Notes: generated from the sequence alone by a model not told the origin. DNA of 64,000 bases from an uncultured Bacteroidia bacterium (GCA_943788195.1 CALSPH010000001.1:123673-187672), one strand, 5' to 3'; counted from the first letter of the stretch, positions 1-64,000 are shown. Program-made: numbers and translations.

Positions 1-2
1 AA

Positions 3-464
3 AGAATAATTAACAGCCTAGTAATAGCACTAATTGTCGTCAATCTAATTGCATTAGGTTTTGCATTCTTGGGTAAAAAAGAAAAACCTCATCAAAGAAG
101 AAAACCTCCGAAGCAAATAATTATTAAAAAATTAGACTTTGATAAAGAACAAGAAAAGCTTTATCAGCAATTGATTGACGAACATACACTGAAAATGGGA
201 GCATTTAGAAGTGAGATGGAACAAGCAAAAAATGGGCTTTATCAAAATTTGGCAAAAGAAACAATCTCAAAGGATAGTCTTATTGAAGCAATCAATAAAA
301 TCCAATATAAGATTGAAGCTCAGCATTACTTACACTTCCAAGAAATCAAAAACATCTGCAGGCCGGATCAAATAGATAAGTTCATTGAATTAAGCACCGA
401 ACTTGCGCGCTTGTTTAGTCCTGGACCACCACCGCATAAACAGGACAAAAGAAGCCATAATTGA
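3..464 (+). CDS. Spy/CpxP-like periplasmic protein, 5' end cut by window edge
   Basis: The listed ORF begins at a TTG (position 69), but the frame is open back to base 3 and that extra part encodes a hydrophobic segment (LVIALIVVNLIALGFAFLG), so the real start lies left of the window. The product is then a membrane-anchored protein with a basic stretch followed by a mostly helical, charged region of about 110 residues. This layout matches Spy/CpxP/CnrR-type periplasmic heavy-metal sensor or chaperone proteins, which in Bacteroidota often sit beside an ECF sigma factor gene; that neighbour would be outside the window. The C-terminus ends in a Pro/His-rich tail (PGPPPHKQDK). The family call rests on helical pattern and topology, not on a catalytic motif. 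Confidence 0.6.
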   Translation, partial: RIINSLVIALIVVNLIALGFAFLGKKEKPHQRRKPPKQIIIKKLDFDKEQEKLYQQLIDEHTLKMGAFRSEMEQAKNGLYQNLAKETISKDSLIEAINKIQYKIEAQHYLHFQEIKNICRPDQIDKFIELSTELARLFSPGPPPHKQDKRSHN

Positions 465-516
465 GTGTATCCTCCATTGGTAACCCAATTTTAAGTACAT
501 TTGAGCTCAGCTTCAA

Positions 517-906
517 ATGCCTATTACATTACGAACTTTCAGCAATTCAATGGATGCCCATTTATTAAAGGTCAGGCTGGAAAGTGAAGGAATTTGGTGT
601 GAAGTACAAAATGAAAATGCAACTGCATACGCACCAACACCTGAAGGTATAAAACTAGTTGTACTTGAAAAGGATATCGAAAAAGCACAACGCTTTATTG
701 ATCAATCAGCTCATCACCTCCAGGACAAAAAAGTAAAGCCACTGCAATGTCCGCATTGCAATTCCACACGATATGAAATTGGGCATCAATGGTTAAGAAA
801 AATCCCTATTTTACATATCCTTGTTAGAGCAATGCGGAATATATTATTAGGCAACTCAAGTATTGCATATCGTTGTAAAGATTGCAACTGCACATTTTCC
901 AAGTGA
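517..906 (+). CDS. DUF2007 domain protein with C-terminal zinc-ribbon-like cysteines
   Basis: The N-terminal ~65 residues show the DUF2007 (putative signal-transducing protein) pattern: a beta strand, a helix with SNSMDAHLLKVRLESEGI, then a strand and a second helix, resembling a small ferredoxin-like fold. The C-terminal half carries two Cys pairs, CPHC near residue 77 and CKDC near residue 121, spaced like a zinc ribbon. The function of DUF2007 proteins is not established; they are small cytoplasmic proteins thought to bind a ligand or partner. The gene stands alone, 52 bp after the Spy-like gene, and is followed by a strong hairpin shared with the convergent OmpA gene. Confidence 0.75.
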   Translation: MPITLRTFSNSMDAHLLKVRLESEGIWCEVQNENATAYAPTPEGIKLVVLEKDIEKAQRFIDQSAHHLQDKKVKPLQCPHCNSTRYEIGHQWLRKIPILHILVRAMRNILLGNSSIAYRCKDCNCTFSK

Positions 907-960
907 GCTTTTTATTTTAGCATAAAGACGAAGTCATTCTTGATAAATGTTTGATAAAAA

Positions 961-991
961 AAAGACCCTCTTGAAATTCAAGAGGGTCTTT
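961..991. terminator. Bidirectional rho-independent terminator
   Basis: A perfect 15-bp inverted repeat (AAAGACCCTCTTGAA with its complement) is separated by a single base and flanked by A-rich sequence on the left and T-rich sequence on the right. It lies between the convergent DUF2007 and OmpA genes, so it can terminate both. Confidence 0.9.
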
Positions 992-1012
992 CCATTTTAT
1001 ATTAAATACTGA

Positions 1013-2581
1013 TTAATACGTCAATTTAAAATCAACTCTTCTGTTTTTTGCTTTTCCAGCTCTTGAAGTATTACTAGCTATTGGTTGAGTTTCCCCATAT
1101 CCAATAGTTGACATTCTTTCTGCTGTTATGCCGTGAGTTGATAAGTATGCTTTAACCGCATCAGCTCTAAGTTTAGAAAGATCTAGATTTTTCGCATCGT
1201 CCCCATCACTGTCTGTATGACCTTCAATCGAAACCTTAGCGTCAGGATATTCATTCAATATCTCCGCTAGTTTATCTAAATCATCAAATGAAGATGCTTG
1301 AATTTTATCACTGGTTGTTTCAAAGAAAATTCCTTTAGCAGCAAGTGCTATTTTCTTTTTCACTTCTTCCTTAATAACTGGACAACCTTTATTTTCTTTC
1401 GGTCCAGGTGTTGTTTTACAAACGTCTTCGTTGTCATATACACCATCTTTATCCGTATCTGGGCAACCCTCGTGGTCTTTAGATCCAGCAAGTGTTGGAC
1501 ACTTATCTTCATCATCAAACACGCCATCATTATCGCTATCCGGTCTTGGACAACCATCTCTTTCCTTTAAACCAGGAACATCAGGACATTTATCTAAATT
1601 GTCATAAACTCCGTCACCATCTGTATCTGGGCATCCTTTTCCTTCAGCTGTACCTGCTTTATTAGGACATGCATCTTCAGTATCCTGAATTCCGTCACCA
1701 TCCGTATCTGGACAACCACCAAATTCAGCAACTCCTTTAAGATTAGGACATTTATCTTCCGTATCAACAATACCGTCACCATCTGTATCCAAATCGCAAC
1801 CCGTTGAATCAACTAAGTAACCTTCTCTGGTTTTCTTACACTTATCATATTTGTTAGGAATACCATCGTCATCAGAATCTTTCAATTTCTTGATACCAGA
1901 TCCACCACCAGCACCAGCACCAAAGTGATACACAACACCTAAACTGTGATACATAAATGCATCGCTGTTTTTGTTTCTTTTATGCACTCCGTTCGACCAA
2001 GGGAAACCATCAAATACATCATTAAAGGTATAATTAAACATGGTTTGCAAACGCACACTGAAGTTATCTGAAAGGTTAAAGTTAAAACCTCCACCGCCAG
2101 CAGCAATACTATTTAACGGTTCTGAATAATTGTCCGGAATATTTACAATTCGTGAAAAAATATTCACGCCTCCAAAGGTGGCCTGAAGATATGGTTGGAT
2201 TAAAGCATCCGAAGAAATCAGCATATCATTTGCTAATTTAATTCTTACACCAATTTGTCCATTGATTATTCTTGCTCGGAATCCATTGAACTTTTCGGGT
2301 GCGGGTAACCAATCTGTTTTCCCGTAGTATCCTAAATCTCCAATTCCAAAGTTAATAATGGCATCAATAGTTGGATTGATGTATCTGCCTAAAGAGACAC
2401 CCATACCCTGATAATTTGGGGTTTCAGCAAAGAAAAGTGCTGATCCCAGATCACCTTGATATTCCATAATTCCACCATTTAACTCAATCCCCCAATTATG
2501 CGCGTTATTCTGAGCAGAAATGCCCGCATGGATGAAGGTTGAAAGAAATAGAATAAATGTAATTCGTAGTAGTTTTTTCAT
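1013..2581 (-). CDS. OmpA-family outer membrane protein with thrombospondin type 3 repeats
   Basis: Outer-membrane protein that probably tethers the outer membrane to peptidoglycan. Starting at the second ATG (ORF residue 3) gives a classic signal peptide, MKKLLRITFILFLSTFIHAGISAQ; the ORF track starts two codons earlier. Residues ~25-230 form a beta-barrel-like domain. Residues ~236-402 hold about six calcium-binding TSP type 3 repeats (DTDGDGI..DxxDxCP pattern). The final ~105 residues are an OmpA C-terminal domain with the peptidoglycan-binding signature (SIEGHTDSDGD, later NRRVDF). The barrel-TSP3-OmpA order is common in Bacteroidota. Transcription is monocistronic, bounded by the hairpin at 961-991. 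Several listed ORFs inside it are frame shadows of the repeats. Confidence 0.93.
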   Translation of the reverse strand: MKKLLRITFILFLSTFIHAGISAQNNAHNWGIELNGGIMEYQGDLGSALFFAETPNYQGMGVSLGRYINPTIDAIINFGIGDLGYYGKTDWLPAPEKFNGFRARIINGQIGVRIKLANDMLISSDALIQPYLQATFGGVNIFSRIVNIPDNYSEPLNSIAAGGGGFNFNLSDNFSVRLQTMFNYTFNDVFDGFPWSNGVHKRNKNSDAFMYHSLGVVYHFGAGAGGGSGIKKLKDSDDDGIPNKYDKCKKTREGYLVDSTGCDLDTDGDGIVDTEDKCPNLKGVAEFGGCPDTDGDGIQDTEDACPNKAGTAEGKGCPDTDGDGVYDNLDKCPDVPGLKERDGCPRPDSDNDGVFDDEDKCPTLAGSKDHEGCPDTDKDGVYDNEDVCKTTPGPKENKGCPVIKEEVKKKIALAAKGIFFETTSDKIQASSFDDLDKLAEILNEYPDAKVSIEGHTDSDGDDAKNLDLSKLRADAVKAYLSTHGITAERMSTIGYGETQPIASNTSRAGKAKNRRVDFKLTY

Positions 2582-2621
2582 TATCATATATAAAAAGTAA
2601 TTTGTTTCATTGTAATCTTAG

Positions 2622-2629
2622 CAAACGTA
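2622..2629 (-). promoter_or_regulatory. Candidate -7 box for the OmpA gene
   Basis: On the minus strand the site reads TACGTTTG, matching the Bacteroidota -7 consensus TAnnTTTG, about 40 nt upstream of the OmpA start. A TTTG that could serve as the -33 element is 25 nt further upstream, somewhat far. Assigned from consensus only. Confidence 0.4.
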
Positions 2630-2728
2630 CATAATTTTTTTTATAAATACACGTCAAAATAAATTGTTTAAGAAGATAACAAATTGTACATCAACCACAG
2701 ACAAATGACATTAACAATGCGACTAGGA

Positions 2729-3178
2729 CTAGTTTACAACCGTTAAGAAACTTCCTGATAGGCTTGAGCGGTATTGCTTAATCGGAAATTGAGCTGGAGT
2801 CTTCACCACAAATCCCCCGAAATCAAAACGGCTATCACAGCATGTTTTAAACTGAATTGAATCATAATTCCCACATTTAAGCTGTAAGGTCAGTGTATCT
2901 ACAAAGAGTTTATTACAGGCCGTTAAGGGCTGATAACTACATGTGCGGTCAAACACGCGAATAGAACCGTCAAAGTCATGCACCACAAGCAATCCATGAT
3001 AGCCCCCCGGTTCATAAAAAAAAGACCCTGGAATGTCCAAAAAGGGTGCTTTGAGCGCTAAATTAATGGTCGTATTTACTGGAACCTCGGGAATGGGGTC
3101 CAAATTGGTGTTCTTATCTCGTCTGCACTGAGGAAAACAAAGAATCAATAGTACTATATACCCAATCCTATGCTTCAT
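2729..3178 (-). CDS. Rieske-fold-like lipoprotein lacking the histidine ligands
   Basis: The listed ORF starts at 3223, inside the upstream gene; the ATG at 3178 gives a lipoprotein-type signal (MKHRIGYIVLLILCFPQC) and overlaps the 3-hydroxyacyl-CoA dehydrogenase stop by 11 bp. The mature part resembles Bacteroidota Rieske-like proteins: strands around GGYHGLLVVHDFDG, then FDRTCSYQP, a middle Cys, LKCGNYDS, and CCDSRFDFGG followed by PAQFPIKQY. In a true Rieske centre the ligands are CxH and CxxH; here the positions read CSY and CCDS, so both histidines are absent and a 2Fe-2S cluster is unlikely. It is the last gene of a seven-gene minus-strand run. Role unknown; the Rieske assignment is by pattern. 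Confidence 0.6.
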   Translation of the reverse strand: MKHRIGYIVLLILCFPQCRRDKNTNLDPIPEVPVNTTINLALKAPFLDIPGSFFYEPGGYHGLLVVHDFDGSIRVFDRTCSYQPLTACNKLFVDTLTLQLKCGNYDSIQFKTCCDSRFDFGGFVVKTPAQFPIKQYRSSLSGSFLTVVN

Positions 3179-4019
3179 AGTCATAAAATCCTTTACCTGA
3201 TTTTCTACCCCAAAATCCAGCATCTACTTTTTGTTGTTGAATTCTAGATGGACGGAATTTTTCGTCATAATTAAATAAGGCGTACATACTCTGTGTAACT
3301 TTCAGGTTAGTCTCAACCCCTATGAGATCCATTAATTGAAAAGCTCCCATTCTAAATCCGGATGAGCGCATCAAATCATCAATATCCGCATGAGTGGCTA
3401 CATTATCCTCAAGCACTTTGAGTGACTCTACATAGAAGTGCCTTGCAACCCGGTTCACAATAAAACCTGGGGCATCTTTCGCAACAATGGGTGTTTTACC
3501 TACAGATTTAACAAATTCTACCCCCCAATCTTTTAGCTCTACTGGGGTGTGGGCTCCTTGAATCACTTCAACAAGTTTCATTATATGAGCTGGATTAAAG
3601 AAATGGATCCCTACCACTTGTTTCGGGCTTTTTACAGCGGCCGAAATTTTGGTGATTGGAATGGATGATGTGTTTGTGGCTAATATTATATCTGGATTTT
3701 GATCCAGTAGCGTATTGAATAAACTTGCCTTTATCTCTAATTTCTCAATTACTGCCTCAATCACCAAATCTCCCTTCAAGTTTGCTACTTCAATTTCATA
3801 TTGAATATTTGCTATAGCAGTTTCTTTGATTTCCTCGGTAGCTTTACCAATCTGAATCGCCTTATTCAAATTCTTCTCAATGCTAGCCTTACCTTTATCT
3901 AAGCCAGATTGGCTAATATCATACAAAGTGACTTTGTATCCATGCATTGCACAAACCTGTGCAATACCTGCACCCATTACTCCGGCACCTGCTACTATTA
4001 TTTTTTCAACTTGCTTCAT
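3168..4019 (-). CDS. 3-hydroxyacyl-CoA (3-hydroxybutyryl-CoA) dehydrogenase
   Basis: NAD-dependent oxidation of (S)-3-hydroxyacyl-CoA to 3-oxoacyl-CoA, in beta-oxidation, butanoate or related CoA pathways; cytoplasmic. The N-terminus carries the Rossmann motif GAGVMGAGIAQ (residues ~8-18). The catalytic His-Glu pair is in GIHFFNP and MKLVEVI, and the C-terminal dimerisation domain begins near DAPGFIVNRV. At 283 residues it is the normal single-domain length of the Hbd/PaaH group; which substrate chain length it prefers cannot be told. It lies 3 bp after the EnvC-like gene and is probably co-transcribed. A glutaryl-CoA dehydrogenase-like gene at 35 kb could feed the same CoA metabolism, but the two are not linked. 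Confidence 0.92.
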   Translation of the reverse strand: MKQVEKIIVAGAGVMGAGIAQVCAMHGYKVTLYDISQSGLDKGKASIEKNLNKAIQIGKATEEIKETAIANIQYEIEVANLKGDLVIEAVIEKLEIKASLFNTLLDQNPDIILATNTSSIPITKISAAVKSPKQVVGIHFFNPAHIMKLVEVIQGAHTPVELKDWGVEFVKSVGKTPIVAKDAPGFIVNRVARHFYVESLKVLEDNVATHADIDDLMRSSGFRMGAFQLMDLIGVETNLKVTQSMYALFNYDEKFRPSRIQQQKVDAGFWGRKSGKGFYDYEA

Positions 4020-4022
4020 AAC

Positions 4023-5399
4023 TTATTTACGTATAATCCAATAGGCTGGATTCTGTTTAGTTTGATTGTGCCACAATTCAAAATGAAGTTCCGTAGCGTT
4101 ATTCTCCCCTGTATATATTTTCCCTAAACTTTGTTTCAAAGTCACCTTATCACCCGTTTTTACAAACACATTTGACAGTTTAGCATAAACTGTAAAATAA
4201 TCCCCATGACTCACCATAACCATATTTTGCATCCCTGGAATTTCCATCACGGCCACAACAGTTCCTGGAAATACAACTCTAGCAACGGTGCCTGAGGTAG
4301 ATAATATATTAACACCATTGTTATTTACACTAACGCCAGAGATAGTTGGGTGGGCGTGTGTGCCGTACTTCTCAGAAATAAAGCCATTGCTAGTTGGCCA
4401 AGGCAATTTCCCTTTATTTGCCAGAAAATTAGCCGTATTTACCTTATCTACGCTAGGTGTTTCAATCACTTTTTCTTTTGGAACCGCAGGTTTGGCTCCT
4501 GTAGCTTTTTGTTTTTTAAGTGCTGCTTTAGCACGATTTAATTTGTCTCTTGCAGTTTTCGTATTGACCCATTGGTTTAATGCTTTCTCATAATAAGTGA
4601 CGGCAGATTCGTAATCCCCTTTGTTGAAACTCTTGTCACCCAGATTTATGTATTTATCATATGCCTTTCTTTTACGCGCTTTCTCCAATTCAATGCGAAT
4701 CAATCGCTCAATCTCCCGATCCAGTTTTGCTTTGGCTGCCTTTTGCGCCTTCAGCTTTCTACGTAAGTCTTTCTCTTTCCCAGCTAATACATTTACTGTC
4801 TTCTGCTGTATTTGCTTGTCTTGCTCTAGTTTCTGTTTCTCCGTTTCTTTATCACCTATAATTAATTCCTTTTCTTGCTTTAAACCCGTTAAAACAACTA
4901 TACCCTCTTCAACTTCCCTTTTATCGTTTTCAATATCCAGTACAATTTGCTTTTGATATTGGGTTATTTTCTGCAAATACCTGAAACGTTGGAACAGTTG
5001 GTTGAAACTGGTTGAAGAAAAGATAAAATGCCAATTATTGCCCGTACTATTCTTTAAACGATATGTATTGGCTACCGATTTGGCATATTTATCTTTTTGG
5101 TTAATTAAATGAATCTTTATCCCTTTCAACTGTTGTTGTTTTAAGAACTCATCCTTTTGAACCCCTGTCAATTCATTAGCAAGTCCATCCAAAATTTCCT
5201 CACGTACTTTAATCAAATTGTTGATAGACCTCAATTCTTTTAAGGTTACATTTTTCTTACTTCTGGTTTGTCTTAAAATTCGATTGGTTTCTCTTATTTC
5301 AGCTAATTTAGCATTGCGTTGGCGTTCCAATTTTTTTCGATCCGTTGCCCAAGCAGCAGTTACAATGAACGCAAGAAACAAAATGATTACTTTTTTCAT
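4023..5399 (-). CDS. EnvC-like murein hydrolase activator (coiled coil, TPR, degenerate LytM/M23)
   Basis: Periplasmic protein expected to regulate cell-wall amidases during division. A signal peptide (MKKVIILFLAFIVTAAWA) is followed by a long charged coiled coil (residues ~20-245), as in EnvC. A TPR-like pair of helices (KSFNKGDYESAVTYYEKAL, ~255-275) and a Lys/Ala linker follow, then a LytM/M23 domain (~330-458). The domain lacks the metal-binding residues of active M23 peptidases: the HxxxD position reads NNNGVNI, and the first His of HxH is replaced in ATELHFELW. That is the hallmark of activators rather than enzymes. EnvC works through FtsEX; an ftsX gene is present at 12.9 kb. The internal TPR is unusual for EnvC. 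Confidence 0.85.
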   Translation of the reverse strand: MKKVIILFLAFIVTAAWATDRKKLERQRNAKLAEIRETNRILRQTRSKKNVTLKELRSINNLIKVREEILDGLANELTGVQKDEFLKQQQLKGIKIHLINQKDKYAKSVANTYRLKNSTGNNWHFIFSSTSFNQLFQRFRYLQKITQYQKQIVLDIENDKREVEEGIVVLTGLKQEKELIIGDKETEKQKLEQDKQIQQKTVNVLAGKEKDLRRKLKAQKAAKAKLDREIERLIRIELEKARKRKAYDKYINLGDKSFNKGDYESAVTYYEKALNQWVNTKTARDKLNRAKAALKKQKATGAKPAVPKEKVIETPSVDKVNTANFLANKGKLPWPTSNGFISEKYGTHAHPTISGVSVNNNGVNILSTSGTVARVVFPGTVVAVMEIPGMQNMVMVSHGDYFTVYAKLSNVFVKTGDKVTLKQSLGKIYTGENNATELHFELWHNQTKQNPAYWIIRK

Positions 5400-5402
5400 A
5401 CA

Positions 5403-6170
5403 CTAAATTCTTTTATAGGATGCTGGTATACGTGTGGGCAATGGACCAAAGGCTTCCAAATTCATATTACTTAATCGAATCTTTCCTTTAAAATTTTTCA
5501 GCCCATCTTTTGCTTTTAACTCAATTAACCCTGGAACAAATGCGCTGTCTACTTGCTCATAAGAAGAATATGAAAATCGGATGTTTTTTCCCGTTTTTTC
5601 CCCTCTAAAATAGCTATTCACAAGGTGATAATCAAAACTATCCAATTTAACTTTGTAAATGGATTTGGCCACAATCCGTTCTAAATAATAAAGCGCAGAA
5701 TCTTGGTTCAATTCATACAATGAATCAACCGGCAACAATAAATTGCCAAGTAGCAGACTCTGTGTGCTTTTTAAGGTAAGTTCTGCACCAACATAATTCC
5801 CAGCTTCATTCCAGCTAAGCTTCGAATATGACTTATCTAGTTTGTTTAAGACGGTAATGCTATCTTGATGCATGAAAATCCGTGCACCTTCTAAACCAAA
5901 TAATCCCACAGAAATCCAGATTACGGAATCCTTCTCCATTTTAATAACTGCATCCACTGACTTGCTTAATCCAGCTCCTTCAATATCAACTTTTGCCTTG
6001 GCAGAGTAAAACTGCCAGTCTGATATCGAAGCGCTTAATGCATCCATAGTAGACAATTTTTTGAAGGCTCTAGTGTCATTTGAGTTTTTTCTTGACTTGC
6101 AAGCAGATATGAAAACAGAAACGATTAGAATCCATAGAACCTTATACTGCCATTTAATTTGATATTTCAT
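5403..6170 (-). CDS. DUF4292 family lipoprotein
   Basis: A lipoprotein signal with lipobox VFISAC (Cys near residue 24) precedes a ~230-residue beta-rich domain. Repeated antiparallel strands, such as YSAKAKVDIEGAGLSKSVDAVIKM and VIWISVGLFGLEGARIFMH, recall the LolA/LolB-type half-barrel that DUF4292 proteins are thought to adopt. In Bacteroidota this family sits between a TPR lipoprotein and an EnvC-like LytM gene, exactly as here: its start overlaps the TPR gene's stop by 4 bp and it ends 3 bp before EnvC. A role in outer-membrane lipoprotein or cell-wall traffic is an inference from fold and context. Confidence 0.85.
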   Translation of the reverse strand: MKYQIKWQYKVLWILIVSVFISACKSRKNSNDTRAFKKLSTMDALSASISDWQFYSAKAKVDIEGAGLSKSVDAVIKMEKDSVIWISVGLFGLEGARIFMHQDSITVLNKLDKSYSKLSWNEAGNYVGAELTLKSTQSLLLGNLLLPVDSLYELNQDSALYYLERIVAKSIYKVKLDSFDYHLVNSYFRGEKTGKNIRFSYSSYEQVDSAFVPGLIELKAKDGLKNFKGKIRLSNMNLEAFGPLPTRIPASYKRI

Positions 6171-7834
6171 TTGCTGAATATGAGTTCTTTATAAAATGAG
6201 TTATTCGGAAACGTTTTAATCATACGAGATTTTAATGTTTCAAATTCTTCAGATGCCCCAGCTTTTCTTGCCTTAAACATGTGCGCTTCTACGATGCGAC
6301 TATTACCTTTATTCAATCCCTCCAATATATTCCAAGCATTAGATGAATAATCATCGGCAGAAATTAGTGCATATAATTGATTCATATATTCCGATTGTAA
6401 AGTCTTTAATTCCTGTTTCGTTTCTTCTATAAAAAACCCGCTGACCATTGAAATATAACATAGCTGCTCATTTACAGCATGGTCGAAACCTTTATTTGCC
6501 CAAGCCATTTTCAACTCCTCATTTACATTAATCTGTTTGCCCAAATAAAAATTCGATTGAGCCTGCAACACATGCGACTTACATCTTTCATCTTTAGTTA
6601 TGGCATAGGTTAAACCTTGATTTGCATAACTGTAGGCATCCGCAAAACTTCCCTGAGCCATTAAATTTTTAGCATGAAGGTGGTAATAGGAGACTATACT
6701 TGGATGCGTTTCAACCAAATTTAACGAAACAATGGCAGCTGCTACATATTTCCCTTGATTATATAACATATTCGACCATGCGATGGCTAATTTTTCATCG
6801 GATGGATTGGTTTTATATTTTGCTTCAAGGTTTTTGGATTCATCCACCTGCGCTCCAAATTGTTTTAAATAGAAATTAACATATGTTTGAGCTGCAGGGT
6901 CTTGTGCTGCAATGATTCGCATCGGTTCAAGAATAGCCGTATCTCTAATTTCAACACTTTCTACCAAATAACGTGTTTTAAGATTTGGGGCCAACATAGT
7001 ATCCATAGCTATTTTACGTAGTTGGATGATGTAATTAGGCCAATCCTTTTGAATGCTGTTAATCCGTGATTTAATGAGATAAGTATAACCGGGTTGATTC
7101 AATTTAGGTGCTAAAATATCGAGTTCAGCTTTCGCCTGACCATATTTTGCCTCATCAATTAACCCATTTACATACTTCTTTCTGTATCCAATATCGTTAG
7201 GGTATTTCTTTACCAATTTGGCCCAATTCTCGATTTTCCCCGGCCCATTATCTTGCAAGTCATAGAGATAATCAAACATCATCGCAGTTTGGTAAGAAAA
7301 GCCAAATTGTTGCTCAAATCTATTAAGTATTCGCTCAGCATCTGTAAATAGCCTTGCCTTTTCATAATAAAAAACAGTTCGTTTATAATGCATCCGTATC
7401 TTTGGGAAACTATCCATAATAGACTCAGATATTTTCGCGGCCTCCGATGAATTGCCAATACGGTAAATAATCTCAGCTTGTTGTTCCTTATAAAACGGAT
7501 TGTTGGGGTCACCAGAGAGTGCAATTTTGGACATTTTTATTGCCTCATTTGCGTTGTCATTACCTATTGCCATACGAGCCAGTTCATAGGCGCAGGCTGC
7601 ACAAGTTGCATCTTTTTCAAGGACACTCTCAAAAATAGATTTAGCTTTGGTCTTATTGCCAAGTATTTGCTCTTTTTTAGCCTCTATAAAGGCCGCTTTA
7701 AGCATTCGAGTTGAGCGTAGATTCTGTCCTGCTTCATGCGTGTGCCCATTATCTTTTGCCAAATTCTTTTTTGCTTTGCACGCAAAAAGCAACAAAGAAG
7801 ATAAACAAATGATATAGACAATTCTTCGATTCAA
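6167..7834 (-). CDS. Tetratricopeptide-repeat lipoprotein
   Basis: A lipoprotein signal (SSLLLFAC, Cys near residue 19) is followed by a helical protein of ~535 residues with repeated TPR-like units. These include AKSIFESVLEKDATCAACAYELARMA, ANEAIKMSKIALSGDPNNP and, later, KYVAAAIVSLNLVETHPSI with SFADAYSYANQGL. TPR proteins act as docking scaffolds; the lipid anchor would place it at a membrane surface facing the periplasm. It abuts the nucleotidyltransferase stop and overlaps the DUF4292 start by 4 bp, so the three are probably translationally coupled. No enzymatic motif is visible. Confidence 0.8.
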   Translation of the reverse strand: MNRRIVYIICLSSLLLFACKAKKNLAKDNGHTHEAGQNLRSTRMLKAAFIEAKKEQILGNKTKAKSIFESVLEKDATCAACAYELARMAIGNDNANEAIKMSKIALSGDPNNPFYKEQQAEIIYRIGNSSEAAKISESIMDSFPKIRMHYKRTVFYYEKARLFTDAERILNRFEQQFGFSYQTAMMFDYLYDLQDNGPGKIENWAKLVKKYPNDIGYRKKYVNGLIDEAKYGQAKAELDILAPKLNQPGYTYLIKSRINSIQKDWPNYIIQLRKIAMDTMLAPNLKTRYLVESVEIRDTAILEPMRIIAAQDPAAQTYVNFYLKQFGAQVDESKNLEAKYKTNPSDEKLAIAWSNMLYNQGKYVAAAIVSLNLVETHPSIVSYYHLHAKNLMAQGSFADAYSYANQGLTYAITKDERCKSHVLQAQSNFYLGKQINVNEELKMAWANKGFDHAVNEQLCYISMVSGFFIEETKQELKTLQSEYMNQLYALISADDYSSNAWNILEGLNKGNSRIVEAHMFKARKAGASEEFETLKSRMIKTFPNNSFYKELIFSK

Positions 7835-8848
7835 TTAGGTCTTAATGTTTGTACTGTAGTCACTTATACTCAGTTCTCTGGCCGAGCCATCCCAGGTAAC
7901 TTCATTGCCAATCATAGAATTTGTAAACTCAGCTTTCTTGATTTTGCATTTTTCCATGATTATACTGTTACTTATCTTACTATCTTCAATTACCGTACCT
8001 TTTCCTATACTAACGTGTGGACCTATAGTAGAATTGTTTATCGTTACCCCTTCAGCGATAAAACATGGCTCAATGATGGTGCATTGATCTCCCAAAGACT
8101 GTTGTGTCTTAAAGGCTACTGCATTGTGTTCTATTACTCGTTGATTAGTGTAAACGGTTGCATTTTTGTTTCCACAATCCATCCATTCTTTCACTGCACC
8201 CGGCTTAAATTGTGCCCCATCTTGTTTTAGGGATTCCAGCGCATTGGTTAGTTGATACTCCCCTTTTTCTCGTATGTCATTATCCAGCAAATACTGTAAA
8301 GCTGCTCGCAATTTCTGTCCATCCGTAAAGTGATATATACCAATAATGGCCAAATCACTTACAAACTCGGTTGGTTTTTCTACGAAATCTGTAATAACGT
8401 TTGATTCATTTAATTTAACCACACCAAAGCTGCTGGGGTTCTCAACTTTATGAACCCAAATGGTACCATCTAATGAGCTGTCCAATTCAAAATCGGCTAC
8501 AAAAAGAGTATCAGAAAAGGCGACAATCACTTCTCCTTCTAAATAATCTTTCGCACACATTACTGCATGTCCTGTGCCTAAGGGATCTACCTGTGGGCAG
8601 ATATGCCCTTTTGCACCTAAGCGTTTGGCGATTCCCAAGAGGTTTTCATTAATTTCATCTGTAAAGTCCCCTGTTACAAATGCAATATGGTTAATGGGCT
8701 TATTACACACTTTTGCAATATCCTCACAAAGCCGCTCTACTATAGGCTTTCCAGCAATTGGTATAAGTGGTTTAGCGGTTGTTAAGGTGTGAGGGCGCAT
8801 TCTTTTGCCCATGCCTGCCATGGGTACAATTATATTTATTCCGTTCAT
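7835..8848 (-). CDS. Sugar-phosphate nucleotidyltransferase with left-handed beta-helix
   Basis: Catalyses NTP + sugar-1-phosphate to NDP-sugar + PPi; cytoplasmic. The ATG at 8848 is preferred over the ORF-track start at 8887 because it puts the nucleotide-binding motif AGMGKRMRPHTLTTAKP at the N-terminus (residues ~10-26) and leaves 4 bp to the dut stop. Residues 1-230 are the GT-A-like pyrophosphorylase domain (FSDTLFVADFE carries the metal-binding Asp region, then EKPTEF). Residues ~250-320 contain hexapeptide repeats (AEGVTINNSTIGPHVSIG) of a left-handed beta-helix. The exact sugar cannot be assigned; UDP-GlcNAc or glucose-1-phosphate types are possible. It is part of the dut-to-Rieske-like run. 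Confidence 0.85.
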   Translation of the reverse strand: MNGINIIVPMAGMGKRMRPHTLTTAKPLIPIAGKPIVERLCEDIAKVCNKPINHIAFVTGDFTDEINENLLGIAKRLGAKGHICPQVDPLGTGHAVMCAKDYLEGEVIVAFSDTLFVADFELDSSLDGTIWVHKVENPSSFGVVKLNESNVITDFVEKPTEFVSDLAIIGIYHFTDGQKLRAALQYLLDNDIREKGEYQLTNALESLKQDGAQFKPGAVKEWMDCGNKNATVYTNQRVIEHNAVAFKTQQSLGDQCTIIEPCFIAEGVTINNSTIGPHVSIGKGTVIEDSKISNSIIMEKCKIKKAEFTNSMIGNEVTWDGSARELSISDYSTNIKT

Positions 8849-8852
8849 GTTG

Positions 8853-9287
8853 TTATTTTTTTCCAGTGTGGCCATAACCGCTAGCACCGCGTTCTGTTTC
8901 TTCTAAATGGTCTGTTTCGTCCCAGGCAATTTGCTCAAATTTTGCAATTACCATTTGTGCAATTCGATCGCCATTATTAATTACTAAGATTTCTTTGCCA
9001 TGATTGATTAACACTACTTTAATTTCCCCTCGATAGTCACTGTCTATCGTTCCTGGACTGTTTACAATACTAATCCCATGTTTCAGCGCCAAGCCAGATC
9101 GGGGGCGAATTTGCGCCTCGAAGCCTTGCGGCAATTCCAAATGCAATCCCGTAGAAATTAAATCTTGAGTGCCCGCTTTGAGAGAAATCGGCTCACTCAG
9201 GTGCGCATATAAATCCATTCCTGCGGATCCCCTTGTTTGATACTTAGGCAAGGGATTATTGGATGTGTTTTTAACCTTTACGTTCAT
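8853..9287 (-). CDS. dut: dUTP diphosphatase
   Basis: Hydrolyses dUTP to dUMP and PPi, keeping uracil out of DNA and supplying dTMP synthesis; a cytoplasmic homotrimer. All five family motifs are visible in order: [42 protein letters not shown] and [11 protein letters not shown]. The last differs slightly from the usual RGxxGFGSTG but keeps the Arg and Gly residues. The start at 9287 (MNVKVKNTS) gives a 144-residue protein of normal length; the ORF-track start adds 23 residues with no homologous function. It is first in the minus-strand run and has a candidate -7 box (TAAATTTG on the minus strand, 9302-9309) 14 nt upstream. Confidence 0.95.
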
Positions 9288-9347
9288 AGTATTTGTAAGG
9301 GCAAATTTAAGGGAATAGTAGAAGGGATATAGCGTTGGTTTGCAATT

Positions 9348-9380
9348 TTTGTACACAGAAAAGAGATTAGTGTATCTTTG
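9348..9380 (+). promoter_or_regulatory. Promoter of the small secreted protein gene
   Basis: A TTTG (9348-9351) and TATCTTTG (9373-9380) are separated by 21 bp, matching the Bacteroidota -33/-7 promoter pattern TTTG...TAnnTTTG. It predicts a transcript start near 9385 and a leader of about 55 nt before the ATG at 9441. Confidence 0.55.
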
Positions 9381-9440
9381 AATTTATAAATATCCCCATT
9401 TTTCCTTTGATGCCCTTAACTGATATATATATTTACTAAA

Positions 9441-9866
9441 ATGAAGCATTTATTATTACTCCTATTTCTGGCAGCATTCAGCGCTGCGAGCTATGCCCAA
9501 AAAAACGATTCTTTTTCAATTGTGGGTCAATGGCAAATTCAAGGTGACGAAGATGAAGGAAGTATGAGTCTAGACTCTTTGGGCTTCTTTTACTTCATTA
9601 CGGAAGAAATGACTATGGGCGGTGATTCTTTTATGATTGACGGCTCTTTGGCCACGATAAGCTATCAAGTGGTAGACAGCACCAGTCCAAAGCAAATTAT
9701 AGTTACGCTTATCAATTGGGACGAGAATGAAACCAAAATTATGCGTGGTATTTTTAAAGTAATTGATCAGAATACCATAAAAATGTATCTGAACACAGAG
9801 GATGAAACCCAACCTTCTAAATTTGACGAAGACGACTCCCCAATATTCATACGAATAACGAACTAA
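9441..9866 (+). CDS. Small secreted lipocalin-like protein of unknown function
   Basis: A clear signal peptide (LLLLLFLAAFSAASYAQ) precedes a 120-residue acidic, beta-strand-rich domain beginning SIVGQWQIQGDEDEG. The opening G-x-W and regular strand alternation resemble the lipocalin-like families of Bacteroidota, but no binding residue can be identified, so this is a fold-level guess. The gene is alone on the plus strand and its stop codon overlaps the stop of the convergent cytochrome gene by 3 bp, with no hairpin between them. Confidence 0.6.
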   Translation: MKHLLLLLFLAAFSAASYAQKNDSFSIVGQWQIQGDEDEGSMSLDSLGFFYFITEEMTMGGDSFMIDGSLATISYQVVDSTSPKQIIVTLINWDENETKIMRGIFKVIDQNTIKMYLNTEDETQPSKFDEDDSPIFIRITN

Positions 9867-10249
9867 TTATTAGGCGCTCCAGCGTTTTTCCAATCCTCAA
9901 AAGCTTTCAGTGTACAATCATCTAGCTTTGGAGAATTTTGTGGCATTGGGCTAACACCGCTTTCATGTCTCAGGCTTTGAATTAACTTCCCGTTCAATGC
10001 TGCATTTTGTATGTTCGTAAACCCCTCTAAATTAACCCCTCCTGAAGAAAACGAAGTGTTGTGACATGATCGACATTGCACATTAATAACAGGTAAAATT
10101 TCGGATGAAAAGGATCCCTGGACACTATCACAATTATTGCCGTTGTTGGCAGGGTACAGCTCTTCCTCAGTATCATAATAGCATGAAGGCAGCAAAAAAG
10201 TGATTACAAGCGATAAAGTTAGAATGAGTCTAGTCATTTGCTTTTCCAT
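9863..10249 (-). CDS. Single-haem cytochrome-c-domain lipoprotein
   Basis: A lipoprotein-type signal (TLSLVITFLLPSC) precedes one cytochrome-c-like module. The haem site is CRSCH (CxxCH), the likely axial Met is in SPMPQNS, and two further Cys (NCDSVQ, DDCTLK) bracket the module and could form a disulfide. The module is clearly paralogous to the C-terminal half of the next gene upstream: both share ILPxI..C..CH, GG(V/I)xL, L(R/K)HE.G, MP and DC....W. Starts at 10249 or 10237 are both possible; either overlaps the upstream gene's end slightly or is close to it. Expected to be an envelope electron carrier or redox sensor; the partner is unknown. Confidence 0.8.
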   Translation of the reverse strand: MEKQMTRLILTLSLVITFLLPSCYYDTEEELYPANNGNNCDSVQGSFSSEILPVINVQCRSCHNTSFSSGGVNLEGFTNIQNAALNGKLIQSLRHESGVSPMPQNSPKLDDCTLKAFEDWKNAGAPNN

Positions 10250-10898
10250 TATTAATCCATCTTTCAATTACAGTAATTTGGCAGTCTGGCAATTTTCCAG
10301 ATGGTGGCATGTTAGAGAATCCAACCTCATGCTTCAGGGCTCCCAATAAATTGCCACTATCTGCCTGAATTTTGATTTGAAAATAGTTCGTCAATGGGAT
10401 ACCGCCTGAAGGATTTGTTTTGCCATGACAACCCTGACAATTTTTTACTATAATTGGGAGAATATGAGCGTTAAACTTAAAACTATCGGTCTCACAGTCG
10501 TTGCATGCATTGGGCTTGGCCCCTTGCAAAATCCATTTAGCAATAATGCCCTTTTCCAAATCTGTCAAAGGTGCCCTGGGAGGGCGGGGCATTCGAATAT
10601 TGAGGTTAGACGAAGTAATTACTTGATAAATGTGGCTTTTTGCGGTATCCCCTGGTACGACATCACCAATGTTAATGATATCATTATAATTGGAAAGTGA
10701 AAGCGCACTATGGCATCCTGAATATGCACAGTTATTGATTAATATGGGCACCACGTCATTATAAAAATAACTTGAATCCGCATCACAGGGAGTCAATTTT
10801 ATCGTATTATCTTCCTCCACCGGCACAGGTTCCGGTTCGTGTTTACAGGCATAAACAAGCGTACCCACTAGCAATATTATGAGTAATTTATTCTTCAA
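10230..10898 (-). CDS. Two-module cytochrome-c-domain lipoprotein (CX4CH and CXXCH)
   Basis: A lipoprotein signal (ILLVGTLVYAC, Cys ~18) is followed by two haem-type modules. The first has NNCAYSGCHS, a four-residue spacer (CX4CH) instead of CXXCH, with a downstream RMPRPP as possible axial Met. The second has CQGCH and NMPPSGK. Cys pairs (CNDCETD, LPDCQI) recur as in the neighbouring single-module protein. Such domains resemble the planctomycete-type cytochrome c families found beside DUF5777 and YceI genes in Bacteroidota. Whether the CX4CH site carries covalent haem is not certain. It overlaps the DUF5777 gene by 11 bp, so the two are probably co-translated. Confidence 0.8.
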   Translation of the reverse strand: MKNKLLIILLVGTLVYACKHEPEPVPVEEDNTIKLTPCDADSSYFYNDVVPILINNCAYSGCHSALSLSNYNDIINIGDVVPGDTAKSHIYQVITSSNLNIRMPRPPRAPLTDLEKGIIAKWILQGAKPNACNDCETDSFKFNAHILPIIVKNCQGCHGKTNPSGGIPLTNYFQIKIQADSGNLLGALKHEVGFSNMPPSGKLPDCQITVIERWINNGKAND

Positions 10899-11829
10899 AA
10901 TCTGGAGATTTTAAGGTGAACACTCTACTAACATTAAACCCGAACATAAACTCTCCGTCTGCCCAACTTTGCGTGGTTTCAGTTATAAAACCTTTTTCAA
11001 TCATTGGGCTGCTATTGGTAAAATGTAATTGAAAAACATGCCCACCTGTTTCTATATCAAAACCGATGCTCAATGAATTTTTGTAGCGATCTAATAAACT
11101 CGATTTTTGCGCATAGAAGTATTCTACATTCAGGCTTGTTCTTTTTGTTAATTTTTTTCTAAGACCAAAACCCATTGCCAGTACATCATTATCCTCATCA
11201 AAGGTTGAAACTAAGTTTCTGTGAACTAGTGTAGGGGTTAATTGTACACTTAGACTATTGCTAAATTTACGTGCAAGTAAGAGTTGGTATGTGTAATTTA
11301 ATCTAGAAGTGAAATAGTTCTTGCGATTGGGATTAGCCCAACGTAATGTGTTCACACTAATAGTACTTACAACAGCTGCGGAAAGCCAATTTAGACCACT
11401 TTCACGTTGCCTTAAGAACTTGTACTTAATAAGTCCATCATAAGTTTTCTCATATGATGAACGGCCCACACCTATGGTTAAATCCTTGGTTAAACCATAC
11501 TCAAACCCAAACCGAGTGCTTGCTTGGTCTATACCAAACAGATTATATACTCCACCATTCACAGGACCAAATCGATGATTTATTCTAAAGTCCAAGACCC
11601 CATGATGTGTATTTTCAATACTATGTCCATTAATAATGCGTGTCGTTTTGAATGTTGCATTTACAATCGGTGCCTGCGCATTCGAATCTTCTTCCATTAG
11701 ATCATCAAGTAGGTCATCCTGTGCATATCCAATTGATGGAACAACCAAGAAACCTGTCACCAGGATTAATATGAACAGTTTATTTTTTATTGCAAACACC
11801 TTTAATTGTAACTTCAATTTTATCCGCAA
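10888..11829 (-). CDS. DUF5777 family outer-membrane beta-barrel protein
   Basis: A signal peptide (LFILILVTGFLVVPSIGYAQ) leads into an acidic linker and then ~270 residues of alternating amphipathic strands, ending with an aromatic residue pattern typical of outer-membrane barrels. The conserved family stretch GVLDFRINHRFG is present early. The ATG at 11829 overlaps the YceI gene by 50 bp; a GTG at 11799 in the same frame would give a shorter, more typical signal peptide. DUF5777 proteins have no proven function. Here the gene sits between YceI and two cytochrome-domain lipoproteins, so an envelope role linked to redox proteins is a reasonable inference. Confidence 0.85.
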   Translation of the reverse strand: MRIKLKLQLKVFAIKNKLFILILVTGFLVVPSIGYAQDDLLDDLMEEDSNAQAPIVNATFKTTRIINGHSIENTHHGVLDFRINHRFGPVNGGVYNLFGIDQASTRFGFEYGLTKDLTIGVGRSSYEKTYDGLIKYKFLRQRESGLNWLSAAVVSTISVNTLRWANPNRKNYFTSRLNYTYQLLLARKFSNSLSVQLTPTLVHRNLVSTFDEDNDVLAMGFGLRKKLTKRTSLNVEYFYAQKSSLLDRYKNSLSIGFDIETGGHVFQLHFTNSSPMIEKGFITETTQSWADGEFMFGFNVSRVFTLKSPDFEE

Positions 11830-12337
11830 TCTTTATTGCAACTACAGATGGTTTTTTTATATTAAAATCTTCTAATAGGACTTCAAATTTAGCATCTATG
11901 GTTGCCGTTGCACCAGCAATTTGCAATGTACCATACGTTGAAATATCTTTCGTAACACCGTGAATGGTTAATTTACCCTTTGTTTTCACTTTGTAAATAC
12001 TATCTTTTGCAAAATTAATTTTATTGATATCCAATATTTTTCCTTTGTAATTGGCATAGGGATAAATATCACTCTCCAGGTAATTTTCATTAAAATGCTC
12101 TTGCATCAATTTCTTCTTAAACAAAAAAGATTTAATGGTAACTTTAGCACTAATATCACCCGCATCTTGATCAAAAGCCAATACCACAGCATTGTTCACT
12201 GCTTTAATATCCTCTACTGTTGTATGACTAAAAAATGTAATTTTTGCTGTTGTGGTATACCATAATTGTCTCTTCACTCCACTTGTAAATGACATAAGCA
12301 TAAATACAATGCACAAGAATCTTACCCTAATCTTCAT
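11780..12337 (-). CDS. YceI-like periplasmic lipid-binding protein
   Basis: Predicted secreted protein with the YceI lipocalin-like beta-barrel, a family that binds isoprenoid-type lipids in a hydrophobic pocket. The N-terminal hydrophobic segment ends near FTSGV. The family order is visible: TAKITFFSHTTVEDIKAVN, then strands around DAGDISAKVTIKSF, the helix MQEHFNENYLESDIYP, and KGKLTIHGVTKDIS, followed by a terminal strand KIEVTIKGV. Length (185) is normal. It lies in an envelope cluster with an OB-fold lipoprotein upstream and DUF5777 plus cytochrome genes downstream; isoprenoid quinone handling would fit the cytochromes but is only an inference. Confidence 0.88.
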   Translation of the reverse strand: MKIRVRFLCIVFMLMSFTSGVKRQLWYTTTAKITFFSHTTVEDIKAVNNAVVLAFDQDAGDISAKVTIKSFLFKKKLMQEHFNENYLESDIYPYANYKGKILDINKINFAKDSIYKVKTKGKLTIHGVTKDISTYGTLQIAGATATIDAKFEVLLEDFNIKKPSVVAIKIADKIEVTIKGVCNKK

Positions 12338-12356
12338 TATTATTTTCCGTTGATTA

Positions 12357-12788
12357 CTATTGTATAATCAAACATTGTACCATGGTGATCGTTTTTAGAC
12401 CAATCATGTCTTCCTCCATATATCCTGTGCACTTACCTTTAATCACAACAATATCTCCAATTTTTGGTAATTTTTCCTTACTTAAAGCCGTTTTGTCAAA
12501 TATGCAATTCACTGTTTCATCCTCACCATTCCCTTTTATTTCTACCTTAAAACCATCCTCATCCATACTTTCAGATACCACCACTTCACCTTGAACAGTT
12601 ACAGCTTCATCTAGGTATTTCTTATCATATTCTGCATGATTTTTACCATAATTCACAATAAAGTCACTTGCCTGCATACACTCGATACTATCTTTTTTAA
12701 TTGTTTTTTCTGTATTGGTATTGGCTCCACAAGAAATCAAAAAAATACTTAAAAATATGCTCGTAACAGTTGTAATAAATCTATTCAT
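12357..12788 (-). CDS. OB-fold (tRNA_anti-like) lipoprotein
   Basis: Starting at the ATG 12788 gives a lipoprotein signal with lipobox FLISC (Cys ~20); the ORF-track start is 12 codons upstream. The ~110-residue mature domain has the OB-fold strand order seen in the tRNA_anti-like envelope family: VTVQGEVVVSESMDE, VNCIFDK, then IGDIVVIKGKCTGY and a closing strand. The name reflects fold only; no nucleic-acid role is implied for a lipoprotein. It heads the minus-strand cluster with YceI, DUF5777 and cytochrome genes, 19 bp before YceI. A -7-like box (TAGATTTG on the minus strand, 12822-12829) lies 33 nt upstream. Confidence 0.8.
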   Translation of the reverse strand: MNRFITTVTSIFLSIFLISCGANTNTEKTIKKDSIECMQASDFIVNYGKNHAEYDKKYLDEAVTVQGEVVVSESMDEDGFKVEIKGNGEDETVNCIFDKTALSKEKLPKIGDIVVIKGKCTGYMEEDMIGLKTITMVQCLIIQ

Positions 12789-12894
12789 TATGTGTGATTT
12801 TTGGTTAAAGGGCTTCGTCAACAAATCTACATAAAATTATTGACTGTAATGCTCTTTCTCTGCCTTAGAGAGTGCATAATGCTGTTGAAATGTT

Positions 12895-12927
12895 TTTGAT
12901 CTCAGGCATTATTATTCATTATTTTTG
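12895..12927 (+). promoter_or_regulatory. Candidate promoter of ftsX
   Basis: TTTG (12895-12898) and TATTTTTG (12920-12927) are spaced by 21 bp, the same spacing as the promoter at 9348. The predicted transcript start is only a few bases before the GTG start at 12936, so the message would be nearly leaderless. Confidence 0.4.
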
Positions 12928-12935
12928 CCAGCATA

Positions 12936-13796
12936 GTGTCCCGTAAATCGTCTCCATCAAATCTCATTTCGCTCATCCCAACTATTCTATCCATTAGTTC
13001 GGTGTTATTTATGGTGGGTTTACTTGCTTTGTTTCTTATGGCGTCAAAAAAACAAACGGATATAATCAAAGAAACGTTTGAAATAAATGTTGCCCTATCT
13101 GATTCGGCAACGCAAGAAGATGCTTTAAAACTAAAGTCACAATGGGAAAAGAGTGACTTTGTGAAAAATATTGTTTTTAAGGATAAAGACGTTGAAGCCA
13201 AAAAATTTGAAAATGAAATTGGCCAAGAGTTCTTGGCGGTAATTGACAACCCCTTGCCGCATATCCTAGTCTTGAGGTTACATGCCAATTTTTCAGATAA
13301 AATTAAATTGACTGACTTTGAAGCCCAATTGAAAGAAAGCGCATTGGTTTCCACAGTCGATTATCAAACCGGTCTTTTGGAAAACATTAATCGGAATGTT
13401 CGCAAACTTGCATTGATTCTTATCGCTATAACCATTTTATTTACTTTAATATCCATTGCCTTAATTAATAGCACCATTCGCCTTAGTCTATTTGCAAAGC
13501 GCTTTATCATCAAAAGCATGCAATATGTTGGAGCAACAGACTGGTTTATTATGCGTCCGTTCTTGCGGCAATTTTTCTTTTACGGATTCATCAGTTCAAT
13601 AATAGCCATTGGTGCGCTTGGTGCAATTGTTTACGGATTAAAGAAATACAGCATTAGTATTAGTGAATTAATAGAGATCAACTCCTTTTTAATAATCGCT
13701 GCTACACTCTTGGTCATTGGTTGTGTTTTGATTTGGTTTAGCACCGCATTTGCAGTTAAACGATACCTTAGATTGCAGAGCAACCAATTAAACTAG
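12936..13796 (+). CDS. ftsX: Cell-division permease FtsX
   Basis: Inner-membrane subunit of the FtsEX complex, which transmits ATP hydrolysis in the cytoplasm to periplasmic peptidoglycan hydrolase activators such as EnvC. Topology fits: one N-terminal TM segment (residues ~13-35), an extracytoplasmic domain (~36-150), then three TM segments with the FtsX motif IKSMQYVGATDWFIMRPFLRQ between the second and third. The start is GTG at 12936; the frame stays open 12 codons further up but without an ATG. ftsE is not adjacent, as is usual in Bacteroidota. It is followed by DUF3098 and uppP, a conserved phylum gene order. An EnvC-like gene at 4-5.4 kb is a plausible partner. Confidence 0.92.
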   Translation: MSRKSSPSNLISLIPTILSISSVLFMVGLLALFLMASKKQTDIIKETFEINVALSDSATQEDALKLKSQWEKSDFVKNIVFKDKDVEAKKFENEIGQEFLAVIDNPLPHILVLRLHANFSDKIKLTDFEAQLKESALVSTVDYQTGLLENINRNVRKLALILIAITILFTLISIALINSTIRLSLFAKRFIIKSMQYVGATDWFIMRPFLRQFFFYGFISSIIAIGALGAIVYGLKKYSISISELIEINSFLIIAATLLVIGCVLIWFSTAFAVKRYLRLQSNQLN

Positions 13797-13882
13797 GTTA
13801 GACCCTTGTCGATTAGTTTTGGACTAAATTTGGTGGCTGATGAGTATTTCATTAATTTTGAAGACTATTTATAACACAATAA

Positions 13883-14134
13883 ATGAGTTCAGAAAATCAA
13901 AAACAGGAAAAAGTATCTAAAGCGGTGAAACCCAAATTCATTTTTGGCAAACAAAACTATATTTTAATGATCGCTGCAGTGCTTATTATTGCTATCGGTT
14001 TCATTATGATGTCTGGAAACAAGGATATCTATAGCACCATGAAAATTACCATTGCTCCGATTATTGTGTTAATGGGTTTTGGGCTAGGCATTTTCGCTAT
14101 AATGAAAAAACCCACAGAGAATCTTGACGCCTAA
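13883..14134 (+). CDS. DUF3098 small membrane protein
   Basis: An 83-residue protein with two TM helices (LMIAAVLIIAIGFIMMS and IAPIIVLMGFGLGIFAIM) and a charged N-terminal tail; FGKQNYILM is typical of DUF3098. Function is unknown. It lies between ftsX and uppP, 3 bp before the latter, an arrangement conserved across Bacteroidota, which suggests a role in envelope biogenesis. Confidence 0.9.
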   Translation: MSSENQKQEKVSKAVKPKFIFGKQNYILMIAAVLIIAIGFIMMSGNKDIYSTMKITIAPIIVLMGFGLGIFAIMKKPTENLDA

Positions 14135-14137
14135 TTT

Positions 14138-14935
14138 ATGAGTGATTACCTAAGTGCCTTAATTCTCGGCATTGTAGAAGGCCTTACTGAATTTCTCCCG
14201 GTTTCATCCACTGGACATATGATTATTGCCTCTTCCTTAATGGGGATAGAGACGGATGAATTTATAAAACTTTTTACCGTCTGCATCCAACTGGGATGCA
14301 TTCTTTCTGTATTTGTTCTTTACTTCAAACGCTTTTTTCAATCAATTAATTTCTACTTAAAACTGTTTGTTGCATTTATTCCTGCGGTTATTGCTGGTCT
14401 ATTATTTAAATCGGTCATAGACGAAATGCTTGAGAGCCCATTAACCGTAGCCATTGGATTGGTGCTGGGTGGCATCATATTACTCTTTGTAGATCAATGG
14501 TTTAATAAACCCAAGTTTGAAAACAGCGACTCAATAACCAATAAACAAGCTTTCATCACTGGGTGTTTTCAGGTTCTTGCAATGATCCCAGGTGTATCTC
14601 GATCTGCAGCGACTATTGTTGGTGGGATGCAACAAGGTTTTACGCGTAGAGCTGCTGCAGAATTCAGCTTTTTCTTAGCCATGCCTACCATGCTTGGCGC
14701 AACCGTTAAAACACTGTATGATTACTATTCAGACCAAGGAGCCTTAAGCACGCATCAAATCAATTTACTCTTACTGGGTAACATCGTTGCGTTTGTGGTG
14801 GGCATTTTCGCAATGCGCTTCTTTGTCAATTTCTTAGCCAGGAAAGGGTTTCGCATATTTGGATGGTACCGCATTATTGTGGGCGGCATTATAATTTTAC
14901 TGATAGCCTCCGGTCATCAATTAGAGATTATCTAA
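14138..14935 (+). CDS. uppP: Undecaprenyl-diphosphate phosphatase
   Basis: Integral membrane enzyme that dephosphorylates undecaprenyl diphosphate, recycling the lipid carrier for peptidoglycan and other envelope glycans; it also confers bacitracin resistance. Both signature motifs are present: EGLTEFLPVSSTGHM (residues ~14-28), with catalytic Glu and Ser, and PGVSRSAATI (~152-161), with the conserved Arg. About seven to eight TM helices and a length of 265 residues are normal. It follows DUF3098 directly. The usual next gene in many relatives, truB, is replaced here by a convergent cysteine dioxygenase gene 8 bp away. Confidence 0.96.
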   Translation: MSDYLSALILGIVEGLTEFLPVSSTGHMIIASSLMGIETDEFIKLFTVCIQLGCILSVFVLYFKRFFQSINFYLKLFVAFIPAVIAGLLFKSVIDEMLESPLTVAIGLVLGGIILLFVDQWFNKPKFENSDSITNKQAFITGCFQVLAMIPGVSRSAATIVGGMQQGFTRRAAAEFSFFLAMPTMLGATVKTLYDYYSDQGALSTHQINLLLLGNIVAFVVGIFAMRFFVNFLARKGFRIFGWYRIIVGGIIILLIASGHQLEII

Positions 14936-14943
14936 GGGCCAAA

Positions 14944-15480
14944 TCAAAGCGTCCATTTGGTGTCATAGGACAATTCCTTTTTGACGTATTGTTGTTTTTT
15001 CACATCAAACACTTTGCAAGCATTAAACGGCTCAGCATAAAAATGAAGCGTAACCGCATTTTCATTCGATACATTTTTAATGGTATGATATCCCATGCTA
15101 TCATCAATATAACTTAAAGCGCCTGCTTGAACAATATCTTTAGTAGTGGCCAGAGGCACTTGATTCTCATTTGGCTCATAACGCTGCTCTTCAATTTCAC
15201 CATAAACCTGATAAACCCAGCATTTTTGTCCTTGATGATTATGTATGGGTGTGCCTTGGCCAGGTTTCCAACAGAGCACGATAATTTCTACTTCTTCATT
15301 TAGATAGATGCAATTACGGGTATAATTTTCCTCGCTCCAGCTTGAATAAGAATCAATATCGTCTTTTGACACAACCAATTGACTCAAAAGAAACTCAAGT
15401 GCAGGGTGGGTATTATCCTTAAGCAAGGAAATGAATTTTTTTAGGGAAATTGAGGGCTTAATCATGCTATTTTCCATCAT
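14944..15480 (-). CDS. Cysteine dioxygenase
   Basis: Non-haem iron enzyme oxidising L-cysteine to cysteine sulfinate. The cupin motif GTPIHNHQGQKCWVYQVYGE carries the HxH iron ligands and the Cys used for the Cys-Tyr crosslink in the family; the third His is in YHTIKN, and the partner Tyr lies in LHFYAEP. The ORF-track start is a TTG; two consecutive ATGs at 15480/15477 are more likely, giving ~179 residues. The gene is divergent from a frameshifted PLP decarboxylase whose family includes cysteine sulfinate decarboxylase, which would use this enzyme's product to make hypotaurine. Confidence 0.9.
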   Translation of the reverse strand: MMENSMIKPSISLKKFISLLKDNTHPALEFLLSQLVVSKDDIDSYSSWSEENYTRNCIYLNEEVEIIVLCWKPGQGTPIHNHQGQKCWVYQVYGEIEEQRYEPNENQVPLATTKDIVQAGALSYIDDSMGYHTIKNVSNENAVTLHFYAEPFNACKVFDVKKQQYVKKELSYDTKWTL

Positions 15481-15507
15481 TATTCTTTCATTTAGTGATT
15501 TTTTCAA

Positions 15508-15913
15508 TATAAATCATCCTTATATGCGCAAATGTAAATAATAAATTAGACTCAAACTATGCGTCATAAACTTCTAATCGCTGATTATAGACAGAATTGA
15601 GCCAATAAATAAACCGGTTTAATTTCATGCATTTAATAAGAATACATCCGATTATTATGCTTTATTCCTGTGGCAAACAACCTAAAAAGGCTTGGTTTTC
15701 AATCCTTTATTTACGCGACTCTGCATTCTAAATTGGATATAAATCGCACATAGCATACTAGAATTTGAAAATATCCAGTCTGGACTCTATAAATTGAATA
15801 ATTATAGGTAGCTTTGAACCATCAGATAATTTCTCAATTATTGCCTTTTTTTATCGATTTTAAGTAAAAAAGAGCTTTTTTTTAGGCGATTTTTACCGTT
15901 TTAGACCGAAATA
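15508..15913. other. 400-bp divergent intergenic region
   Basis: AT-rich spacer between the cysteine dioxygenase and decarboxylase genes with no coding frame that I would support. On the minus strand CAAATGTA (15529-15536; TACATTTG when read on that strand) with a CAAA at 15553-15556 gives a TTTG-N16-TACATTTG candidate promoter for the dioxygenase. A TAGCTTTG (15809-15816) faces the decarboxylase but has no well-spaced -33 element. Nothing else recognisable. Confidence 0.4.
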
Positions 15914-17355
15914 ATGAATAATCAGGATAAATCCGAATTACTAAATGCTTTACAACAATTCAATCAAATATCTAGTAAATTACTGCAAGAGGAGCATGAC
16001 AATGGAGTAGCGCCCCGTATTTCAGTTGAAGAACTATTTGATAAAGTTGATTTATCCCTTGGAGAAGAGGGACTTGAAGAAAAAGAATTCACCAAAGCAA
16101 TCCAAGACTTAACGCTAGCAACACCAAGAACAGCCAGCAATAAGTTCTTTAATCAGCTTTTTGGCGGAAGAAAGGCCGCTGCAGTATTGGGAGACTTGCT
16201 CGCAGTAATGCTGAATAACAGCATGTACACCTACAAAGCAGCAGGTGCACAGGTGGGTGCAGAAAAAATTGCCATCCGAAACATTTTGGATATAATAGGA
16301 TGGGACAATCAAGCAGATGGAACCATTGCCCCAGGGGGTTCAATGGCCAATTTTATGGCATTACTCATGGCAAGAGACCAAATAGATCGTGGATACGCGA
16401 TTTAAAGGAGTGCAAAAAAGAATGCGCGTTTATACCTCAATAGAATCGCGATTACAGCACCTTGAAAAATGCAGCCTTCGCTGGGATTGGACGAGACAAT
16501 GTAGTACTTGTGAGTAGTGATCAGTCCGGTAAAATGGATCCTGATGCACTGGTGAAGGAGATTGAGAACGATTTAGCGAACGGGTACCATCCAACTATGG
16601 TAAATGCAACTGCTGGGCACTACGGTATTAGGCGTATTTGACGATTTTAGTACAATTAAGCGATATCTGTTCTAAGCACAATATATGGTTACATGTGGAC
16701 GGAGCATATTGTGGCACAGTTATATTCAGTGAGAAGTTTAAGCATTTAATAAAAGGACTCGAAAAAGCAGATTCATTCTGTTTCAATGCGCACAAGATGC
16801 TGGGCACTCCATTGTCATGTTCAATTATCGTGTCAAAGGATAAAAAATCATTACATGATTCATTTGCAAACGATGCAAGTTATTTGTACCAAACCGATCA
16901 AGATGAGTTTAATTTAGGAAAAATATCGCTTGCAATGTGGAAGGAGAAATGATGGCTTGAAAATTATGGGCTTTATGGAAAAGTGTCGGACGCAAAGGAC
17001 TTGAAGAGATGGTAGATCATCAATTTCACCTTGCTGATATTGCACGTAATTACAGTCGCAAGCAACAATGATTATGTGCTCTATAGCGCTGATGAATCTA
17101 TTTCTGTTTGCTTCAATTACAAAGGAATACCCGCAGAACAACTTTGCACCTTGCTCTATGAGCACGAGGAATTGCTAGTAGGATTTGGCTCATTTAATGA
17201 AGATACATTTGTACGCCTGATTACTTATCAATACGAACAACAGTGAAGAAGACATGGTAAATTTCTTTACTACATTAGAAGAATTTGTAGCAAGCAACAA
17301 AGCGCTTTTTAAGCTATCAGAGGCAAAAGGCTTAATCTTAGATCAACTACTTTAG
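15914..17355 (+). pseudogene. Group II PLP decarboxylase (cysteine sulfinate/glutamate decarboxylase-like), eight frameshifts
   Basis: Joining three frames recovers one ~470-residue aspartate-aminotransferase-fold decarboxylase. Pieces in order are FNQLFGGRKAAAVLGD, APGGSMANFMALLMARD, AGIGRDNVVLVSSDQSGKMDP, WLHVDGAYCG (PLP-contacting Asp), FCFNAHKMLGTPL (Lys that binds PLP) and the C-terminal FVASNKALFKLSEAKG. The frame changes eight times, near 16395, 16449, 16616, 16656, 16930, 16965, 17053 and 17226, and every change is a single extra base. Apart from these shifts, conserved motifs look intact, so either decay is very recent or the insertions are sequencing errors. Adjacent, divergent cysteine dioxygenase suggests the substrate is cysteine sulfinate (taurine/hypotaurine pathway). 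The substrate is inferred from context. Confidence 0.8.
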
Positions 17356-17363
17356 ATTCTGTT

Positions 17364-17684
17364 TTAACTAAAATGAGCATCTTCGATTCGCTCAGTAATC
17401 ATTTCAGGTTTTATGGGACGGTTAAAAACGTAGAAATCAATCCAACGTTTAATCACTTCATCTAAATTATTTACGATCAAGAGTTTCATCCGGTTCACGT
17501 CTAACTCCTCCAATTTTTCTTGACCAGCGCATTCTTCAATTTCAATACTTTCAAACAACCCATCTTTAAACTTGATAACTCCCATACATGATTTATCTTC
17601 ACGATTGGCATATACATGAAGGGGGGTGTCATCTTCTATTAAGAAGTGAATTTTAAGATCGTAATAGTTGAAAAGCGTGATCAT
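17364..17684 (-). CDS. DUF4160-like small protein
   Basis: A 106-residue cytoplasmic protein beginning MITLFNYYDLKIHFLIEDDTP, resembling the DUF4160 pattern of a short strand-rich start with a conserved acidic-aromatic segment (LHVYANRED) and a helical C-terminus ending in a VIKRWIDFYVFN motif. DUF4160 genes often pair with a DUF2442 gene and have been discussed as toxin-antitoxin-like; no DUF2442 partner is seen here. It ends 8 bp from the convergent decarboxylase. Function unknown, moderate confidence in the family. Confidence 0.55.
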   Translation of the reverse strand: MITLFNYYDLKIHFLIEDDTPLHVYANREDKSCMGVIKFKDGLFESIEIEECAGQEKLEELDVNRMKLLIVNNLDEVIKRWIDFYVFNRPIKPEMITERIEDAHFS

Positions 17685-17747
17685 GAATTGGGATTCTACA
17701 GCCTGGCTAAGTTAGCCATTTATTTCACCTCCATCAAAGCCTCCATT

Positions 17748-20084
17748 TTATTTAAAAAACTGACGCATATTGGTCTGCCCTTGAAAATGTTTAACGGTTT
17801 CCTTTGCAGGGCCAGCCAATCTTCGATTATAGGCTTTGGTTGCTTGCTGAATGTAATCGGCTGCTTTTTGATTCATTATGTTCAATCTTTTCAAAGCATT
17901 AAATGCATTTATTCTGGTTCTAAACTCAAATGCCGGACCTGCCATTTCAATCACTCTATTTAAATACATGTCATCTCCCAATAGCGCATATTGATGTGCA
18001 TTATATTTAATTGAGATGGCATTATTTAGACCGTCAACTCCTTTCAACGATTCTGAGTTAAAAGCCAAGCCGCTGCCTATAAGATTGTCGAGTGCAGATT
18101 CTACCACACCATAACTAGGGTCGCTTAATAATGCTTCCAATTCAGTTTTCGCAAAACTTGCATCCAGCTTTTGCGCAAGCATACGTCTTACTTTGGCACT
18201 TTCATCCTTCAATGCTAACTTACTCAGCGGTAAGGCCTTCACTTTGTTGGCTATTTGCCGTATCATTTCCGTTCTAACCTGATATGATTTTTCCGTTTTA
18301 TACCATTCACTGTAACAGTTTATTTTCTCCTCATCCTTTTTCTTGGCCAAGGCCTTAACGGCATCAAACCGGTCTATTGCATTTTTAGCAAGCTGTGCTT
18401 GTGCAAACAACATTTTCTCTGATTTTTCAAAATCAACTTGCTTCATAATATTACTGTTTTCATCAAACAGCACATAGCTTACATTCTTACCTTTGGTATT
18501 AAACCGGACCACATGATTCTTTTCTGAGATCCAAACCTTTTTGGAATCTGATGTTCCATCTTTATAATAAACAGAAAACACGATAGGCATTTTAAACAAA
18601 CCGTCCGCCATAGTGCTTTTTTGAACCTGGGTCACATCAAACTGCCCGCGTGTTCCATATTCTTCAAATCGAACTTGATACTTCGGCTCATTTCCTTTCC
18701 AGACCCATTGATCAAAGAACCAGTCCATGTTCATTCCTAACTTATCCTTAAATGCTTGCTGAAAATCGTCTGTATTTACATTGCCAAATTTATGCTTGGT
18801 TAGATAGTATTGAATGACTCTTTTAAACTCTTCATCACCCACCACATACCTCAGCATACTTAATACGCCAGAGCCTTTAGGATAAATTCTTGCCGTTCCT
18901 GAATTGGTATGACGAATTGGGTAATAATCCTTCTTGCTTGCGGCAAATGCACTCTCGCCTTCTCTTCTAAAATTAAATTTTACTGCATCATCATTCTCTA
19001 TCGTAGCATAAAAAATCTTCGCGTAATATGTTGCGAAGCTCTCCTGCAACCAAGCATCTCCAGGACCTCTAGCGGTTATCAAATCACCGAACCACTGGTG
19101 TGTCAATTCATGGCAGTTTACACCAATATAATTGCGATCCAAAAATGCCCGTTTATCCACAAAGAAAAAGTCTCCAAAAATAGTTGCGCTTGTATTTTCC
19201 ATTGCACCATAAAGGAAATCTTGAACCATAATTTGACTATAAGCTCCCCATGGATAGGCCACACCAGTTTCATCCTCTAGAAACTCAATCATCTCCTCGG
19301 TGTACTTGCTTGTATACTCAACACGATCTTTAAACTCTGGATAATACCAAAAATTAACGGGCGTGCCTCTTTTGGTCTTGGTTGATTTAACCTCGTATTT
19401 ACCAATAGCAAGCATAAGCAGGTAACCAGCGTGTGGGTTATTCAGTTTATAATGCCACTTGATATTCCCCTTTTTGTCCGATTTCTTCGAAATCAAATCA
19501 CCATTGGAAAGCACTTTGTACTTCTCATCGAAGGTGATGATGGTCTCAGTAAAAAACTTATCGCCCATATCATCATACATGGGTATCCAGTTGCGATTAT
19601 CAATTCCTTGGCCTTGAGTCCAAATTTGCTGACGCGTATTCCAAGGAGTCGGGTTTTTAATCTCTTCTTGATTCCATCCAATAAAATAAATTCCGCGCTT
19701 TGGAGTCGCGATGTAATTAAAACTAATTACATGACTTTCATCAAAACCCCATTTTTTAGTTATTTGAACAACTACTCCTTCTTTAATTATGGTAAATTTA
19801 GCTTCTTTACCATCAATTTTAGCGCTATTAATAACGATGCCTGGTGCATTAAAAAACAAGGTATCAATATTTTTTTGGATTGTTTTAAACTGATGATCCA
19901 CTTTTCCAATAACTTTCCCCGCTTTAACATCAAAGGATACGTCTACCTTCATATGGGTGATATCCACAGAGTGATTTCGCTCTTGTGCAGTTGGGTCAGC
20001 CACGTAACAGTTATAGTCGTTTTGAGCGATGGTAAATTGAGCCAAACAAGCCCAAACCAAGGCAATAAGAATACTTTTTTTCAT
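17748..20084 (-). CDS. M1 family zinc aminopeptidase, secreted
   Basis: Zinc metallopeptidase that removes N-terminal residues from peptides, likely periplasmic or surface-located because of a signal peptide (SILIALVWACLAQFTIAQ). The catalytic domain shows the exopeptidase motif GAMEN (~residue 291), the zinc site HELTHQWFGD (~325) with the third ligand Glu in WLQESFATYYAK about 18 residues later. The N-terminal ~200 residues form the beta-saddle domain; the C-terminal ~250 residues are helical, HEAT-like (VRRMLAQKLDASF). Length 778 fits the secreted Bacteroidota group. Monocistronic. The 238-aa plus-strand ORF opposite it is a shadow. Confidence 0.94.
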   Translation of the reverse strand: MKKSILIALVWACLAQFTIAQNDYNCYVADPTAQERNHSVDITHMKVDVSFDVKAGKVIGKVDHQFKTIQKNIDTLFFNAPGIVINSAKIDGKEAKFTIIKEGVVVQITKKWGFDESHVISFNYIATPKRGIYFIGWNQEEIKNPTPWNTRQQIWTQGQGIDNRNWIPMYDDMGDKFFTETIITFDEKYKVLSNGDLISKKSDKKGNIKWHYKLNNPHAGYLLMLAIGKYEVKSTKTKRGTPVNFWYYPEFKDRVEYTSKYTEEMIEFLEDETGVAYPWGAYSQIMVQDFLYGAMENTSATIFGDFFFVDKRAFLDRNYIGVNCHELTHQWFGDLITARGPGDAWLQESFATYYAKIFYATIENDDAVKFNFRREGESAFAASKKDYYPIRHTNSGTARIYPKGSGVLSMLRYVVGDEEFKRVIQYYLTKHKFGNVNTDDFQQAFKDKLGMNMDWFFDQWVWKGNEPKYQVRFEEYGTRGQFDVTQVQKSTMADGLFKMPIVFSVYYKDGTSDSKKVWISEKNHVVRFNTKGKNVSYVLFDENSNIMKQVDFEKSEKMLFAQAQLAKNAIDRFDAVKALAKKKDEEKINCYSEWYKTEKSYQVRTEMIRQIANKVKALPLSKLALKDESAKVRRMLAQKLDASFAKTELEALLSDPSYGVVESALDNLIGSGLAFNSESLKGVDGLNNAISIKYNAHQYALLGDDMYLNRVIEMAGPAFEFRTRINAFNALKRLNIMNQKAADYIQQATKAYNRRLAGPAKETVKHFQGQTNMRQFFK

Positions 20085-20209
20085 GTGATTTCTTTTGAGG
20101 GTAGCGAATATACTTTGTCCAAGACAAAATTTATGCCTTCAACATGAATTTTTTGCAGATCGCTTTTGTTTTGCGATGAATTAACCTTTGGTCACATTAC
20201 CATGAAACC

Positions 20210-22183
20210 TTAGTAAGCTATTAGTTTTGTTAATTTCCTCTTGAACTCTTCAAGTGGCAGAAATTCATCTTCCAAATTCTTGGCAAAAGGCACGGATGTG
20301 TCCAAGCTTCCAATGCGAATTATAGGTGCATCCAAACTTTCAAAATGGTGTTCTCCAATCCACGCGGCAATTTCTGCACCTATGCCTCCTGTAAGTGTAG
20401 CTTCATGCAAAACCATCACTTTACCTGTCTTTTTAAGGGATGTTACAACGGTTTCCTTATCCCATGGGAGTAAGGTCCGTAAATCAACTATTTCTACATT
20501 CAGTTGATGCTCCTTGACATAATCCATGGCCCATTGCACTGCCCAACCGTAGGTTATGATGCTCACATCTTCTCCTTCATGAACCACTTTTGCCTCACCA
20601 AGGGGAAAGGTATAGTAGGCCTCAGGCACTTCCTCTTCTATACTTCGATACAGTTTTTTATGTTCAAAAAACAAAATTGGATTGGGTTCTTCGATGGATG
20701 CAGCAAGTAATCCTTTCGCATCCGCAGGTGAAGAAGGATAGACTATTTTTAATCCAGGCACATGCATAAACCAACTTTCCATGGTCTGACTGTGAAATGG
20801 TCCCGCTTGCACGCCTGCACCGCATGGCATTCTTACAACCACATCAGCAGCTTGGCCCCAACGGTAATGCACTTTCGCCAAATTATTCACGATTTGATTG
20901 AAACCGCAACTCACAAAATCCGAGAACTGCATTTCTACAATGGCCTTAAACCCTTTAATGGCTAAGCCTAAACCCGCACCTAAAATACTTGATTCGGTAA
21001 TGGGTGTATTTCGCACTCTTGCTTTACCAAATTTGTCCAAAAAACCATCCGTTATCTTAAAGACACCCCCATACTCCGCAATATCCTGACCCATGATAAC
21101 GGTATTCTCAAAGCGTTCCATGCTTTGCTCTAAACCGTTTTTAATGGCATCGATGAGCCGCATTTCCATTTTAGCTGAACTGTTCGGTTTGGTCTCAACA
21201 AAGATGTGCTCGGCATATCGATCCTTCAATTCTTCTTGAATGTCCGCCTCAATTTCGGGATAATCAAATACTTCTTTAAGCGCTTGATCTATTTCTTCTC
21301 TAATTTTAGCGGTAATTTGATCCAGCTCATCTTGTTCAATTCCTTTCTCCAATAAGAAATTTTGATAATTGCTTACGGGGTCTTTTTTCGACCAAGTATC
21401 AAACAATTCTTGAGGTACATATTTAACCCCACTCGCTTCCTCGTGCCCACGCATTCTAAAAGTCAAGCATTCCAAAATAACAGGTTTTGGGCTTTCGCGC
21501 ATGTTTTCAGCAATTTCTTTAACTTTATGATAAACCTCAAGAATATTATTCCCATCCACTTGATGCGCCTCCATGCCATATCCAATCCCTTTATCAATAA
21601 ACTGAGCACAGTTAAACTGCTCATTGCTTGGAGTAGAAAGGCCATAGCCATTATTTTCAATTACAAAAATAACGGGCAGATCCCAAACCGAAGCCACATT
21701 CATTGCTTCATGAAAGTCGCCTTCGCTTGTGCCACCATCTCCACTAAAGACTGCGGTAATTTGACCACTTCCAGACAATAACTCGCCAAGTGCTATACCA
21801 TTTGCAACTCCATGATTTGCACCTAAATGACTGATCATTCCAACGATATGATGCGTTTTTGTACCAAAATGAAAACTTCGGTCTCTCCCTTTTGTAAACC
21901 CCTTTTCTTTGCCTTGCCATTGGGCAAACAAACGGGTTAAGGGAATATTTCGACCTGTAAAGACTCCCAGGTTACGATGTAATGGAAGGATATAATCCTT
22001 CTCGTCTAAGGCAGCCGTTAAACCAACAGAAATGGCCTCTTGACCTATGCCGCTAAACCATTTACTAATCTTACCTTGCCTTAAAAGAATGAGCATTTTC
22101 TCCTCGATTAAACGAGGATAAACTAGCTTACGATAAAGTTCCACCAGTTGGGTTACGACCAAATTCTTATGCTTAAATTGCAT
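20210..22183 (-). CDS. Fused alpha/beta E1 of 2-oxoacid (branched-chain type) dehydrogenase
   Basis: Thiamine-diphosphate-dependent decarboxylase component of a 2-oxoacid dehydrogenase complex, with both E1 subunits in one 657-residue chain. Residues ~1-330 are the alpha half, with the ThDP motif GDGGTSEGDFHEAMN...NNGYG near 145. Residues ~338-657 are the beta half (GQDIAEYGGVF, RMPCGAGVQAG, HEATLTGGIGAEIA). The start at 22183 (MQFKHKNLV) is chosen because the ORF-track start runs into the divergent kinase gene. Fused E1 proteins are common in Flavobacteriia. The E2 and E3 genes are not in the window, so substrate (branched-chain 2-oxoacids or pyruvate) is not certain. A TATCTTTG box lies 6 nt upstream of the start. 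Confidence 0.9.
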   Translation of the reverse strand: MQFKHKNLVVTQLVELYRKLVYPRLIEEKMLILLRQGKISKWFSGIGQEAISVGLTAALDEKDYILPLHRNLGVFTGRNIPLTRLFAQWQGKEKGFTKGRDRSFHFGTKTHHIVGMISHLGANHGVANGIALGELLSGSGQITAVFSGDGGTSEGDFHEAMNVASVWDLPVIFVIENNGYGLSTPSNEQFNCAQFIDKGIGYGMEAHQVDGNNILEVYHKVKEIAENMRESPKPVILECLTFRMRGHEEASGVKYVPQELFDTWSKKDPVSNYQNFLLEKGIEQDELDQITAKIREEIDQALKEVFDYPEIEADIQEELKDRYAEHIFVETKPNSSAKMEMRLIDAIKNGLEQSMERFENTVIMGQDIAEYGGVFKITDGFLDKFGKARVRNTPITESSILGAGLGLAIKGFKAIVEMQFSDFVSCGFNQIVNNLAKVHYRWGQAADVVVRMPCGAGVQAGPFHSQTMESWFMHVPGLKIVYPSSPADAKGLLAASIEEPNPILFFEHKKLYRSIEEEVPEAYYTFPLGEAKVVHEGEDVSIITYGWAVQWAMDYVKEHQLNVEIVDLRTLLPWDKETVVTSLKKTGKVMVLHEATLTGGIGAEIAAWIGEHHFESLDAPIIRIGSLDTSVPFAKNLEDEFLPLEEFKRKLTKLIAY

Positions 22184-22189
22184 GCTGGG

Positions 22190-22237
22190 CAAAGATATAT
22201 TAATCTTCAATTTTAAGAACTGAAAAGTGTAATTTTG
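22190..22237. promoter_or_regulatory. Divergent pair of -7 boxes, E1 and BadF-type kinase
   Basis: Minus-strand TATCTTTG (22190-22197) ends 6 nt from the E1 start; plus-strand TAATTTTG (22230-22237) ends 4 nt from the kinase ATG. Both match TAnnTTTG. -33 elements are not clear. If used, both mRNAs would start at or next to their start codons. Confidence 0.4.
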
Positions 22238-22241
22238 CTGA

Positions 22242-23069
22242 ATGCATCTGGTAGCTGACAGTGGGAGCACAAAAACAGAATGGAGAATCGTTCATAATAA
22301 TGATTACCATCTACTTTCGAATGGGTTAAATCCCATGGTTGCCCCTATTCCTTTTCTAGAAATGGAAATAAAAAATGTAGCCGCTCATCAAAATAACGTT
22401 GGAAAAATCACCCGAATCAGCTTTTACGGAGCCGGATGTGCAAAAAATGAGTCCAAAGAAACTATTAAGGGGCTTTTAGAGCGCTTTTTTCCAAAAGCTA
22501 ATGTTGAAGTTTACAGCGACTTGATAGCTGCCGCGAAGGCTGTATTTAATACAACAGAAGGCATCTCATGTATACTAGGAACAGGCAGCAACGCTGCATA
22601 TTATGATGGCAAAAACCTAGTACAAGATAAACCCGCGTTAGGTTATATTTTAGGTGATGATGGTGCTGGCGTTGGAATAGGTAGGGCACTTTTAAAAGAT
22701 TATCTCTATGGCAACACCGCATGGCTGCCATTTATAAAATCTTTGAGCTTAGAATCTGATCCTAAAGAAATAATTCGTGCAATTTATGCAAATGACAAGC
22801 CCAACACCTTAATAGCCCAATACGCGGAAGTAGCCTTGAAGAATCTATCGAACCCAATGATTCAAAAATTAGTAAGAAATCAGTTCAATCAGTTCTTTGA
22901 TGATATGGTAGAACCCTATCGTGGGAAAAGTAGAAAAGTAGGTTTTGTGGGTTCAGTAGCACACTATGGTTCAGAAATACTCAATGAAATATGCAAAGAC
23001 CGCAATATGGAGCTTTATGGTATTGTGAAGCAACCCATTGAAAATATAATCAAGCAGTTAGAAAGTTAA
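22242..23069 (+). CDS. BadF/BadG family ATPase, N-acetylglucosamine kinase-like
   Basis: Member of the actin-like (ASKHA) fold kinases. The first phosphate-binding loop DSGSTKTEWRI (residues ~6-16) and the second loop ILGTGSNAAYY, followed by GYILGDDGAGVGIG, are the hallmarks of the BadF/BcrA/NAGK group. At 275 residues it matches the single-domain Bacteroidota members usually called N-acetylglucosamine kinase-like proteins, which probably phosphorylate amino sugars from cell-wall recycling or chitin. The exact sugar is not shown by sequence. It is followed 29 bp later by rsfS, probably under separate control. Confidence 0.85.
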   Translation: MHLVADSGSTKTEWRIVHNNDYHLLSNGLNPMVAPIPFLEMEIKNVAAHQNNVGKITRISFYGAGCAKNESKETIKGLLERFFPKANVEVYSDLIAAAKAVFNTTEGISCILGTGSNAAYYDGKNLVQDKPALGYILGDDGAGVGIGRALLKDYLYGNTAWLPFIKSLSLESDPKEIIRAIYANDKPNTLIAQYAEVALKNLSNPMIQKLVRNQFNQFFDDMVEPYRGKSRKVGFVGSVAHYGSEILNEICKDRNMELYGIVKQPIENIIKQLES

Positions 23070-23098
23070 TTTTAAATATATCTTCGCAGGTAGAAGCA

Positions 23099-23476
23099 AT
23101 GGCAAAAAAGACAAAGGAAAAAACCCTGATTAGCAAAGACCTTTTGGTACAAAACGTAGTAAAAGGAATGCAGGAAAAAAAAGCAGAACGAATTGTTGTT
23201 TTAAATTTAGAAAATATTGATACAGCGGTTGCAGATTTTTTTGTGATTTGCAGCGCAACCAATGACAGGCAAGTAGATGCCATTGCCAAAAGTATTGGCG
23301 ATGAAGTGCACAAAGCAATAAAAGAATGGCCCTGGCATATCGAAGGGAAGGAAAACAAAGAATGGATTCTGCTGGATTACATTAATGTGGTTGCACATGT
23401 ATTCAATCAAGATAAGCGTGAATTTTATGGCCTTGAAGAGCTTTGGGGCGATGCAGAAATAACTCATTTTGAGTGA
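23099..23476 (+). CDS. rsfS: Ribosome silencing factor RsfS (YbeB/Iojap)
   Basis: Binds ribosomal protein L14 (uL14) on the 50S subunit and blocks joining with the 30S subunit when nutrients run low. The family pattern is complete: AERIVVLNLENIDTAVADFFVIC, TNDRQVDAIAKSI, PWHIEGKENKEWILLDY, then VVAHVFNQDKREFYGLEELWGDA. Length 125 is normal, with a basic N-terminal tail. In many relatives ftsH follows; here an RlpA-family gene does. Confidence 0.95.
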   Translation: MAKKTKEKTLISKDLLVQNVVKGMQEKKAERIVVLNLENIDTAVADFFVICSATNDRQVDAIAKSIGDEVHKAIKEWPWHIEGKENKEWILLDYINVVAHVFNQDKREFYGLEELWGDAEITHFE

Positions 23477-23546
23477 GTTACACAAATTAATCAGCATTAA
23501 TTAACAAACTTTTTATCTGTGGCATGATATTTGCTAAAAGGCAGGT

Positions 23547-24092
23547 ATGTCAAGGAATATTAAAATTCTGCTGATTTTTGGAGCATTTGCCTTTGGCTTT
23601 ATGAGTCCATCATTGCCTTTGAACCACATTGCCCCTTATTCTCTTAACGGTCAAGACAGTGCTACTAAAGATAGTTCTGTTCGCGCGGATTCTCTTATGA
23701 TGGATAGCCTTCAATTGGATATAGTTCAAGATAGCATCCTCAACTTAGACTCTTTAAGTTCGGATAGCAGCATACTTAAGACACAAGACACTCTAGAGGT
23801 AATTTATGGTACTGCAAGTTATTATCATAACATGTTTGTAGGAAGGCCTACTGCAACTGGCGATATTTTCAACCAGAGTAAAATGACCTGCGCACACCGC
23901 ACCATACCATTGAAATCTTGGGTTAGAGTTACCAACTTGAACACCGGAAAATCAGTCATTCTATATGTCAATGACCGAATGGGCAAAAGCCCTCATGAGA
24001 TTGATCTAACTACTGCCGCAGCAAAGAAACTTGGCTATATCCGTTCTGGCTGGGTCAAGGTAAAAATTGAAGTGCTACCTGAAAAACCTTAA
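23547..24092 (+). CDS. RlpA-family septal ring protein (DPBB domain)
   Basis: Secreted protein with a double-psi beta-barrel (residues ~90-181). Conserved family segments are GTASYYHNMFVGRPTATGD, MTCAHRTIPLKSWVRVTN, and VNDRMGKSPHEIDLT, the last including the catalytic Asp region of RlpA lytic transglycosylases. There is no SPOR domain, so septal targeting would need another signal. Between the signal peptide and the barrel lies a ~50-residue linker dominated by Asp, Ser and Leu (DSLMMDSLQLD type repeats), probably a flexible spacer. RlpA members cleave denuded glycan strands during division. Confidence 0.88.
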   Translation: MSRNIKILLIFGAFAFGFMSPSLPLNHIAPYSLNGQDSATKDSSVRADSLMMDSLQLDIVQDSILNLDSLSSDSSILKTQDTLEVIYGTASYYHNMFVGRPTATGDIFNQSKMTCAHRTIPLKSWVRVTNLNTGKSVILYVNDRMGKSPHEIDLTTAAAKKLGYIRSGWVKVKIEVLPEKP

Positions 24093-24125
24093 TTCTTGCC
24101 CGTTTAATTGTACATTTGAAATGGT

Positions 24126-25103
24126 ATGATTAGGCATTCATTAGCTGAACTAAGCAGCTCTATCGTTTATGATGAAAAGGAGATAAAAACGGAGAAATCG
24201 ATAATCCTTGAGAAAATTCAACTACGCCATTCGGGCAAAACACACTGGTTAAATACATATGGAATTGATTCTGCAGAAGTCATACGAAAATTTCTCCAAG
24301 ACAATAATCTGGATGAATTTATCTATAAATTAATCCTTGATAAGGAGCATACTACTAAGGTACTCATTTTGGACGAAGTGGTCTTTGTTGCTATTCACGT
24401 ATTAAAAACGGAGAATCCGCAATTTGAATCTGAACAAATGTTTTTTGTTGTAGACCCATCTTTCCTTTGTAGTATTCAAGAGAAAAAAGGCGATTACTTT
24501 GAATGGGTGCGAGAACGCTTGCAACTTGGAAAAGGTATCGTACGGAAAAGAAAGGTCGATTATTTATTATACCTTTTGCTTGAATCCATTATCGATAATT
24601 ATCACGAATCCTACCAAAAATATACGGCATCATACTCCAATATCGGCACTACAGAAATAAAACCCACCCCAGAATTTACCGCACAAGTGGAAAGCAGGAA
24701 ACACGATTTGTTCAAATTTAAACGAGCAACCGCCAGTTTGCGAGACACCTTTACTAAGTTGGAGAAGCTTGAACTAAAAGAATTGCATTCAAAATACTTT
24801 TCGGAATTAAAAGACCAAGCAAATAACCTTATTTCAGACATCGATTTTGATTTACATGAACTTGCAAGCGACATAAATTTAATTTTTAGTATTCAAGGGC
24901 ACCGGTTGAATGATGTGATGAAAACATTGACCATATTTTCTGTAATCTTTATTCCACTCACATTTATTGCGGGTATCTACGGGATGAACTTTGATCACAT
25001 TCCAGGCGCTAAGCATCCACAGGGATTTAATATTCTAATTATTGCAATGGCACTTATCTCAGGATTTAGTATCTTTTATTTCATCCGTAAAAACTGGTTT
25101 TAA
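24126..25103 (+). CDS. CorA family Mg2+/Co2+ transporter
   Basis: Homopentameric inner-membrane channel for Mg2+ (and Co2+ or Ni2+). A large N-terminal cytoplasmic alpha/beta domain with long helices (residues 1-260) is followed by two TM segments near the C-terminus, with the signature YGMNF at ~residue 287 at the end of TM1 and a short periplasmic loop. Length 325 is typical. A TACATTTG box (24111-24118) ends 7 nt before the ATG. Its stop codon overlaps that of the convergent glycosyltransferase gene, with no hairpin between them. Confidence 0.93.
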   Translation: MIRHSLAELSSSIVYDEKEIKTEKSIILEKIQLRHSGKTHWLNTYGIDSAEVIRKFLQDNNLDEFIYKLILDKEHTTKVLILDEVVFVAIHVLKTENPQFESEQMFFVVDPSFLCSIQEKKGDYFEWVRERLQLGKGIVRKRKVDYLLYLLLESIIDNYHESYQKYTASYSNIGTTEIKPTPEFTAQVESRKHDLFKFKRATASLRDTFTKLEKLELKELHSKYFSELKDQANNLISDIDFDLHELASDINLIFSIQGHRLNDVMKTLTIFSVIFIPLTFIAGIYGMNFDHIPGAKHPQGFNILIIAMALISGFSIFYFIRKNWF

Positions 25104-26029
25104 TGCTGCAATAACCATCGGCATTTGAGTCTGCGTAGCTGAATATCCCAGAAAAAGCCTTTTACTGCCGCTTTTTTAAATCCTTTATCAATTAAATGAG
25201 CAGAAACTTCAATAATTATTTTCTTTAATTGGGCCGATTGAGCGGAGTCCAAAGGCCTGTTTCTACGCACAAAGCTCGCTAAAAAAGCTGCATCTTCTGT
25301 TGGTAATTTGTAATTCAAGTTTGCCAATTTTTCTTCTAGTAGTAGCGTTTCTTTAGCGTAAACTTGATATTTCTGATTTTTTTTATCCTGCCCCGTAGTA
25401 CTTGAAATAAAATGCAAGGTTCCACCCAACACCATATTGGCCACTGAATATTTTTCAGCAACCTGCTGAACCCAAACATAGTCCTCCAAATATTCCATGG
25501 CAGGATCAAAGGCAATTCCTTGTACCATACTTGTTCGCGCAACCAAAGAGGACATGATGAATGCATTCTTAAACAACAACCGCACTTGAATATCCTCATT
25601 GGAGATTGGATATCGAAAATTTTTCTGTCTCAAATTCTCCAAAAATACTCCCCGCACTTTTCCATCTCCAACTAATGCATGCTCTGGGTTTTTCTCTAAA
25701 AACTGAATTTGTCGCATTAATTTATCAGCTCTTGGCCAACCATCATCTGCATCTAACCAAGCCAAATAAGGGGTATTCACTTGTTCTAATAACATATTAC
25801 GTCCAGCAACAATGCCACCGGGTTTAGGAACATCAATTACATGAATGCCATTAAAATGGGCTTGATAATCTTTAATCAAAGTGAGTGTTCCATCACTGCT
25901 GCTATCATTCGCTATAAAGATTTGCCAATCCACACCTTCCTGTTGTGTTGCATCCTCAATAGCAATATGCAACGTTTTCTCCGCATTTTTAGCGGGAATC
26001 AGTATGGATATTTTCGGTAAATCAGGCAT
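25100..26029 (-). CDS. Family 2 glycosyltransferase
   Basis: Inverting GT-A glycosyltransferase. The N-terminus has the GT2 pattern KISILIPAKNAEKTL, then FIANDSSSDGT, and the DxD-type metal site in LAWLDADDGWPRA (~residue 95). The acceptor-side helix follows in residues 150-220. The C-terminal ~80 residues are basic and helical, with no TM helix, so it likely works peripherally on cell-envelope glycans. Donor and acceptor sugars cannot be assigned. It is a single-gene unit divergent from yqeY; a TAGCTTTG (minus strand, 26043-26050) lies 13 nt upstream of the start. Confidence 0.88.
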   Translation of the reverse strand: MPDLPKISILIPAKNAEKTLHIAIEDATQQEGVDWQIFIANDSSSDGTLTLIKDYQAHFNGIHVIDVPKPGGIVAGRNMLLEQVNTPYLAWLDADDGWPRADKLMRQIQFLEKNPEHALVGDGKVRGVFLENLRQKNFRYPISNEDIQVRLLFKNAFIMSSLVARTSMVQGIAFDPAMEYLEDYVWVQQVAEKYSVANMVLGGTLHFISSTTGQDKKNQKYQVYAKETLLLEEKLANLNYKLPTEDAAFLASFVRRNRPLDSAQSAQLKKIIIEVSAHLIDKGFKKAAVKGFFWDIQLRRLKCRWLLQH

Positions 26030-26042
26030 TTTAATCAGCGAA

Positions 26043-26078
26043 CAAAGCTACAGAAATTAACCGAATAGCCTATCTTTG
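26043..26078. promoter_or_regulatory. Divergent -7 boxes, glycosyltransferase and YqeY
   Basis: Minus-strand TAGCTTTG (26043-26050) faces the glycosyltransferase; plus-strand TATCTTTG (26071-26078) ends 4 nt before the YqeY ATG at 26083. Both match TAnnTTTG. No convincing -33 element was found for either. Confidence 0.4.
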
Positions 26079-26082
26079 AAGG

Positions 26083-26526
26083 ATGAGTTTAAAGTCCAAA
26101 ATTGAAGCTGCAATTACGGTAGCTATGAAGAATAAGAAAAGCGGAAAACTGCGCGGCCTAAGAGAGATTAAATCCCAATTATTATTGGCCGAAACCAGTG
26201 GACAAGGGGAGGTTGATGAAGCCAAGGAACTCAGCATACTACAGAAAATGGCCAAGCAACGTCAAGATAGTCTAAAGATCTATGAGGAGCAAGACAGGCA
26301 AGACTTGGCTGCAAAAGAAAGAGAGGAACTGGAACTACTTCAAACATATCTTCCAAAGCCTTTATCTGCTGATGAACTCGAAATAATTATCAAAGAAATT
26401 ATAGCTCAAACCGGTGCAGAAAGCATGCGAGATATGGGGAAAGTAATGCCTTTGGCCAAAGAAAAAATTGGAGGAGGAGCAGACGGCAGGACGCTCTCAG
26501 AGATAATTAGAAAATTATTATCCTAA
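26083..26526 (+). CDS. GatB/YqeY domain protein
   Basis: A 147-residue protein of the YqeY family, related to the tail domain of the GatB amidotransferase subunit that contacts tRNA. Features are an N-terminal helical domain (KSGKLRGLREIKSQLLLAE, with RQDSLKIYEEQDRQDLAAKE) and a C-terminal GatB-like domain (LQTYLPKPLSADELE, then MGKVMPLAKEKIGGGADGRTLS). The cellular role of free-standing YqeY is unclear; tRNA binding is assumed from homology. It lies 44 bp upstream of dnaX. Confidence 0.92.
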   Translation: MSLKSKIEAAITVAMKNKKSGKLRGLREIKSQLLLAETSGQGEVDEAKELSILQKMAKQRQDSLKIYEEQDRQDLAAKEREELELLQTYLPKPLSADELEIIIKEIIAQTGAESMRDMGKVMPLAKEKIGGGADGRTLSEIIRKLLS

Positions 26527-26570
26527 TTCTTTTTAATCCTTGAAAAATATCCCAACTTTGTCAATCTTCC

Positions 26571-28352
26571 ATGGATAATTTTATTGTTTCAGCGCGTAAG
26601 TATAGACCCCAAACATTTGCTGATGTTGTGGGCCAAAAACACATTACGGATACGCTGATTAATGAAATTAAATCCCAGCATTTAGCACAGGCATTTTTGT
26701 TTACTGGGCCACGTGGTGTAGGTAAAACAACCTGCGCCCGTATTTTAGCTAAAGTAATAAACTCGGACGAAAACACTCAGCCAGATCAAGATTTTGCGTT
26801 TAATATCTTTGAGCTTGATGCAGCTTCTAATAATTCGGTAGATGATATTCGTTCGCTCAATGAGCAAGTGCGCATACCCCCTCAAACAGGCAATTTCAAG
26901 GTTTACATCATCGATGAGGTGCATATGCTCAGCGCTAGTGCATTCAATGCATTTCTAAAAACACTTGAGGAACCCCCCAGTTATGCCATTTTTATATTGG
27001 CAACTACTGAAAAGCATAAAATACTACCCACCATTTTATCACGATGTCAAATATTTAATTTCAACCGGATAAAAGTAATTGATATCGTGAACTATTTAAA
27101 AGTGATTGCTTCTAAAGAAAAGGTAGAAGTAGATGACGAAGCATTACACATAATAGCCCAAAAAGCAGATGGTGGAATGCGCGATGCTTTATCCATGTTT
27201 GACCAACTTGTAAGTTTTTGCAATGGTAAAATTACCTATGACAAAACCATTGAGAATTTAAACCTTCTGGATGCGGATTATTATTTTCAAATATCAGAAG
27301 CGCTATTCAGTCAACAAGCGGGAAAAGCTTTGGCTTTGTTTGATGAAATTTTGCAAAAAGGCTTTGATGGTCATCAATTCTTGTTAGGGCTGAATGATCA
27401 TTACCGAAATTTATTGATGGTGAAAGATTCTGAAACGCACAAATTGTTGGAAGTTTCTGAGGTTATTCAAGATAAATATAAAGAGCAGGCAGAAAAATGC
27501 GACTATGGTCTTTTACTCAATGGACTTAATGTTGCGCATCGTTTCGAGTTTGAATATAAAACAGCGAGCAACAAAAGGCTTCATATCGAATTATGTTTGA
27601 TGAAATTGAATGCACTTCCCTATCTCATGAAAGGCAGTGCTCAAGAAAGCAGTGATGACGAGCCTGTAGTGATGGAATTCAAAACAGCTATTGCTATACC
27701 CGTTCAAAAGCAGAAAAAGCGGAAAATTATTAAACCTAGAGCAGTGGTTACCTCTTCCCCAGCAGTAAGAACGGAATCACATATTGAACATAAATTAAAA
27801 ATAGCAAATCCGAAAAGTGAGGTAAATCTAATCAAAGATGAAACACTTCAAAAGATCCCAAAGTTGAATGCGGCTTCTGTATCAAAATACAAAACGGACT
27901 TAGCGGATAAAAAAGCATTGGATTTGGCTAATGAATCGACCGAATCTAGAGTTAACCAACCTGAAATATCTACGAATACGCATCCCCATTTTACGGTTGA
28001 GAATGTACGAAATATGCTAAATGAGTTGGCAGAAGAATTAATTGACACTAAAAACAAAAAATTCACTGCAGCATTGATCAAAGGGAAAGAATTTGCCATT
28101 CAAGACAACAACATTTTATATAGTTTTAGTTCCAGCATCGAACAAAAACAATTTACAGATTGTTTGATTGAAATCAGAGTCGCTTTAAAGAAGGAATTTG
28201 GTGCAGATAAGGGAATTGAAATGATGGTTTCTATTTCAGAATCAGAAGCAAAACAAATTTTCTCCCCCAATCAAAAATTTGCCAAAATTATTGCTGAAAG
28301 TGAAGCGGTTCAAAAGTTAGTTGAAAAGCTCAACTTAGGAATAAAAAAATGA
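26571..28352 (+). CDS. dnaX: DNA polymerase III subunit gamma/tau
   Basis: Clamp-loader ATPase of the replisome. The AAA+ core (residues 1-~365) shows Walker A GPRGVGKTT, Walker B IIDEVHML and the sensor segment LATTEKHKILPTILSRCQ. The zinc-binding module normally between Walker A and ELDAASNNSVDDIR is replaced by a short stretch, VINSDENTQPDQDFAFNIF, with no cysteines. The C-terminal ~225 residues are a low-complexity linker and a small alpha/beta tail. The 4-bp overlap with the next gene (28349) suggests coupling. As far as I recall, cysteine-free DnaX is seen in Flavobacteriia. Confidence 0.95.
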   Translation: MDNFIVSARKYRPQTFADVVGQKHITDTLINEIKSQHLAQAFLFTGPRGVGKTTCARILAKVINSDENTQPDQDFAFNIFELDAASNNSVDDIRSLNEQVRIPPQTGNFKVYIIDEVHMLSASAFNAFLKTLEEPPSYAIFILATTEKHKILPTILSRCQIFNFNRIKVIDIVNYLKVIASKEKVEVDDEALHIIAQKADGGMRDALSMFDQLVSFCNGKITYDKTIENLNLLDADYYFQISEALFSQQAGKALALFDEILQKGFDGHQFLLGLNDHYRNLLMVKDSETHKLLEVSEVIQDKYKEQAEKCDYGLLLNGLNVAHRFEFEYKTASNKRLHIELCLMKLNALPYLMKGSAQESSDDEPVVMEFKTAIAIPVQKQKKRKIIKPRAVVTSSPAVRTESHIEHKLKIANPKSEVNLIKDETLQKIPKLNAASVSKYKTDLADKKALDLANESTESRVNQPEISTNTHPHFTVENVRNMLNELAEELIDTKNKKFTAALIKGKEFAIQDNNILYSFSSSIEQKQFTDCLIEIRVALKKEFGADKGIEMMVSISESEAKQIFSPNQKFAKIIAESEAVQKLVEKLNLGIKK

Positions 28353-29482
28353 TAAAGTTTCAGGTTCAACATTATACCTTAAAATCATACAAACATTTTG
28401 ATTCAATTAAAGAATCATGGGTTGATTTTAACAACAACCCTTCGCTTTGTCCTGAAAATTTAATTGCAATTGAAAACAGTGAAATCAATGATGTAACACC
28501 GTATTATGTGATGGTTTATGTTCAAGGTCAACTTAAGGGACTTATATACTACCAGATGTTGCATTTCAATTCCTCATTTATTGATTTGGGCATACTTAAC
28601 AAGTGGTATTATAACCTATTGCAATTCTTCATCCGGAGAATAAAAACCAATTTACTCATCTGCGGAAGTCTTTTTCGTATTGATTTCAAGGGTTTTGACG
28701 GAGTTAGTGGGGACGAGGTAGCCATGATTACCAAAACAATTGCTGAAGAGTCCTTATTGGGGAAACGAATTAGTGGAATACTAATGAAAGATTTGGAAAT
28801 CGATTTAGGTCTCAAAACACAAAATTTATTCAAATTTAAACCCATGCACTCCGATGTTACAATGGTAATGCCCATACGTAACTCCTGGAACAATATGGAC
28901 GATTATCTAAATGATCTTAAACGGAAATACAAAAAACGCGTTAATAAAATTCTAAGTGATGGAAAGCCTTTGGAAATTAGGGAATTAGAACTTGCTGAAA
29001 TTAAACAATACGAATCTGAAATCTCTAATTTATACAATCAAATTGTCCGTAAACAAATTGTGCGTCTTGGGGTTCTCAACGGGTTATATTTCATGGAAAT
29101 GAAGCGTCAATTGAAAGATAAATACAAGATTTATGGCTTCTTCCATGATGGCCAACTAGTCGCTTTCTCTACCCATATTCATTATGGAAATTCTATGGAA
29201 ATCTATTATATCGGATTTTCTTACCCCCAAAATAATACATTTCAGTTGTATTTCAATATTCTGTACCATGGCTTAAGTATTGCAATTGAAAAAAAGTATA
29301 AATCTATTGAGTTGGGAAGGACTGCTAAAGAAGCTAAGGCAAGTATGGGCGCAGAACCCGAAGCCAGTATTAATTACGTCTGCATTAATAACCCTTTCCT
29401 CAACGGGTTATTCAACAAAATAAGGAAAAACTTTTCGCGAAAAATGGGCGAAACTTGGGCTAATCGACAACCCCTAAAATAG
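28349..29482 (+). CDS. GNAT-like acyltransferase (BioF2/FemAB-type fold)
   Basis: A 377-residue cytoplasmic protein with a duplicated GNAT-like architecture. The recognisable C-terminal half runs KIYGFFHDGQLVAFSTHI, MEIYYIGFSYPQNN, LYFNILYHGLSIAIEK and SIELGRTAKEAKASMGAEP. This resembles Bacteroidota peptidogalycan-biosynthesis / BioF2-like acetyltransferases, which transfer acyl or aminoacyl groups to envelope precursors. A basic central region (DDYLNDLKRKYKKRVNK) may bind a charged substrate. It overlaps dnaX by 4 bp and precedes the rod-shape cluster. No specific substrate can be stated. Confidence 0.65.
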   Translation: MIKFQVQHYTLKSYKHFDSIKESWVDFNNNPSLCPENLIAIENSEINDVTPYYVMVYVQGQLKGLIYYQMLHFNSSFIDLGILNKWYYNLLQFFIRRIKTNLLICGSLFRIDFKGFDGVSGDEVAMITKTIAEESLLGKRISGILMKDLEIDLGLKTQNLFKFKPMHSDVTMVMPIRNSWNNMDDYLNDLKRKYKKRVNKILSDGKPLEIRELELAEIKQYESEISNLYNQIVRKQIVRLGVLNGLYFMEMKRQLKDKYKIYGFFHDGQLVAFSTHIHYGNSMEIYYIGFSYPQNNTFQLYFNILYHGLSIAIEKKYKSIELGRTAKEAKASMGAEPEASINYVCINNPFLNGLFNKIRKNFSRKMGETWANRQPLK

Positions 29483-29552
29483 TTTTTTTAATCCTTAATA
29501 AAATGCTAATTTCGCAAAATTGAATACTAAAGGTTTCAATGCACCATAAATA

Positions 29553-30575
29553 ATGAGTATTTTCGGATTTTTAACGCAAGAATTAGCCATCGATTTGGGT
29601 ACAGCAAATACCCTGATTATTCACAAGGACGTTGTTGTTGTGGATGAGCCATCCATCATTGCCATGGAACGAAACAGTGGAAAGGTAATTGCCATTGGTC
29701 ATCAAGCCCAACAGATGTTCGGTAAAGAGAATGAAGGGATTAAAACTATTCGTCCTCTTAAGGATGGTGTTATTGCCGATTTTCAAGCTGCCGAACACAT
29801 GATTCGAGGCATGATAAAGATGATGAACAAAAAGGGAAGCATCTTTAGTCCTCAATTAAAAATGGTGATCTGTATTCCTTCTGGAATTACCGAAGTTGAA
29901 AAAAGAGCTGTTATTGATTCTGCGCAGCGCGCAGGTGGTAGAGAAGTATATCTTATTCATGAGCCTATGGCCGCAGCAGTAGGTATTGGCATAGATGTTA
30001 CTGAACCTATGGGTAATATGATTATTGATATAGGTGGAGGAACCACTGAAATTGCAGTAATTGCTTTAGGCGGTATTGTTTGTGATGAAAGTATTCGTGT
30101 TGCAGGAGATGAGTTTACCTTAGACATTGCTGATTACATGCGTAGACAGCACAATTTGTTGATTGGTGAAAGAACTGCTGAAAAAATAAAAATTAACGTA
30201 GGTGCCGCATTAACTGACTTAACAAACCCACCGGACGATTACCCAGTGTATGGGCGTGATTTGATGACCGGTATCCCGAAACAAATCATGATTTCATATT
30301 CTGAAATAGCTTTGGCTTTGGATAAAAGCGTTTCAAAAATAGAAGAAGCGGTGCTTCGTGCATTGGAGAACACTCCCCCTGAATTATCAGCAGATATCTT
30401 CCAAACAGGATTATATTTAACAGGTGGTGGAGCATTATTAAGAGGTTTAGACAAGCGTTTACATGCGAAGACAAAGCTTCCTGTTAATATAGCAGAAGAC
30501 CCATTAAGAGCCGTTGTAAGAGGCACAGGAATTGCTTTAAAGAATATTGACAAATTTAACTTCTTAATGAAATAG
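29553..30575 (+). CDS. mreB: Rod-shape determining actin homologue MreB
   Basis: Bacterial actin that forms membrane-associated filaments guiding the elongasome. The actin-fold loops are all present: IDLGTANTLI (phosphate 1), GNMIIDIGGGTTEIAVI (phosphate 2) and LTGGGALLRGL (adenosine). The N-terminal FGFLTQE is short and hydrophobic, fitting membrane attachment. Length 340 is standard. It is followed by mreC after 11 bp and leads the mreBCD-mrdA-rodA cluster, which codes for a complete rod-shape machinery. Confidence 0.97.
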   Translation: MSIFGFLTQELAIDLGTANTLIIHKDVVVVDEPSIIAMERNSGKVIAIGHQAQQMFGKENEGIKTIRPLKDGVIADFQAAEHMIRGMIKMMNKKGSIFSPQLKMVICIPSGITEVEKRAVIDSAQRAGGREVYLIHEPMAAAVGIGIDVTEPMGNMIIDIGGGTTEIAVIALGGIVCDESIRVAGDEFTLDIADYMRRQHNLLIGERTAEKIKINVGAALTDLTNPPDDYPVYGRDLMTGIPKQIMISYSEIALALDKSVSKIEEAVLRALENTPPELSADIFQTGLYLTGGGALLRGLDKRLHAKTKLPVNIAEDPLRAVVRGTGIALKNIDKFNFLMK

Positions 30576-30586
30576 TATTTTAGGGT

Positions 30587-31423
30587 ATGAGAAGAATACT
30601 TGCATTTCTCATAGCTAAAAGAAACCTCCTTCTTTTCATCTTTTTAGAGCTTATTGCCTTAGGCTCTATATTCAGATTTCATCGATATCAGCGTTCGCTT
30701 TATTTAAATAATGCCAATGCAATGGGTGCCAGTTTAAATGCCACACAGACTAAATGGACCAATTATTTTAACTTAGAAGAGCTTAATACAAAACTGCACA
30801 AGCAAAACCAAGGCTTACTGGTAGGCAAGCAAGATACCCTTGATGAAATAATTACGGATAGCTTTGGCTGGTTCGCCAAACTTAACTTACATAATTTTGA
30901 AGTAATTGATGCCGAAATCATTTTTAACAGCACGAATCGCCCTGTAAATACTTTTGTGATTAATAAAGGCTCGCGCGATGGGATAGAAAAAGGATTAGGT
31001 GTTTCATCTACTCAAGGAATTATTGGTAAAATAATAGAGGTGAATCAAAACTATGCACTTGGATTAAGTATTCTTAATGTAAAATCGCCTGTTGTAATGC
31101 CAAAAATATCTGAGCTAACCAATAAATCTGGCTCAATCGAATGGGATGGTCTCAATCCAAAAAAAGTACGACTAAAAGGAATTCATAAGTTTGAAAATGT
31201 AGAAAAAGGGAACCATGTTGTTTCAAGCGGCTACTCGATTAATTTTCCCGAAAATATTCCCGTAGGAACTATTTCAAAATTGAATAAAACCAATGAAAGC
31301 TTTTTTCAGATTGAGGTTGATTTAGCCGCAAATTTAGCACAGGATAAGTTTGTGTATGTGTTCAAAAATCGGAATCGAAAACAAATTGATAGTCTCATTT
31401 CGAACCCCCAAATAATGCCCTAA
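30587..31423 (+). CDS. mreC: Rod-shape determining protein MreC
   Basis: Bitopic inner-membrane protein whose periplasmic part organises the elongasome and activates PBP2. It has an N-terminal TM helix (LLLFIFLELIALGSIFRF, residues ~12-30), a short coiled-coil region, then the beta-rich MreC core (VNTFVINKGSRDGIEKGLGV, GIIGKIIEVNQNYA). Length 278 is normal. The stop codon overlaps the mreD start by one base (TAATG). Confidence 0.94.
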   Translation: MRRILAFLIAKRNLLLFIFLELIALGSIFRFHRYQRSLYLNNANAMGASLNATQTKWTNYFNLEELNTKLHKQNQGLLVGKQDTLDEIITDSFGWFAKLNLHNFEVIDAEIIFNSTNRPVNTFVINKGSRDGIEKGLGVSSTQGIIGKIIEVNQNYALGLSILNVKSPVVMPKISELTNKSGSIEWDGLNPKKVRLKGIHKFENVEKGNHVVSSGYSINFPENIPVGTISKLNKTNESFFQIEVDLAANLAQDKFVYVFKNRNRKQIDSLISNPQIMP

Positions 31424-31935
31424 TGAAAACAAGTGAAATAGTAAAATATATCCTTCTTGCTTTAGGCCTTTGCTTAATCCAATTCATTGTTTTGGATAAA
31501 CTTCAATTGAGTACTTATTTACAACCTCAAATATTGGTTCTCATCCCTTTAATTCTTCCTATACAAACCAGGCGTCCTTCTTTGTTTTTAATTGCATTTG
31601 CGATAGGCATGATTGCTGATTTTTTCCTAAACACATTTGGTCTCAACACATTTTGCATGGTTTTGGTCGCATATTTAAGAAGTTTCTGGTTACCCAAAGA
31701 GGACAACCCAAGGCCAGAATTCAATGTTGTTCCTTCTTTACAAATTGTCCTAAACCCAAAATGGATCAGTTACATTTTGATTTTAAGTGCTATTTATCAC
31801 TTCAGCTATTTCATTTTAGAATACATGGCGTTAAAATATTTCTTTAGAATTTTACTAACGGCTTTATTAAGTACTGCTTTAAGTATATTTGTTCAATGGA
31901 TTATTTATCAATTGTTTCTAAAAAATAGAATATAG
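31423..31935 (+). CDS. mreD: Rod-shape determining protein MreD
   Basis: Small polytopic inner-membrane elongasome subunit, about five to six TM helices in 170 residues (YILLALGLCLIQFIVLDKL; LIPLILPIQTRRPSLFLIAFAIGMIADFF). The GMIADFFLNTFGLNTF segment is typical. Located between mreC and mrdA with 1-bp overlap upstream and 5 bp to the next start. Confidence 0.92.
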   Translation: MKTSEIVKYILLALGLCLIQFIVLDKLQLSTYLQPQILVLIPLILPIQTRRPSLFLIAFAIGMIADFFLNTFGLNTFCMVLVAYLRSFWLPKEDNPRPEFNVVPSLQIVLNPKWISYILILSAIYHFSYFILEYMALKYFFRILLTALLSTALSIFVQWIIYQLFLKNRI

Positions 31936-31940
31936 CATAG

Positions 31941-33783
31941 TTGACCAGCACACGTAAATATCTTTTCTTCGGGCTTCTCATATTTGTTGGAGTGATGGTA
32001 ATCGGCAGGTTGTTTAACTTACAATTATCCAGCAATGCACATTATATCGATTCGGTAAAAAATGCTTCTTTGGAGATTACCCTTTATCCTGATCGAGGTA
32101 TCATTTATGATCGTAAAGGCAAGCTTTTGGTGTATAACGATGTGGTCTATGATTTGGCTGTAATTCGCAGTAAAATTTCTAAAACATTAGATACGGCTGC
32201 GCTATTAAAAATCATCCAATTAGATACATTAACTTTCAAGAAAAAATTAGCCAAAATCAGAAACGGCAATGTTCCCAATACCTTTTTAAAAGATCTCCCA
32301 CCAGAGATCTATATCCCGTTACAAGAAAATATATTGCGTTTCCCCCGGTTTCATTGTTGAACAAAAAACAGATCGTAGATATAAACACAATATAGGCTCC
32401 CATGTTTTGGGTTATACTGGAGAAGTAAATGATAAGGAAATAAGGAAATACGACTATTACCGCCAAGGTGAATTTATAGGTAAAACCGGGCTTGAGGGCG
32501 AGTATGAGCCCTATTTACGTGGATATAAAGGTGTAAAAGTGGTTATTCGCGATAATCGTCAAATAGAAAAAGGCAGTTTCAATGCAGGGGCTTTAGACAG
32601 CAACCCTACACCAGGAAAGCCAATCTACTCATCATTGGATTTTAACTTACAGGAAATGGCAGAAAACATGCTAGCCAATAAAATAGGGAGCATAGTTGCC
32701 ATTGAGCCCAGTTCTGGTGAGATACTGGCCTTGGCGAATAGCCCCAATTACGATTTAAATGAGATGGTTGGATCCAGTAGATCAGCGAATTATGTGAAAC
32801 TACTGAATGACCCCAACAAGCCCCTTTTTAATCGTGCCATTAAAGCCAGGTATCCTCCTGGAAGTACCTTTAAAACCATACAAGCTTTAATCGGGTTACA
32901 ACAAGATATCGTGACAGAATCCAGCACATTCCCCTGCTATGGTGGATATAAAATGGGTCGATTACGGGTTGGATGTCATTCACACCCTTCCCATTTAAAC
33001 TTACCCGAATCCATCCAGAAATCATGCAATGCTTGGTATTGCCATTTATTCAGAAACATCATTGACGATTCTACCTATAGTCGAGTAGATATTGGATACA
33101 ATATTTGGCGAAATTATTTATTGGAGTTTGGCATTGGACGAAAAACCGGAATTGACTTGCCCAACGAAGGCTCAGGCTTTGTACCCGATACTGGGTTCTT
33201 TAATCGGTATTATGGTAAAGGCCGATGGAAAAGCAGTATGATTATTTCACTGAGTATAGGACAAGGTGAAATGGGCTTAACTCCACTTCAAATTGCGAAT
33301 TTTGCTGCATGCATTGCCAATAGAGGTTATTGGATTACTCCGCATGTTGTAAAATCCATCGATGGCTTAGATACCATTCCTTCCAAATACACAGAGAAGA
33401 ACAGAACATCCATTGATCGAAAACATTATGAGACCATTATACAGGGGATGATTCGTGTGGTTGCTCCGGGAGGAACCGCCAGAGGAGCAGCGATACCTGG
33501 TTTGGAAGTGTGTGGCAAAACAGGAACATCACAAAACCCGCATGGAAAAGATCATTCAATTTTTATTGGCTTTGCCCCGCGCGATAATCCAAAAATTGCC
33601 GTTGCTTGTGTGATTGAAAATGGAGGATATGGTGCAACTTATGCTGCACCCATGGCTACCGTATTAATGGAACGTTTCTTAGCAAGTGATGATAGCACTT
33701 TTGTTTCTAAGAAGCCTATTTTATATGATCGCATGCGCAATGCAAAACTTAAAAACTTCCTTCCGGATTCGATTTCTAATTAA
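31941..33783 (+). CDS. mrdA: Penicillin-binding protein 2 (elongasome transpeptidase), frameshift at a C run
   Basis: Class B PBP that crosslinks peptidoglycan during elongation, with RodA. A TTG start at 31941 gives one N-terminal TM helix and the pedestal domain; the transpeptidase motifs are PPGSTFKT (catalytic Ser), KSCNAWY (SxN) and CGKTGTSQ (KTG). The ORF track shows two pieces (to 32360, from 32407). Removing one C from the CCCCC run at about 32342-32346 restores one frame reading FPGFIVEQKTDRRYKHNIGSH, so the full protein is ~613 residues. Because mrdA is normally essential in rods, a sequencing insertion is the likeliest cause. The stop overlaps the rodA start (TAATG). Confidence 0.9.
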
Positions 33784-35094
33784 TGCAATATAAATCATAC
33801 CATAATCAGGATAGGTCTCAATATGATATTGGCACCATATTGATTTATCTTATTCTTTGCATTGTGGGTATTTTAAACCATTTACTCCAGCGTCTTTTCA
33901 GAAAATGCGGCTTGGTTCGATTTCAAGATGCCCTATACCAAACAACTCATCTTTTTGGGAATCAGTTTGTTTATGGGTATCATTATCTTATATACCGAGT
34001 CCACCCTTTTCTTTCACCTAGGCTATGTTATATTCGGTTTGGTGATTGCTTTAACCGCGGGCACATTCCTCTTTGGTGCCACGGTAAATGGCGCTCAGGC
34101 ATGGTATAAAATTGGGGGTATTCAATTACAACCTGCAGAATTTGCAAAAATTGGAGCCGTTTTAGGCTTATCAAAATATTTAGGCTCCTATGGTGTCAGA
34201 TTAGATTCACTTAGAAATTATGGGATTGCTTTTCTATTTTTATTCATTCCAATGGGCATCGTACTCGCTCAGAATGATACTGGAAGTGCTTTGGTTTTTT
34301 TAAGCCTTATTTTAGTGTTATATCGTTTTGGATTACCCGGTTGGCTTTTGGGAATTGGAGTGAGTTACATTGTTTTATTTTCTGTGCTTATGCTCATTTC
34401 TAAAAATGAAGCCCTTCTCGGATTAAGACCAGAATATTTCTTAATTGCTGTGATCACATTAATATTTATAGTTCTAGGTGCTTTACTAGCAAGGAATAAT
34501 CGAAAGCTCATTACAGTATTAAGCATTCTGTATATAAGTTATGTCGGATTTGTAATGGTGGCCAATTTTGCTTTTAACAGTTTAAAAGGATATCAAAAAA
34601 GAAGAATTCAGTTGATTTATGGACTTATAGAAGATAGAAGAGGAACCGGGTATAACCTATTTCAAAGTAAAGTTGCCATAGGCAGCGGTCAACTTACGGG
34701 CAAAGGCTATTTGGGGGGTACACAAACAAAGCTAAATTTCGTGCCTGAGCCCAGCACAGATTTCATCTTTTGTACCCTAGCGGAGGAAACCGGTTTCATC
34801 GGATCATCCTTGTTTGTTCTGCTTTATCTCTATTTTCTATATCGCTTAGCGATAATGGCAGAAAGGCAAAACTCAAGATTTGCTAGAGCCTATGGTTATG
34901 GTGTTTTCTCTATCCTACTGTTTCACTTTATTATTAATGTTGGCATGACGATGGGCATGGTACCCACCATTGGAATACCCTTGCCTTTTATAAGCTATGG
35001 GGGCTCCTCATTATTAGCGTTTACCATTCTACTTTTCATTTTTATTAAATTAGATGCAAATAGAGGGAACGAAGTAAGTGTTGACCTTAGGTAA
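33783..35094 (+). CDS. rodA: RodA glycosyltransferase (SEDS), frameshift near the N-terminus
   Basis: SEDS-family peptidoglycan polymerase acting with PBP2. The intact part (from 33928) has about nine TM helices and the SEDS C-terminal signature GIPLPFISYGGSSLLAF. The first 45 codons are in another frame: removing one A from the AAA in TTTTAAACC near 33877 joins MQYKSYHNQDRSQYDIG...ILTIYSSVFSENAAWFDFKM to the rest and restores a typical RodA start, ~436 residues in all. The annotated 108-aa ORF from 33783 is therefore the N-terminus, not a separate gene. As with mrdA, a +1 sequencing error is the likeliest explanation. Confidence 0.9.
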
Positions 35095-35154
35095 AAATTC
35101 CCAATACACTAAGAGTGGTAACAAAAATTGACCTAAATTTGCCCTTCGCAAATT

Positions 35155-36378
35155 ATGAGTGCATCAAGTTTAAACGTAGAAGAATTAAAAGCCGCCCATC
35201 AAGGTAAAGACCGATTTGAAATGCCCGATTTTTATGGTATCGATGATCTCCTTTCTGAAGAACATATTTTAATCCGAAATAGTGTTCGCGATTGGGTAAA
35301 AAGAGAACTAAGCCCAGTAATCGAGAATTATGCTCAAGAAGCCGCATTTCCGCACCACCTAATTAAGGGGCTTGCAGAAATTGGCGCATTTGGACCTCAA
35401 CTTCCGGTAGAATATGGATGTGGAGGGCTTGACTACACTGCTTATGGTCTTATTATGCAAGAAATTGAACGAGGCGATTCTGGGATTCGATCCACCGCAT
35501 CTGTTCAAGGTAGTTTAGTAATGTATCCGATTTTTAAGTTTGGAACTGAAGAACAAAAACGCAAATTTCTTCCAAAATTAGCCAGTGGTGAAATGATGGG
35601 TTGTTTTGGTTTAACAGAACCCGATCATGGATCTAACCCTGCAGGAATGACCACACACTTTGTTGAAGACGGAGATGATGTGATTCTGAATGGAGCTAAG
35701 ATGTGGATTAGCAATGCTCCTTTTGCAGATGTTGCTGTTGTTTGGGCAAAAAATGAAGAAGGCAAGATTAAAGGAATCATAGTTGAGCGTGGAATGGAAG
35801 GATTTACCACACCTGAAACCCATAATAAATGGAGTTTACGCGCAAGCGCTACAGGCGAATTGGTTTTCGATAATGTGCGTGTACCGAAAAGTAATATTTT
35901 TCCAGAAGTATCTGGTCTAAAAGGCCCGTTAACCTGTTTAAATTCTGCACGATATGGAATAAGTTGGGGCGCTCTAGGTGCTGCAATGGACTGCTACGAT
36001 ACTGCATTGTGCTACTCGAAACAAAGGGTTCAGTTTGGACGTCCAATAGCTGGATTTCAACTGCAACAAAAGAAACTTGCCGAAATGGTTACTGAAATAA
36101 CAAAGGCGCAGTTATTGGTTTGGCGTTTAGGTAATTTAATGAATGAAGGTAAAGCGACTCCTGCGCAAATATCAATGGCCAAAAGGAACAACGTAGAAAT
36201 TGCATTGAATATAGCCCGTGAAGCAAGACAAATGTTAGGCGGCATGGGCATAACAGGTGAGTTTCCTATCATGCGTCACATGGCTAATTTAGAATCTGTA
36301 GTAACGTATGAAGGCACACATGATATTCACCTACTTATTTTAGGTCATGAAGTAACCGGTGAAAATGCATTCTTTTAA
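35155..36378 (+). CDS. Glutaryl-CoA dehydrogenase-like acyl-CoA dehydrogenase
   Basis: FAD enzyme that oxidises an acyl-CoA thioester. The acyl-CoA dehydrogenase fold is clear: N-terminal helical domain, beta domain with MMGCFGLTEPDHGSNP and KMWISNAPFADVAVVWAK, and the C-terminal helical domain with ARQMLGGMGITGEF. The catalytic base Glu is in VTYEGTHDIHLLILG (~residue 385). The C-terminal YEGTHDIHxLILG is characteristic of glutaryl-CoA dehydrogenases of lysine/tryptophan breakdown. Length 407 fits. A TAAATTTG box at 35134-35141 lies 13 nt before the ATG. An unknown secreted protein follows with no spacer. Confidence 0.9.
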   Translation: MSASSLNVEELKAAHQGKDRFEMPDFYGIDDLLSEEHILIRNSVRDWVKRELSPVIENYAQEAAFPHHLIKGLAEIGAFGPQLPVEYGCGGLDYTAYGLIMQEIERGDSGIRSTASVQGSLVMYPIFKFGTEEQKRKFLPKLASGEMMGCFGLTEPDHGSNPAGMTTHFVEDGDDVILNGAKMWISNAPFADVAVVWAKNEEGKIKGIIVERGMEGFTTPETHNKWSLRASATGELVFDNVRVPKSNIFPEVSGLKGPLTCLNSARYGISWGALGAAMDCYDTALCYSKQRVQFGRPIAGFQLQQKKLAEMVTEITKAQLLVWRLGNLMNEGKATPAQISMAKRNNVEIALNIAREARQMLGGMGITGEFPIMRHMANLESVVTYEGTHDIHLLILGHEVTGENAFF

Positions 36379-37488
36379 ATGATTCGTAAGGCTCTATTAT
36401 TCATTGTTCTTTCACTTGTCAGCTTAAGTCAAGTTAAGGCAGTCTATGTTGACAAACCTGTACTAAGCCATGTCCGTATAAGTGGCCAACATGATACTTT
36501 TGGCTTCAATTTGGCCATGCATCTCCCAGACTTTATTTATGAACAAGTAAAGGCAGGCCAACTGACGCTTTGGGCCTCTCCCAAAAAAATAACCAGATTA
36601 AATTTTTCAGCACTTCAAGAGATTGAACGAAGCAGTAACACTAAATTTAAAAACTGTTCCGATGTGTTTCTTCATGAATTTTGGGATTGCAGTAAACGTA
36701 AACTCAGCTTTGTAATAGCTGGATTCTCATTTATGTATAACAGTGGTGAAGTGCGCAAACCTTACGGATTTATTGATGCCCAGGAAGCCTTCCGTTTATT
36801 AGCAAGCAACTTGATCCCTTGCAATCCAAACGCACCAGCAGATTTAACCTATTGGGAAGCCATCAACAGTAAACGCTTTAATTTTACCATTGTGCAATAC
36901 GGCAGGAAGCAGTTTGCATCCAAACCAATGGAGTCTGTTGAACTTAAGAATAAAATATTTGATGGTAAACGTAAAATGGATCCCAAAATTCCATGGCCAA
37001 ACTCAAAACTGATCATCTATGAGTTGGAAGACGATTACTTAATTGACCATGATTATTCTCAATACCTCAAGAAAGGACTGGAGAAATATTTTAATAAAAA
37101 CCGTTCTTTAATTCAATCACACGACCCTGGGAACTTTTATGACTCTGGAGATTATAAAGGCTATTTTCAGGTGACTGGTCTGCAAATTCACGAAACGTGG
37201 AGCAAAAGAGGTCCTTTATTTTTGTCTTATGTAGATAGCATGGTGGTATACATCAATAATAAAAAGATGATGGCCTTTACAGTTGAAGAAATACGCAACT
37301 TCAACATGAAGATTCGTTTCAAATCGGTCATCGATATTTTAAAAGAAAAATCATTTAAGCTCAATATAATTTCCATTAACAATGTTTTAATCGATCCTAA
37401 AAACCAAGCGCTTTATAAAAAAGGATTGGAAGAATATAAATGGACTCAAATAACAGAATATGTCAAATACGAATCAACAAAAGACTGA
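36379..37488 (+). CDS. Secreted protein of unknown function
   Basis: A 369-residue protein with a signal peptide (ALLFIVLSLVSLSQVKA). I do not recognise the family. The mature part alternates strands and helices and contains aromatic-rich stretches (SDVFLHEFWDCSKRKLSFVI, SGDYKGYFQVTGLQIHETW). Two Cys in NCSD...WDCS and another in IPCNPN could form disulfides. The ATG follows the dehydrogenase stop directly and its 3' end overlaps the phosphohexomutase start by 29 bp, so it is likely co-transcribed with both. A cell-envelope role is likely from the signal peptide; nothing further can be said. Confidence 0.55.
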   Translation: MIRKALLFIVLSLVSLSQVKAVYVDKPVLSHVRISGQHDTFGFNLAMHLPDFIYEQVKAGQLTLWASPKKITRLNFSALQEIERSSNTKFKNCSDVFLHEFWDCSKRKLSFVIAGFSFMYNSGEVRKPYGFIDAQEAFRLLASNLIPCNPNAPADLTYWEAINSKRFNFTIVQYGRKQFASKPMESVELKNKIFDGKRKMDPKIPWPNSKLIIYELEDDYLIDHDYSQYLKKGLEKYFNKNRSLIQSHDPGNFYDSGDYKGYFQVTGLQIHETWSKRGPLFLSYVDSMVVYINNKKMMAFTVEEIRNFNMKIRFKSVIDILKEKSFKLNIISINNVLIDPKNQALYKKGLEEYKWTQITEYVKYESTKD

Positions 37489-38866
37489 TTACCAGATTAA
37501 GTTCGGTACAGATGGATGGAGAGAAATCATTGCAGAAAACTATACCGTTGAGAATGTAAAGCGGGTAGCTGCTGCAACAGCAAAATGGCTCATTGCTCAG
37601 AAAATAATTGAGCCTAAAGTGGTGATTGGGTTTGACTGCCGTTTTGGAGGAAACATGTTTGCAAAAGCGAGCGCAGAAGTATTCAACAGTTATGGGATTC
37701 GCGTTTTTTTGAGTGAAACGTTTGTAAGCACTCCAATGGTTTCTTTATTTACGAAGCACATCGGTGCAGATTTAGGAATCGTTATTACTGCAAGTCATAA
37801 TCCACCTGCTTACAATGGATTTAAAATTAAAGGCTCTTTTGGTGGACCTGCTTTCCCTAAGGATATTGGAGAAATACAAGATTTAATCAATGATGACACG
37901 CAGGGTACCGGGTCAGCTAACACAGAAAACGCAGCCATTGAGGAACTCTATCTAAACACAGTAAGAAAAGAATTTGATATCGAAGCCATTTCGAAATTAG
38001 AATTTGCCTATGATGCCATGTATGGTGCTGGACAAAATGTTATCCGAAAGCTCTTTCCTAAAGCACACTTGCTCCATTGTACGTATAATCCTAGTTTTGA
38101 AGGCAGAGCTCCTGAACCAATTGCTAAAAATCTTCCTGAGCTGGCTTCGCTCATCAAAAACAGCGATCATATTAGCAGTGGACTTGCAACCGATGGGGAT
38201 GCAGACCGCATAGGGTTTTTTAATGAAAAAGGTGAATTTGTAGACTCGCATCACCTGATTCTTTTGCTAACTAAATATCTGGTTGAACATAAAAAATTAA
38301 CCGGTTCTATTGTTAAAAGCTTTAGTGTTTCTAACAAAATTGAAAAAATGTGCCAGCATTATGAGCTGGAAAGTTTAACGACAAAAATTGGGTTCAAATA
38401 CATTTGCGAACACATGGTGAATGGAGATGTTTTGGTGGGTGCCGAAGAAAGTGGTGGAATTGCTATAAAAGGACACATTCCTGAACGCGATGGAATTTGG
38501 ATGGCCTTAGTTATTTGGGAGTTCATGGCTAAAACGGGAAAAACGGTGAGTGAATTGGTGAATGATGTGTATGATATCACCGGCTCTTTCGCGGTTGAAC
38601 GCTATGACTTACATGTTTCTGAAGATGCCAAAGCACGTGTCATTGAACATTGTAAAACCAAGCCAGTTGAACAAATTGGCCATTATCAAATCACTCAAAA
38701 AGAAGATACCGATGGGTATAAGTTCCATACTTCCAAAGGTGAATGGGTAATGATTCGACCAAGTGGCACAGAACCCGTTTTACGCGTTTATGCAGAAGCA
38801 GCCAATCAAGAGGCTTCATTTGCATTACTGGATGCCACTTGCGCTTATTTTGATATTAAAAAGTAA
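37460..38866 (+). CDS. Phosphoglucomutase/phosphomannomutase family protein
   Basis: Alpha-D-phosphohexomutase interconverting hexose 6-phosphate and 1-phosphate. Four domains are visible by their motifs: catalytic phosphoserine loop TASHNPPAYNGFKIKG (~residue 110), metal-binding loop DGDADRIGF (~245), sugar-binding GAEESGGI, and phosphate-binding RPSGTEPVLRVY near the C-terminus. Length 468 is typical. It may supply glucose-1-phosphate or mannose-1-phosphate for NDP-sugars such as the GDP-mannose used by Gmd at 48-49 kb; specificity cannot be read from sequence. Its 3' end overlaps the DUF2279 gene start. Confidence 0.92.
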   Translation: MSNTNQQKTDYQIKFGTDGWREIIAENYTVENVKRVAAATAKWLIAQKIIEPKVVIGFDCRFGGNMFAKASAEVFNSYGIRVFLSETFVSTPMVSLFTKHIGADLGIVITASHNPPAYNGFKIKGSFGGPAFPKDIGEIQDLINDDTQGTGSANTENAAIEELYLNTVRKEFDIEAISKLEFAYDAMYGAGQNVIRKLFPKAHLLHCTYNPSFEGRAPEPIAKNLPELASLIKNSDHISSGLATDGDADRIGFFNEKGEFVDSHHLILLLTKYLVEHKKLTGSIVKSFSVSNKIEKMCQHYELESLTTKIGFKYICEHMVNGDVLVGAEESGGIAIKGHIPERDGIWMALVIWEFMAKTGKTVSELVNDVYDITGSFAVERYDLHVSEDAKARVIEHCKTKPVEQIGHYQITQKEDTDGYKFHTSKGEWVMIRPSGTEPVLRVYAEAANQEASFALLDATCAYFDIKK

Positions 38867-39764
38867 CATATTCCTTTTCTTAAGTGCAGTACTAAGCATT
38901 AATGGATATGCTGATGTAGACAGCAGTAAATTTACGAAAGGGCAAAAAGCATATGTTATCACAGCAAGTTCTGGACTTGTATTGGGACATGCCGGTTTAT
39001 ACCAATTATGGTATAAAGACTACCCACAAAGTTCTTTTCATTTCATTAATGACAACCAGCAATGGTTACAAATGGACAAATATGGTCATGGGTTTAGTGC
39101 ATATACACTGAGTGAAACTGGATATGCCACATGTAAAAGCTTGGGGTTTAGTGAAAAGCGATCCTTGATCTATGGCGGATTATTGGGCCTGGTTTTTCAA
39201 ACGCCAATAGAAGTATTTGATGGCTTTTCTAAAGAATGGGGTGCATCAGCGGGTGATTTAATTGCCAATACGGCTGGTTGGGGCTTATTTTTTGTCCAGC
39301 AAAAACGTTGGAACCAACAAATTGTGCGCTTGAAATGGTCTTATGCCCATTCAGGCTTTGCGCATTTACGGCCCAATGTTTTGGGGAATAATTGGAATGA
39401 GCGACTGTTGAAAGACTACAATGGACAAACGTATTGGTTAAGCACAAATTTGCATAGCCTATTTCCTAAAACGAAGATTCCGAGGTATTTAAACATCGCA
39501 TTGGGTTTTGGAGCTGAAGGAATGATTGGGGGAACTTCCAACTTAATTATGGATAAGAATACTGGGCTTATCCAATACGATTATCGCAACATACCACGCT
39601 ACCGTACTTATGATGTTTCGCTTGATTTGGATCTGAGCAAAATAAAAACCCAAAGTAAATTCCTTAAAGGTGCTTTCCGATATTTCAATTGGATCAAGAT
39701 TCCATTTCCTTCTTTACAATATAGTCAACCCAAGGGCTTGCGATTCACGGGGATTGGGTATTAA
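38832..39764 (+). CDS. DUF2279 envelope protein whose 3' end is an integration site
   Basis: Predicted periplasmic or outer-membrane protein of the DUF2279 family: a hydrophobic N-terminus (LILKSNIFLFLSAVLSINGYA), then GQKAYVITASSGLVLGHAGLY, WLQMDKYGHGFSAYTLSE and EWGASAGDLIANTAGWGLF. The ATG at 38832 (overlapping the mutase) or a TTG ~7 codons later are better starts than the listed ATG at 38763. The last 20 codons after the shared 46-bp repeat differ from a second, non-coding copy at 41771-41832; this gene's current ending (PFPSLQYSQPKGLRFTGIGY) was probably brought in by the inserted element. Function unknown. Confidence 0.75.
   Translation: MPLALILILKSNIFLFLSAVLSINGYADVDSSKFTKGQKAYVITASSGLVLGHAGLYQLWYKDYPQSSFHFINDNQQWLQMDKYGHGFSAYTLSETGYATCKSLGFSEKRSLIYGGLLGLVFQTPIEVFDGFSKEWGASAGDLIANTAGWGLFFVQQKRWNQQIVRLKWSYAHSGFAHLRPNVLGNNWNERLLKDYNGQTYWLSTNLHSLFPKTKIPRYLNIALGFGAEGMIGGTSNLIMDKNTGLIQYDYRNIPRYRTYDVSLDLDLSKIKTQSKFLKGAFRYFNWIKIPFPSLQYSQPKGLRFTGIGY
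39657..39702. repeat. Left 46-bp direct repeat (putative attL core)
   Basis: Identical over 46 bases to 41725-41770. It begins AAATTCCTTAAAGG and ends GGATCAAGATTC and encodes KFLKGAFRYFNWIKI of the DUF2279 protein. Four bases further left (AAGT versus AAGC) differ at one position, and then similarity ends on the right-hand copy's side. Confidence 0.92.
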
Positions 39765-39802
39765 TCAATTAAGTTTAGAGGTTTTTCTTTCTTGAGCGCA
39801 CA

Positions 39803-40000
39803 ATGAGGATTTCATTATATGAAAAAGGAATCCGCTTGCGTAGTAGTCAAGTTTTATTAGGGCACGGTAGTAGTAAAACTACAGAGATTTATACCCATAT
39901 CAGCAACACACACATTCTAAACACACCCAGCCCAGTGGAATACTTGCCTTCACTAACTATATTTGAAGAAAGCCATAAGGAATATAAACACCACGTCTAA
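39803..40000 (+). pseudogene. Tyrosine recombinase (integrase) C-terminal remnant
   Basis: The 65-residue frame encodes only the C-terminal catalytic end of a phage-integrase/XerD-type recombinase: EKGIRLRSSQVLLGHGSSKTTEIYTHIS, with the conserved His of LLGH and the nucleophile Tyr of IYTH. The preceding ~200-300 residues, including the catalytic Arg and HxxR motifs, are missing, and upstream sequence contains no in-frame remainder. It lies 39 bp after the DUF2279 stop, just inside the left repeat. The tail after the Tyr is short and ends HKEYKHHV. I read it as a decayed integrase of the element rather than a functional gene. Confidence 0.75.
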
Positions 40001-40237
40001 TTTTTTGAGGCATGGAGTTTATTCTAATGTTGTAAAACATATTGAATGAAACACATTATTGTAGTCATATTCCCACACCTGATTAGCACGTAGTCAAAGC
40101 CCCATGCTATAAAAGTGTTGTTTTAAAACAGAACTTAGAAAGTATTGACTTTTGAAGAAGATAGTTTAAAACAATAAGTACACATATTACTAAAACACAA
40201 AACTAGATTAGTTATTAAAATAAAATGAGATTTAAAT

Positions 40238-41560
40238 ATGAATAAAAACAAAGGTATACCGGTAGTAGAAAAAGAAATGTTAATTCCATTTATTCTAGTA
40301 ACCTCGTTGTTTGCCTTATGGGGTTTTGCTAATGCAGTTACTGACCCCATGGTTCAAGCGTTTAAAAAAGTATTAGAATTATCAAATTCTGAAGCAGCAT
40401 GGGTTCAAATGGCATTTTATGGTGGTTATTTTTGTATGGCATTACCTGCAGCCATATTTATGCGCAAGTATTCTTATAAAGTAGGAATTCTAATTGGGTT
40501 AGGTCTTTATGCTACCGGAGCTTTATTATTTTACCCTGCAGCTACCACCGGAGAGTTTTGGTTCTTTTGCTTGGGATTATATATCCTAACTTTCGGGCTG
40601 GCTTTTCTTGAAACGGCAGCAAATCCATATGCTTTAACAATGGGAAACAAAGAAACAGCTACCCAACGTTTAAACTTAGCTCAAGCCTTTAATCCAGTAG
40701 GTTTAATAGTTGGCTTGTTCATAGCTCAGCAATTTGTTTTAAAAAATTTAAAATCAGATGACGTGGAAAACTTCAGGGCTCTAGATGAAGCTTCTAAAGT
40801 ATTAATTCGAACTTCAGATTTAATGGTTATTCGTAATCCTTATGTAATTTTAGGCTTAATTTTAATAGTAGTTTTTGTGGTTTTTCTTGTTAGTAAAATG
40901 CCACAAGGTAAAGATGAAGGGGGTATGCCCAAGATTGGAGAGTCGTTTGCAATTTTGAGCAAAAACAAAAAATATGTACTCGGTGTATTGGCACAAATTT
41001 TTCACACAGGTTGTCTTATTATGTGCTGGACATACATCTACCAGTATGCAGAAGCTATTGGAATAGATAATGTTACAGCAGGGTATTACCAGATGACAGC
41101 TTTTATTTTATTTACAATTGGCCGCGCGGTTGGAACGTATTTATTGAGATTTATTAGCTCCGGTAAACTATTGATGTACTTCGCCATATTAGGAATAATT
41201 TTCACAACAGGAGCTATTTTTATTCATGGAACTATTGGTTTATATAGTTTAGTAGGGATTTCTTTCAGCATGTCGTTAATGTTTCCAACAATTTATGGTA
41301 TGGCACTTGGTGATTTAACAGAAGAACAATCCAAGTTGGGATCAGCGGGGTTAATAATGTCTATAGTAGGAGGTGCGTTAATGCCAAAATTACAAGCACT
41401 CATTATCGATATTGGAGGCAATGGTGTTGATGACATTATTATTTTTGGCGTTCCAGAAATCAATTTTTCATTTATATTACCAATGATATGTTTTACTTAC
41501 ATAGGATGGTATGGACTAAGAGGTTATAAAAAACATGAACTTATTACAACTCTGAAATAA
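40238..41560 (+). CDS. FucP-type L-fucose/sugar:H+ symporter (MFS)
   Basis: A 440-residue, 12-TM inner-membrane transporter of the FHS subfamily of MFS. Diagnostic segments are FALWGFANAVTDPMVQAFKK, WVQMAFYGGYFCMALPAAI, FLETAANPYALTMGNKETA and QRLNLAQAFNPVG. These match the L-fucose permease FucP; related members carry glucose, galactose or N-acetylglucosamine, so fucose is not certain. It is the only intact gene between the 46-bp repeats and is thus the likely cargo. The DNA appears more AT-rich than its neighbours by eye. No fucose catabolic gene is adjacent; gmd-fcl (GDP-fucose synthesis from GDP-mannose) lies 6 kb away and does not need fucose import. Confidence 0.88.
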   Translation: MNKNKGIPVVEKEMLIPFILVTSLFALWGFANAVTDPMVQAFKKVLELSNSEAAWVQMAFYGGYFCMALPAAIFMRKYSYKVGILIGLGLYATGALLFYPAATTGEFWFFCLGLYILTFGLAFLETAANPYALTMGNKETATQRLNLAQAFNPVGLIVGLFIAQQFVLKNLKSDDVENFRALDEASKVLIRTSDLMVIRNPYVILGLILIVVFVVFLVSKMPQGKDEGGMPKIGESFAILSKNKKYVLGVLAQIFHTGCLIMCWTYIYQYAEAIGIDNVTAGYYQMTAFILFTIGRAVGTYLLRFISSGKLLMYFAILGIIFTTGAIFIHGTIGLYSLVGISFSMSLMFPTIYGMALGDLTEEQSKLGSAGLIMSIVGGALMPKLQALIIDIGGNGVDDIIIFGVPEINFSFILPMICFTYIGWYGLRGYKKHELITTLK

Positions 41561-42035
41561 AGTAGCAATAACTTTTATGAGATATTAAAAAAACGTTTTA
41601 CTACACCATGTAACAAACCAAAGCTGGAATAGTGATAAAACTGATGCGTTTCCTCCCTTAGTTAAAGTGTCAATCCTTTGGATCGACTAGCACTCAGGCA
41701 TAAAGTTGCAAGCCAACCCTAAGCAAATTCCTTAAAGGTGCTTTCCGATATTTCAATTGGATCAAGATTCTCTTTTCTTCATTGCAATACAGTGAACCGA
41801 ATGGATTCTATTTTAGAGGTATCGGGTACTGAGCATAATTTTGGTGTCGCATTTATAAAAAAGACAATAACACAACCTTTAAAACACATCAAACTCATAA
41901 TAACAATCGTTTTTCCAATCAGAAATTCGATTATTCCCGTAAATTTGAAGAATCAGCAAAAGAAATATAATAGGAATGTCTAAGCTTTTGGACACTGATT
42001 ATTTTCCCTTTTTATCCTTATACTATTAGCCCCTT
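41561..42035. other. Intergenic region containing the right repeat and orphan DUF2279 ending
   Basis: No supported gene. Positions 41725-41770 repeat the DUF2279 core, and 41771-41832 continue in frame as LFSSLQYSEPNGFYFRGIGY followed by TGA, an orphan C-terminus of the DUF2279 family with no start. The listed ORF 41738-41983 reads a different frame through it and is a shadow. The remaining ~200 bp before the desaturase is AT-rich with no clear signal. Confidence 0.75.
41725..41770. repeat. Right 46-bp direct repeat (putative attR core)
   Basis: Perfect copy of 39657-39702. To its right the sequence stays homologous to the DUF2279 3' end at 41 of 62 positions by eye, without gaps, ending in a stop at the same place. 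To its left there is no similarity, as expected for an element/chromosome boundary. Confidence 0.92.
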
Positions 42036-42770
42036 ATGACAATCCTTTTCTTATTATTAATTCATTGGTACACTTCGCTGTTTTGTCAGACTTTTTTCCA
42101 TCATAGATATTCCGCGCATAAACACTTTACTATGTCAAAAACATGGGAGAAAGTATTCTATGTTTTTTCTTGGATAACGCAAGGGTTTACATCAATTAGT
42201 CCAAATGTCTATGGAAAACTACATCGCATGCATCATGCTTATGCAGATACGGAGAAAGATGTCCATTCACCCAAATACGACAAAAGTTTGATTGCGATGA
42301 TGCTGAGAACTGATAAAATTTTTAAAGGTATACGGCATGGCACTTTCCAGCTTGAAGAACGTTTTTGTAAAAACTTACCCCATTGGGAATTCATGGAAAA
42401 ATATGCCTACAATTGGCCAACTAGAGTCCTATGGGCCATTATCTATATCACTATTTATTATTTTGCGGTTCCTCAAAATTCACTTTGGATGTGGGCACTT
42501 TTGCCCCTACATTTTTTAATGACCCCATTGCAAGGTGCCATTATCAATTGGTTTGCGCATAGAGTTGGCTATAGAACTCATGCCGTTTCAGACACCTCCA
42601 CTAATTTAATGCCTTTAGATATATTCACTATGGGAGAAGGTTATCATAATAACCACCATGCGCATTCGGGCAATGCAAACTTCTCGAACAAATGGTATGA
42701 ATTTGACTTCAGTTATCGCATAATCACACTGTTTAATTGGTTGGGCATTATTCAACTGAATAAAAAATAA
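42036..42770 (+). CDS. Acyl-CoA (delta-9 type) fatty acid desaturase
   Basis: Membrane di-iron enzyme that introduces a double bond into an acyl chain, adjusting membrane fluidity. The three histidine boxes are present: HRYSAH (HxxxxH, ~residue 22), HRMHH (HxxHH, ~65) and HNNHH (~205) within GEGYHNNHHAHSGNANF. TM segments flank the boxes. At 244 residues it is a short member, as in bacterial acyl-CoA desaturases without a cytochrome b5 domain. Monocistronic, next to the right edge of the integrated element. Confidence 0.92.
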   Translation: MTILFLLLIHWYTSLFCQTFFHHRYSAHKHFTMSKTWEKVFYVFSWITQGFTSISPNVYGKLHRMHHAYADTEKDVHSPKYDKSLIAMMLRTDKIFKGIRHGTFQLEERFCKNLPHWEFMEKYAYNWPTRVLWAIIYITIYYFAVPQNSLWMWALLPLHFLMTPLQGAIINWFAHRVGYRTHAVSDTSTNLMPLDIFTMGEGYHNNHHAHSGNANFSNKWYEFDFSYRIITLFNWLGIIQLNKK

Positions 42771-42813
42771 TGCGCACTAAACGTTTGAATTGCGCATAGC
42801 CATTCGTCAATGC

Positions 42814-43074
42814 TTAATCCTGCATGTTAGGGCAAACATAGCCCTCAATCGTTTTTTCAAGTTTTATCCCTTCTACCTTATTCACCACAAATTTTTGAAT
42901 AAAAGTATGCTGCGCAGTATGATTATTCACATCAATTTGTTTGTCATAATGCATTTCTCGGATTACCTTATCATATTCCTGCTCTCCCCAACAATTGGGA
43001 CATAATCCCTCAGGGGTCTTTCCCTTTGTTTCTTCCTTACTTTTTCCGAAAAATTGCATTAATGATTCTAACAT
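42814..43074 (-). CDS. Small conserved CPxCWG protein
   Basis: An 86-residue cytoplasmic protein (start at 43074, MLESLMQFFGK; the ORF track begins three codons earlier). It carries one CPNCWGEQEYD motif, then a central segment NNHTAQHTFIQKFVVNKVEGI and a single late Cys in GYVCPNMQD. The first Cys pair and last Cys look like parts of a metal-binding site. I have seen similar small proteins annotated as hypothetical in Bacteroidota; no function is known to me. It is 21 bp downstream of, and probably separate from, the ZIP transporter on the same strand, so a metal link is possible but unproven. Confidence 0.6.
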   Translation of the reverse strand: MLESLMQFFGKSKEETKGKTPEGLCPNCWGEQEYDKVIREMHYDKQIDVNNHTAQHTFIQKFVVNKVEGIKLEKTIEGYVCPNMQD

Positions 43075-43104
43075 AAAGCGCAATTATACATGATTATTTT
43101 TTAT

Positions 43105-43923
43105 TTAACCAAGCCCCACATCCAGGCTCATCATTACAATAAACCCAACGATAACCCCAAGTGTCGCGAAATCTGCATACTTATCGCGTTGTGTTTCCGG
43201 AATCACTTCTTCCACCACCACATAAATCATCGCACCTGCCGCAAAACTCAGGGCATAAGGCAAAATGGGTTTCATGTATATTACGGCAACAGCTCCTAAA
43301 ACTCCAGCAACTGGTTCTACAATCGCAGATAATTGCCCCCACCAAAAACTTTTAAACCGACTCACCCCTTGTCGCCTCAAAGGCACGGCTACGGCAATTC
43401 CTTCCGGGAAATTTTGAATACCAATTCCAATGGCTAAGGCAATTGCTGCTCCCATTTCGAAGTTTTCATATCCCAAAGCCACAGCTCCAAAACTTACTCC
43501 AACCGCCAAGCCCTCTGGTATATTATGCAAGGTTATGGCCATCACAAGTAAAATCGTTCGATCCCAAGATGTTTTTATTCCTTCCTTTTCTGAAAGTTTC
43601 GCATTTAAGTGAAGATGGGGTAAGATTTTATCGATACCATAAATGAATAATGCTCCAATTCCGAAACCAACCGCGGCTGGAATCCATGCCCATGCTGCTC
43701 CATACGCCTCTTCGCTCATTTCTATAGCTGGCGAAAGTAGCGACCAAAAGCTGGCGGCAATCATTACCCCTCCAGTAAAACCCAGCATAAAGTCCAACCA
43801 TTTCCGCTTTACCTCTTTAAAAACGAAAACCAAGGCAGCTCCTGCAGCTGTTAAAAGCCAGGTAAATGTAGTCGCAATGAGCGCCTGCATCACAGGATTA
43901 AGGCCGATAAACCATTCTTTCAC
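43105..43923 (-). CDS. ZIP family metal transporter (GufA-like)
   Basis: Inner-membrane divalent metal (Zn, possibly Fe or Mn) importer with eight TM helices in 272 residues. The two metal-binding motifs are HNIPEGLAVGV (TM4) and QNFPEGIAVAV (TM5); the Gln in place of His in the second is typical of the GufA subgroup. The loop after TM3 holds a short His-containing stretch (ILPHLHLNAKLSEKE). Monocistronic or with the small CPxCWG gene downstream. No Zur-like operator was recognised. Confidence 0.92.
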   Translation of the reverse strand: MKEWFIGLNPVMQALIATTFTWLLTAAGAALVFVFKEVKRKWLDFMLGFTGGVMIAASFWSLLSPAIEMSEEAYGAAWAWIPAAVGFGIGALFIYGIDKILPHLHLNAKLSEKEGIKTSWDRTILLVMAITLHNIPEGLAVGVSFGAVALGYENFEMGAAIALAIGIGIQNFPEGIAVAVPLRRQGVSRFKSFWWGQLSAIVEPVAGVLGAVAVIYMKPILPYALSFAAGAMIYVVVEEVIPETQRDKYADFATLGVIVGFIVMMSLDVGLG

Positions 43924-44052
43924 TAAGCAAAATTGCGACTAATTGTTAGATTAACAAAACTTTTTTTATAGAAACATATAACTTTTTACTGTAATTAACC
44001 GACATCCATCATTTAAATACCAATTGTCATTTTAAATAGGAAAAAAAATTGT

Positions 44053-44060
44053 TACTTTTG
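44053..44060 (+). promoter_or_regulatory. -7 box of the universal stress gene
   Basis: TACTTTTG matches TAnnTTTG and ends 5 nt before the ATG at 44066; a TTG at 44024-44026 is 26 nt upstream, too far for an ideal -33. Predicts a leaderless message. Confidence 0.35.
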
Positions 44061-44065
44061 GGTCT

Positions 44066-44867
44066 ATGTTCAAAATTCTCTTTCCAACCGATTTTTCGCA
44101 GAATGCGCGGAACACGATTGATTCTTTTTTGTGGTTGGTTTGATCCCACGAAAGTAGAGATCGTTATTTTTCATGCTATTATTCCACCCAAAAGTGTTGG
44201 GGGAGCTTTTGTAAGTATTGAAAGAGAGATGGCAAAAATTGCCCAAGAGGAAATGAATAAGGAGATTGATCGTCTTAAAAGTAAATTCTCACATCAAATT
44301 GAAGGATTATGCCGTGCCGGCTTCTTGCAAGACTGTCTGGATATTGCAATCCGAAAAATGGATGCAGATATAACCATCATGTGTTCGAAGGGAGAAAGTG
44401 ATGTAGAATCTAAAATATTTGGATCGAATGCAGAGCATTGCTTGCGTAGAGCAAGTTACCCTATTTTTGTAAGTCCTACTGCGCTTCCAGACCGAATGGA
44501 ACATTTGATATATGCCACGGAAGATGGGTATCTGCAAGGCAGAACGTTTTTAACCGCTTTCTTTGAAGTACTTGGGGCAGAAAACTTAACCCTCGATAAA
44601 CTGCGTATTGTTTCTAATTCAGCAGATTTGGAAAAAACATACCGCGCAGAAGAGTTTTTAGGTAAAGAGTTAAAACTGCATTTACATGAAGATAAAAGTG
44701 CCATAGACGGCATAGATTATTGGTTAGAGCTAAACCAACAAATGGATGCGATTATACTGAATTCGCATCACAAAAAATGGTATGACTATTTGTTAAATAA
44801 TAGTACCACAAAGAAACTAGCTGCAGCTATTAAATTACCCATTTTAAGTTTACCCAACTTGAAATAA
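44066..44867 (+). CDS. Universal stress protein (tandem Usp), frameshift near the N-terminus
   Basis: Two Usp-like alpha/beta domains, the second degenerate. The true start is ATG 44066, reading MFKILFPTDFSQNARNTIDSFLWLV before a premature TGA; the intact downstream part is in the ORF track's 44049 frame (VEIVIFHAIIPP, then SKGESDVESKIFGSNAEHCL, with the nucleotide-loop-like GSN). Removing one T in GGTTTGATCC near 44140 joins them. The ORF-track N-terminus (MLLLGLCSKF...) is out of frame and not real. Usp proteins bind ATP or other ligands during stress; the specific role is unknown. It ends at a strong hairpin shared with atpC. Confidence 0.8.
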
Positions 44868-44917
44868 TAAATAACTCTTTCAAATCACTTATAAGTCACA
44901 TTGTTGATTTACATAAA

Positions 44918-44951
44918 AAAGGCCCCAATCGCAAATGCAATTGGGGCCTTT
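44918..44951. terminator. Bidirectional terminator between usp and atpC
   Basis: A 12-bp stem AAAGGCCCCAAT/ATTGGGGCCTTT with a ten-base loop between convergent genes; A-tract on one side and T-tract on the other allow termination in both directions. Confidence 0.9.
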
Positions 44952-44967
44952 ATATATGGGTATAATT

Positions 44968-45201
44968 TTAGGCTAATATAATCGCCTTGTTATTTACAAT
45001 TTCGAGAATACCCCCTTTAATCTGAAAGCTATGGTTCTGATTATCCTTTCCTTCAATTCTAACTTCGCCTTCTTTCAATGAACTTACCATTGCAGCGTGT
45101 AAATTAAGCAATTGAAAACGACCATTGATACCAGGTAAACTTACTGAGATTGCCTCATCATTAAATAAGACTTCGTCTGGAGTTAATAATTCTACTTGCA
45201 T
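44968..45201 (-). CDS. atpC: ATP synthase F1 subunit epsilon (N-terminal domain only)
   Basis: Part of the F1 central stalk. The 77 residues correspond to the beta-sandwich domain (MQVELLTPDEVLFND, INGRFQLLNLHAAMVSSL, ending IVNNKAIILA). The C-terminal helical hairpin that inhibits ATP hydrolysis in E. coli is absent, which is usual in Bacteroidota. It follows atpD by 4 bp on the same strand. Confidence 0.93.
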   Translation of the reverse strand: MQVELLTPDEVLFNDEAISVSLPGINGRFQLLNLHAAMVSSLKEGEVRIEGKDNQNHSFQIKGGILEIVNNKAIILA

Positions 45202-45205
45202 GCTT

Positions 45206-46772
<1,567 letters not shown>

Positions 46773-46944
46773 GTGTTTTTTAAAATAAAATCAAGAATTA
46801 TATCTGCTCTCCAAAATGACTCATTTGAAACCAGAAATAATAAGCTATATTTCATTGAATTGTCATACCATTAAGCCTGAAATATCAACTCTTGGAATTC
46901 CATAAATAATTTGCGTACTTTGGGCTTGTTAAAATAAAAAATAT

Positions 46945-47457
46945 ATGACAATTCAAATGACTAAAAAAATGCTTAACAAGTATTTGATGCTTGCGATTAG
47001 CGGAATGCTTGTTTTAGGCTTTAGTGGCTGTAAAAAAGAAACCACTGATGATGATGATGCCTCTACAGGAGGAAGTGGCGCAACGGTAGAATCTGATTAC
47101 ATCCAAAATGGTTCTAGCAAGGTTGAATTCACAGACCCTACCATTGGCACATATTCTAAAAATGTACAAGGCGAAGATAATTATGCATGGACAGGCAATG
47201 CACCTGGAAATCAATATTCCTTAACGTTAAATCAAGCAATTGCTAGAAAAGAGGGATCAGTAGTTGCCTCTGGCTGGAGTGGTTCAATGATTTGGGGAAA
47301 CACCAACATGGCTTTATCAGGAACTTACACGCTTTCTAAGGATGCCAACGGTAAATGGGTATCTACCTTTATTGGACAGGGTTCCGAAAGTGTCGGAACA
47401 GGTGGAGCTACAACTGTATACCCTGGTATCGCGTTTAAAGTAACTTGGCCTCAATAA
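46945..47457 (+). CDS. Secreted lipoprotein of unknown function
   Basis: A lipoprotein signal (LVLGFSGCKKE, Cys ~29) is followed by an Asp/Ser/Gly linker (DDDDASTGGSG) and a ~120-residue beta-rich domain with Gly/Trp/Ser-rich strands (SGWSGSMIWGNTNMALSG, GKWVSTFIGQGSES). I recognise no family. Starts at 46945 or at the ATG four codons later are both possible. It stands alone, followed by a strong hairpin shared with fcl. Confidence 0.6.
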   Translation: MTIQMTKKMLNKYLMLAISGMLVLGFSGCKKETTDDDDASTGGSGATVESDYIQNGSSKVEFTDPTIGTYSKNVQGEDNYAWTGNAPGNQYSLTLNQAIARKEGSVVASGWSGSMIWGNTNMALSGTYTLSKDANGKWVSTFIGQGSESVGTGGATTVYPGIAFKVTWPQ

Positions 47458-47474
47458 TTAATTTTCAACTAATA

Positions 47475-47510
47475 AAAAAAGCGGCTTGGGAATTCCCAAG
47501 CCGCTTTTTT
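47475..47510. terminator. Bidirectional terminator between lipoprotein gene and fcl
   Basis: A perfect palindrome of two 18-base arms (AAAAAAGCGGCTTGGGAA and its complement) lies between convergent genes, with poly-A on the left and poly-T on the right. Confidence 0.92.
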
Positions 47511-47524
47511 TGTGCCTTCTTTAT

Positions 47525-48451
47525 TTATATTTTAGATAAAAAATCTTGATACGCCATTTGAATGCCTTCTTCCAAAGAAATCTTTGGCTTCCAACCCAGA
47601 GCCATTAATTTGGCACTGTCCATCAATTTCTTTGGGGTTCCATTCGGCTTGTTGGTATCAAATCCCAACACCCCTTCAAAACCAACCACTTTAGCAATTG
47701 TACGCGCCAAATCTGCGATGCTAATATCTGAACCATACCCAACATTTAAAAATTGGGGGTCACTATACTGTTTCATCATTAATACCAGTGCCTCTGCCAA
47801 ATCATCACTATATAAAAACTCTCTTAAAGGTGAGCCATCACCCCAGATGATAACTTCTTTAGCCCCACTTTCCTTTGCCTCATGAAATCTGCGGATCAGG
47901 GCAGGAAGCACATGGCTATCTGTTGGATGGTAATTATCATTAGGACCAAATAAATTGGTAGGCATTGCACTAATAAAGCAATCATTATACTGGGCCTGAT
48001 ATGCCTCGCACATTTTTATTCCAGCTATTTTTGCAATGGCATAAGGTTCATTGGTAGGTTCAAGTGTGCCCGTTAAAAGGTACTCTTCTTTAAGCGGTTG
48101 AGGAGCCATTTTGGGGTAAATACAAGAGCTGCCTAAAAACAACAATTTCTTCACTCCAATTACATGAGCTGAATGTATGACGTTCTGCGCAATTGCCAAA
48201 TTCTCATATAAAAAATCCGCCCGATATGTATTGTTGGCTTGAATTCCGCCCACTTTAGCTGCAGCTAAAAAGATATACGCTGGTTTTTCTTTTTGATAAA
48301 AAGATAAAGTGGCTGCCTGATTACGCAAATCCAACTCCGCAGAAGTTCTTAGTAATAAATTGTTGTAGCCATGTTTTTTAAGGCATCGTACAATAGCAGA
48401 ACCTGCTAGTCCTCTATGCCCAGCAACATGAATTTTTGCTGATTTATCCAT
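47525..48451 (-). CDS. fcl: GDP-L-fucose synthase
   Basis: Short-chain dehydrogenase that epimerises and reduces GDP-4-keto-6-deoxymannose to GDP-L-fucose with NADPH. Rossmann motif [17 protein letters not shown] (residues ~8-24), the segment [17 protein letters not shown] and the catalytic YxxxK in [10 protein letters not shown] are present; length 308 is standard. Its start shares a base with the gmd stop, so the two are translationally coupled. The product feeds fucosylated surface polysaccharide or LPS; the downstream transferases are not in the window. Confidence 0.96.
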
Positions 48452-49581
48452 TATTCGTAATAATTGTTAATGGTATAGCCTCCCGCTTTAATATGAAGTT
48501 CTTTTAACACCTCTTTGACATCGGAATTCACCATTTCTATACACATTTCTTCAACGGTATACTTTGGCTCCCAACCCATCATTTCTTTCGCCTTGCTGCT
48601 ATCACCAATGAGTAATTCAACTTCCGTAGGTCGGTAATACCTTTTATCTATTTTAATTACAACATCTCCTTCTACGCAGACATGTTCTGTTCCTTCGGGC
48701 AATTTACTTGAATCTAATTTTGCCACCGTGGCAATTTCATGCTCTCCTGAACCTTCAAATTTTAATTCGATCCCAATTTCATTGAACGCCAATGTTGCAA
48801 ATTTTCGAATGGTAATGGTTCGGTTTGTAGCCAAAACGAAATCTTCGGGTTTATCTTGTTGTAGCATGAGATACATCCCCTCTACATAATCTTTGGCATG
48901 ACCCCAGTCTCTTTGTGCATCTAAATTTCCTAGGTTCACTTCACTTTGTAATCCCAAAGCAATCCGTGCAGCTGCACGGGTAATTTTTCGTGTAACAAAA
49001 GTTTCTCCACGAATAGGCGACTCATGGTTAAACAATATCCCGTTGCAAGCATACATGTTATAAGCTTCTCTGTAGTTTACGGTTATCCAATAGGCATAAA
49101 GCTTAGCAACTCCATATGGAGACCTAGGGTAAAATGGTGTAGTTTCCTTTTGAGGCACTTCCTGTACTTTTCCAAACATCTCTGAAGTACTGGCCTGATA
49201 AAACCTTGTTTTCTCTGCCAATCCACAAATTCTAATCGCTTCGAGCAAGCGTAGTGTTCCAACTGCATCTGCATTAGCTGTGTATTCAGGAGTTTCAAAA
49301 CTCACTTGTACGTGACTTTGAGCAGCTAAGTTGTAAATTTCATCCGGCTCCAATTGTTTTACCAGATTTACCAAATTTGTACTGTCCGTCAAATCACCAT
49401 AATGCAAAAAGAACCGAGTGCCTTCTTGATGTGGATCCTTGTATAAATGGTCAATTCGCTTTGTATTAAAGGATGAACTTCTACGTTTTAAACCATGGAC
49501 TTCATATCCCTTTTTTAATAGAAACTCAGCTAAGTAGGCTCCATCCTGTCCTGTAATGCCTGTAATTAATGCTTTCTTCAT
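48451..49581 (-). CDS. gmd: GDP-mannose 4,6-dehydratase
   Basis: Converts GDP-D-mannose to GDP-4-keto-6-deoxy-D-mannose, first step of GDP-fucose synthesis. NADP motif [40 protein letters not shown], and [12 protein letters not shown] (catalytic YxxxK) are all present; length 376 is typical. It leads the gmd-fcl pair. A TACTTTTG on the minus strand (49643-49650) lies 61 nt upstream; no clear -33. Confidence 0.96.
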
Positions 49582-49650
49582 TGTTTTTATCGCTTAAATT
49601 AAATTCGATTTTTAGAAAAAAGGACTTAATTTGCTGCGTCTGCAAAAGTA

Positions 49651-50895
49651 ATGATTTTAGTTATATCGTCCCACATTACTAACCGTTTTGAGTATGTTCT
49701 TGATTTCATCAAGGATTGCTATCCTGAATTGAACTTTCAAATTGCGAATTCAATTGATGATATCGATATGAAAGACGAAGATATCGTGATTGAATATAAC
49801 CCTTCACAAACCGTTAAGAAATCGATCTTTTTTGAACCCTGTGGATTGCTTGAATCCACAGAAATAAAGGTCATTGACTCAACATGGGACGCGGCTATAC
49901 AGGTTCCCAAAGCATTTGTCAATTCCTCCATGATGGGATACGATGTATTTGCAAGTATCTTTTTTCAACTCACTCGTTATGAAGAATACATTGTTTCTGA
50001 GTTGGATACATTTGGAAGATTCGACAGTGCAAAAGCAATTCATGTGCAAGCCAATAAAGAATTAGACCCATTGGTTGATTTACAGGTTCAGGAATTTCTA
50101 AAATTAATCGCAAAACAGCACCCTTCATTTACTTATTCTACTCCAAAAGGGAGCACAAAAGCCACCATGGATATAGATATTGCCTATGACTATTTGGGTC
50201 GAAGTTTTCTGAGAGGTATGGGTGCATTTGCAAAAAATATCTTCAACCCAAGGAAACTTGCGGAACGCATTGCAGTACTTCTTAGGCTAAAAAAAGATCC
50301 TGCATACATTTTTAATGATCTAATTGATTTAGACATTCGCTATTTTATTCATGTAGGGGATTATGGCCCACTGGATAAAAGTTGTGGGCTTTCAAGAAAG
50401 GAGTATCAAGCATTTTTACAAGCGCTTACAACAGAAAATATTGGACTACATCCATCCTTTCAATCCCATTTAAATTTGGATGAATTGCTCTTTGAGATGG
50501 AACAGTTGGAAACGATTGCAGATCAAAACATCAGTCAATCACGGCAACACTTCATTAAAATGATATTACCCGACACGTATGAATTATTGTTGCAAATTGG
50601 GATTCAAAAGGATTATAGCATGGGATGGCCAGACCGACCAGGTTATAGAGCAGGCACAACGCATCCGCATTACTTTTTTAATTTGAAAACAAACCAACAA
50701 ACCGAACTTCAAGTGGTGCCTTTTTGTTGGATGGATACCCATTTTCTGTTTGGGAATACTTCTCATGATATGCAAAAATTATTCGGGCAATTTCAAAAAC
50801 AACACATGGAATTGGGCGGAAGCTTTCGCCCTATTTTTCACAATAATCACTTTAAAGACCATCCCATCCTTTGGGAGTTAATTCGAAAATTTTGA
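49651..50895 (+). CDS. Polysaccharide deacetylase family protein (DUF7033 N-terminal)
   Basis: Probable carbohydrate deacetylase. The N-terminal ~150 residues resemble DUF7033; the rest is a NodB-like barrel. Motif 1 reads TMDIDIAYDYLG (metal-binding Asp pair), motif 2 IGLHPSFQSH (HPS), and the later strands carry SRQHFIKMILPDTYELL, GWPDRPGYRAGTTHPH and PFCWMDTHF. The first Asp-Asp and HPS His are candidate metal ligands. Likely acts on cell-surface polysaccharide. It overlaps the following GNAT-like gene. Divergent from gmd, with start codons 69 bp apart. Confidence 0.8.
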   Translation: MILVISSHITNRFEYVLDFIKDCYPELNFQIANSIDDIDMKDEDIVIEYNPSQTVKKSIFFEPCGLLESTEIKVIDSTWDAAIQVPKAFVNSSMMGYDVFASIFFQLTRYEEYIVSELDTFGRFDSAKAIHVQANKELDPLVDLQVQEFLKLIAKQHPSFTYSTPKGSTKATMDIDIAYDYLGRSFLRGMGAFAKNIFNPRKLAERIAVLLRLKKDPAYIFNDLIDLDIRYFIHVGDYGPLDKSCGLSRKEYQAFLQALTTENIGLHPSFQSHLNLDELLFEMEQLETIADQNISQSRQHFIKMILPDTYELLLQIGIQKDYSMGWPDRPGYRAGTTHPHYFFNLKTNQQTELQVVPFCWMDTHFLFGNTSHDMQKLFGQFQKQHMELGGSFRPIFHNNHFKDHPILWELIRKF

Positions 50896-51755
50896 TTCAA
50901 TTTTTAGATCATACAGAAATAGATAAGAACTGGTGGGATCAGGAAATAGGTCAATGCACCAACCCGCTGATCTATGCAAAGTCTTGGTATTTGGATGCGG
51001 TAAGTCCAGGATGGGGTGCTGCTCTCATTGAGAAAAATAAAGGATTTGTACCATTGACCACCAAACGTTACTTTGGACTAATCCCCGTATGGCTACAACC
51101 CTTGTTTTGCCAACAATTGGGACTCTTTTTAAAACCGGGTTTCAAATTGGAAGCCTCTGCACTCATTGCCATAACAAAACCTTTTTTCAAAACGCAATTT
51201 CATCAAAACGCAGGGTTTCATATCAAGGGTGCCAAACAAAAAGTAAACTACATTCTAAACCTCAATAAGAGTTATGATGAATTGAAGAAAGCGTATTCAA
51301 AAGACGCGCTAAAAAACTTAAAAAAATACACCGACTTTTCGATCTTACAACCCGAATTTACAGAAGACCAATTCCATACCCTTCTTTCATCCTACTTATC
51401 CCAATATGGAGCAGTAGAAAAATTCAATTCCAAAAAAACCAAGCTATTAAAACGATTGCTTTTTGCAGCAAAAGCACATGATTCGCTTCTCTACTTTGAA
51501 TTAAAGGACTCAAAGGCTAAATTATTATTTACTGCTGCAATCCTAAAAGATGAAAAGCGAATCTATTATTTATTTGCTGCGCCAACTCCACTCGGCAGAT
51601 CATATAGTATAACCCATCATTTTATTGATTACCTCATTAAAGCATATGCAGGAAAAACCCTTCATTTAGATTTTGAAGGATCTATGATTCCAAGTGTAGC
51701 CTCTTTCTATAGAAAATGGGGCGTACAGGAGGAGCATTATTCCGTTTTCCCATAA
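50892..51755 (+). CDS. GNAT/FemAB-like transferase coupled to the deacetylase
   Basis: The best start is TTG at 50892, overlapping the deacetylase stop (TTGA); the ORF-track start (TTG 50871) adds seven residues. The 287-residue product has a GNAT-like fold. The recognisable C-terminal half reads INYILNLNKSYDELK-type strand and helix, SLLYFELKDSKAKLLFTAAIL, RIYYLFAAPTPLGRSYS and LHLDFEGSMIPSVASFYRKWG. These motifs resemble Bacteroidota GNAT/FemAB-type proteins that modify envelope polymers. The stop-start coupling with a deacetylase suggests both act on the same glycan, perhaps removing one acyl group and adding another group. Substrate unknown. Confidence 0.65.
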   Translation: MIQFLDHTEIDKNWWDQEIGQCTNPLIYAKSWYLDAVSPGWGAALIEKNKGFVPLTTKRYFGLIPVWLQPLFCQQLGLFLKPGFKLEASALIAITKPFFKTQFHQNAGFHIKGAKQKVNYILNLNKSYDELKKAYSKDALKNLKKYTDFSILQPEFTEDQFHTLLSSYLSQYGAVEKFNSKKTKLLKRLLFAAKAHDSLLYFELKDSKAKLLFTAAILKDEKRIYYLFAAPTPLGRSYSITHHFIDYLIKAYAGKTLHLDFEGSMIPSVASFYRKWGVQEEHYSVFP

Positions 51756-52064
51756 GGTTTAGACAACTTGATACAATAAACTGGGGCTTTTATGCATGTT
51801 TGAAAGGCCATTTCAAAGCGGCCCAACCATTTTTACCCCTTAGCGAATTTTTTAAAAATGAAGCCTGCAGAAACGCACTATATCTGAATAGATTTGTCTC
51901 ACAGTGTTAACTTCCTGAACAAAATTAAGAGCAAACGGATGGATGATTTGAAGCTGTTAACACTCAAGTGAAATAACCCAGTTTTGGGAATAGCTTAAAT
52001 TCGCTATGGTTTGTTTTCAACTTTTTACCCTATATTTAATGAAACAACTAAATTATTATAAACT
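51756..52064. other. 309-bp intergenic region before the fibre-protein gene
   Basis: No supported gene; the listed ORF 51716-51910 overlaps the GNAT-like gene's end in another frame and shows no protein features. It includes the candidate promoter 52010-52038. Otherwise AT-rich with no repeat. Confidence 0.5.
52010..52038 (+). promoter_or_regulatory. Candidate promoter of the fibre protein gene
   Basis: TTTG (52010-52013), 17 bp, then TATATTTA (52031-52038), one base off the TAnnTTTG consensus. Predicted leader about 20-25 nt. Confidence 0.35.
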
Positions 52065-54346
52065 ATGAACAAATTTTTACTCACAGTTGTGGCTTGCTTT
52101 ATGGCGGCTGCAACTTTTGCCCAAGCGCCTGCATCTTTTAATTTTCAGGCCGTTGCTAGAGATGCTTCCGGAGCTATTATTCCGACCAAAGCGATTTCAT
52201 TCCGAATCTCTATTCTACAAAACTCTTCTACTGGTACCATGGTGTATCAGGAAACGCACACCGCAAACACCAACCAGTATGGATTGGTAAATTTAAGTAT
52301 TGGATCAGGCAATGTAGCATCTGGAACCTTTAGCACTATCAATTGGGGTGCCGACAAATACTTTCTGAAAATAGATATGGATCCCAATGGAGGTTCATCC
52401 TACACGGACATGGGAACCCAACAATTGGTTTCTGTGCCTTACGCACTCAATGCAGAAACTGCTAAGACGGTGACCAATTCAGATAACGATACCACTAATG
52501 AAATTCAAATGATTAGTAAAACAGGTGCAAGCATTACCTTAAGCAAGACGGGTGGTAACATCACTTTGTTAGATGATGATGCGACCAATGAGATTCAAAC
52601 ACTATCCATATCAGGCACAAATGTAACCTTAAGTCAATCTGGGGGAACCGTTTCTATTGCAGATAATGATAACAACTCCAGTAATGAGATCCAGTCTATT
52701 ACTAAAAGTGGCTTGAATGTAACCTTAAGTAATGGGGGTGGTTCTGTTTCCGTGGCGGATAATGATAACAGCACCTCAAATGAGTTGCAACAAATATCTG
52801 TGGTTGGAACTAACCTTTCATTGAATAAAACAGGAGGTACGGTTCCCATCAATACCTTAAACCATTGGAATAAAACCGGTGCAAACTTGAATTATAATGT
52901 TGCCAATGCCCAAGTGGGAATTGGTATTGCAACTCCAGCCAATGTTCTGCATGTGCAAAGTTCTAAATCAGATACAGCCTTAGTCCATTTTAGAAATACC
53001 AGTACTAGCATAGCACGTGGAACAACAACCTTGAAAGCGGAAGGAGCTAATAACTCTTATGGTTATCTTGGGGTTACTTCCAGAGATGGAATGGATGGTA
53101 ATGCATTGATTAAATTTCCAGGAGGAACTAGTGGAAGAGAAGTGGGTGTGCTTGGAGTTTCAACTGGAAACTCATCAACCGATAATGTGGGTGTAATGGG
53201 TTTAACCAACGGAGGTTGGCCTGGGTACTTTAAAAATACAGGAAATGGAAACCAAGTTTCTATTGGAACAACCACGTATGGTTTGTCAATTGATACAGGA
53301 CATTAAATGTACAAGGCAACTCATTTACGCGAGGTAATGCAGATGTTTTTGGTACCATAAGAGCTGCTGCTAGGATTGAACATCTAGGAGATAATAATAC
53401 CTATATGAACTTTACAGATGACCAAATTAATTTTTATGCAGGTGGAAATAATTTATTGAAAATGGTTGAAGGAGCAACAAATGATTATATTGACTTGGCA
53501 ACAGCAAGTGGTAGTTATGTAGGAGTGGGTGGTTCTAACTCTTCGATAAAGTTTTATGTTTACTCATTAGCTGCCAATAATAAGACTTATGGTTCATACA
53601 CTTATAATCAAAGAAACAATACTAACTTGGATGTATATGGAACTTATAACCGAGCAGATGCTTCAGGTGCGTATTACCCAAATGTATATGGTTCATACAA
53701 TTATGGGTATAATTCTGCTACAAGCACAGCAAGTACCAAATGGACTTATGGTAGTTGGAATCAATCATATATAACCAGCACTAATGGTCTTAGCAGAAGT
53801 TATGGCCTTTACTCTGCACATATCGGGACAAGTGCAGATCTTTCATATGCAGGTTTTTTCAGTGGACGGGTTTATAGTACAGTCGGTTATACTACTTCAG
53901 ACCAAAAGCTAAAAAAGAATATTAATACGTTGAATTCATCTTTGGATAAAATTATGCTATTACCGGTTAAGACATATGATTTTAGAACAACTGAATATGC
54001 ACATATGAACCTTCCCGATGGCAACCACGTTGGAATTATGGCGCAAGATCTGGAGAAAACATATCCTGAATTAGTTTCACAAGCAGCACAACCGCCATTG
54101 GATAGTGCAACGCAAGCAATGATGGTAGAAGCAGGGCAAGTTGTGCCAGAGAAAGCTAAGGATGAAGTAGTTTTTAAAGCGGTAAACTACACGGGCCTAG
54201 TACCCCATTTAGTAAAAGCTACGCAAGAACAACAAGTTATTATTGAGCAACAAAAGAAAGATATGGAAGCCTTGAAATTGCAATTGGCTGCACAGCACAA
54301 ATTATTGCTAGAATTGCAAGCACAAATGGCTAAAACTAAAAACTAA
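52065..54346 (+). CDS. Surface fibre-like protein with S74 intramolecular chaperone domain (frameshift near 53300)
   Basis: Two ORFs (52065-53306 and 53405-54346) join into one ~760-residue secreted protein. Signal peptide ends FMAAATFAQ. A ~120-residue N-terminal domain (FNFQAVARDASGAII) is common to Bacteroidota fibre proteins. Four tandem ~35-residue beta repeats follow, then Gly-rich fibre segments. The C-terminus has an S74 peptidase/chaperone domain (TTSDQKLKKNINTL, VGIMAQDLEKTYPELV) with Ser of SDxxLK kept, and a coiled coil. The frame change near 53300 is a missing base (or two extra), unlike the +1 shifts elsewhere; the bridge reads LNVQGNSFTRGNADVFGT. S74 domains release themselves by autoproteolysis after trimer folding in phage fibres. 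Confidence 0.8.
52481..52846 (+). repeat. Four tandem ~35-residue coding repeats in the fibre protein
   Basis: Units share the pattern DND..TNEIQxISxxGxxVTLSxxGGxVS. They are seen as SDNDTTNEIQ, DDDATNEIQ, DNDNNSSNEIQ and DNDNSTSNELQ, each followed by a TLS/GG strand. The DNA repeats are diverged, so the array is old rather than slipping freely. Confidence 0.8.
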
Positions 54347-54351
54347 GCCCT

Positions 54352-54831
54352 ATGAAGAAATTAATCATCATTTGCATCATCGGCCTCAGTGCTTCTTGGA
54401 TGCATGCACAATCTTTAGAACGAACTGTCATTGGTTCTGCTGGACTTGCTGTGCAAAACGGCACTGCAGGTTTGAGCTTCACCGTAGGTGAAGTAGCCAC
54501 CAACTCGTCCAACTTATTGACCCAAGGGTTTCAACAACCCAATATTGTCAAAAACACGGATATCTTGGATTTGACTAAAACCGGCCAGAAAGCCATTGTA
54601 TACCCAAATCCAACGGTGGATATGTTGAATATCAAAAGCAATTTACCTGCTGCTGGAATCAATCAACTGAGCTATCAAGTTTTTGACTTGTATGGCAAGG
54701 TGGTATTGAAAGGGAATATGGTCTCTGACGGTGGTTCAATCAATGTACAAAGTTTAGCATCTGCATCGTATGTTTTGGTGTTAAGCAACGGAACAGAATT
54801 TAGCCAGACAGTTCGTTTCACGCGGATTTAG
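54352..54831 (+). CDS. T9SS type A sorting domain protein, fibre partner
   Basis: A 159-residue secreted protein: signal peptide, then a short N-terminal domain (TVIGSAGLAVQNGTAGLSFTVGEV, typical of small Bacteroidota proteins preceding a sorting domain), and a C-terminal type A T9SS sorting domain (AIVYPNPTVDMLNI, YQVFDLYGKVV, SYVLVLSNGTEF). It should be exported by the type IX secretion system and anchored or released at the cell surface. It follows the S74 fibre gene by 5 bp, so the two are likely co-expressed. Confidence 0.88.
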   Translation: MKKLIIICIIGLSASWMHAQSLERTVIGSAGLAVQNGTAGLSFTVGEVATNSSNLLTQGFQQPNIVKNTDILDLTKTGQKAIVYPNPTVDMLNIKSNLPAAGINQLSYQVFDLYGKVVLKGNMVSDGGSINVQSLASASYVLVLSNGTEFSQTVRFTRI

Positions 54832-54853
54832 AAATCTATAATTACCTAAACGC

Positions 54854-54885
54854 AAAGAGGCGCTTGCAAATGCAAGCGCCTCTTT
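54854..54885. terminator. Bidirectional terminator between T9SS gene and typA
   Basis: A 15-bp stem AAAGAGGCGCTTGCA with a two-base loop and its complement, followed by T's, between convergent genes. Confidence 0.9.
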
Positions 54886-54904
54886 TTTATTTAAGTCGAT
54901 TCAA

Positions 54905-56725
54905 TTAAAAGTCTCTGAATGGTTCTCCGCCATTCTTCACTCTTTTACGATCCGTTTCTTTCAAATGAATTTTACGCAAACGTATACTTTGTGGTGTTAC
55001 TTCCACGTATTCATCTTCCATGATGTATTCCAGGGCTTCTTCCAACGTAAAATCCTTGGGTGGAATCATACGCACTTTATTATCTGCTCCAGAACTTCGC
55101 ATATTGGTTTGCTTTTTGGTTTTGGTAACGTTAATTACCAAATCCCCTTCGCGGTTATTCTCCCCAATTACTTGACCTTGATATACATCGGTATTGGAAT
55201 GAATGAAGAACTTACCTCTATCTTGCAGTAAATTAATACTGTACGGTATGGCAGAGCCATTCTCCATACTGATTAAAGAACCATTGGTTCTTCCAGGTAT
55301 TTCACCTTTGCACGGCTGAAACTCTAAGAAACGATGTGAGATAATGGCCTCTCCTTGAGAAGCAGTTAAAAGGTAATCACGCAAACCAATAATTCCTCGA
55401 GAAGGAATTTCAAAACGCAATAGCATTCGGTCACTCTTCGGATTCATATCCGTCATGTTGCCTTTGCGTTGTGTTACGGTATCAATCGCTTTACCTGAAA
55501 ACTCTTCCGGTATATCAATGGTCAATTCTTCAATGGGTTCACATTTTACACCGTCAATTTCTTTTAAAATTACTTGGGGTTGTCCAATTTGGATTTCAAA
55601 ACCTTCTCTACGCATGGTTTCAATCAAAACAGACAAGTGCAAAACACCCCGCCCAAATACCAAGAAAGAATCCGCAGATCCGGTTTTCTCAACCCGCAAT
55701 GCAAGGTTCTTTTCCAACTCTTTGGCTAGACGTTCAGATAAATGTCTTGAAGTCACAAACTTCCCTTCTTTACCATAAAAAGGTGAATTGTTTATCGTGA
55801 ACAACATACTCATGGTAGGCTCATCAATAGAGATTGGTTTCATGCCTTCAGGATTATCTAAATCTGAAATAGTGTCTCCAATTTCAAATCCTTCGATACC
55901 CGTTATAGCGCAAATTTCACCTGCTTCTACCACTTCCACCTTTTCTTTACCCATTCCGGTAAACAAGTACAATTCCTTTATTTTTGATTTTACAACTGAA
56001 CCATCCCGTTTAACTAACGCAATCGGCATTCCTGCTTTTAATGTCCCTCGGAATAACCTACCTACTGCAATTCTGCCAATATAATTACTGAAATCCAATG
56101 ACGTAATTTGCATTTGAAGGGTACCCTCTTCTACATGTGGTGCAGGTACATACTTTTCGATGTATTCAAAAAGCACATCAATATTATCGGTTGGTTTGTC
56201 ATGATCCTCTGCCATCCAGCCATTTTTAGCCGAACCAAATACTACAGGGAAATCCAATTGTTCTTCAGTACCACCCAAACTAAACATTAAATCGAAAACC
56301 TTTTCATGTACTTCATCTGGCGTACAATTGGGTTTATCAACTTTGTTTACTACTACTATGGGTTTTAAACCGAGTTGCAATGCTTTCTCTAATACAAAAC
56401 GCGTTTGTGGCATTGGACCCTCAAAAGCATCCACCAAAAGCAATACACCATCGGCCATATTCAACACACGCTCAACTTCCCCTCCAAAATCACTGTGACC
56501 AGGTGTATCAATAATATTGATCTTAAGATCATTAAACGTTACCGAAACATTTTTGGCAAGAATGGTTATCCCACGTTCTTTTTCCAGTTCATTGCTATCC
56601 ATGATAAGCTCACCAGGTTTTTCATGGTCCTTAAATAGTTTGCCAGCCAATATCATTTTGTCTACCAATGTGGTTTTACCATGGTCTACGTGAGCAATAA
56701 TGGCAATGTTTCTAATGTTTTGCAT
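54905..56725 (-). CDS. typA: Ribosome-binding GTPase TypA/BipA
   Basis: Translational GTPase that binds 70S ribosomes and aids assembly and stress adaptation. G1 AHVDHGKTTLVDKM, G2 ERGITI, G3 DTPGHSDFGGEVERVL and G4 NKVDKP lie in the first ~130 residues. Domains II, III and V follow, with the BipA C-terminal domain (RSSGADNKVRMIPP, VEVTPQSIRLRK). Length 606 matches TypA rather than LepA or EF-G. Monocistronic. A TACTTTTG on the minus strand (56746-56753) lies 20 nt upstream of the start; the nearest TTG is 25 nt further, so the promoter call is weak. Confidence 0.97.
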   Translation of the reverse strand: MQNIRNIAIIAHVDHGKTTLVDKMILAGKLFKDHEKPGELIMDSNELEKERGITILAKNVSVTFNDLKINIIDTPGHSDFGGEVERVLNMADGVLLLVDAFEGPMPQTRFVLEKALQLGLKPIVVVNKVDKPNCTPDEVHEKVFDLMFSLGGTEEQLDFPVVFGSAKNGWMAEDHDKPTDNIDVLFEYIEKYVPAPHVEEGTLQMQITSLDFSNYIGRIAVGRLFRGTLKAGMPIALVKRDGSVVKSKIKELYLFTGMGKEKVEVVEAGEICAITGIEGFEIGDTISDLDNPEGMKPISIDEPTMSMLFTINNSPFYGKEGKFVTSRHLSERLAKELEKNLALRVEKTGSADSFLVFGRGVLHLSVLIETMRREGFEIQIGQPQVILKEIDGVKCEPIEELTIDIPEEFSGKAIDTVTQRKGNMTDMNPKSDRMLLRFEIPSRGIIGLRDYLLTASQGEAIISHRFLEFQPCKGEIPGRTNGSLISMENGSAIPYSINLLQDRGKFFIHSNTDVYQGQVIGENNREGDLVINVTKTKKQTNMRSSGADNKVRMIPPKDFTLEEALEYIMEDEYVEVTPQSIRLRKIHLKETDRKRVKNGGEPFRDF

Positions 56726-56943
56726 CTCGGTTGATTTTAAAGGTGCAAAAGTAGCCTTTAATTATGGTATAGCCCTTGCAATTTGCATTTATTTTAATGA
56801 TATTTGCACCAAGTAAAAGACGGCTGTGTTTTTACCTTAAAAGCACCAGTTTAAAGTAAAAAATCATCCCAATTTACCAACTTTATTGCAGCTATTTTGT
56901 TATTTATAGCAGCTATTATTAATTAATTCAAGAAACGAAAACC

Positions 56944-58236
56944 ATGTCAGAAAACAACGCAATTTTAAAAATCGGGGAAGAAGAACTTAGCATCCCAATT
57001 ATCACAGGTTCTGAAAATGAACATGCGTTAGACATTTCTAAATTAAGAGGAAGCACAGGTTATGTGACTTTAGATGTTGGTTTTAAAAACACCGGTTCTA
57101 CCAAAAGTGCAATTACGTATTTGGATGGAGAGCAAGGCATATTAAGGCATCGCGGTTATAGTATAGAAGACCTTGCTTCAAAGGCATCATATCTTGAAGT
57201 TACTTATTTATTAATTAACGGAAAACTACCCAATCAAGCTGAGTTAGATACATTTGATCACGATATCCGAATGCACACTTTGGTGAATACAGACATGGAA
57301 AACATTTTCCATTCATTCCCAACAGGTTCACACCCAATGGGTCAATTGATGTGCTTAGTATCTAGCTTATCTGCTTTTTACCCAGGTTCACTCAACACGC
57401 ACCCCACACCAGAAAGACAACTTAAAACCATCACACGTTTGTTGGCCAAAATGCCTACAATCTGCGCGATGATCTATAAGAAAAAATGGGGCCATCCATT
57501 GGTTTACCCAAACAATAGCTTAGATTATGTAAGCAACTTCTTGAACATGACTTTTGGTCAAGTTACCATGAATTATGAGACGGATCCAGTGGTGGCTGAT
57601 GCAATGAACAAATTGCTGATTTTACACGCAGATCATGAGCAAAACTGCTCTGCAAGTACAGTGCGTTTGGTAGGTAGCTCACATGCAAACTTATATTCTT
57701 CAATTGCTGCAGGCATTGCTGCACTTTGGGGTCCATTGCATGGTGGTGCAAACCAACAAGTAATTGAAATGTTGGAGAAAATCAAAGCAGATGGTGGAAA
57801 TGTTCAGAAATTCATTGACAAAGCGAAAGACAAAAATGACACGTTCAGATTAATGGGCTTTGGTCATCGGGTTTATAAAAACTTTGATCCTAGAGCACGA
57901 ATTATCAAAAAATCTTGCGATGAGGTATTAGCTAAATTGGGAATACATGATCCAATTTTAGATATAGCGAAGGAATTGGAAGAAGCTGCGTTGAATGATC
58001 CATACTTTGCAGAACGCAAGCTTTATCCAAACGTAGATTTCTACTCAGGAATTATCTATAGAGCATTGGGTTTCCCAACAGAAATGTTTACTGTATTATT
58101 TGCTTTGGGAAGATTGCCAGGTTGGATGGCACAATGGAAAGAAATGCGTACCGAAGGACAGCCAATTGGTAGACCAAGACAAATCTATACCGGTGAGCCT
58201 GCACGTGATTTCATACCAATGAAAATGAGAAGTTAA
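56944..58236 (+). CDS. gltA: Citrate synthase
   Basis: Condenses oxaloacetate with acetyl-CoA to citrate, entry to the TCA cycle. The catalytic residues are in AALWGPLHGGANQQVI (His), FGHRVYKNFDPRA (His and nearby Arg) and an Asp in DVELLIP-like YPNVDFYSG. The N-terminal ~60-residue extension and the 430-residue length indicate the hexameric Gram-negative (type II) form, which can be NADH-sensitive. The ATG at 56944 is preceded by ~200 bp of AT-rich leader. Confidence 0.97.
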   Translation: MSENNAILKIGEEELSIPIITGSENEHALDISKLRGSTGYVTLDVGFKNTGSTKSAITYLDGEQGILRHRGYSIEDLASKASYLEVTYLLINGKLPNQAELDTFDHDIRMHTLVNTDMENIFHSFPTGSHPMGQLMCLVSSLSAFYPGSLNTHPTPERQLKTITRLLAKMPTICAMIYKKKWGHPLVYPNNSLDYVSNFLNMTFGQVTMNYETDPVVADAMNKLLILHADHEQNCSASTVRLVGSSHANLYSSIAAGIAALWGPLHGGANQQVIEMLEKIKADGGNVQKFIDKAKDKNDTFRLMGFGHRVYKNFDPRARIIKKSCDEVLAKLGIHDPILDIAKELEEAALNDPYFAERKLYPNVDFYSGIIYRALGFPTEMFTVLFALGRLPGWMAQWKEMRTEGQPIGRPRQIYTGEPARDFIPMKMRS

Positions 58237-58342
58237 CTTTTCAAAATAGTTGTTGCAGATACTACGGATTAGGGATTTAAGGTTCAGATTCAATCGCCTA
58301 AAAAGCAGAATTCATTTTCTTAAATTGCAATGGCGAGGAGTG

Positions 58343-58361
58343 TAGAATTGGGACAATTCTA
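58343..58361. repeat. Small inverted repeat in the gltA/CHU_C convergent gap
   Basis: TAGAATTG and CAATTCTA form an 8-bp stem with a three-base loop (GGA). There is no T tract, so it is at best a weak terminator for the two convergent genes. Confidence 0.35.
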
Positions 58362-58415
58362 GCTAACATAAAATAAGTCAATGCATCACCAATAAGGCAG
58401 GTACGCTCTCCCCTT

Positions 58416-60251
58416 TTATCGTATTAGCGTAATAACACCCATAACCTCTTTTTCAACATCACAGCTTTTTACACTCATGGTATAATAAAACGTGCCATTG
58501 GTAGCATCTTTACCCTTCCAAGGTTTATTCTCTCCATCAAACACTTTCCTGCCCCATCGATTATAGACACTCAGGGTATAAAAATAGTCTGATTCCCTTT
58601 CTGGAAATACATCATTATATCCATCATTATTGGGTGTAAATGTATTGTAAATCTTGGCTTTCTTACCAGGACCGGAATAGTCCTTTACGTTTAATTCATC
58701 AGTATATGGGCAGTCATTTGCATTCAGCCCGTTAATCTGAAAGGTTGCGCCTTGGTTAAAAAAGAAAAAGGAGTCCGAATAGTTCTTCGGCATGATATCA
58801 GGGTCTGAACTCCAGCTGATGGTTTGATAATTTCCATTCACCTTAACATTCCCCTGATACTCCATTAGGTTCTGATTGCATGATATATCTTCAACACTCA
58901 ACTTAACTTTTAAATCATCAATGGATAAACGCATTGAATCAACGCCATCACAGTTTCCCAATACCATGTGTAACCAATAAACTCCGGGTTCAGTTACAGT
59001 GATCAAAGTGTCTTGAGCACCCGTTGACCAATTTACAGATGCTTTGGGGTACGTACGATCTGGCCATAATTGAATGGACTCTCCCTTGCAAATTATGGTA
59101 TCCTCAGGGATATTGAATAGTAAGCGCTCGTAAATGGTGATATCTTGAAACTGGGTATCTGCACAATTCCCAGTTGCAGCAACTAGCATAACCGTATAAT
59201 TGCCCACTTTCGGATACGTGTATGTACCCGAGCTTTTGTTAGAGGTATCTGTTGTACTCGTACTATCTCCAAAATCCCAAAAATAGGAAGTTGCATTTTG
59301 ACTTGAATTGCTAAAAATTACCTGCCGATCGCAATTGATGTCTGGCGCTGCAAATGCAGATACCGTTTCAAAAACACAATTCTGAACATTGAATTGATAA
59401 TCACGTTGGGTAAAACCAATGAGCACTCCATTTCTATATTCTTTGACAATAATACCAATCACAAATTGCCCTTCGGTGGTGGGTGTCAATCTCAATTCTC
59501 CAGTATTCTCATTTATACTTACATTAGGACTGGAATTTATCGCATTGCCATAATCATACCCGGTTAGGAAGGTGATTTTTGTAAAAGGAGGAGTCTCATA
59601 AGCCGTAACTGCCGGTCTCGGAACGGAACGATTTGCTCCTGTAAAAGGATGAAAAAACTCATAAGCTAAACTGTCCCCATCAGCATCCGTTGCAGCATGA
59701 TCAAAAATCAGCTCGGTATTGGTACACAAAAAATTCGGGGGTAAATTTTTAAAATACGGGCTGCTGTTGCCTCCTATAGAATCTAAAGGATTAATTTCAG
59801 TCCAAAAGTTGGCCCCAGTACTTTCAGGATCTACTAAATTTAAAATTGAATTATTACGGCAACATCGTTGAAATGACAGAATATAACCGCCTTCAATAGG
59901 AGGCAATTCCCTATAAAAGACATAGCTATATGCATCCACACATGCATTGGGTCCTATTTTTATGCAATTGTAATGTGTTTTAGAAACACGAACGGGTGTA
60001 GACCTTTCTACATCAAAGGATAAGTTAGGCAGAAGCAATCCTGTTTTTTTAGAAAAAACGGCTATTTGAGCAAAACGGTCTTGACTTATGGCACCTGGAT
60101 TTCCATTAACACAATCAATATAAAGTTGCAGCTCAATTTTGAAACTATCCTTATTGAGTTGTGTATAGTTTATCTCACCGCCCACAATATGTGTCGCAAA
60201 GCTGGCTGAGTTAAACAACCCTAGAATACATAATAATGCCAAATGCTTCAT
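58416..60251 (-). CDS. Gliding-motility CHU_C C-terminal domain surface protein with PKD domain
   Basis: Large secreted protein (611 aa). Signal peptide ends at NSASFAT. An N-terminal ~280-residue beta domain (HIVGGEINYTQL) precedes a PKD domain (SYFWDFGDST, SGTYTYPKVGNYTVMLVA; residues ~315-365), further beta domains, and the C-terminal gliding-motility-associated module (NTFTPNNDGYNDVF, YTLSVYNRWGRKVFDG, GTFYYTM). That module is a type B T9SS-linked export signal, so the protein is likely delivered to the surface or motility apparatus. The cell-surface ligand is unknown. Confidence 0.92.
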   Translation of the reverse strand: MKHLALLCILGLFNSASFATHIVGGEINYTQLNKDSFKIELQLYIDCVNGNPGAISQDRFAQIAVFSKKTGLLLPNLSFDVERSTPVRVSKTHYNCIKIGPNACVDAYSYVFYRELPPIEGGYILSFQRCCRNNSILNLVDPESTGANFWTEINPLDSIGGNSSPYFKNLPPNFLCTNTELIFDHAATDADGDSLAYEFFHPFTGANRSVPRPAVTAYETPPFTKITFLTGYDYGNAINSSPNVSINENTGELRLTPTTEGQFVIGIIVKEYRNGVLIGFTQRDYQFNVQNCVFETVSAFAAPDINCDRQVIFSNSSQNATSYFWDFGDSTSTTDTSNKSSGTYTYPKVGNYTVMLVAATGNCADTQFQDITIYERLLFNIPEDTIICKGESIQLWPDRTYPKASVNWSTGAQDTLITVTEPGVYWLHMVLGNCDGVDSMRLSIDDLKVKLSVEDISCNQNLMEYQGNVKVNGNYQTISWSSDPDIMPKNYSDSFFFFNQGATFQINGLNANDCPYTDELNVKDYSGPGKKAKIYNTFTPNNDGYNDVFPERESDYFYTLSVYNRWGRKVFDGENKPWKGKDATNGTFYYTMSVKSCDVEKEVMGVITLIR

Positions 60252-60333
60252 TCGCTACTTTTATAGACGCTAAGATACTTAAAACGTTGCCTTAAAACAT
60301 GACATATATCAGCATAATAGGCACTATATGACC

Positions 60334-60364
60334 TCTGTCTGAAAATAGACGGATAGTACATTTG
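60334..60364 (+). promoter_or_regulatory. Promoter of the CBS-domain protein
   Basis: TCTG (60334-60337, one base off TTTG), 19 bp, TACATTTG (60357-60364). Predicted leader of about 23 nt before the ATG at 60392. Confidence 0.4.
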
Positions 60365-60391
60365 GAGCATAAACAAAACGATATATATATA

Positions 60392-60814
60392 ATGAAAAGA
60401 AGAGAACCTGTAAGTCATATCATGACAAAAGATGTTAAATCGATTAACCTTCATCAAGGAAGCTTGTTAGAAGCAAAGGATATGATGGAAAAAAACCATA
60501 TTCGTCATTTGCCTGTAACCTCTGGGGATAAATTGGAAGGTATAATCAGTTTAACAGATATTCACCGTATTAGCTTTGGTGCAAATTTCGGACAACAAGC
60601 TGCAGTAGATGCATCCATTTTTGAAATGTTGACGGTTGCACAAGTAATGAAAAACAACCCGACCACCATTACACCCGATACACAAATTAGAGAAGTGGCA
60701 GAAATGCTTGCGGTTGAAGAATTTCATGCGCTACCAGTTGTTGATGACGATGGTAATCTAGAAGGAATTGTGACCACCACAGATTTAATGAAGTTCTTGT
60801 TGGAGCAATACTAA
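60392..60814 (+). CDS. CBS-pair domain protein
   Basis: A free-standing pair of CBS motifs, which bind adenine nucleotides (AMP, ATP, SAM) and act as energy sensors. CBS1 is HIMTKDVKSINLHQ...HLPVTSGDKLEGIISLTDI; CBS2 is VAQVMKNNPTTITPDT...ALPVVDDDGNLEGIVTTTDL. The ATG at 60392 is favoured over the TTG 30 bp upstream. With no attached enzyme domain, its regulatory target is unknown. Confidence 0.9.
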   Translation: MKRREPVSHIMTKDVKSINLHQGSLLEAKDMMEKNHIRHLPVTSGDKLEGIISLTDIHRISFGANFGQQAAVDASIFEMLTVAQVMKNNPTTITPDTQIREVAEMLAVEEFHALPVVDDDGNLEGIVTTTDLMKFLLEQY

Positions 60815-60831
60815 ATCGTATTCCTTAATAC

Positions 60832-60869
60832 AAAAAAACCCGATTGCGCATTCGCAATCGGGTTTTTTT
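60832..60869. terminator. Bidirectional terminator between CBS gene and dnaE2-like
   Basis: A 17-bp stem AAAAAAACCCGATTGCG and complement with a four-base loop, flanked by poly-A and poly-T, between convergent genes. Confidence 0.92.
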
Positions 60870-63837
60870 ATACCGCAAATCGAACATCTTCTACATACGC
60901 CAATCGATTCATTTCACTTACCTCTATTGACAAGAATCCAAACTCATCTACCACCAAGCCGGTTAATTGATAGATCCCTTTGCCTCGGAAAGGATATCGA
61001 GCTACCACAGGAGGAAAATGAACGGTATCAATCCAGTTGCCGGATCGATCAATAAAGGTTCCAAAATTCATGCGTTTTTTGTTTGTTGTACTCGTAGTTT
61101 TGGTTGTAATCAAGTACCCATACAAGGTGATTCTTTTCCCCACATTTTTGGGCATATCACTTACCTGCAAATGAACCGCCAGTTCCTCTTTTAGCAGCAT
61201 AAATGGATTAATCAATGAAAAACCCAACAACTCAATCTGATCAAAAGCCTCTTCTAATGCAGAAGTGGGCAATTTCGGAAATTCAAATTGTTGCGCTTTT
61301 ACCTTAAATAGAGGTTCCTGAAAAATAGTCTTAGGCTGATGATTCAACTTATAATACCCATCCCATAATAACTCGCGCTTATTAATGCCTGTAAATTGAA
61401 ATGCTTTTACGCGTATCAATACATCCAAAGACTCCGCGCTAATATGTACCCGTTCTAAAAAATCATCTAAAGAGCGATAGGGGCCCCTTTGTTCACGCTC
61501 CGCAATGATTGCCAAAATAGTTTTGGTATCTAAACCACTCAAAAAATGAAACCCCAAATAGATGGTCGACCCTTTAATAACGGTTAAGCCATTGCTATGA
61601 TTAACGCATGGCGGATAAATAGTAGCACCCAACATACGGGCTTCATGAATATACGTCTCTGCCCGATAATACCCTCCCCCATTATTTAAGACGGCCACCA
61701 TATATTCCAAAGGGTAGTAACATTTGAGATAAAGACTTTGATAACTCTCTACTGCATAGGATGCGGAATGCCCTTTGGCAAAGGCGTAGCCTGCAAAACT
61801 TTCTACCTGATTCCATACTTCTAAGGTCAATTGATCGGTATAGCCCTTTGTCCTACAATTTGATATAAATTTATCCTTCACCAGCTGAAACTCTTCTCTA
61901 GAACGAAACTTGCCACTCATTCCCCTGCGCAATACATCCGATTCTCCTAAGCTTAAGCCTGCAAAATGATGGGCTACCTTGATTACATCTTCTTGATAGA
62001 CCATTACCCCATAGGTATCTGCCATGAGTTCCCACATTACCGGATGGGCTTTTTTCCTGCGCTCGGGATCTTTGTGGCGCAATATGTATTCACGCATCAT
62101 TCCACTCTTTGCAACCCCTGGACGGATAATTGAACTGGCCGCTACCAAACCCAAGTAACTATTTACCTCCAATTTTTTAAGCAACATGCGCATGGCTGGA
62201 GACTCTACATAAAAACAACCGATGCACTTGGCCTCACTGACCATTTTATTAATGCGCTTGTCTTCAAGCAATGGCTTTACATGATGAATGTCAACTTCGG
62301 GTGCTTCAGGCCGATTGACTTTGATAATACCCAAGGCATCTTTAATCTTTCCAAGCCCTCTTTGCCCTAAAATATCATACTTATATAAGCCCACATCTTC
62401 TGCAATATGCATATCAAACTGAGTGGTAGGGAATCCCTTAGGCGGTAAATTGGTAGCTGAAAAATAATGCATCGGCCGTTCTGAAACCAAGACACCCCCG
62501 GCATGAATACTTAAATGATTGGGCATCCCATTCAAGTGCTGTGCATATTGATGCACCAGCTTGGCATACTGATCCAAAGCCTGCGGATTATATTTTCCAG
62601 AGCTCAATAAATCGATTTCATGCTTGGGCAATCCAAACACTTTCCCCAGTTCACGTACTGCTCCTTTATGCTGAAAAGTATTGTAGGTAGCCAAAAGTGA
62701 CACTTGCCCTTCTTTTCCAAATGTATCAAAAATATAACGGGTTACATCTTCTCGATCACGCCATGAAAAATCAATGTCAAAATCAGGAGGATTGGCCCGA
62801 TACAAATTCATAAAACGCTCGAAGTATAAATCCAAATCAATGGGGTCCACATCGGTTATACCCAATATGTATGCAATAATGCTATTGGCACCACTCCCTC
62901 TGCCCACATGGTAATATCCTTTGTGCTTTGCATAGTTTACTATATCCCAATTAATCAGGAAGAACGGCACATAGTGCTGCTGCTGAATTAAGTCCAGTTC
63001 CTTTTTGATGCGCGCTTCAATTTGGGGGGTCACTTTATCATACCGATAGGGCAACATCTCTTTGCATTTCTGTAAAATCAGAGCGGTGTCTTGTGCTTTA
63101 CTGCCGGTATAGGTTTTTTTATTTTGAGGAGGCCGATTGTCTGAAAAGTCGAAATAGATCTCGCACTCCTCCATTAATTTTTGTGTATTTGATATGAGAA
63201 AAGGATACGCTTCTAGTCTTTGTTTTAGACTATCCAAAGGCATCATAAACTCATCCCCAAATGCTTGGTCATCTACATCCAATTTGCTCAGCAAGGTACT
63301 TTTACCTACCGCACGCAATAGGCGATGCACATTAAAGTCACGCTTGTTTCTAAACGTTACAGCTTGCAGTAAAACAAACTTATTCTGTTGTGCATAGAGG
63401 GTAGAAAAACGAATCTTTTTAAAATCTCTCAGATTTACCCCTACATATTCATAAGGCTTGAGCGTTGTTTTTTCAATGAGCAATAGCTGCTCAAAAGGAT
63501 AAATAAAAACAACATTTTCCAGTTCTGGAGCTAGTTCTGGGAGTTTTTTTTTATGATGCGAATGGTGCGATAAAAAGCCATTCAGTGCCTGAAAACCTTG
63601 GTTGCTTTGCGCAATTCCCACATACAATTGCTGTGCCCCATTTCTAAAATCAATCCCTACGATGGGTTTAATGCCATATTGCGGAGCCAAACGGATGAAA
63701 TTTAAGCAGGCCGAAGTGTTATTGATATCGGTTAAAGCCAATGAGGTATACCCCGCTTCCTGCGCCAGACGCAATAATTCCTTTTCAGAAAAAGTGCCAT
63801 ACCTTAGGCTATAATAGCTGTGATTGTTTAACAACAT
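60868..63837 (-). CDS. DnaE2-like (ImuC-type) DNA polymerase III alpha subunit
   Basis: Error-prone C-family polymerase of 989 residues, shorter than a replicative DnaE. The palm holds the catalytic triad: GRGSGANSIIAYILGI and PPDFDIDFSWRDRED (PDxDxDF). A PHP domain is at the N-terminus but is degenerate: the metal-binding HxH region reads NNHSYYS and TDH reads TDINN, so no metal-dependent proofreading is expected. The C-terminus is an OB fold (KRITLYGYLITTK...FIDRSGNWIDTV). The gene follows a Y-family polymerase by 9 bp, the arrangement of mutasome (ImuB-ImuC/DnaE2) cassettes used in SOS-type mutagenesis; no ImuA or LexA is visible here. Confidence 0.88.
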   Translation of the reverse strand: MLLNNHSYYSLRYGTFSEKELLRLAQEAGYTSLALTDINNTSACLNFIRLAPQYGIKPIVGIDFRNGAQQLYVGIAQSNQGFQALNGFLSHHSHHKKKLPELAPELENVVFIYPFEQLLLIEKTTLKPYEYVGVNLRDFKKIRFSTLYAQQNKFVLLQAVTFRNKRDFNVHRLLRAVGKSTLLSKLDVDDQAFGDEFMMPLDSLKQRLEAYPFLISNTQKLMEECEIYFDFSDNRPPQNKKTYTGSKAQDTALILQKCKEMLPYRYDKVTPQIEARIKKELDLIQQQHYVPFFLINWDIVNYAKHKGYYHVGRGSGANSIIAYILGITDVDPIDLDLYFERFMNLYRANPPDFDIDFSWRDREDVTRYIFDTFGKEGQVSLLATYNTFQHKGAVRELGKVFGLPKHEIDLLSSGKYNPQALDQYAKLVHQYAQHLNGMPNHLSIHAGGVLVSERPMHYFSATNLPPKGFPTTQFDMHIAEDVGLYKYDILGQRGLGKIKDALGIIKVNRPEAPEVDIHHVKPLLEDKRINKMVSEAKCIGCFYVESPAMRMLLKKLEVNSYLGLVAASSIIRPGVAKSGMMREYILRHKDPERRKKAHPVMWELMADTYGVMVYQEDVIKVAHHFAGLSLGESDVLRRGMSGKFRSREEFQLVKDKFISNCRTKGYTDQLTLEVWNQVESFAGYAFAKGHSASYAVESYQSLYLKCYYPLEYMVAVLNNGGGYYRAETYIHEARMLGATIYPPCVNHSNGLTVIKGSTIYLGFHFLSGLDTKTILAIIAEREQRGPYRSLDDFLERVHISAESLDVLIRVKAFQFTGINKRELLWDGYYKLNHQPKTIFQEPLFKVKAQQFEFPKLPTSALEEAFDQIELLGFSLINPFMLLKEELAVHLQVSDMPKNVGKRITLYGYLITTKTTSTTNKKRMNFGTFIDRSGNWIDTVHFPPVVARYPFRGKGIYQLTGLVVDEFGFLSIEVSEMNRLAYVEDVRFAV

Positions 63838-63846
63838 CCGCTTCGA

Positions 63847-64000
63847 TTACTGTGTTCGATGTGCTAAAACCGTGGGCGGTTCGCCATTAAATGGGTTAAA
63901 ACTATCTCCAATGGTTTTGGCACCAAAGGTGTTTGCACGAATAACACTTCGACTCCCATATCGGTTGCGCAATACATCCATGGCTTGGTAGAGGTTGGCC
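63847..64000 (-). CDS. Y-family DNA polymerase (ImuB/DinB-like), C-terminal end, cut by window edge
   Basis: Not in the ORF track. The minus-strand frame is open from the window edge to a TAA at 63847-63849 and gives the last ~50 residues: ANLYQAMDVLRNRYGSRSVIRAN, then FGAKTIGDSFNPFNG. This resembles the C-terminal little-finger/tail region of Bacteroidota Y-family polymerases that precede dnaE2-like genes. The catalytic part is outside the window, so DinB versus ImuB cannot be decided. It ends 9 bp before the DnaE2-like start, so the two are one transcript. Confidence 0.75.
   Translation of the reverse strand, partial: ANLYQAMDVLRNRYGSRSVIRANTFGAKTIGDSFNPFNGEPPTVLAHRTQ

Follow-up and report, generated by a model that had tools for sequence, protein, structure and literature searches.

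We analysed a 64,000-nucleotide stretch of the genome of an uncultured Bacteroidia bacterium (GCA_943788195.1 CALSPH010000001.1:123673-187672; hereafter the window), which carries a tight operon of five genes on the minus strand at positions 9863-12788. In order of transcription, sequence and Pfam matches assign these to an OB-fold lipoprotein (12357-12788), a YceI protein (11780-12337), a DUF5777 protein (10888-11829) and two putative haem lipoproteins, cytA (10230-10898) and cytB (9863-10249). The OB-fold and YceI genes are 19 nt apart, DUF5777 and cytA overlap by 11 nt, and cytA and cytB overlap by about 20 nt. The GTG at 11799 is possibly the true DUF5777 start, in which case this gene overlaps the end of YceI by about 20 nt. 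The five-gene envelope cluster proposed in an earlier note on this DNA is borne out by the five minus-strand ORFs, their Pfam matches and their co-occurrence across the phylum.

Upstream, the sequence TAGATTTG at 12822-12829 on the minus strand fits TAnnTTTG and is a weak candidate for the Bacteroidota -7 promoter element; the pattern occurs 106 times in the window against 89 expected, which is near chance frequency. The flanks appear unrelated to the operon, with dut downstream and a divergent ftsX-like gene upstream. The operon contains no known electron-donor or electron-acceptor gene. A convergent gene at 9441-9866 on the plus strand, ending inside the end of cytB, encodes a 141-aa secreted protein with no homologue in the stretches fetched from relatives.

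cytA and cytB together contain three predicted haem-c sites, all encoded on the minus strand. The two in cytA are CAYSGCH (CX4CH; 10710-10730) and CQGCH (CX2CH; 10425-10439), and at both sites the Cys and His residues, as well as the Met-Pro that follows each, are invariant in 12 aligned cytA sequences. The single site in cytB is CRSCH (CX2CH; 10061-10075); the conserved motif in this family varies by lineage between CX2CH and CX4CH and is again followed by Met-Pro. The earlier note was correct in counting three haem sites but implied CxxCH for all of them, whereas CAYSGCH, invariant in the 12 relatives, is a CX4CH motif. cytA matches PSCyt1 (3.1e-6) and Cytochrome_CBB3 (3e-5). The match of cytB to Cytochrome_CBB3 is weak and below the cut-off (9.6e-3), and an all-against-all comparison groups cytB with cytA, indicating that the two families are homologous. 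Both proteins display the sequence signature of a c-type cytochrome, a Cys pair with His and a distal Met-Pro, and the conserved Met suggests that the haems are probably His-Met ligated. Of the solved proteins, FoxE matches the cytA profile best (8e-5), over a stretch that spans a haem domain, MPP and the Trp-Ile-x-x-Gly-Ala end. In a Foldseek search with the cytA model nothing reached significance, and the weak hits resembled cytochrome c6. The genome has PF01578 cytochrome c assembly genes at two places, and a search of it for ResB, also involved in cytochrome c assembly, found none.

The lipid-anchor Cys of cytB is followed by an acidic stretch, CYYDTEEE (10160-10183, minus strand), which recurs as CYYDxEEELYP across much of the family. 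Export signals of Bacteroidota lipoproteins lie at positions +2 to +6 after the lipid Cys and take the form K-(D/E)2, Q-A-(D/E)2 or SDDDD/SDDFE (PMC5080379). The conserved acidic residues of cytB, at +4 and +6 to +8, resemble these signals, with the minimal published motif absent, and it is possible that cytB is exposed at the cell surface.

The DUF5777 protein matches PF19089 over the full model (310 bits, cut-off 23.1; 9.8e-93). Its predicted structure is an outer-membrane beta barrel of 12 strands (mean pLDDT 83) resembling the porin barrels OmpG, NanC, KdgM and FapF (E-values of about 6e-7 to 4e-5), matches whose modest TM-scores make only the general fold meaningful. A search of the barrel profile against PDB sequences gave no match. 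In the literature searched we found no mention of DUF5777 and nothing on YceI together with cytochromes in Bacteroidota. Since a 12-strand barrel is narrow for accommodating a whole haem domain, the haems would dock at the barrel mouth. In the window's own family, tandem pairs of DUF5777 genes are also seen (L068, L069, L077, L079, L081, L084, L085, L086 and L090).

The YceI-family protein, periplasmic and lipocalin-like, is recognised by Pfam (PF04264, 1.3e-14; 55.2 bits against a curated cut-off of 23.7) and by profile comparison with solved YceI proteins (5ixh, 1.3e-7). Other YceI proteins take octaprenyl compounds or ubiquinone-8 as ligands (PMC9113575). An isoprenoid quinone is a plausible ligand here, as it would fit the solved YceI homologues, and a quinone borne by YceI could plausibly either feed the haems or be re-reduced by them.

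The OB-fold protein (tRNA_anti-like, PF12869; 1.5e-13) carries a lipobox (ISCG), as do cytA and cytB; YceI and DUF5777 have signal peptides without a lipobox. Calling the OB-fold protein a lipoprotein is therefore right for this genome but atypical of its family, in which a simple pattern search finds a lipobox in only 6 of 117 members. Typical relatives have a single N-terminal membrane helix, and some have a multi-pass domain. At three loci (L066:7144-8052, L083:4491-5420 and L087:4693-5613) a hydrophobic N-terminal region that is apparently multi-pass precedes the OB domain in one protein.

We then asked how widely this gene set is kept. DUF5777 is present in 116 of 297 genomes (~40%) of a drawn Bacteroidota sample and in 90 of 97 genomes of the window's family and order. 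In 61 stretches (60 relatives and the window), the same-strand run containing DUF5777 includes a cytochrome in 50, YceI in 45 and the OB-fold gene in 40. The corresponding counts are 72, 71 and 66 in a set of 80 loci, ranked by similarity to the window's DUF5777 and hence biased towards it, and 35, 30 and 6 in 40 phylum-wide loci. Some genomes may belong to more than one of these sets. When the last two are pooled, a member of the cytochrome family lies within ~5.5 kb of DUF5777 at 110 of 120 loci, YceI at 103 and OB at 74, compared with 18 for the next commonest neighbour, a Reg_prop histidine kinase. Moreover, haem motifs occur in just 29 of 1,177 other, unlabelled ORFs shorter than 450 aa at the same loci. 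We therefore rejected a chance neighbourhood.

Gene content is kept while gene order is shuffled. The common order is cytA-cytB-OB-YceI-DUF, and OB-cytA-cytB-YceI-DUF and cytA-cytB-DUF-YceI-OB are also found, compared with OB-YceI-DUF-cytA-cytB in the window. The survey of co-occurrence called for in the earlier note thus reveals a gene set conserved across Bacteroidota without a conserved order, and strict gene-order conservation is rejected. Because order shuffles while content stays, inherited synteny alone is a poor explanation for the association. Some DUF5777 loci lack YceI or OB. At five loci where YceI is absent (L211, L215, L203, L202 and L205), a protein of 340-368 aa with two CxxCH motifs and only a weak Cytochrome_CBB3 match adjoins the cytochrome and DUF5777. 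Elsewhere (L091, L096, L097, L153 and L165), a second YceI lies upstream of cytA and precedes a larger protein (~930-1,040 aa), often with a further one of ~250 aa; in L097 the larger belongs to the Reg_prop/Y_Y_Y histidine kinases and the smaller to the LytTR response regulators.

In six genomes of another Bacteroidota order (L230, L232, L233, L234, L236 and L238), haem domain and DUF5777 are joined in a single reading frame. The fused frames, of 407-442 aa, open with a sequence resembling a signal peptide, which is followed by a CX4CH domain that has the Met-Pro and then by the barrel, and their N-terminal part matches the cytA profile seeded from the window (3e-7 to 1e-11). For one of the fusions (L234), the source genome is a single contig. 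At six of the loci examined, a cytB-like CX4CH lipoprotein is encoded separately, beside or near the fused gene. No other finding here speaks as strongly for haem domain and barrel working together as these fusions.

A second context comes from four loci (L075, L182, L201 and L210) at which family matches identify DUF5777 and a haem lipoprotein followed by a 4Fe-4S protein, NrfD and a small cytochrome c, the last assigned in L210 by motif only. L074 and L078 have genes of equal size in equal positions, some but not all of which were scanned for families. YceI lies upstream in L075 and L201; L075 and L078 encode EB_dh-domain lipoproteins with haem motifs, and L078 also a Crp-type regulator. In L075 the electron-transfer operon spans 2031-10397. 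The NrfCD-linked DUF5777 proteins form one clade (support 100/100) whose members represent three families, including one from beyond the window's class, and their operons are, on predicted gene content, associated with a quinol dehydrogenase. The window's DUF5777 falls outside this clade, in the set accompanied by OB and YceI (98/93), and the link to NrfCD therefore speaks to DUF5777 as a family and offers no direct evidence about the window. The window operon has no NrfCD genes, and the single NrfD match of this genome is on another contig.

The pairing of haem domain and barrel resembles the arrangement of Cyc2, in which a haem domain is fused to an outer-membrane barrel and which oxidises iron (PMC8406198). 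Cyc2 is defined by the motif AXPXFAR[Q/K][T/Y] upstream of CXXCH and by a 16-strand barrel (PMC8406198). As in Cyc2, the fused DUF5777 relatives have a small mono-haem c domain N-terminal to the barrel. However, they carry CX4CH, and DUF5777 sets are accompanied by YceI and lipoprotein cytochromes. We rejected an assignment of the window genes to Cyc2, since haem and barrel genes are separate, the modelled barrel has 12 strands and the Cyc2 motif is absent from the window sequences and also from the fused relatives. The fused proteins, as judged from their sequences, are Cyc2-like in architecture and belong to a different family.

In MtrAB and PioAB, an outer-membrane barrel and c-type haems carry electrons across the membrane, the large barrel being filled by a multihaem cytochrome. 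By contrast, the window encodes three haem sites in all, distributed over two small lipoproteins, and a small 12-strand barrel, with no multihaem cytochrome in a large barrel, and an MtrAB-type complex is likewise rejected. Electron transfer by PioAB is described in PMC6831781. DUF5777 would be an undescribed family at the core of a haem and barrel arrangement like those of Cyc2 and MtrAB.

Taken together, these observations led us to propose that the five genes specify a compact outer-membrane redox module of porin-cytochrome type, a reading to which we give even chances. More generally, the gene set probably represents a way, not described before, of carrying electrons to the outer membrane or across it. 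DUF5777 would form the 12-strand barrel in the outer membrane, on which cytA and cytB would dock as haem-c lipoproteins, jointly providing three haem sites, probably His-Met ligated. YceI would serve as the periplasmic carrier of a hydrophobic ligand, probably isoprenoid quinone-like, and the OB-fold protein as a membrane-anchored accessory. On the periplasmic side the barrel haems would exchange electrons with a soluble cytochrome c or, by way of YceI, with quinol; from the haems the electrons would go to or through the outer membrane. In this scheme we infer haem loading, complex formation, the sidedness of the lipoproteins, the YceI ligand, the direction of electron flow and the final substrate. 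The gene set itself is a robust observation, and its function is read from context.

The earlier note had suggested either electron transfer or redox sensing. The former is favoured by the phylum-wide conservation, the haem-barrel fusions and the NrfCD-tied barrel clade; the case for sensing is weak, as two-component systems are found at a minority of loci. A bolder form of the proposal, which we put forward tentatively and consider rather unlikely, is that these sets constitute a phylum-wide undescribed class of conduits, with a 12-strand barrel, one to three CX4CH/CX2CH haems, supply by a quinone-carrying YceI and fusions that arose independently of Cyc2.

Alternatively, the genes may form an outer-membrane antioxidant system, in which a quinol-like lipid carried by YceI quenches lipid peroxyl radicals, the cytochromes re-reduce the lipid and the barrel acts as anchor or channel. 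There is a precedent in Burkholderia, where the YceI protein BcnA and the cytochrome b561 LcoA protect against lipid peroxidation (PMC9113575), and in both cases YceI is genetically tied to an envelope haem protein. However, the window has c-type lipoproteins and a barrel in place of an inner-membrane cytochrome b561, which is absent from the operon. A haem-copper oxidase would suit such a role and is found in almost every sampled genome of the phylum, every DUF5777 carrier among them, but COX1 is near-universal (286 of 297 genomes, the few without it mostly from one family), making an association with aerobic respiration uninformative. In addition, some loci keep cytochrome and barrel without YceI, and the NrfCD and fusion contexts point to electron through-flow. 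We consider this explanation unlikely, though the best placed of the rivals.

Somewhat less likely still is a role in metal redox or uptake, in which a metal ion, for example iron or copper, enters or leaves through the barrel and is oxidised or reduced by the haem lipoproteins. The cytA profile resembles FoxE, an iron oxidoreductase, although the match is weak and at the level of the domain. In L240 (154-5950) the fused haem-DUF5777 gene lies behind genes for a cytB-like lipoprotein, a barrel-like protein, MbnP and an MbnH/MauG-type di-haem protein. Pairs of MbnP and MbnH/MauG-type genes are associated with copper. A sulfite dehydrogenase-type molybdopterin oxidoreductase is also encoded ahead of the fused gene in L240, and L241 has a similar layout. 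Iron oxidation by Cyc2 (PMC8406198) lends this idea further plausibility, but the MbnP/MbnH link was seen at only two loci and the window operon has no metal gene.

That the genes are merely co-regulated, with no common complex, would account for the variable order and for the occasional loss of OB or YceI, yet reordering across the phylum with kept content, together with the haem-barrel fusion, argues for a physical link of at least haem domain and barrel and makes this explanation improbable. Least probable of all is that the set senses redox state or a ligand at the outer membrane and signals to a two-component system: of 120 loci, 18 have a Reg_prop histidine kinase nearby and 16 a LytTR-like regulator, with OmpR-type pairs near a few others, but most loci, including the window, have no such genes adjacent, and the kinases more likely control expression.

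The porin-cytochrome redox module is thus our preferred reading of the operon. If it is correct, outer-membrane electron transfer in Bacteroidota would be far commoner than recognised and would rely on a small, tractable architecture. The DUF5777 set also gives YceI defined candidate partners, and the fused haem-DUF5777 proteins would represent a second case, besides Cyc2, of a haem domain joined to an outer-membrane barrel.
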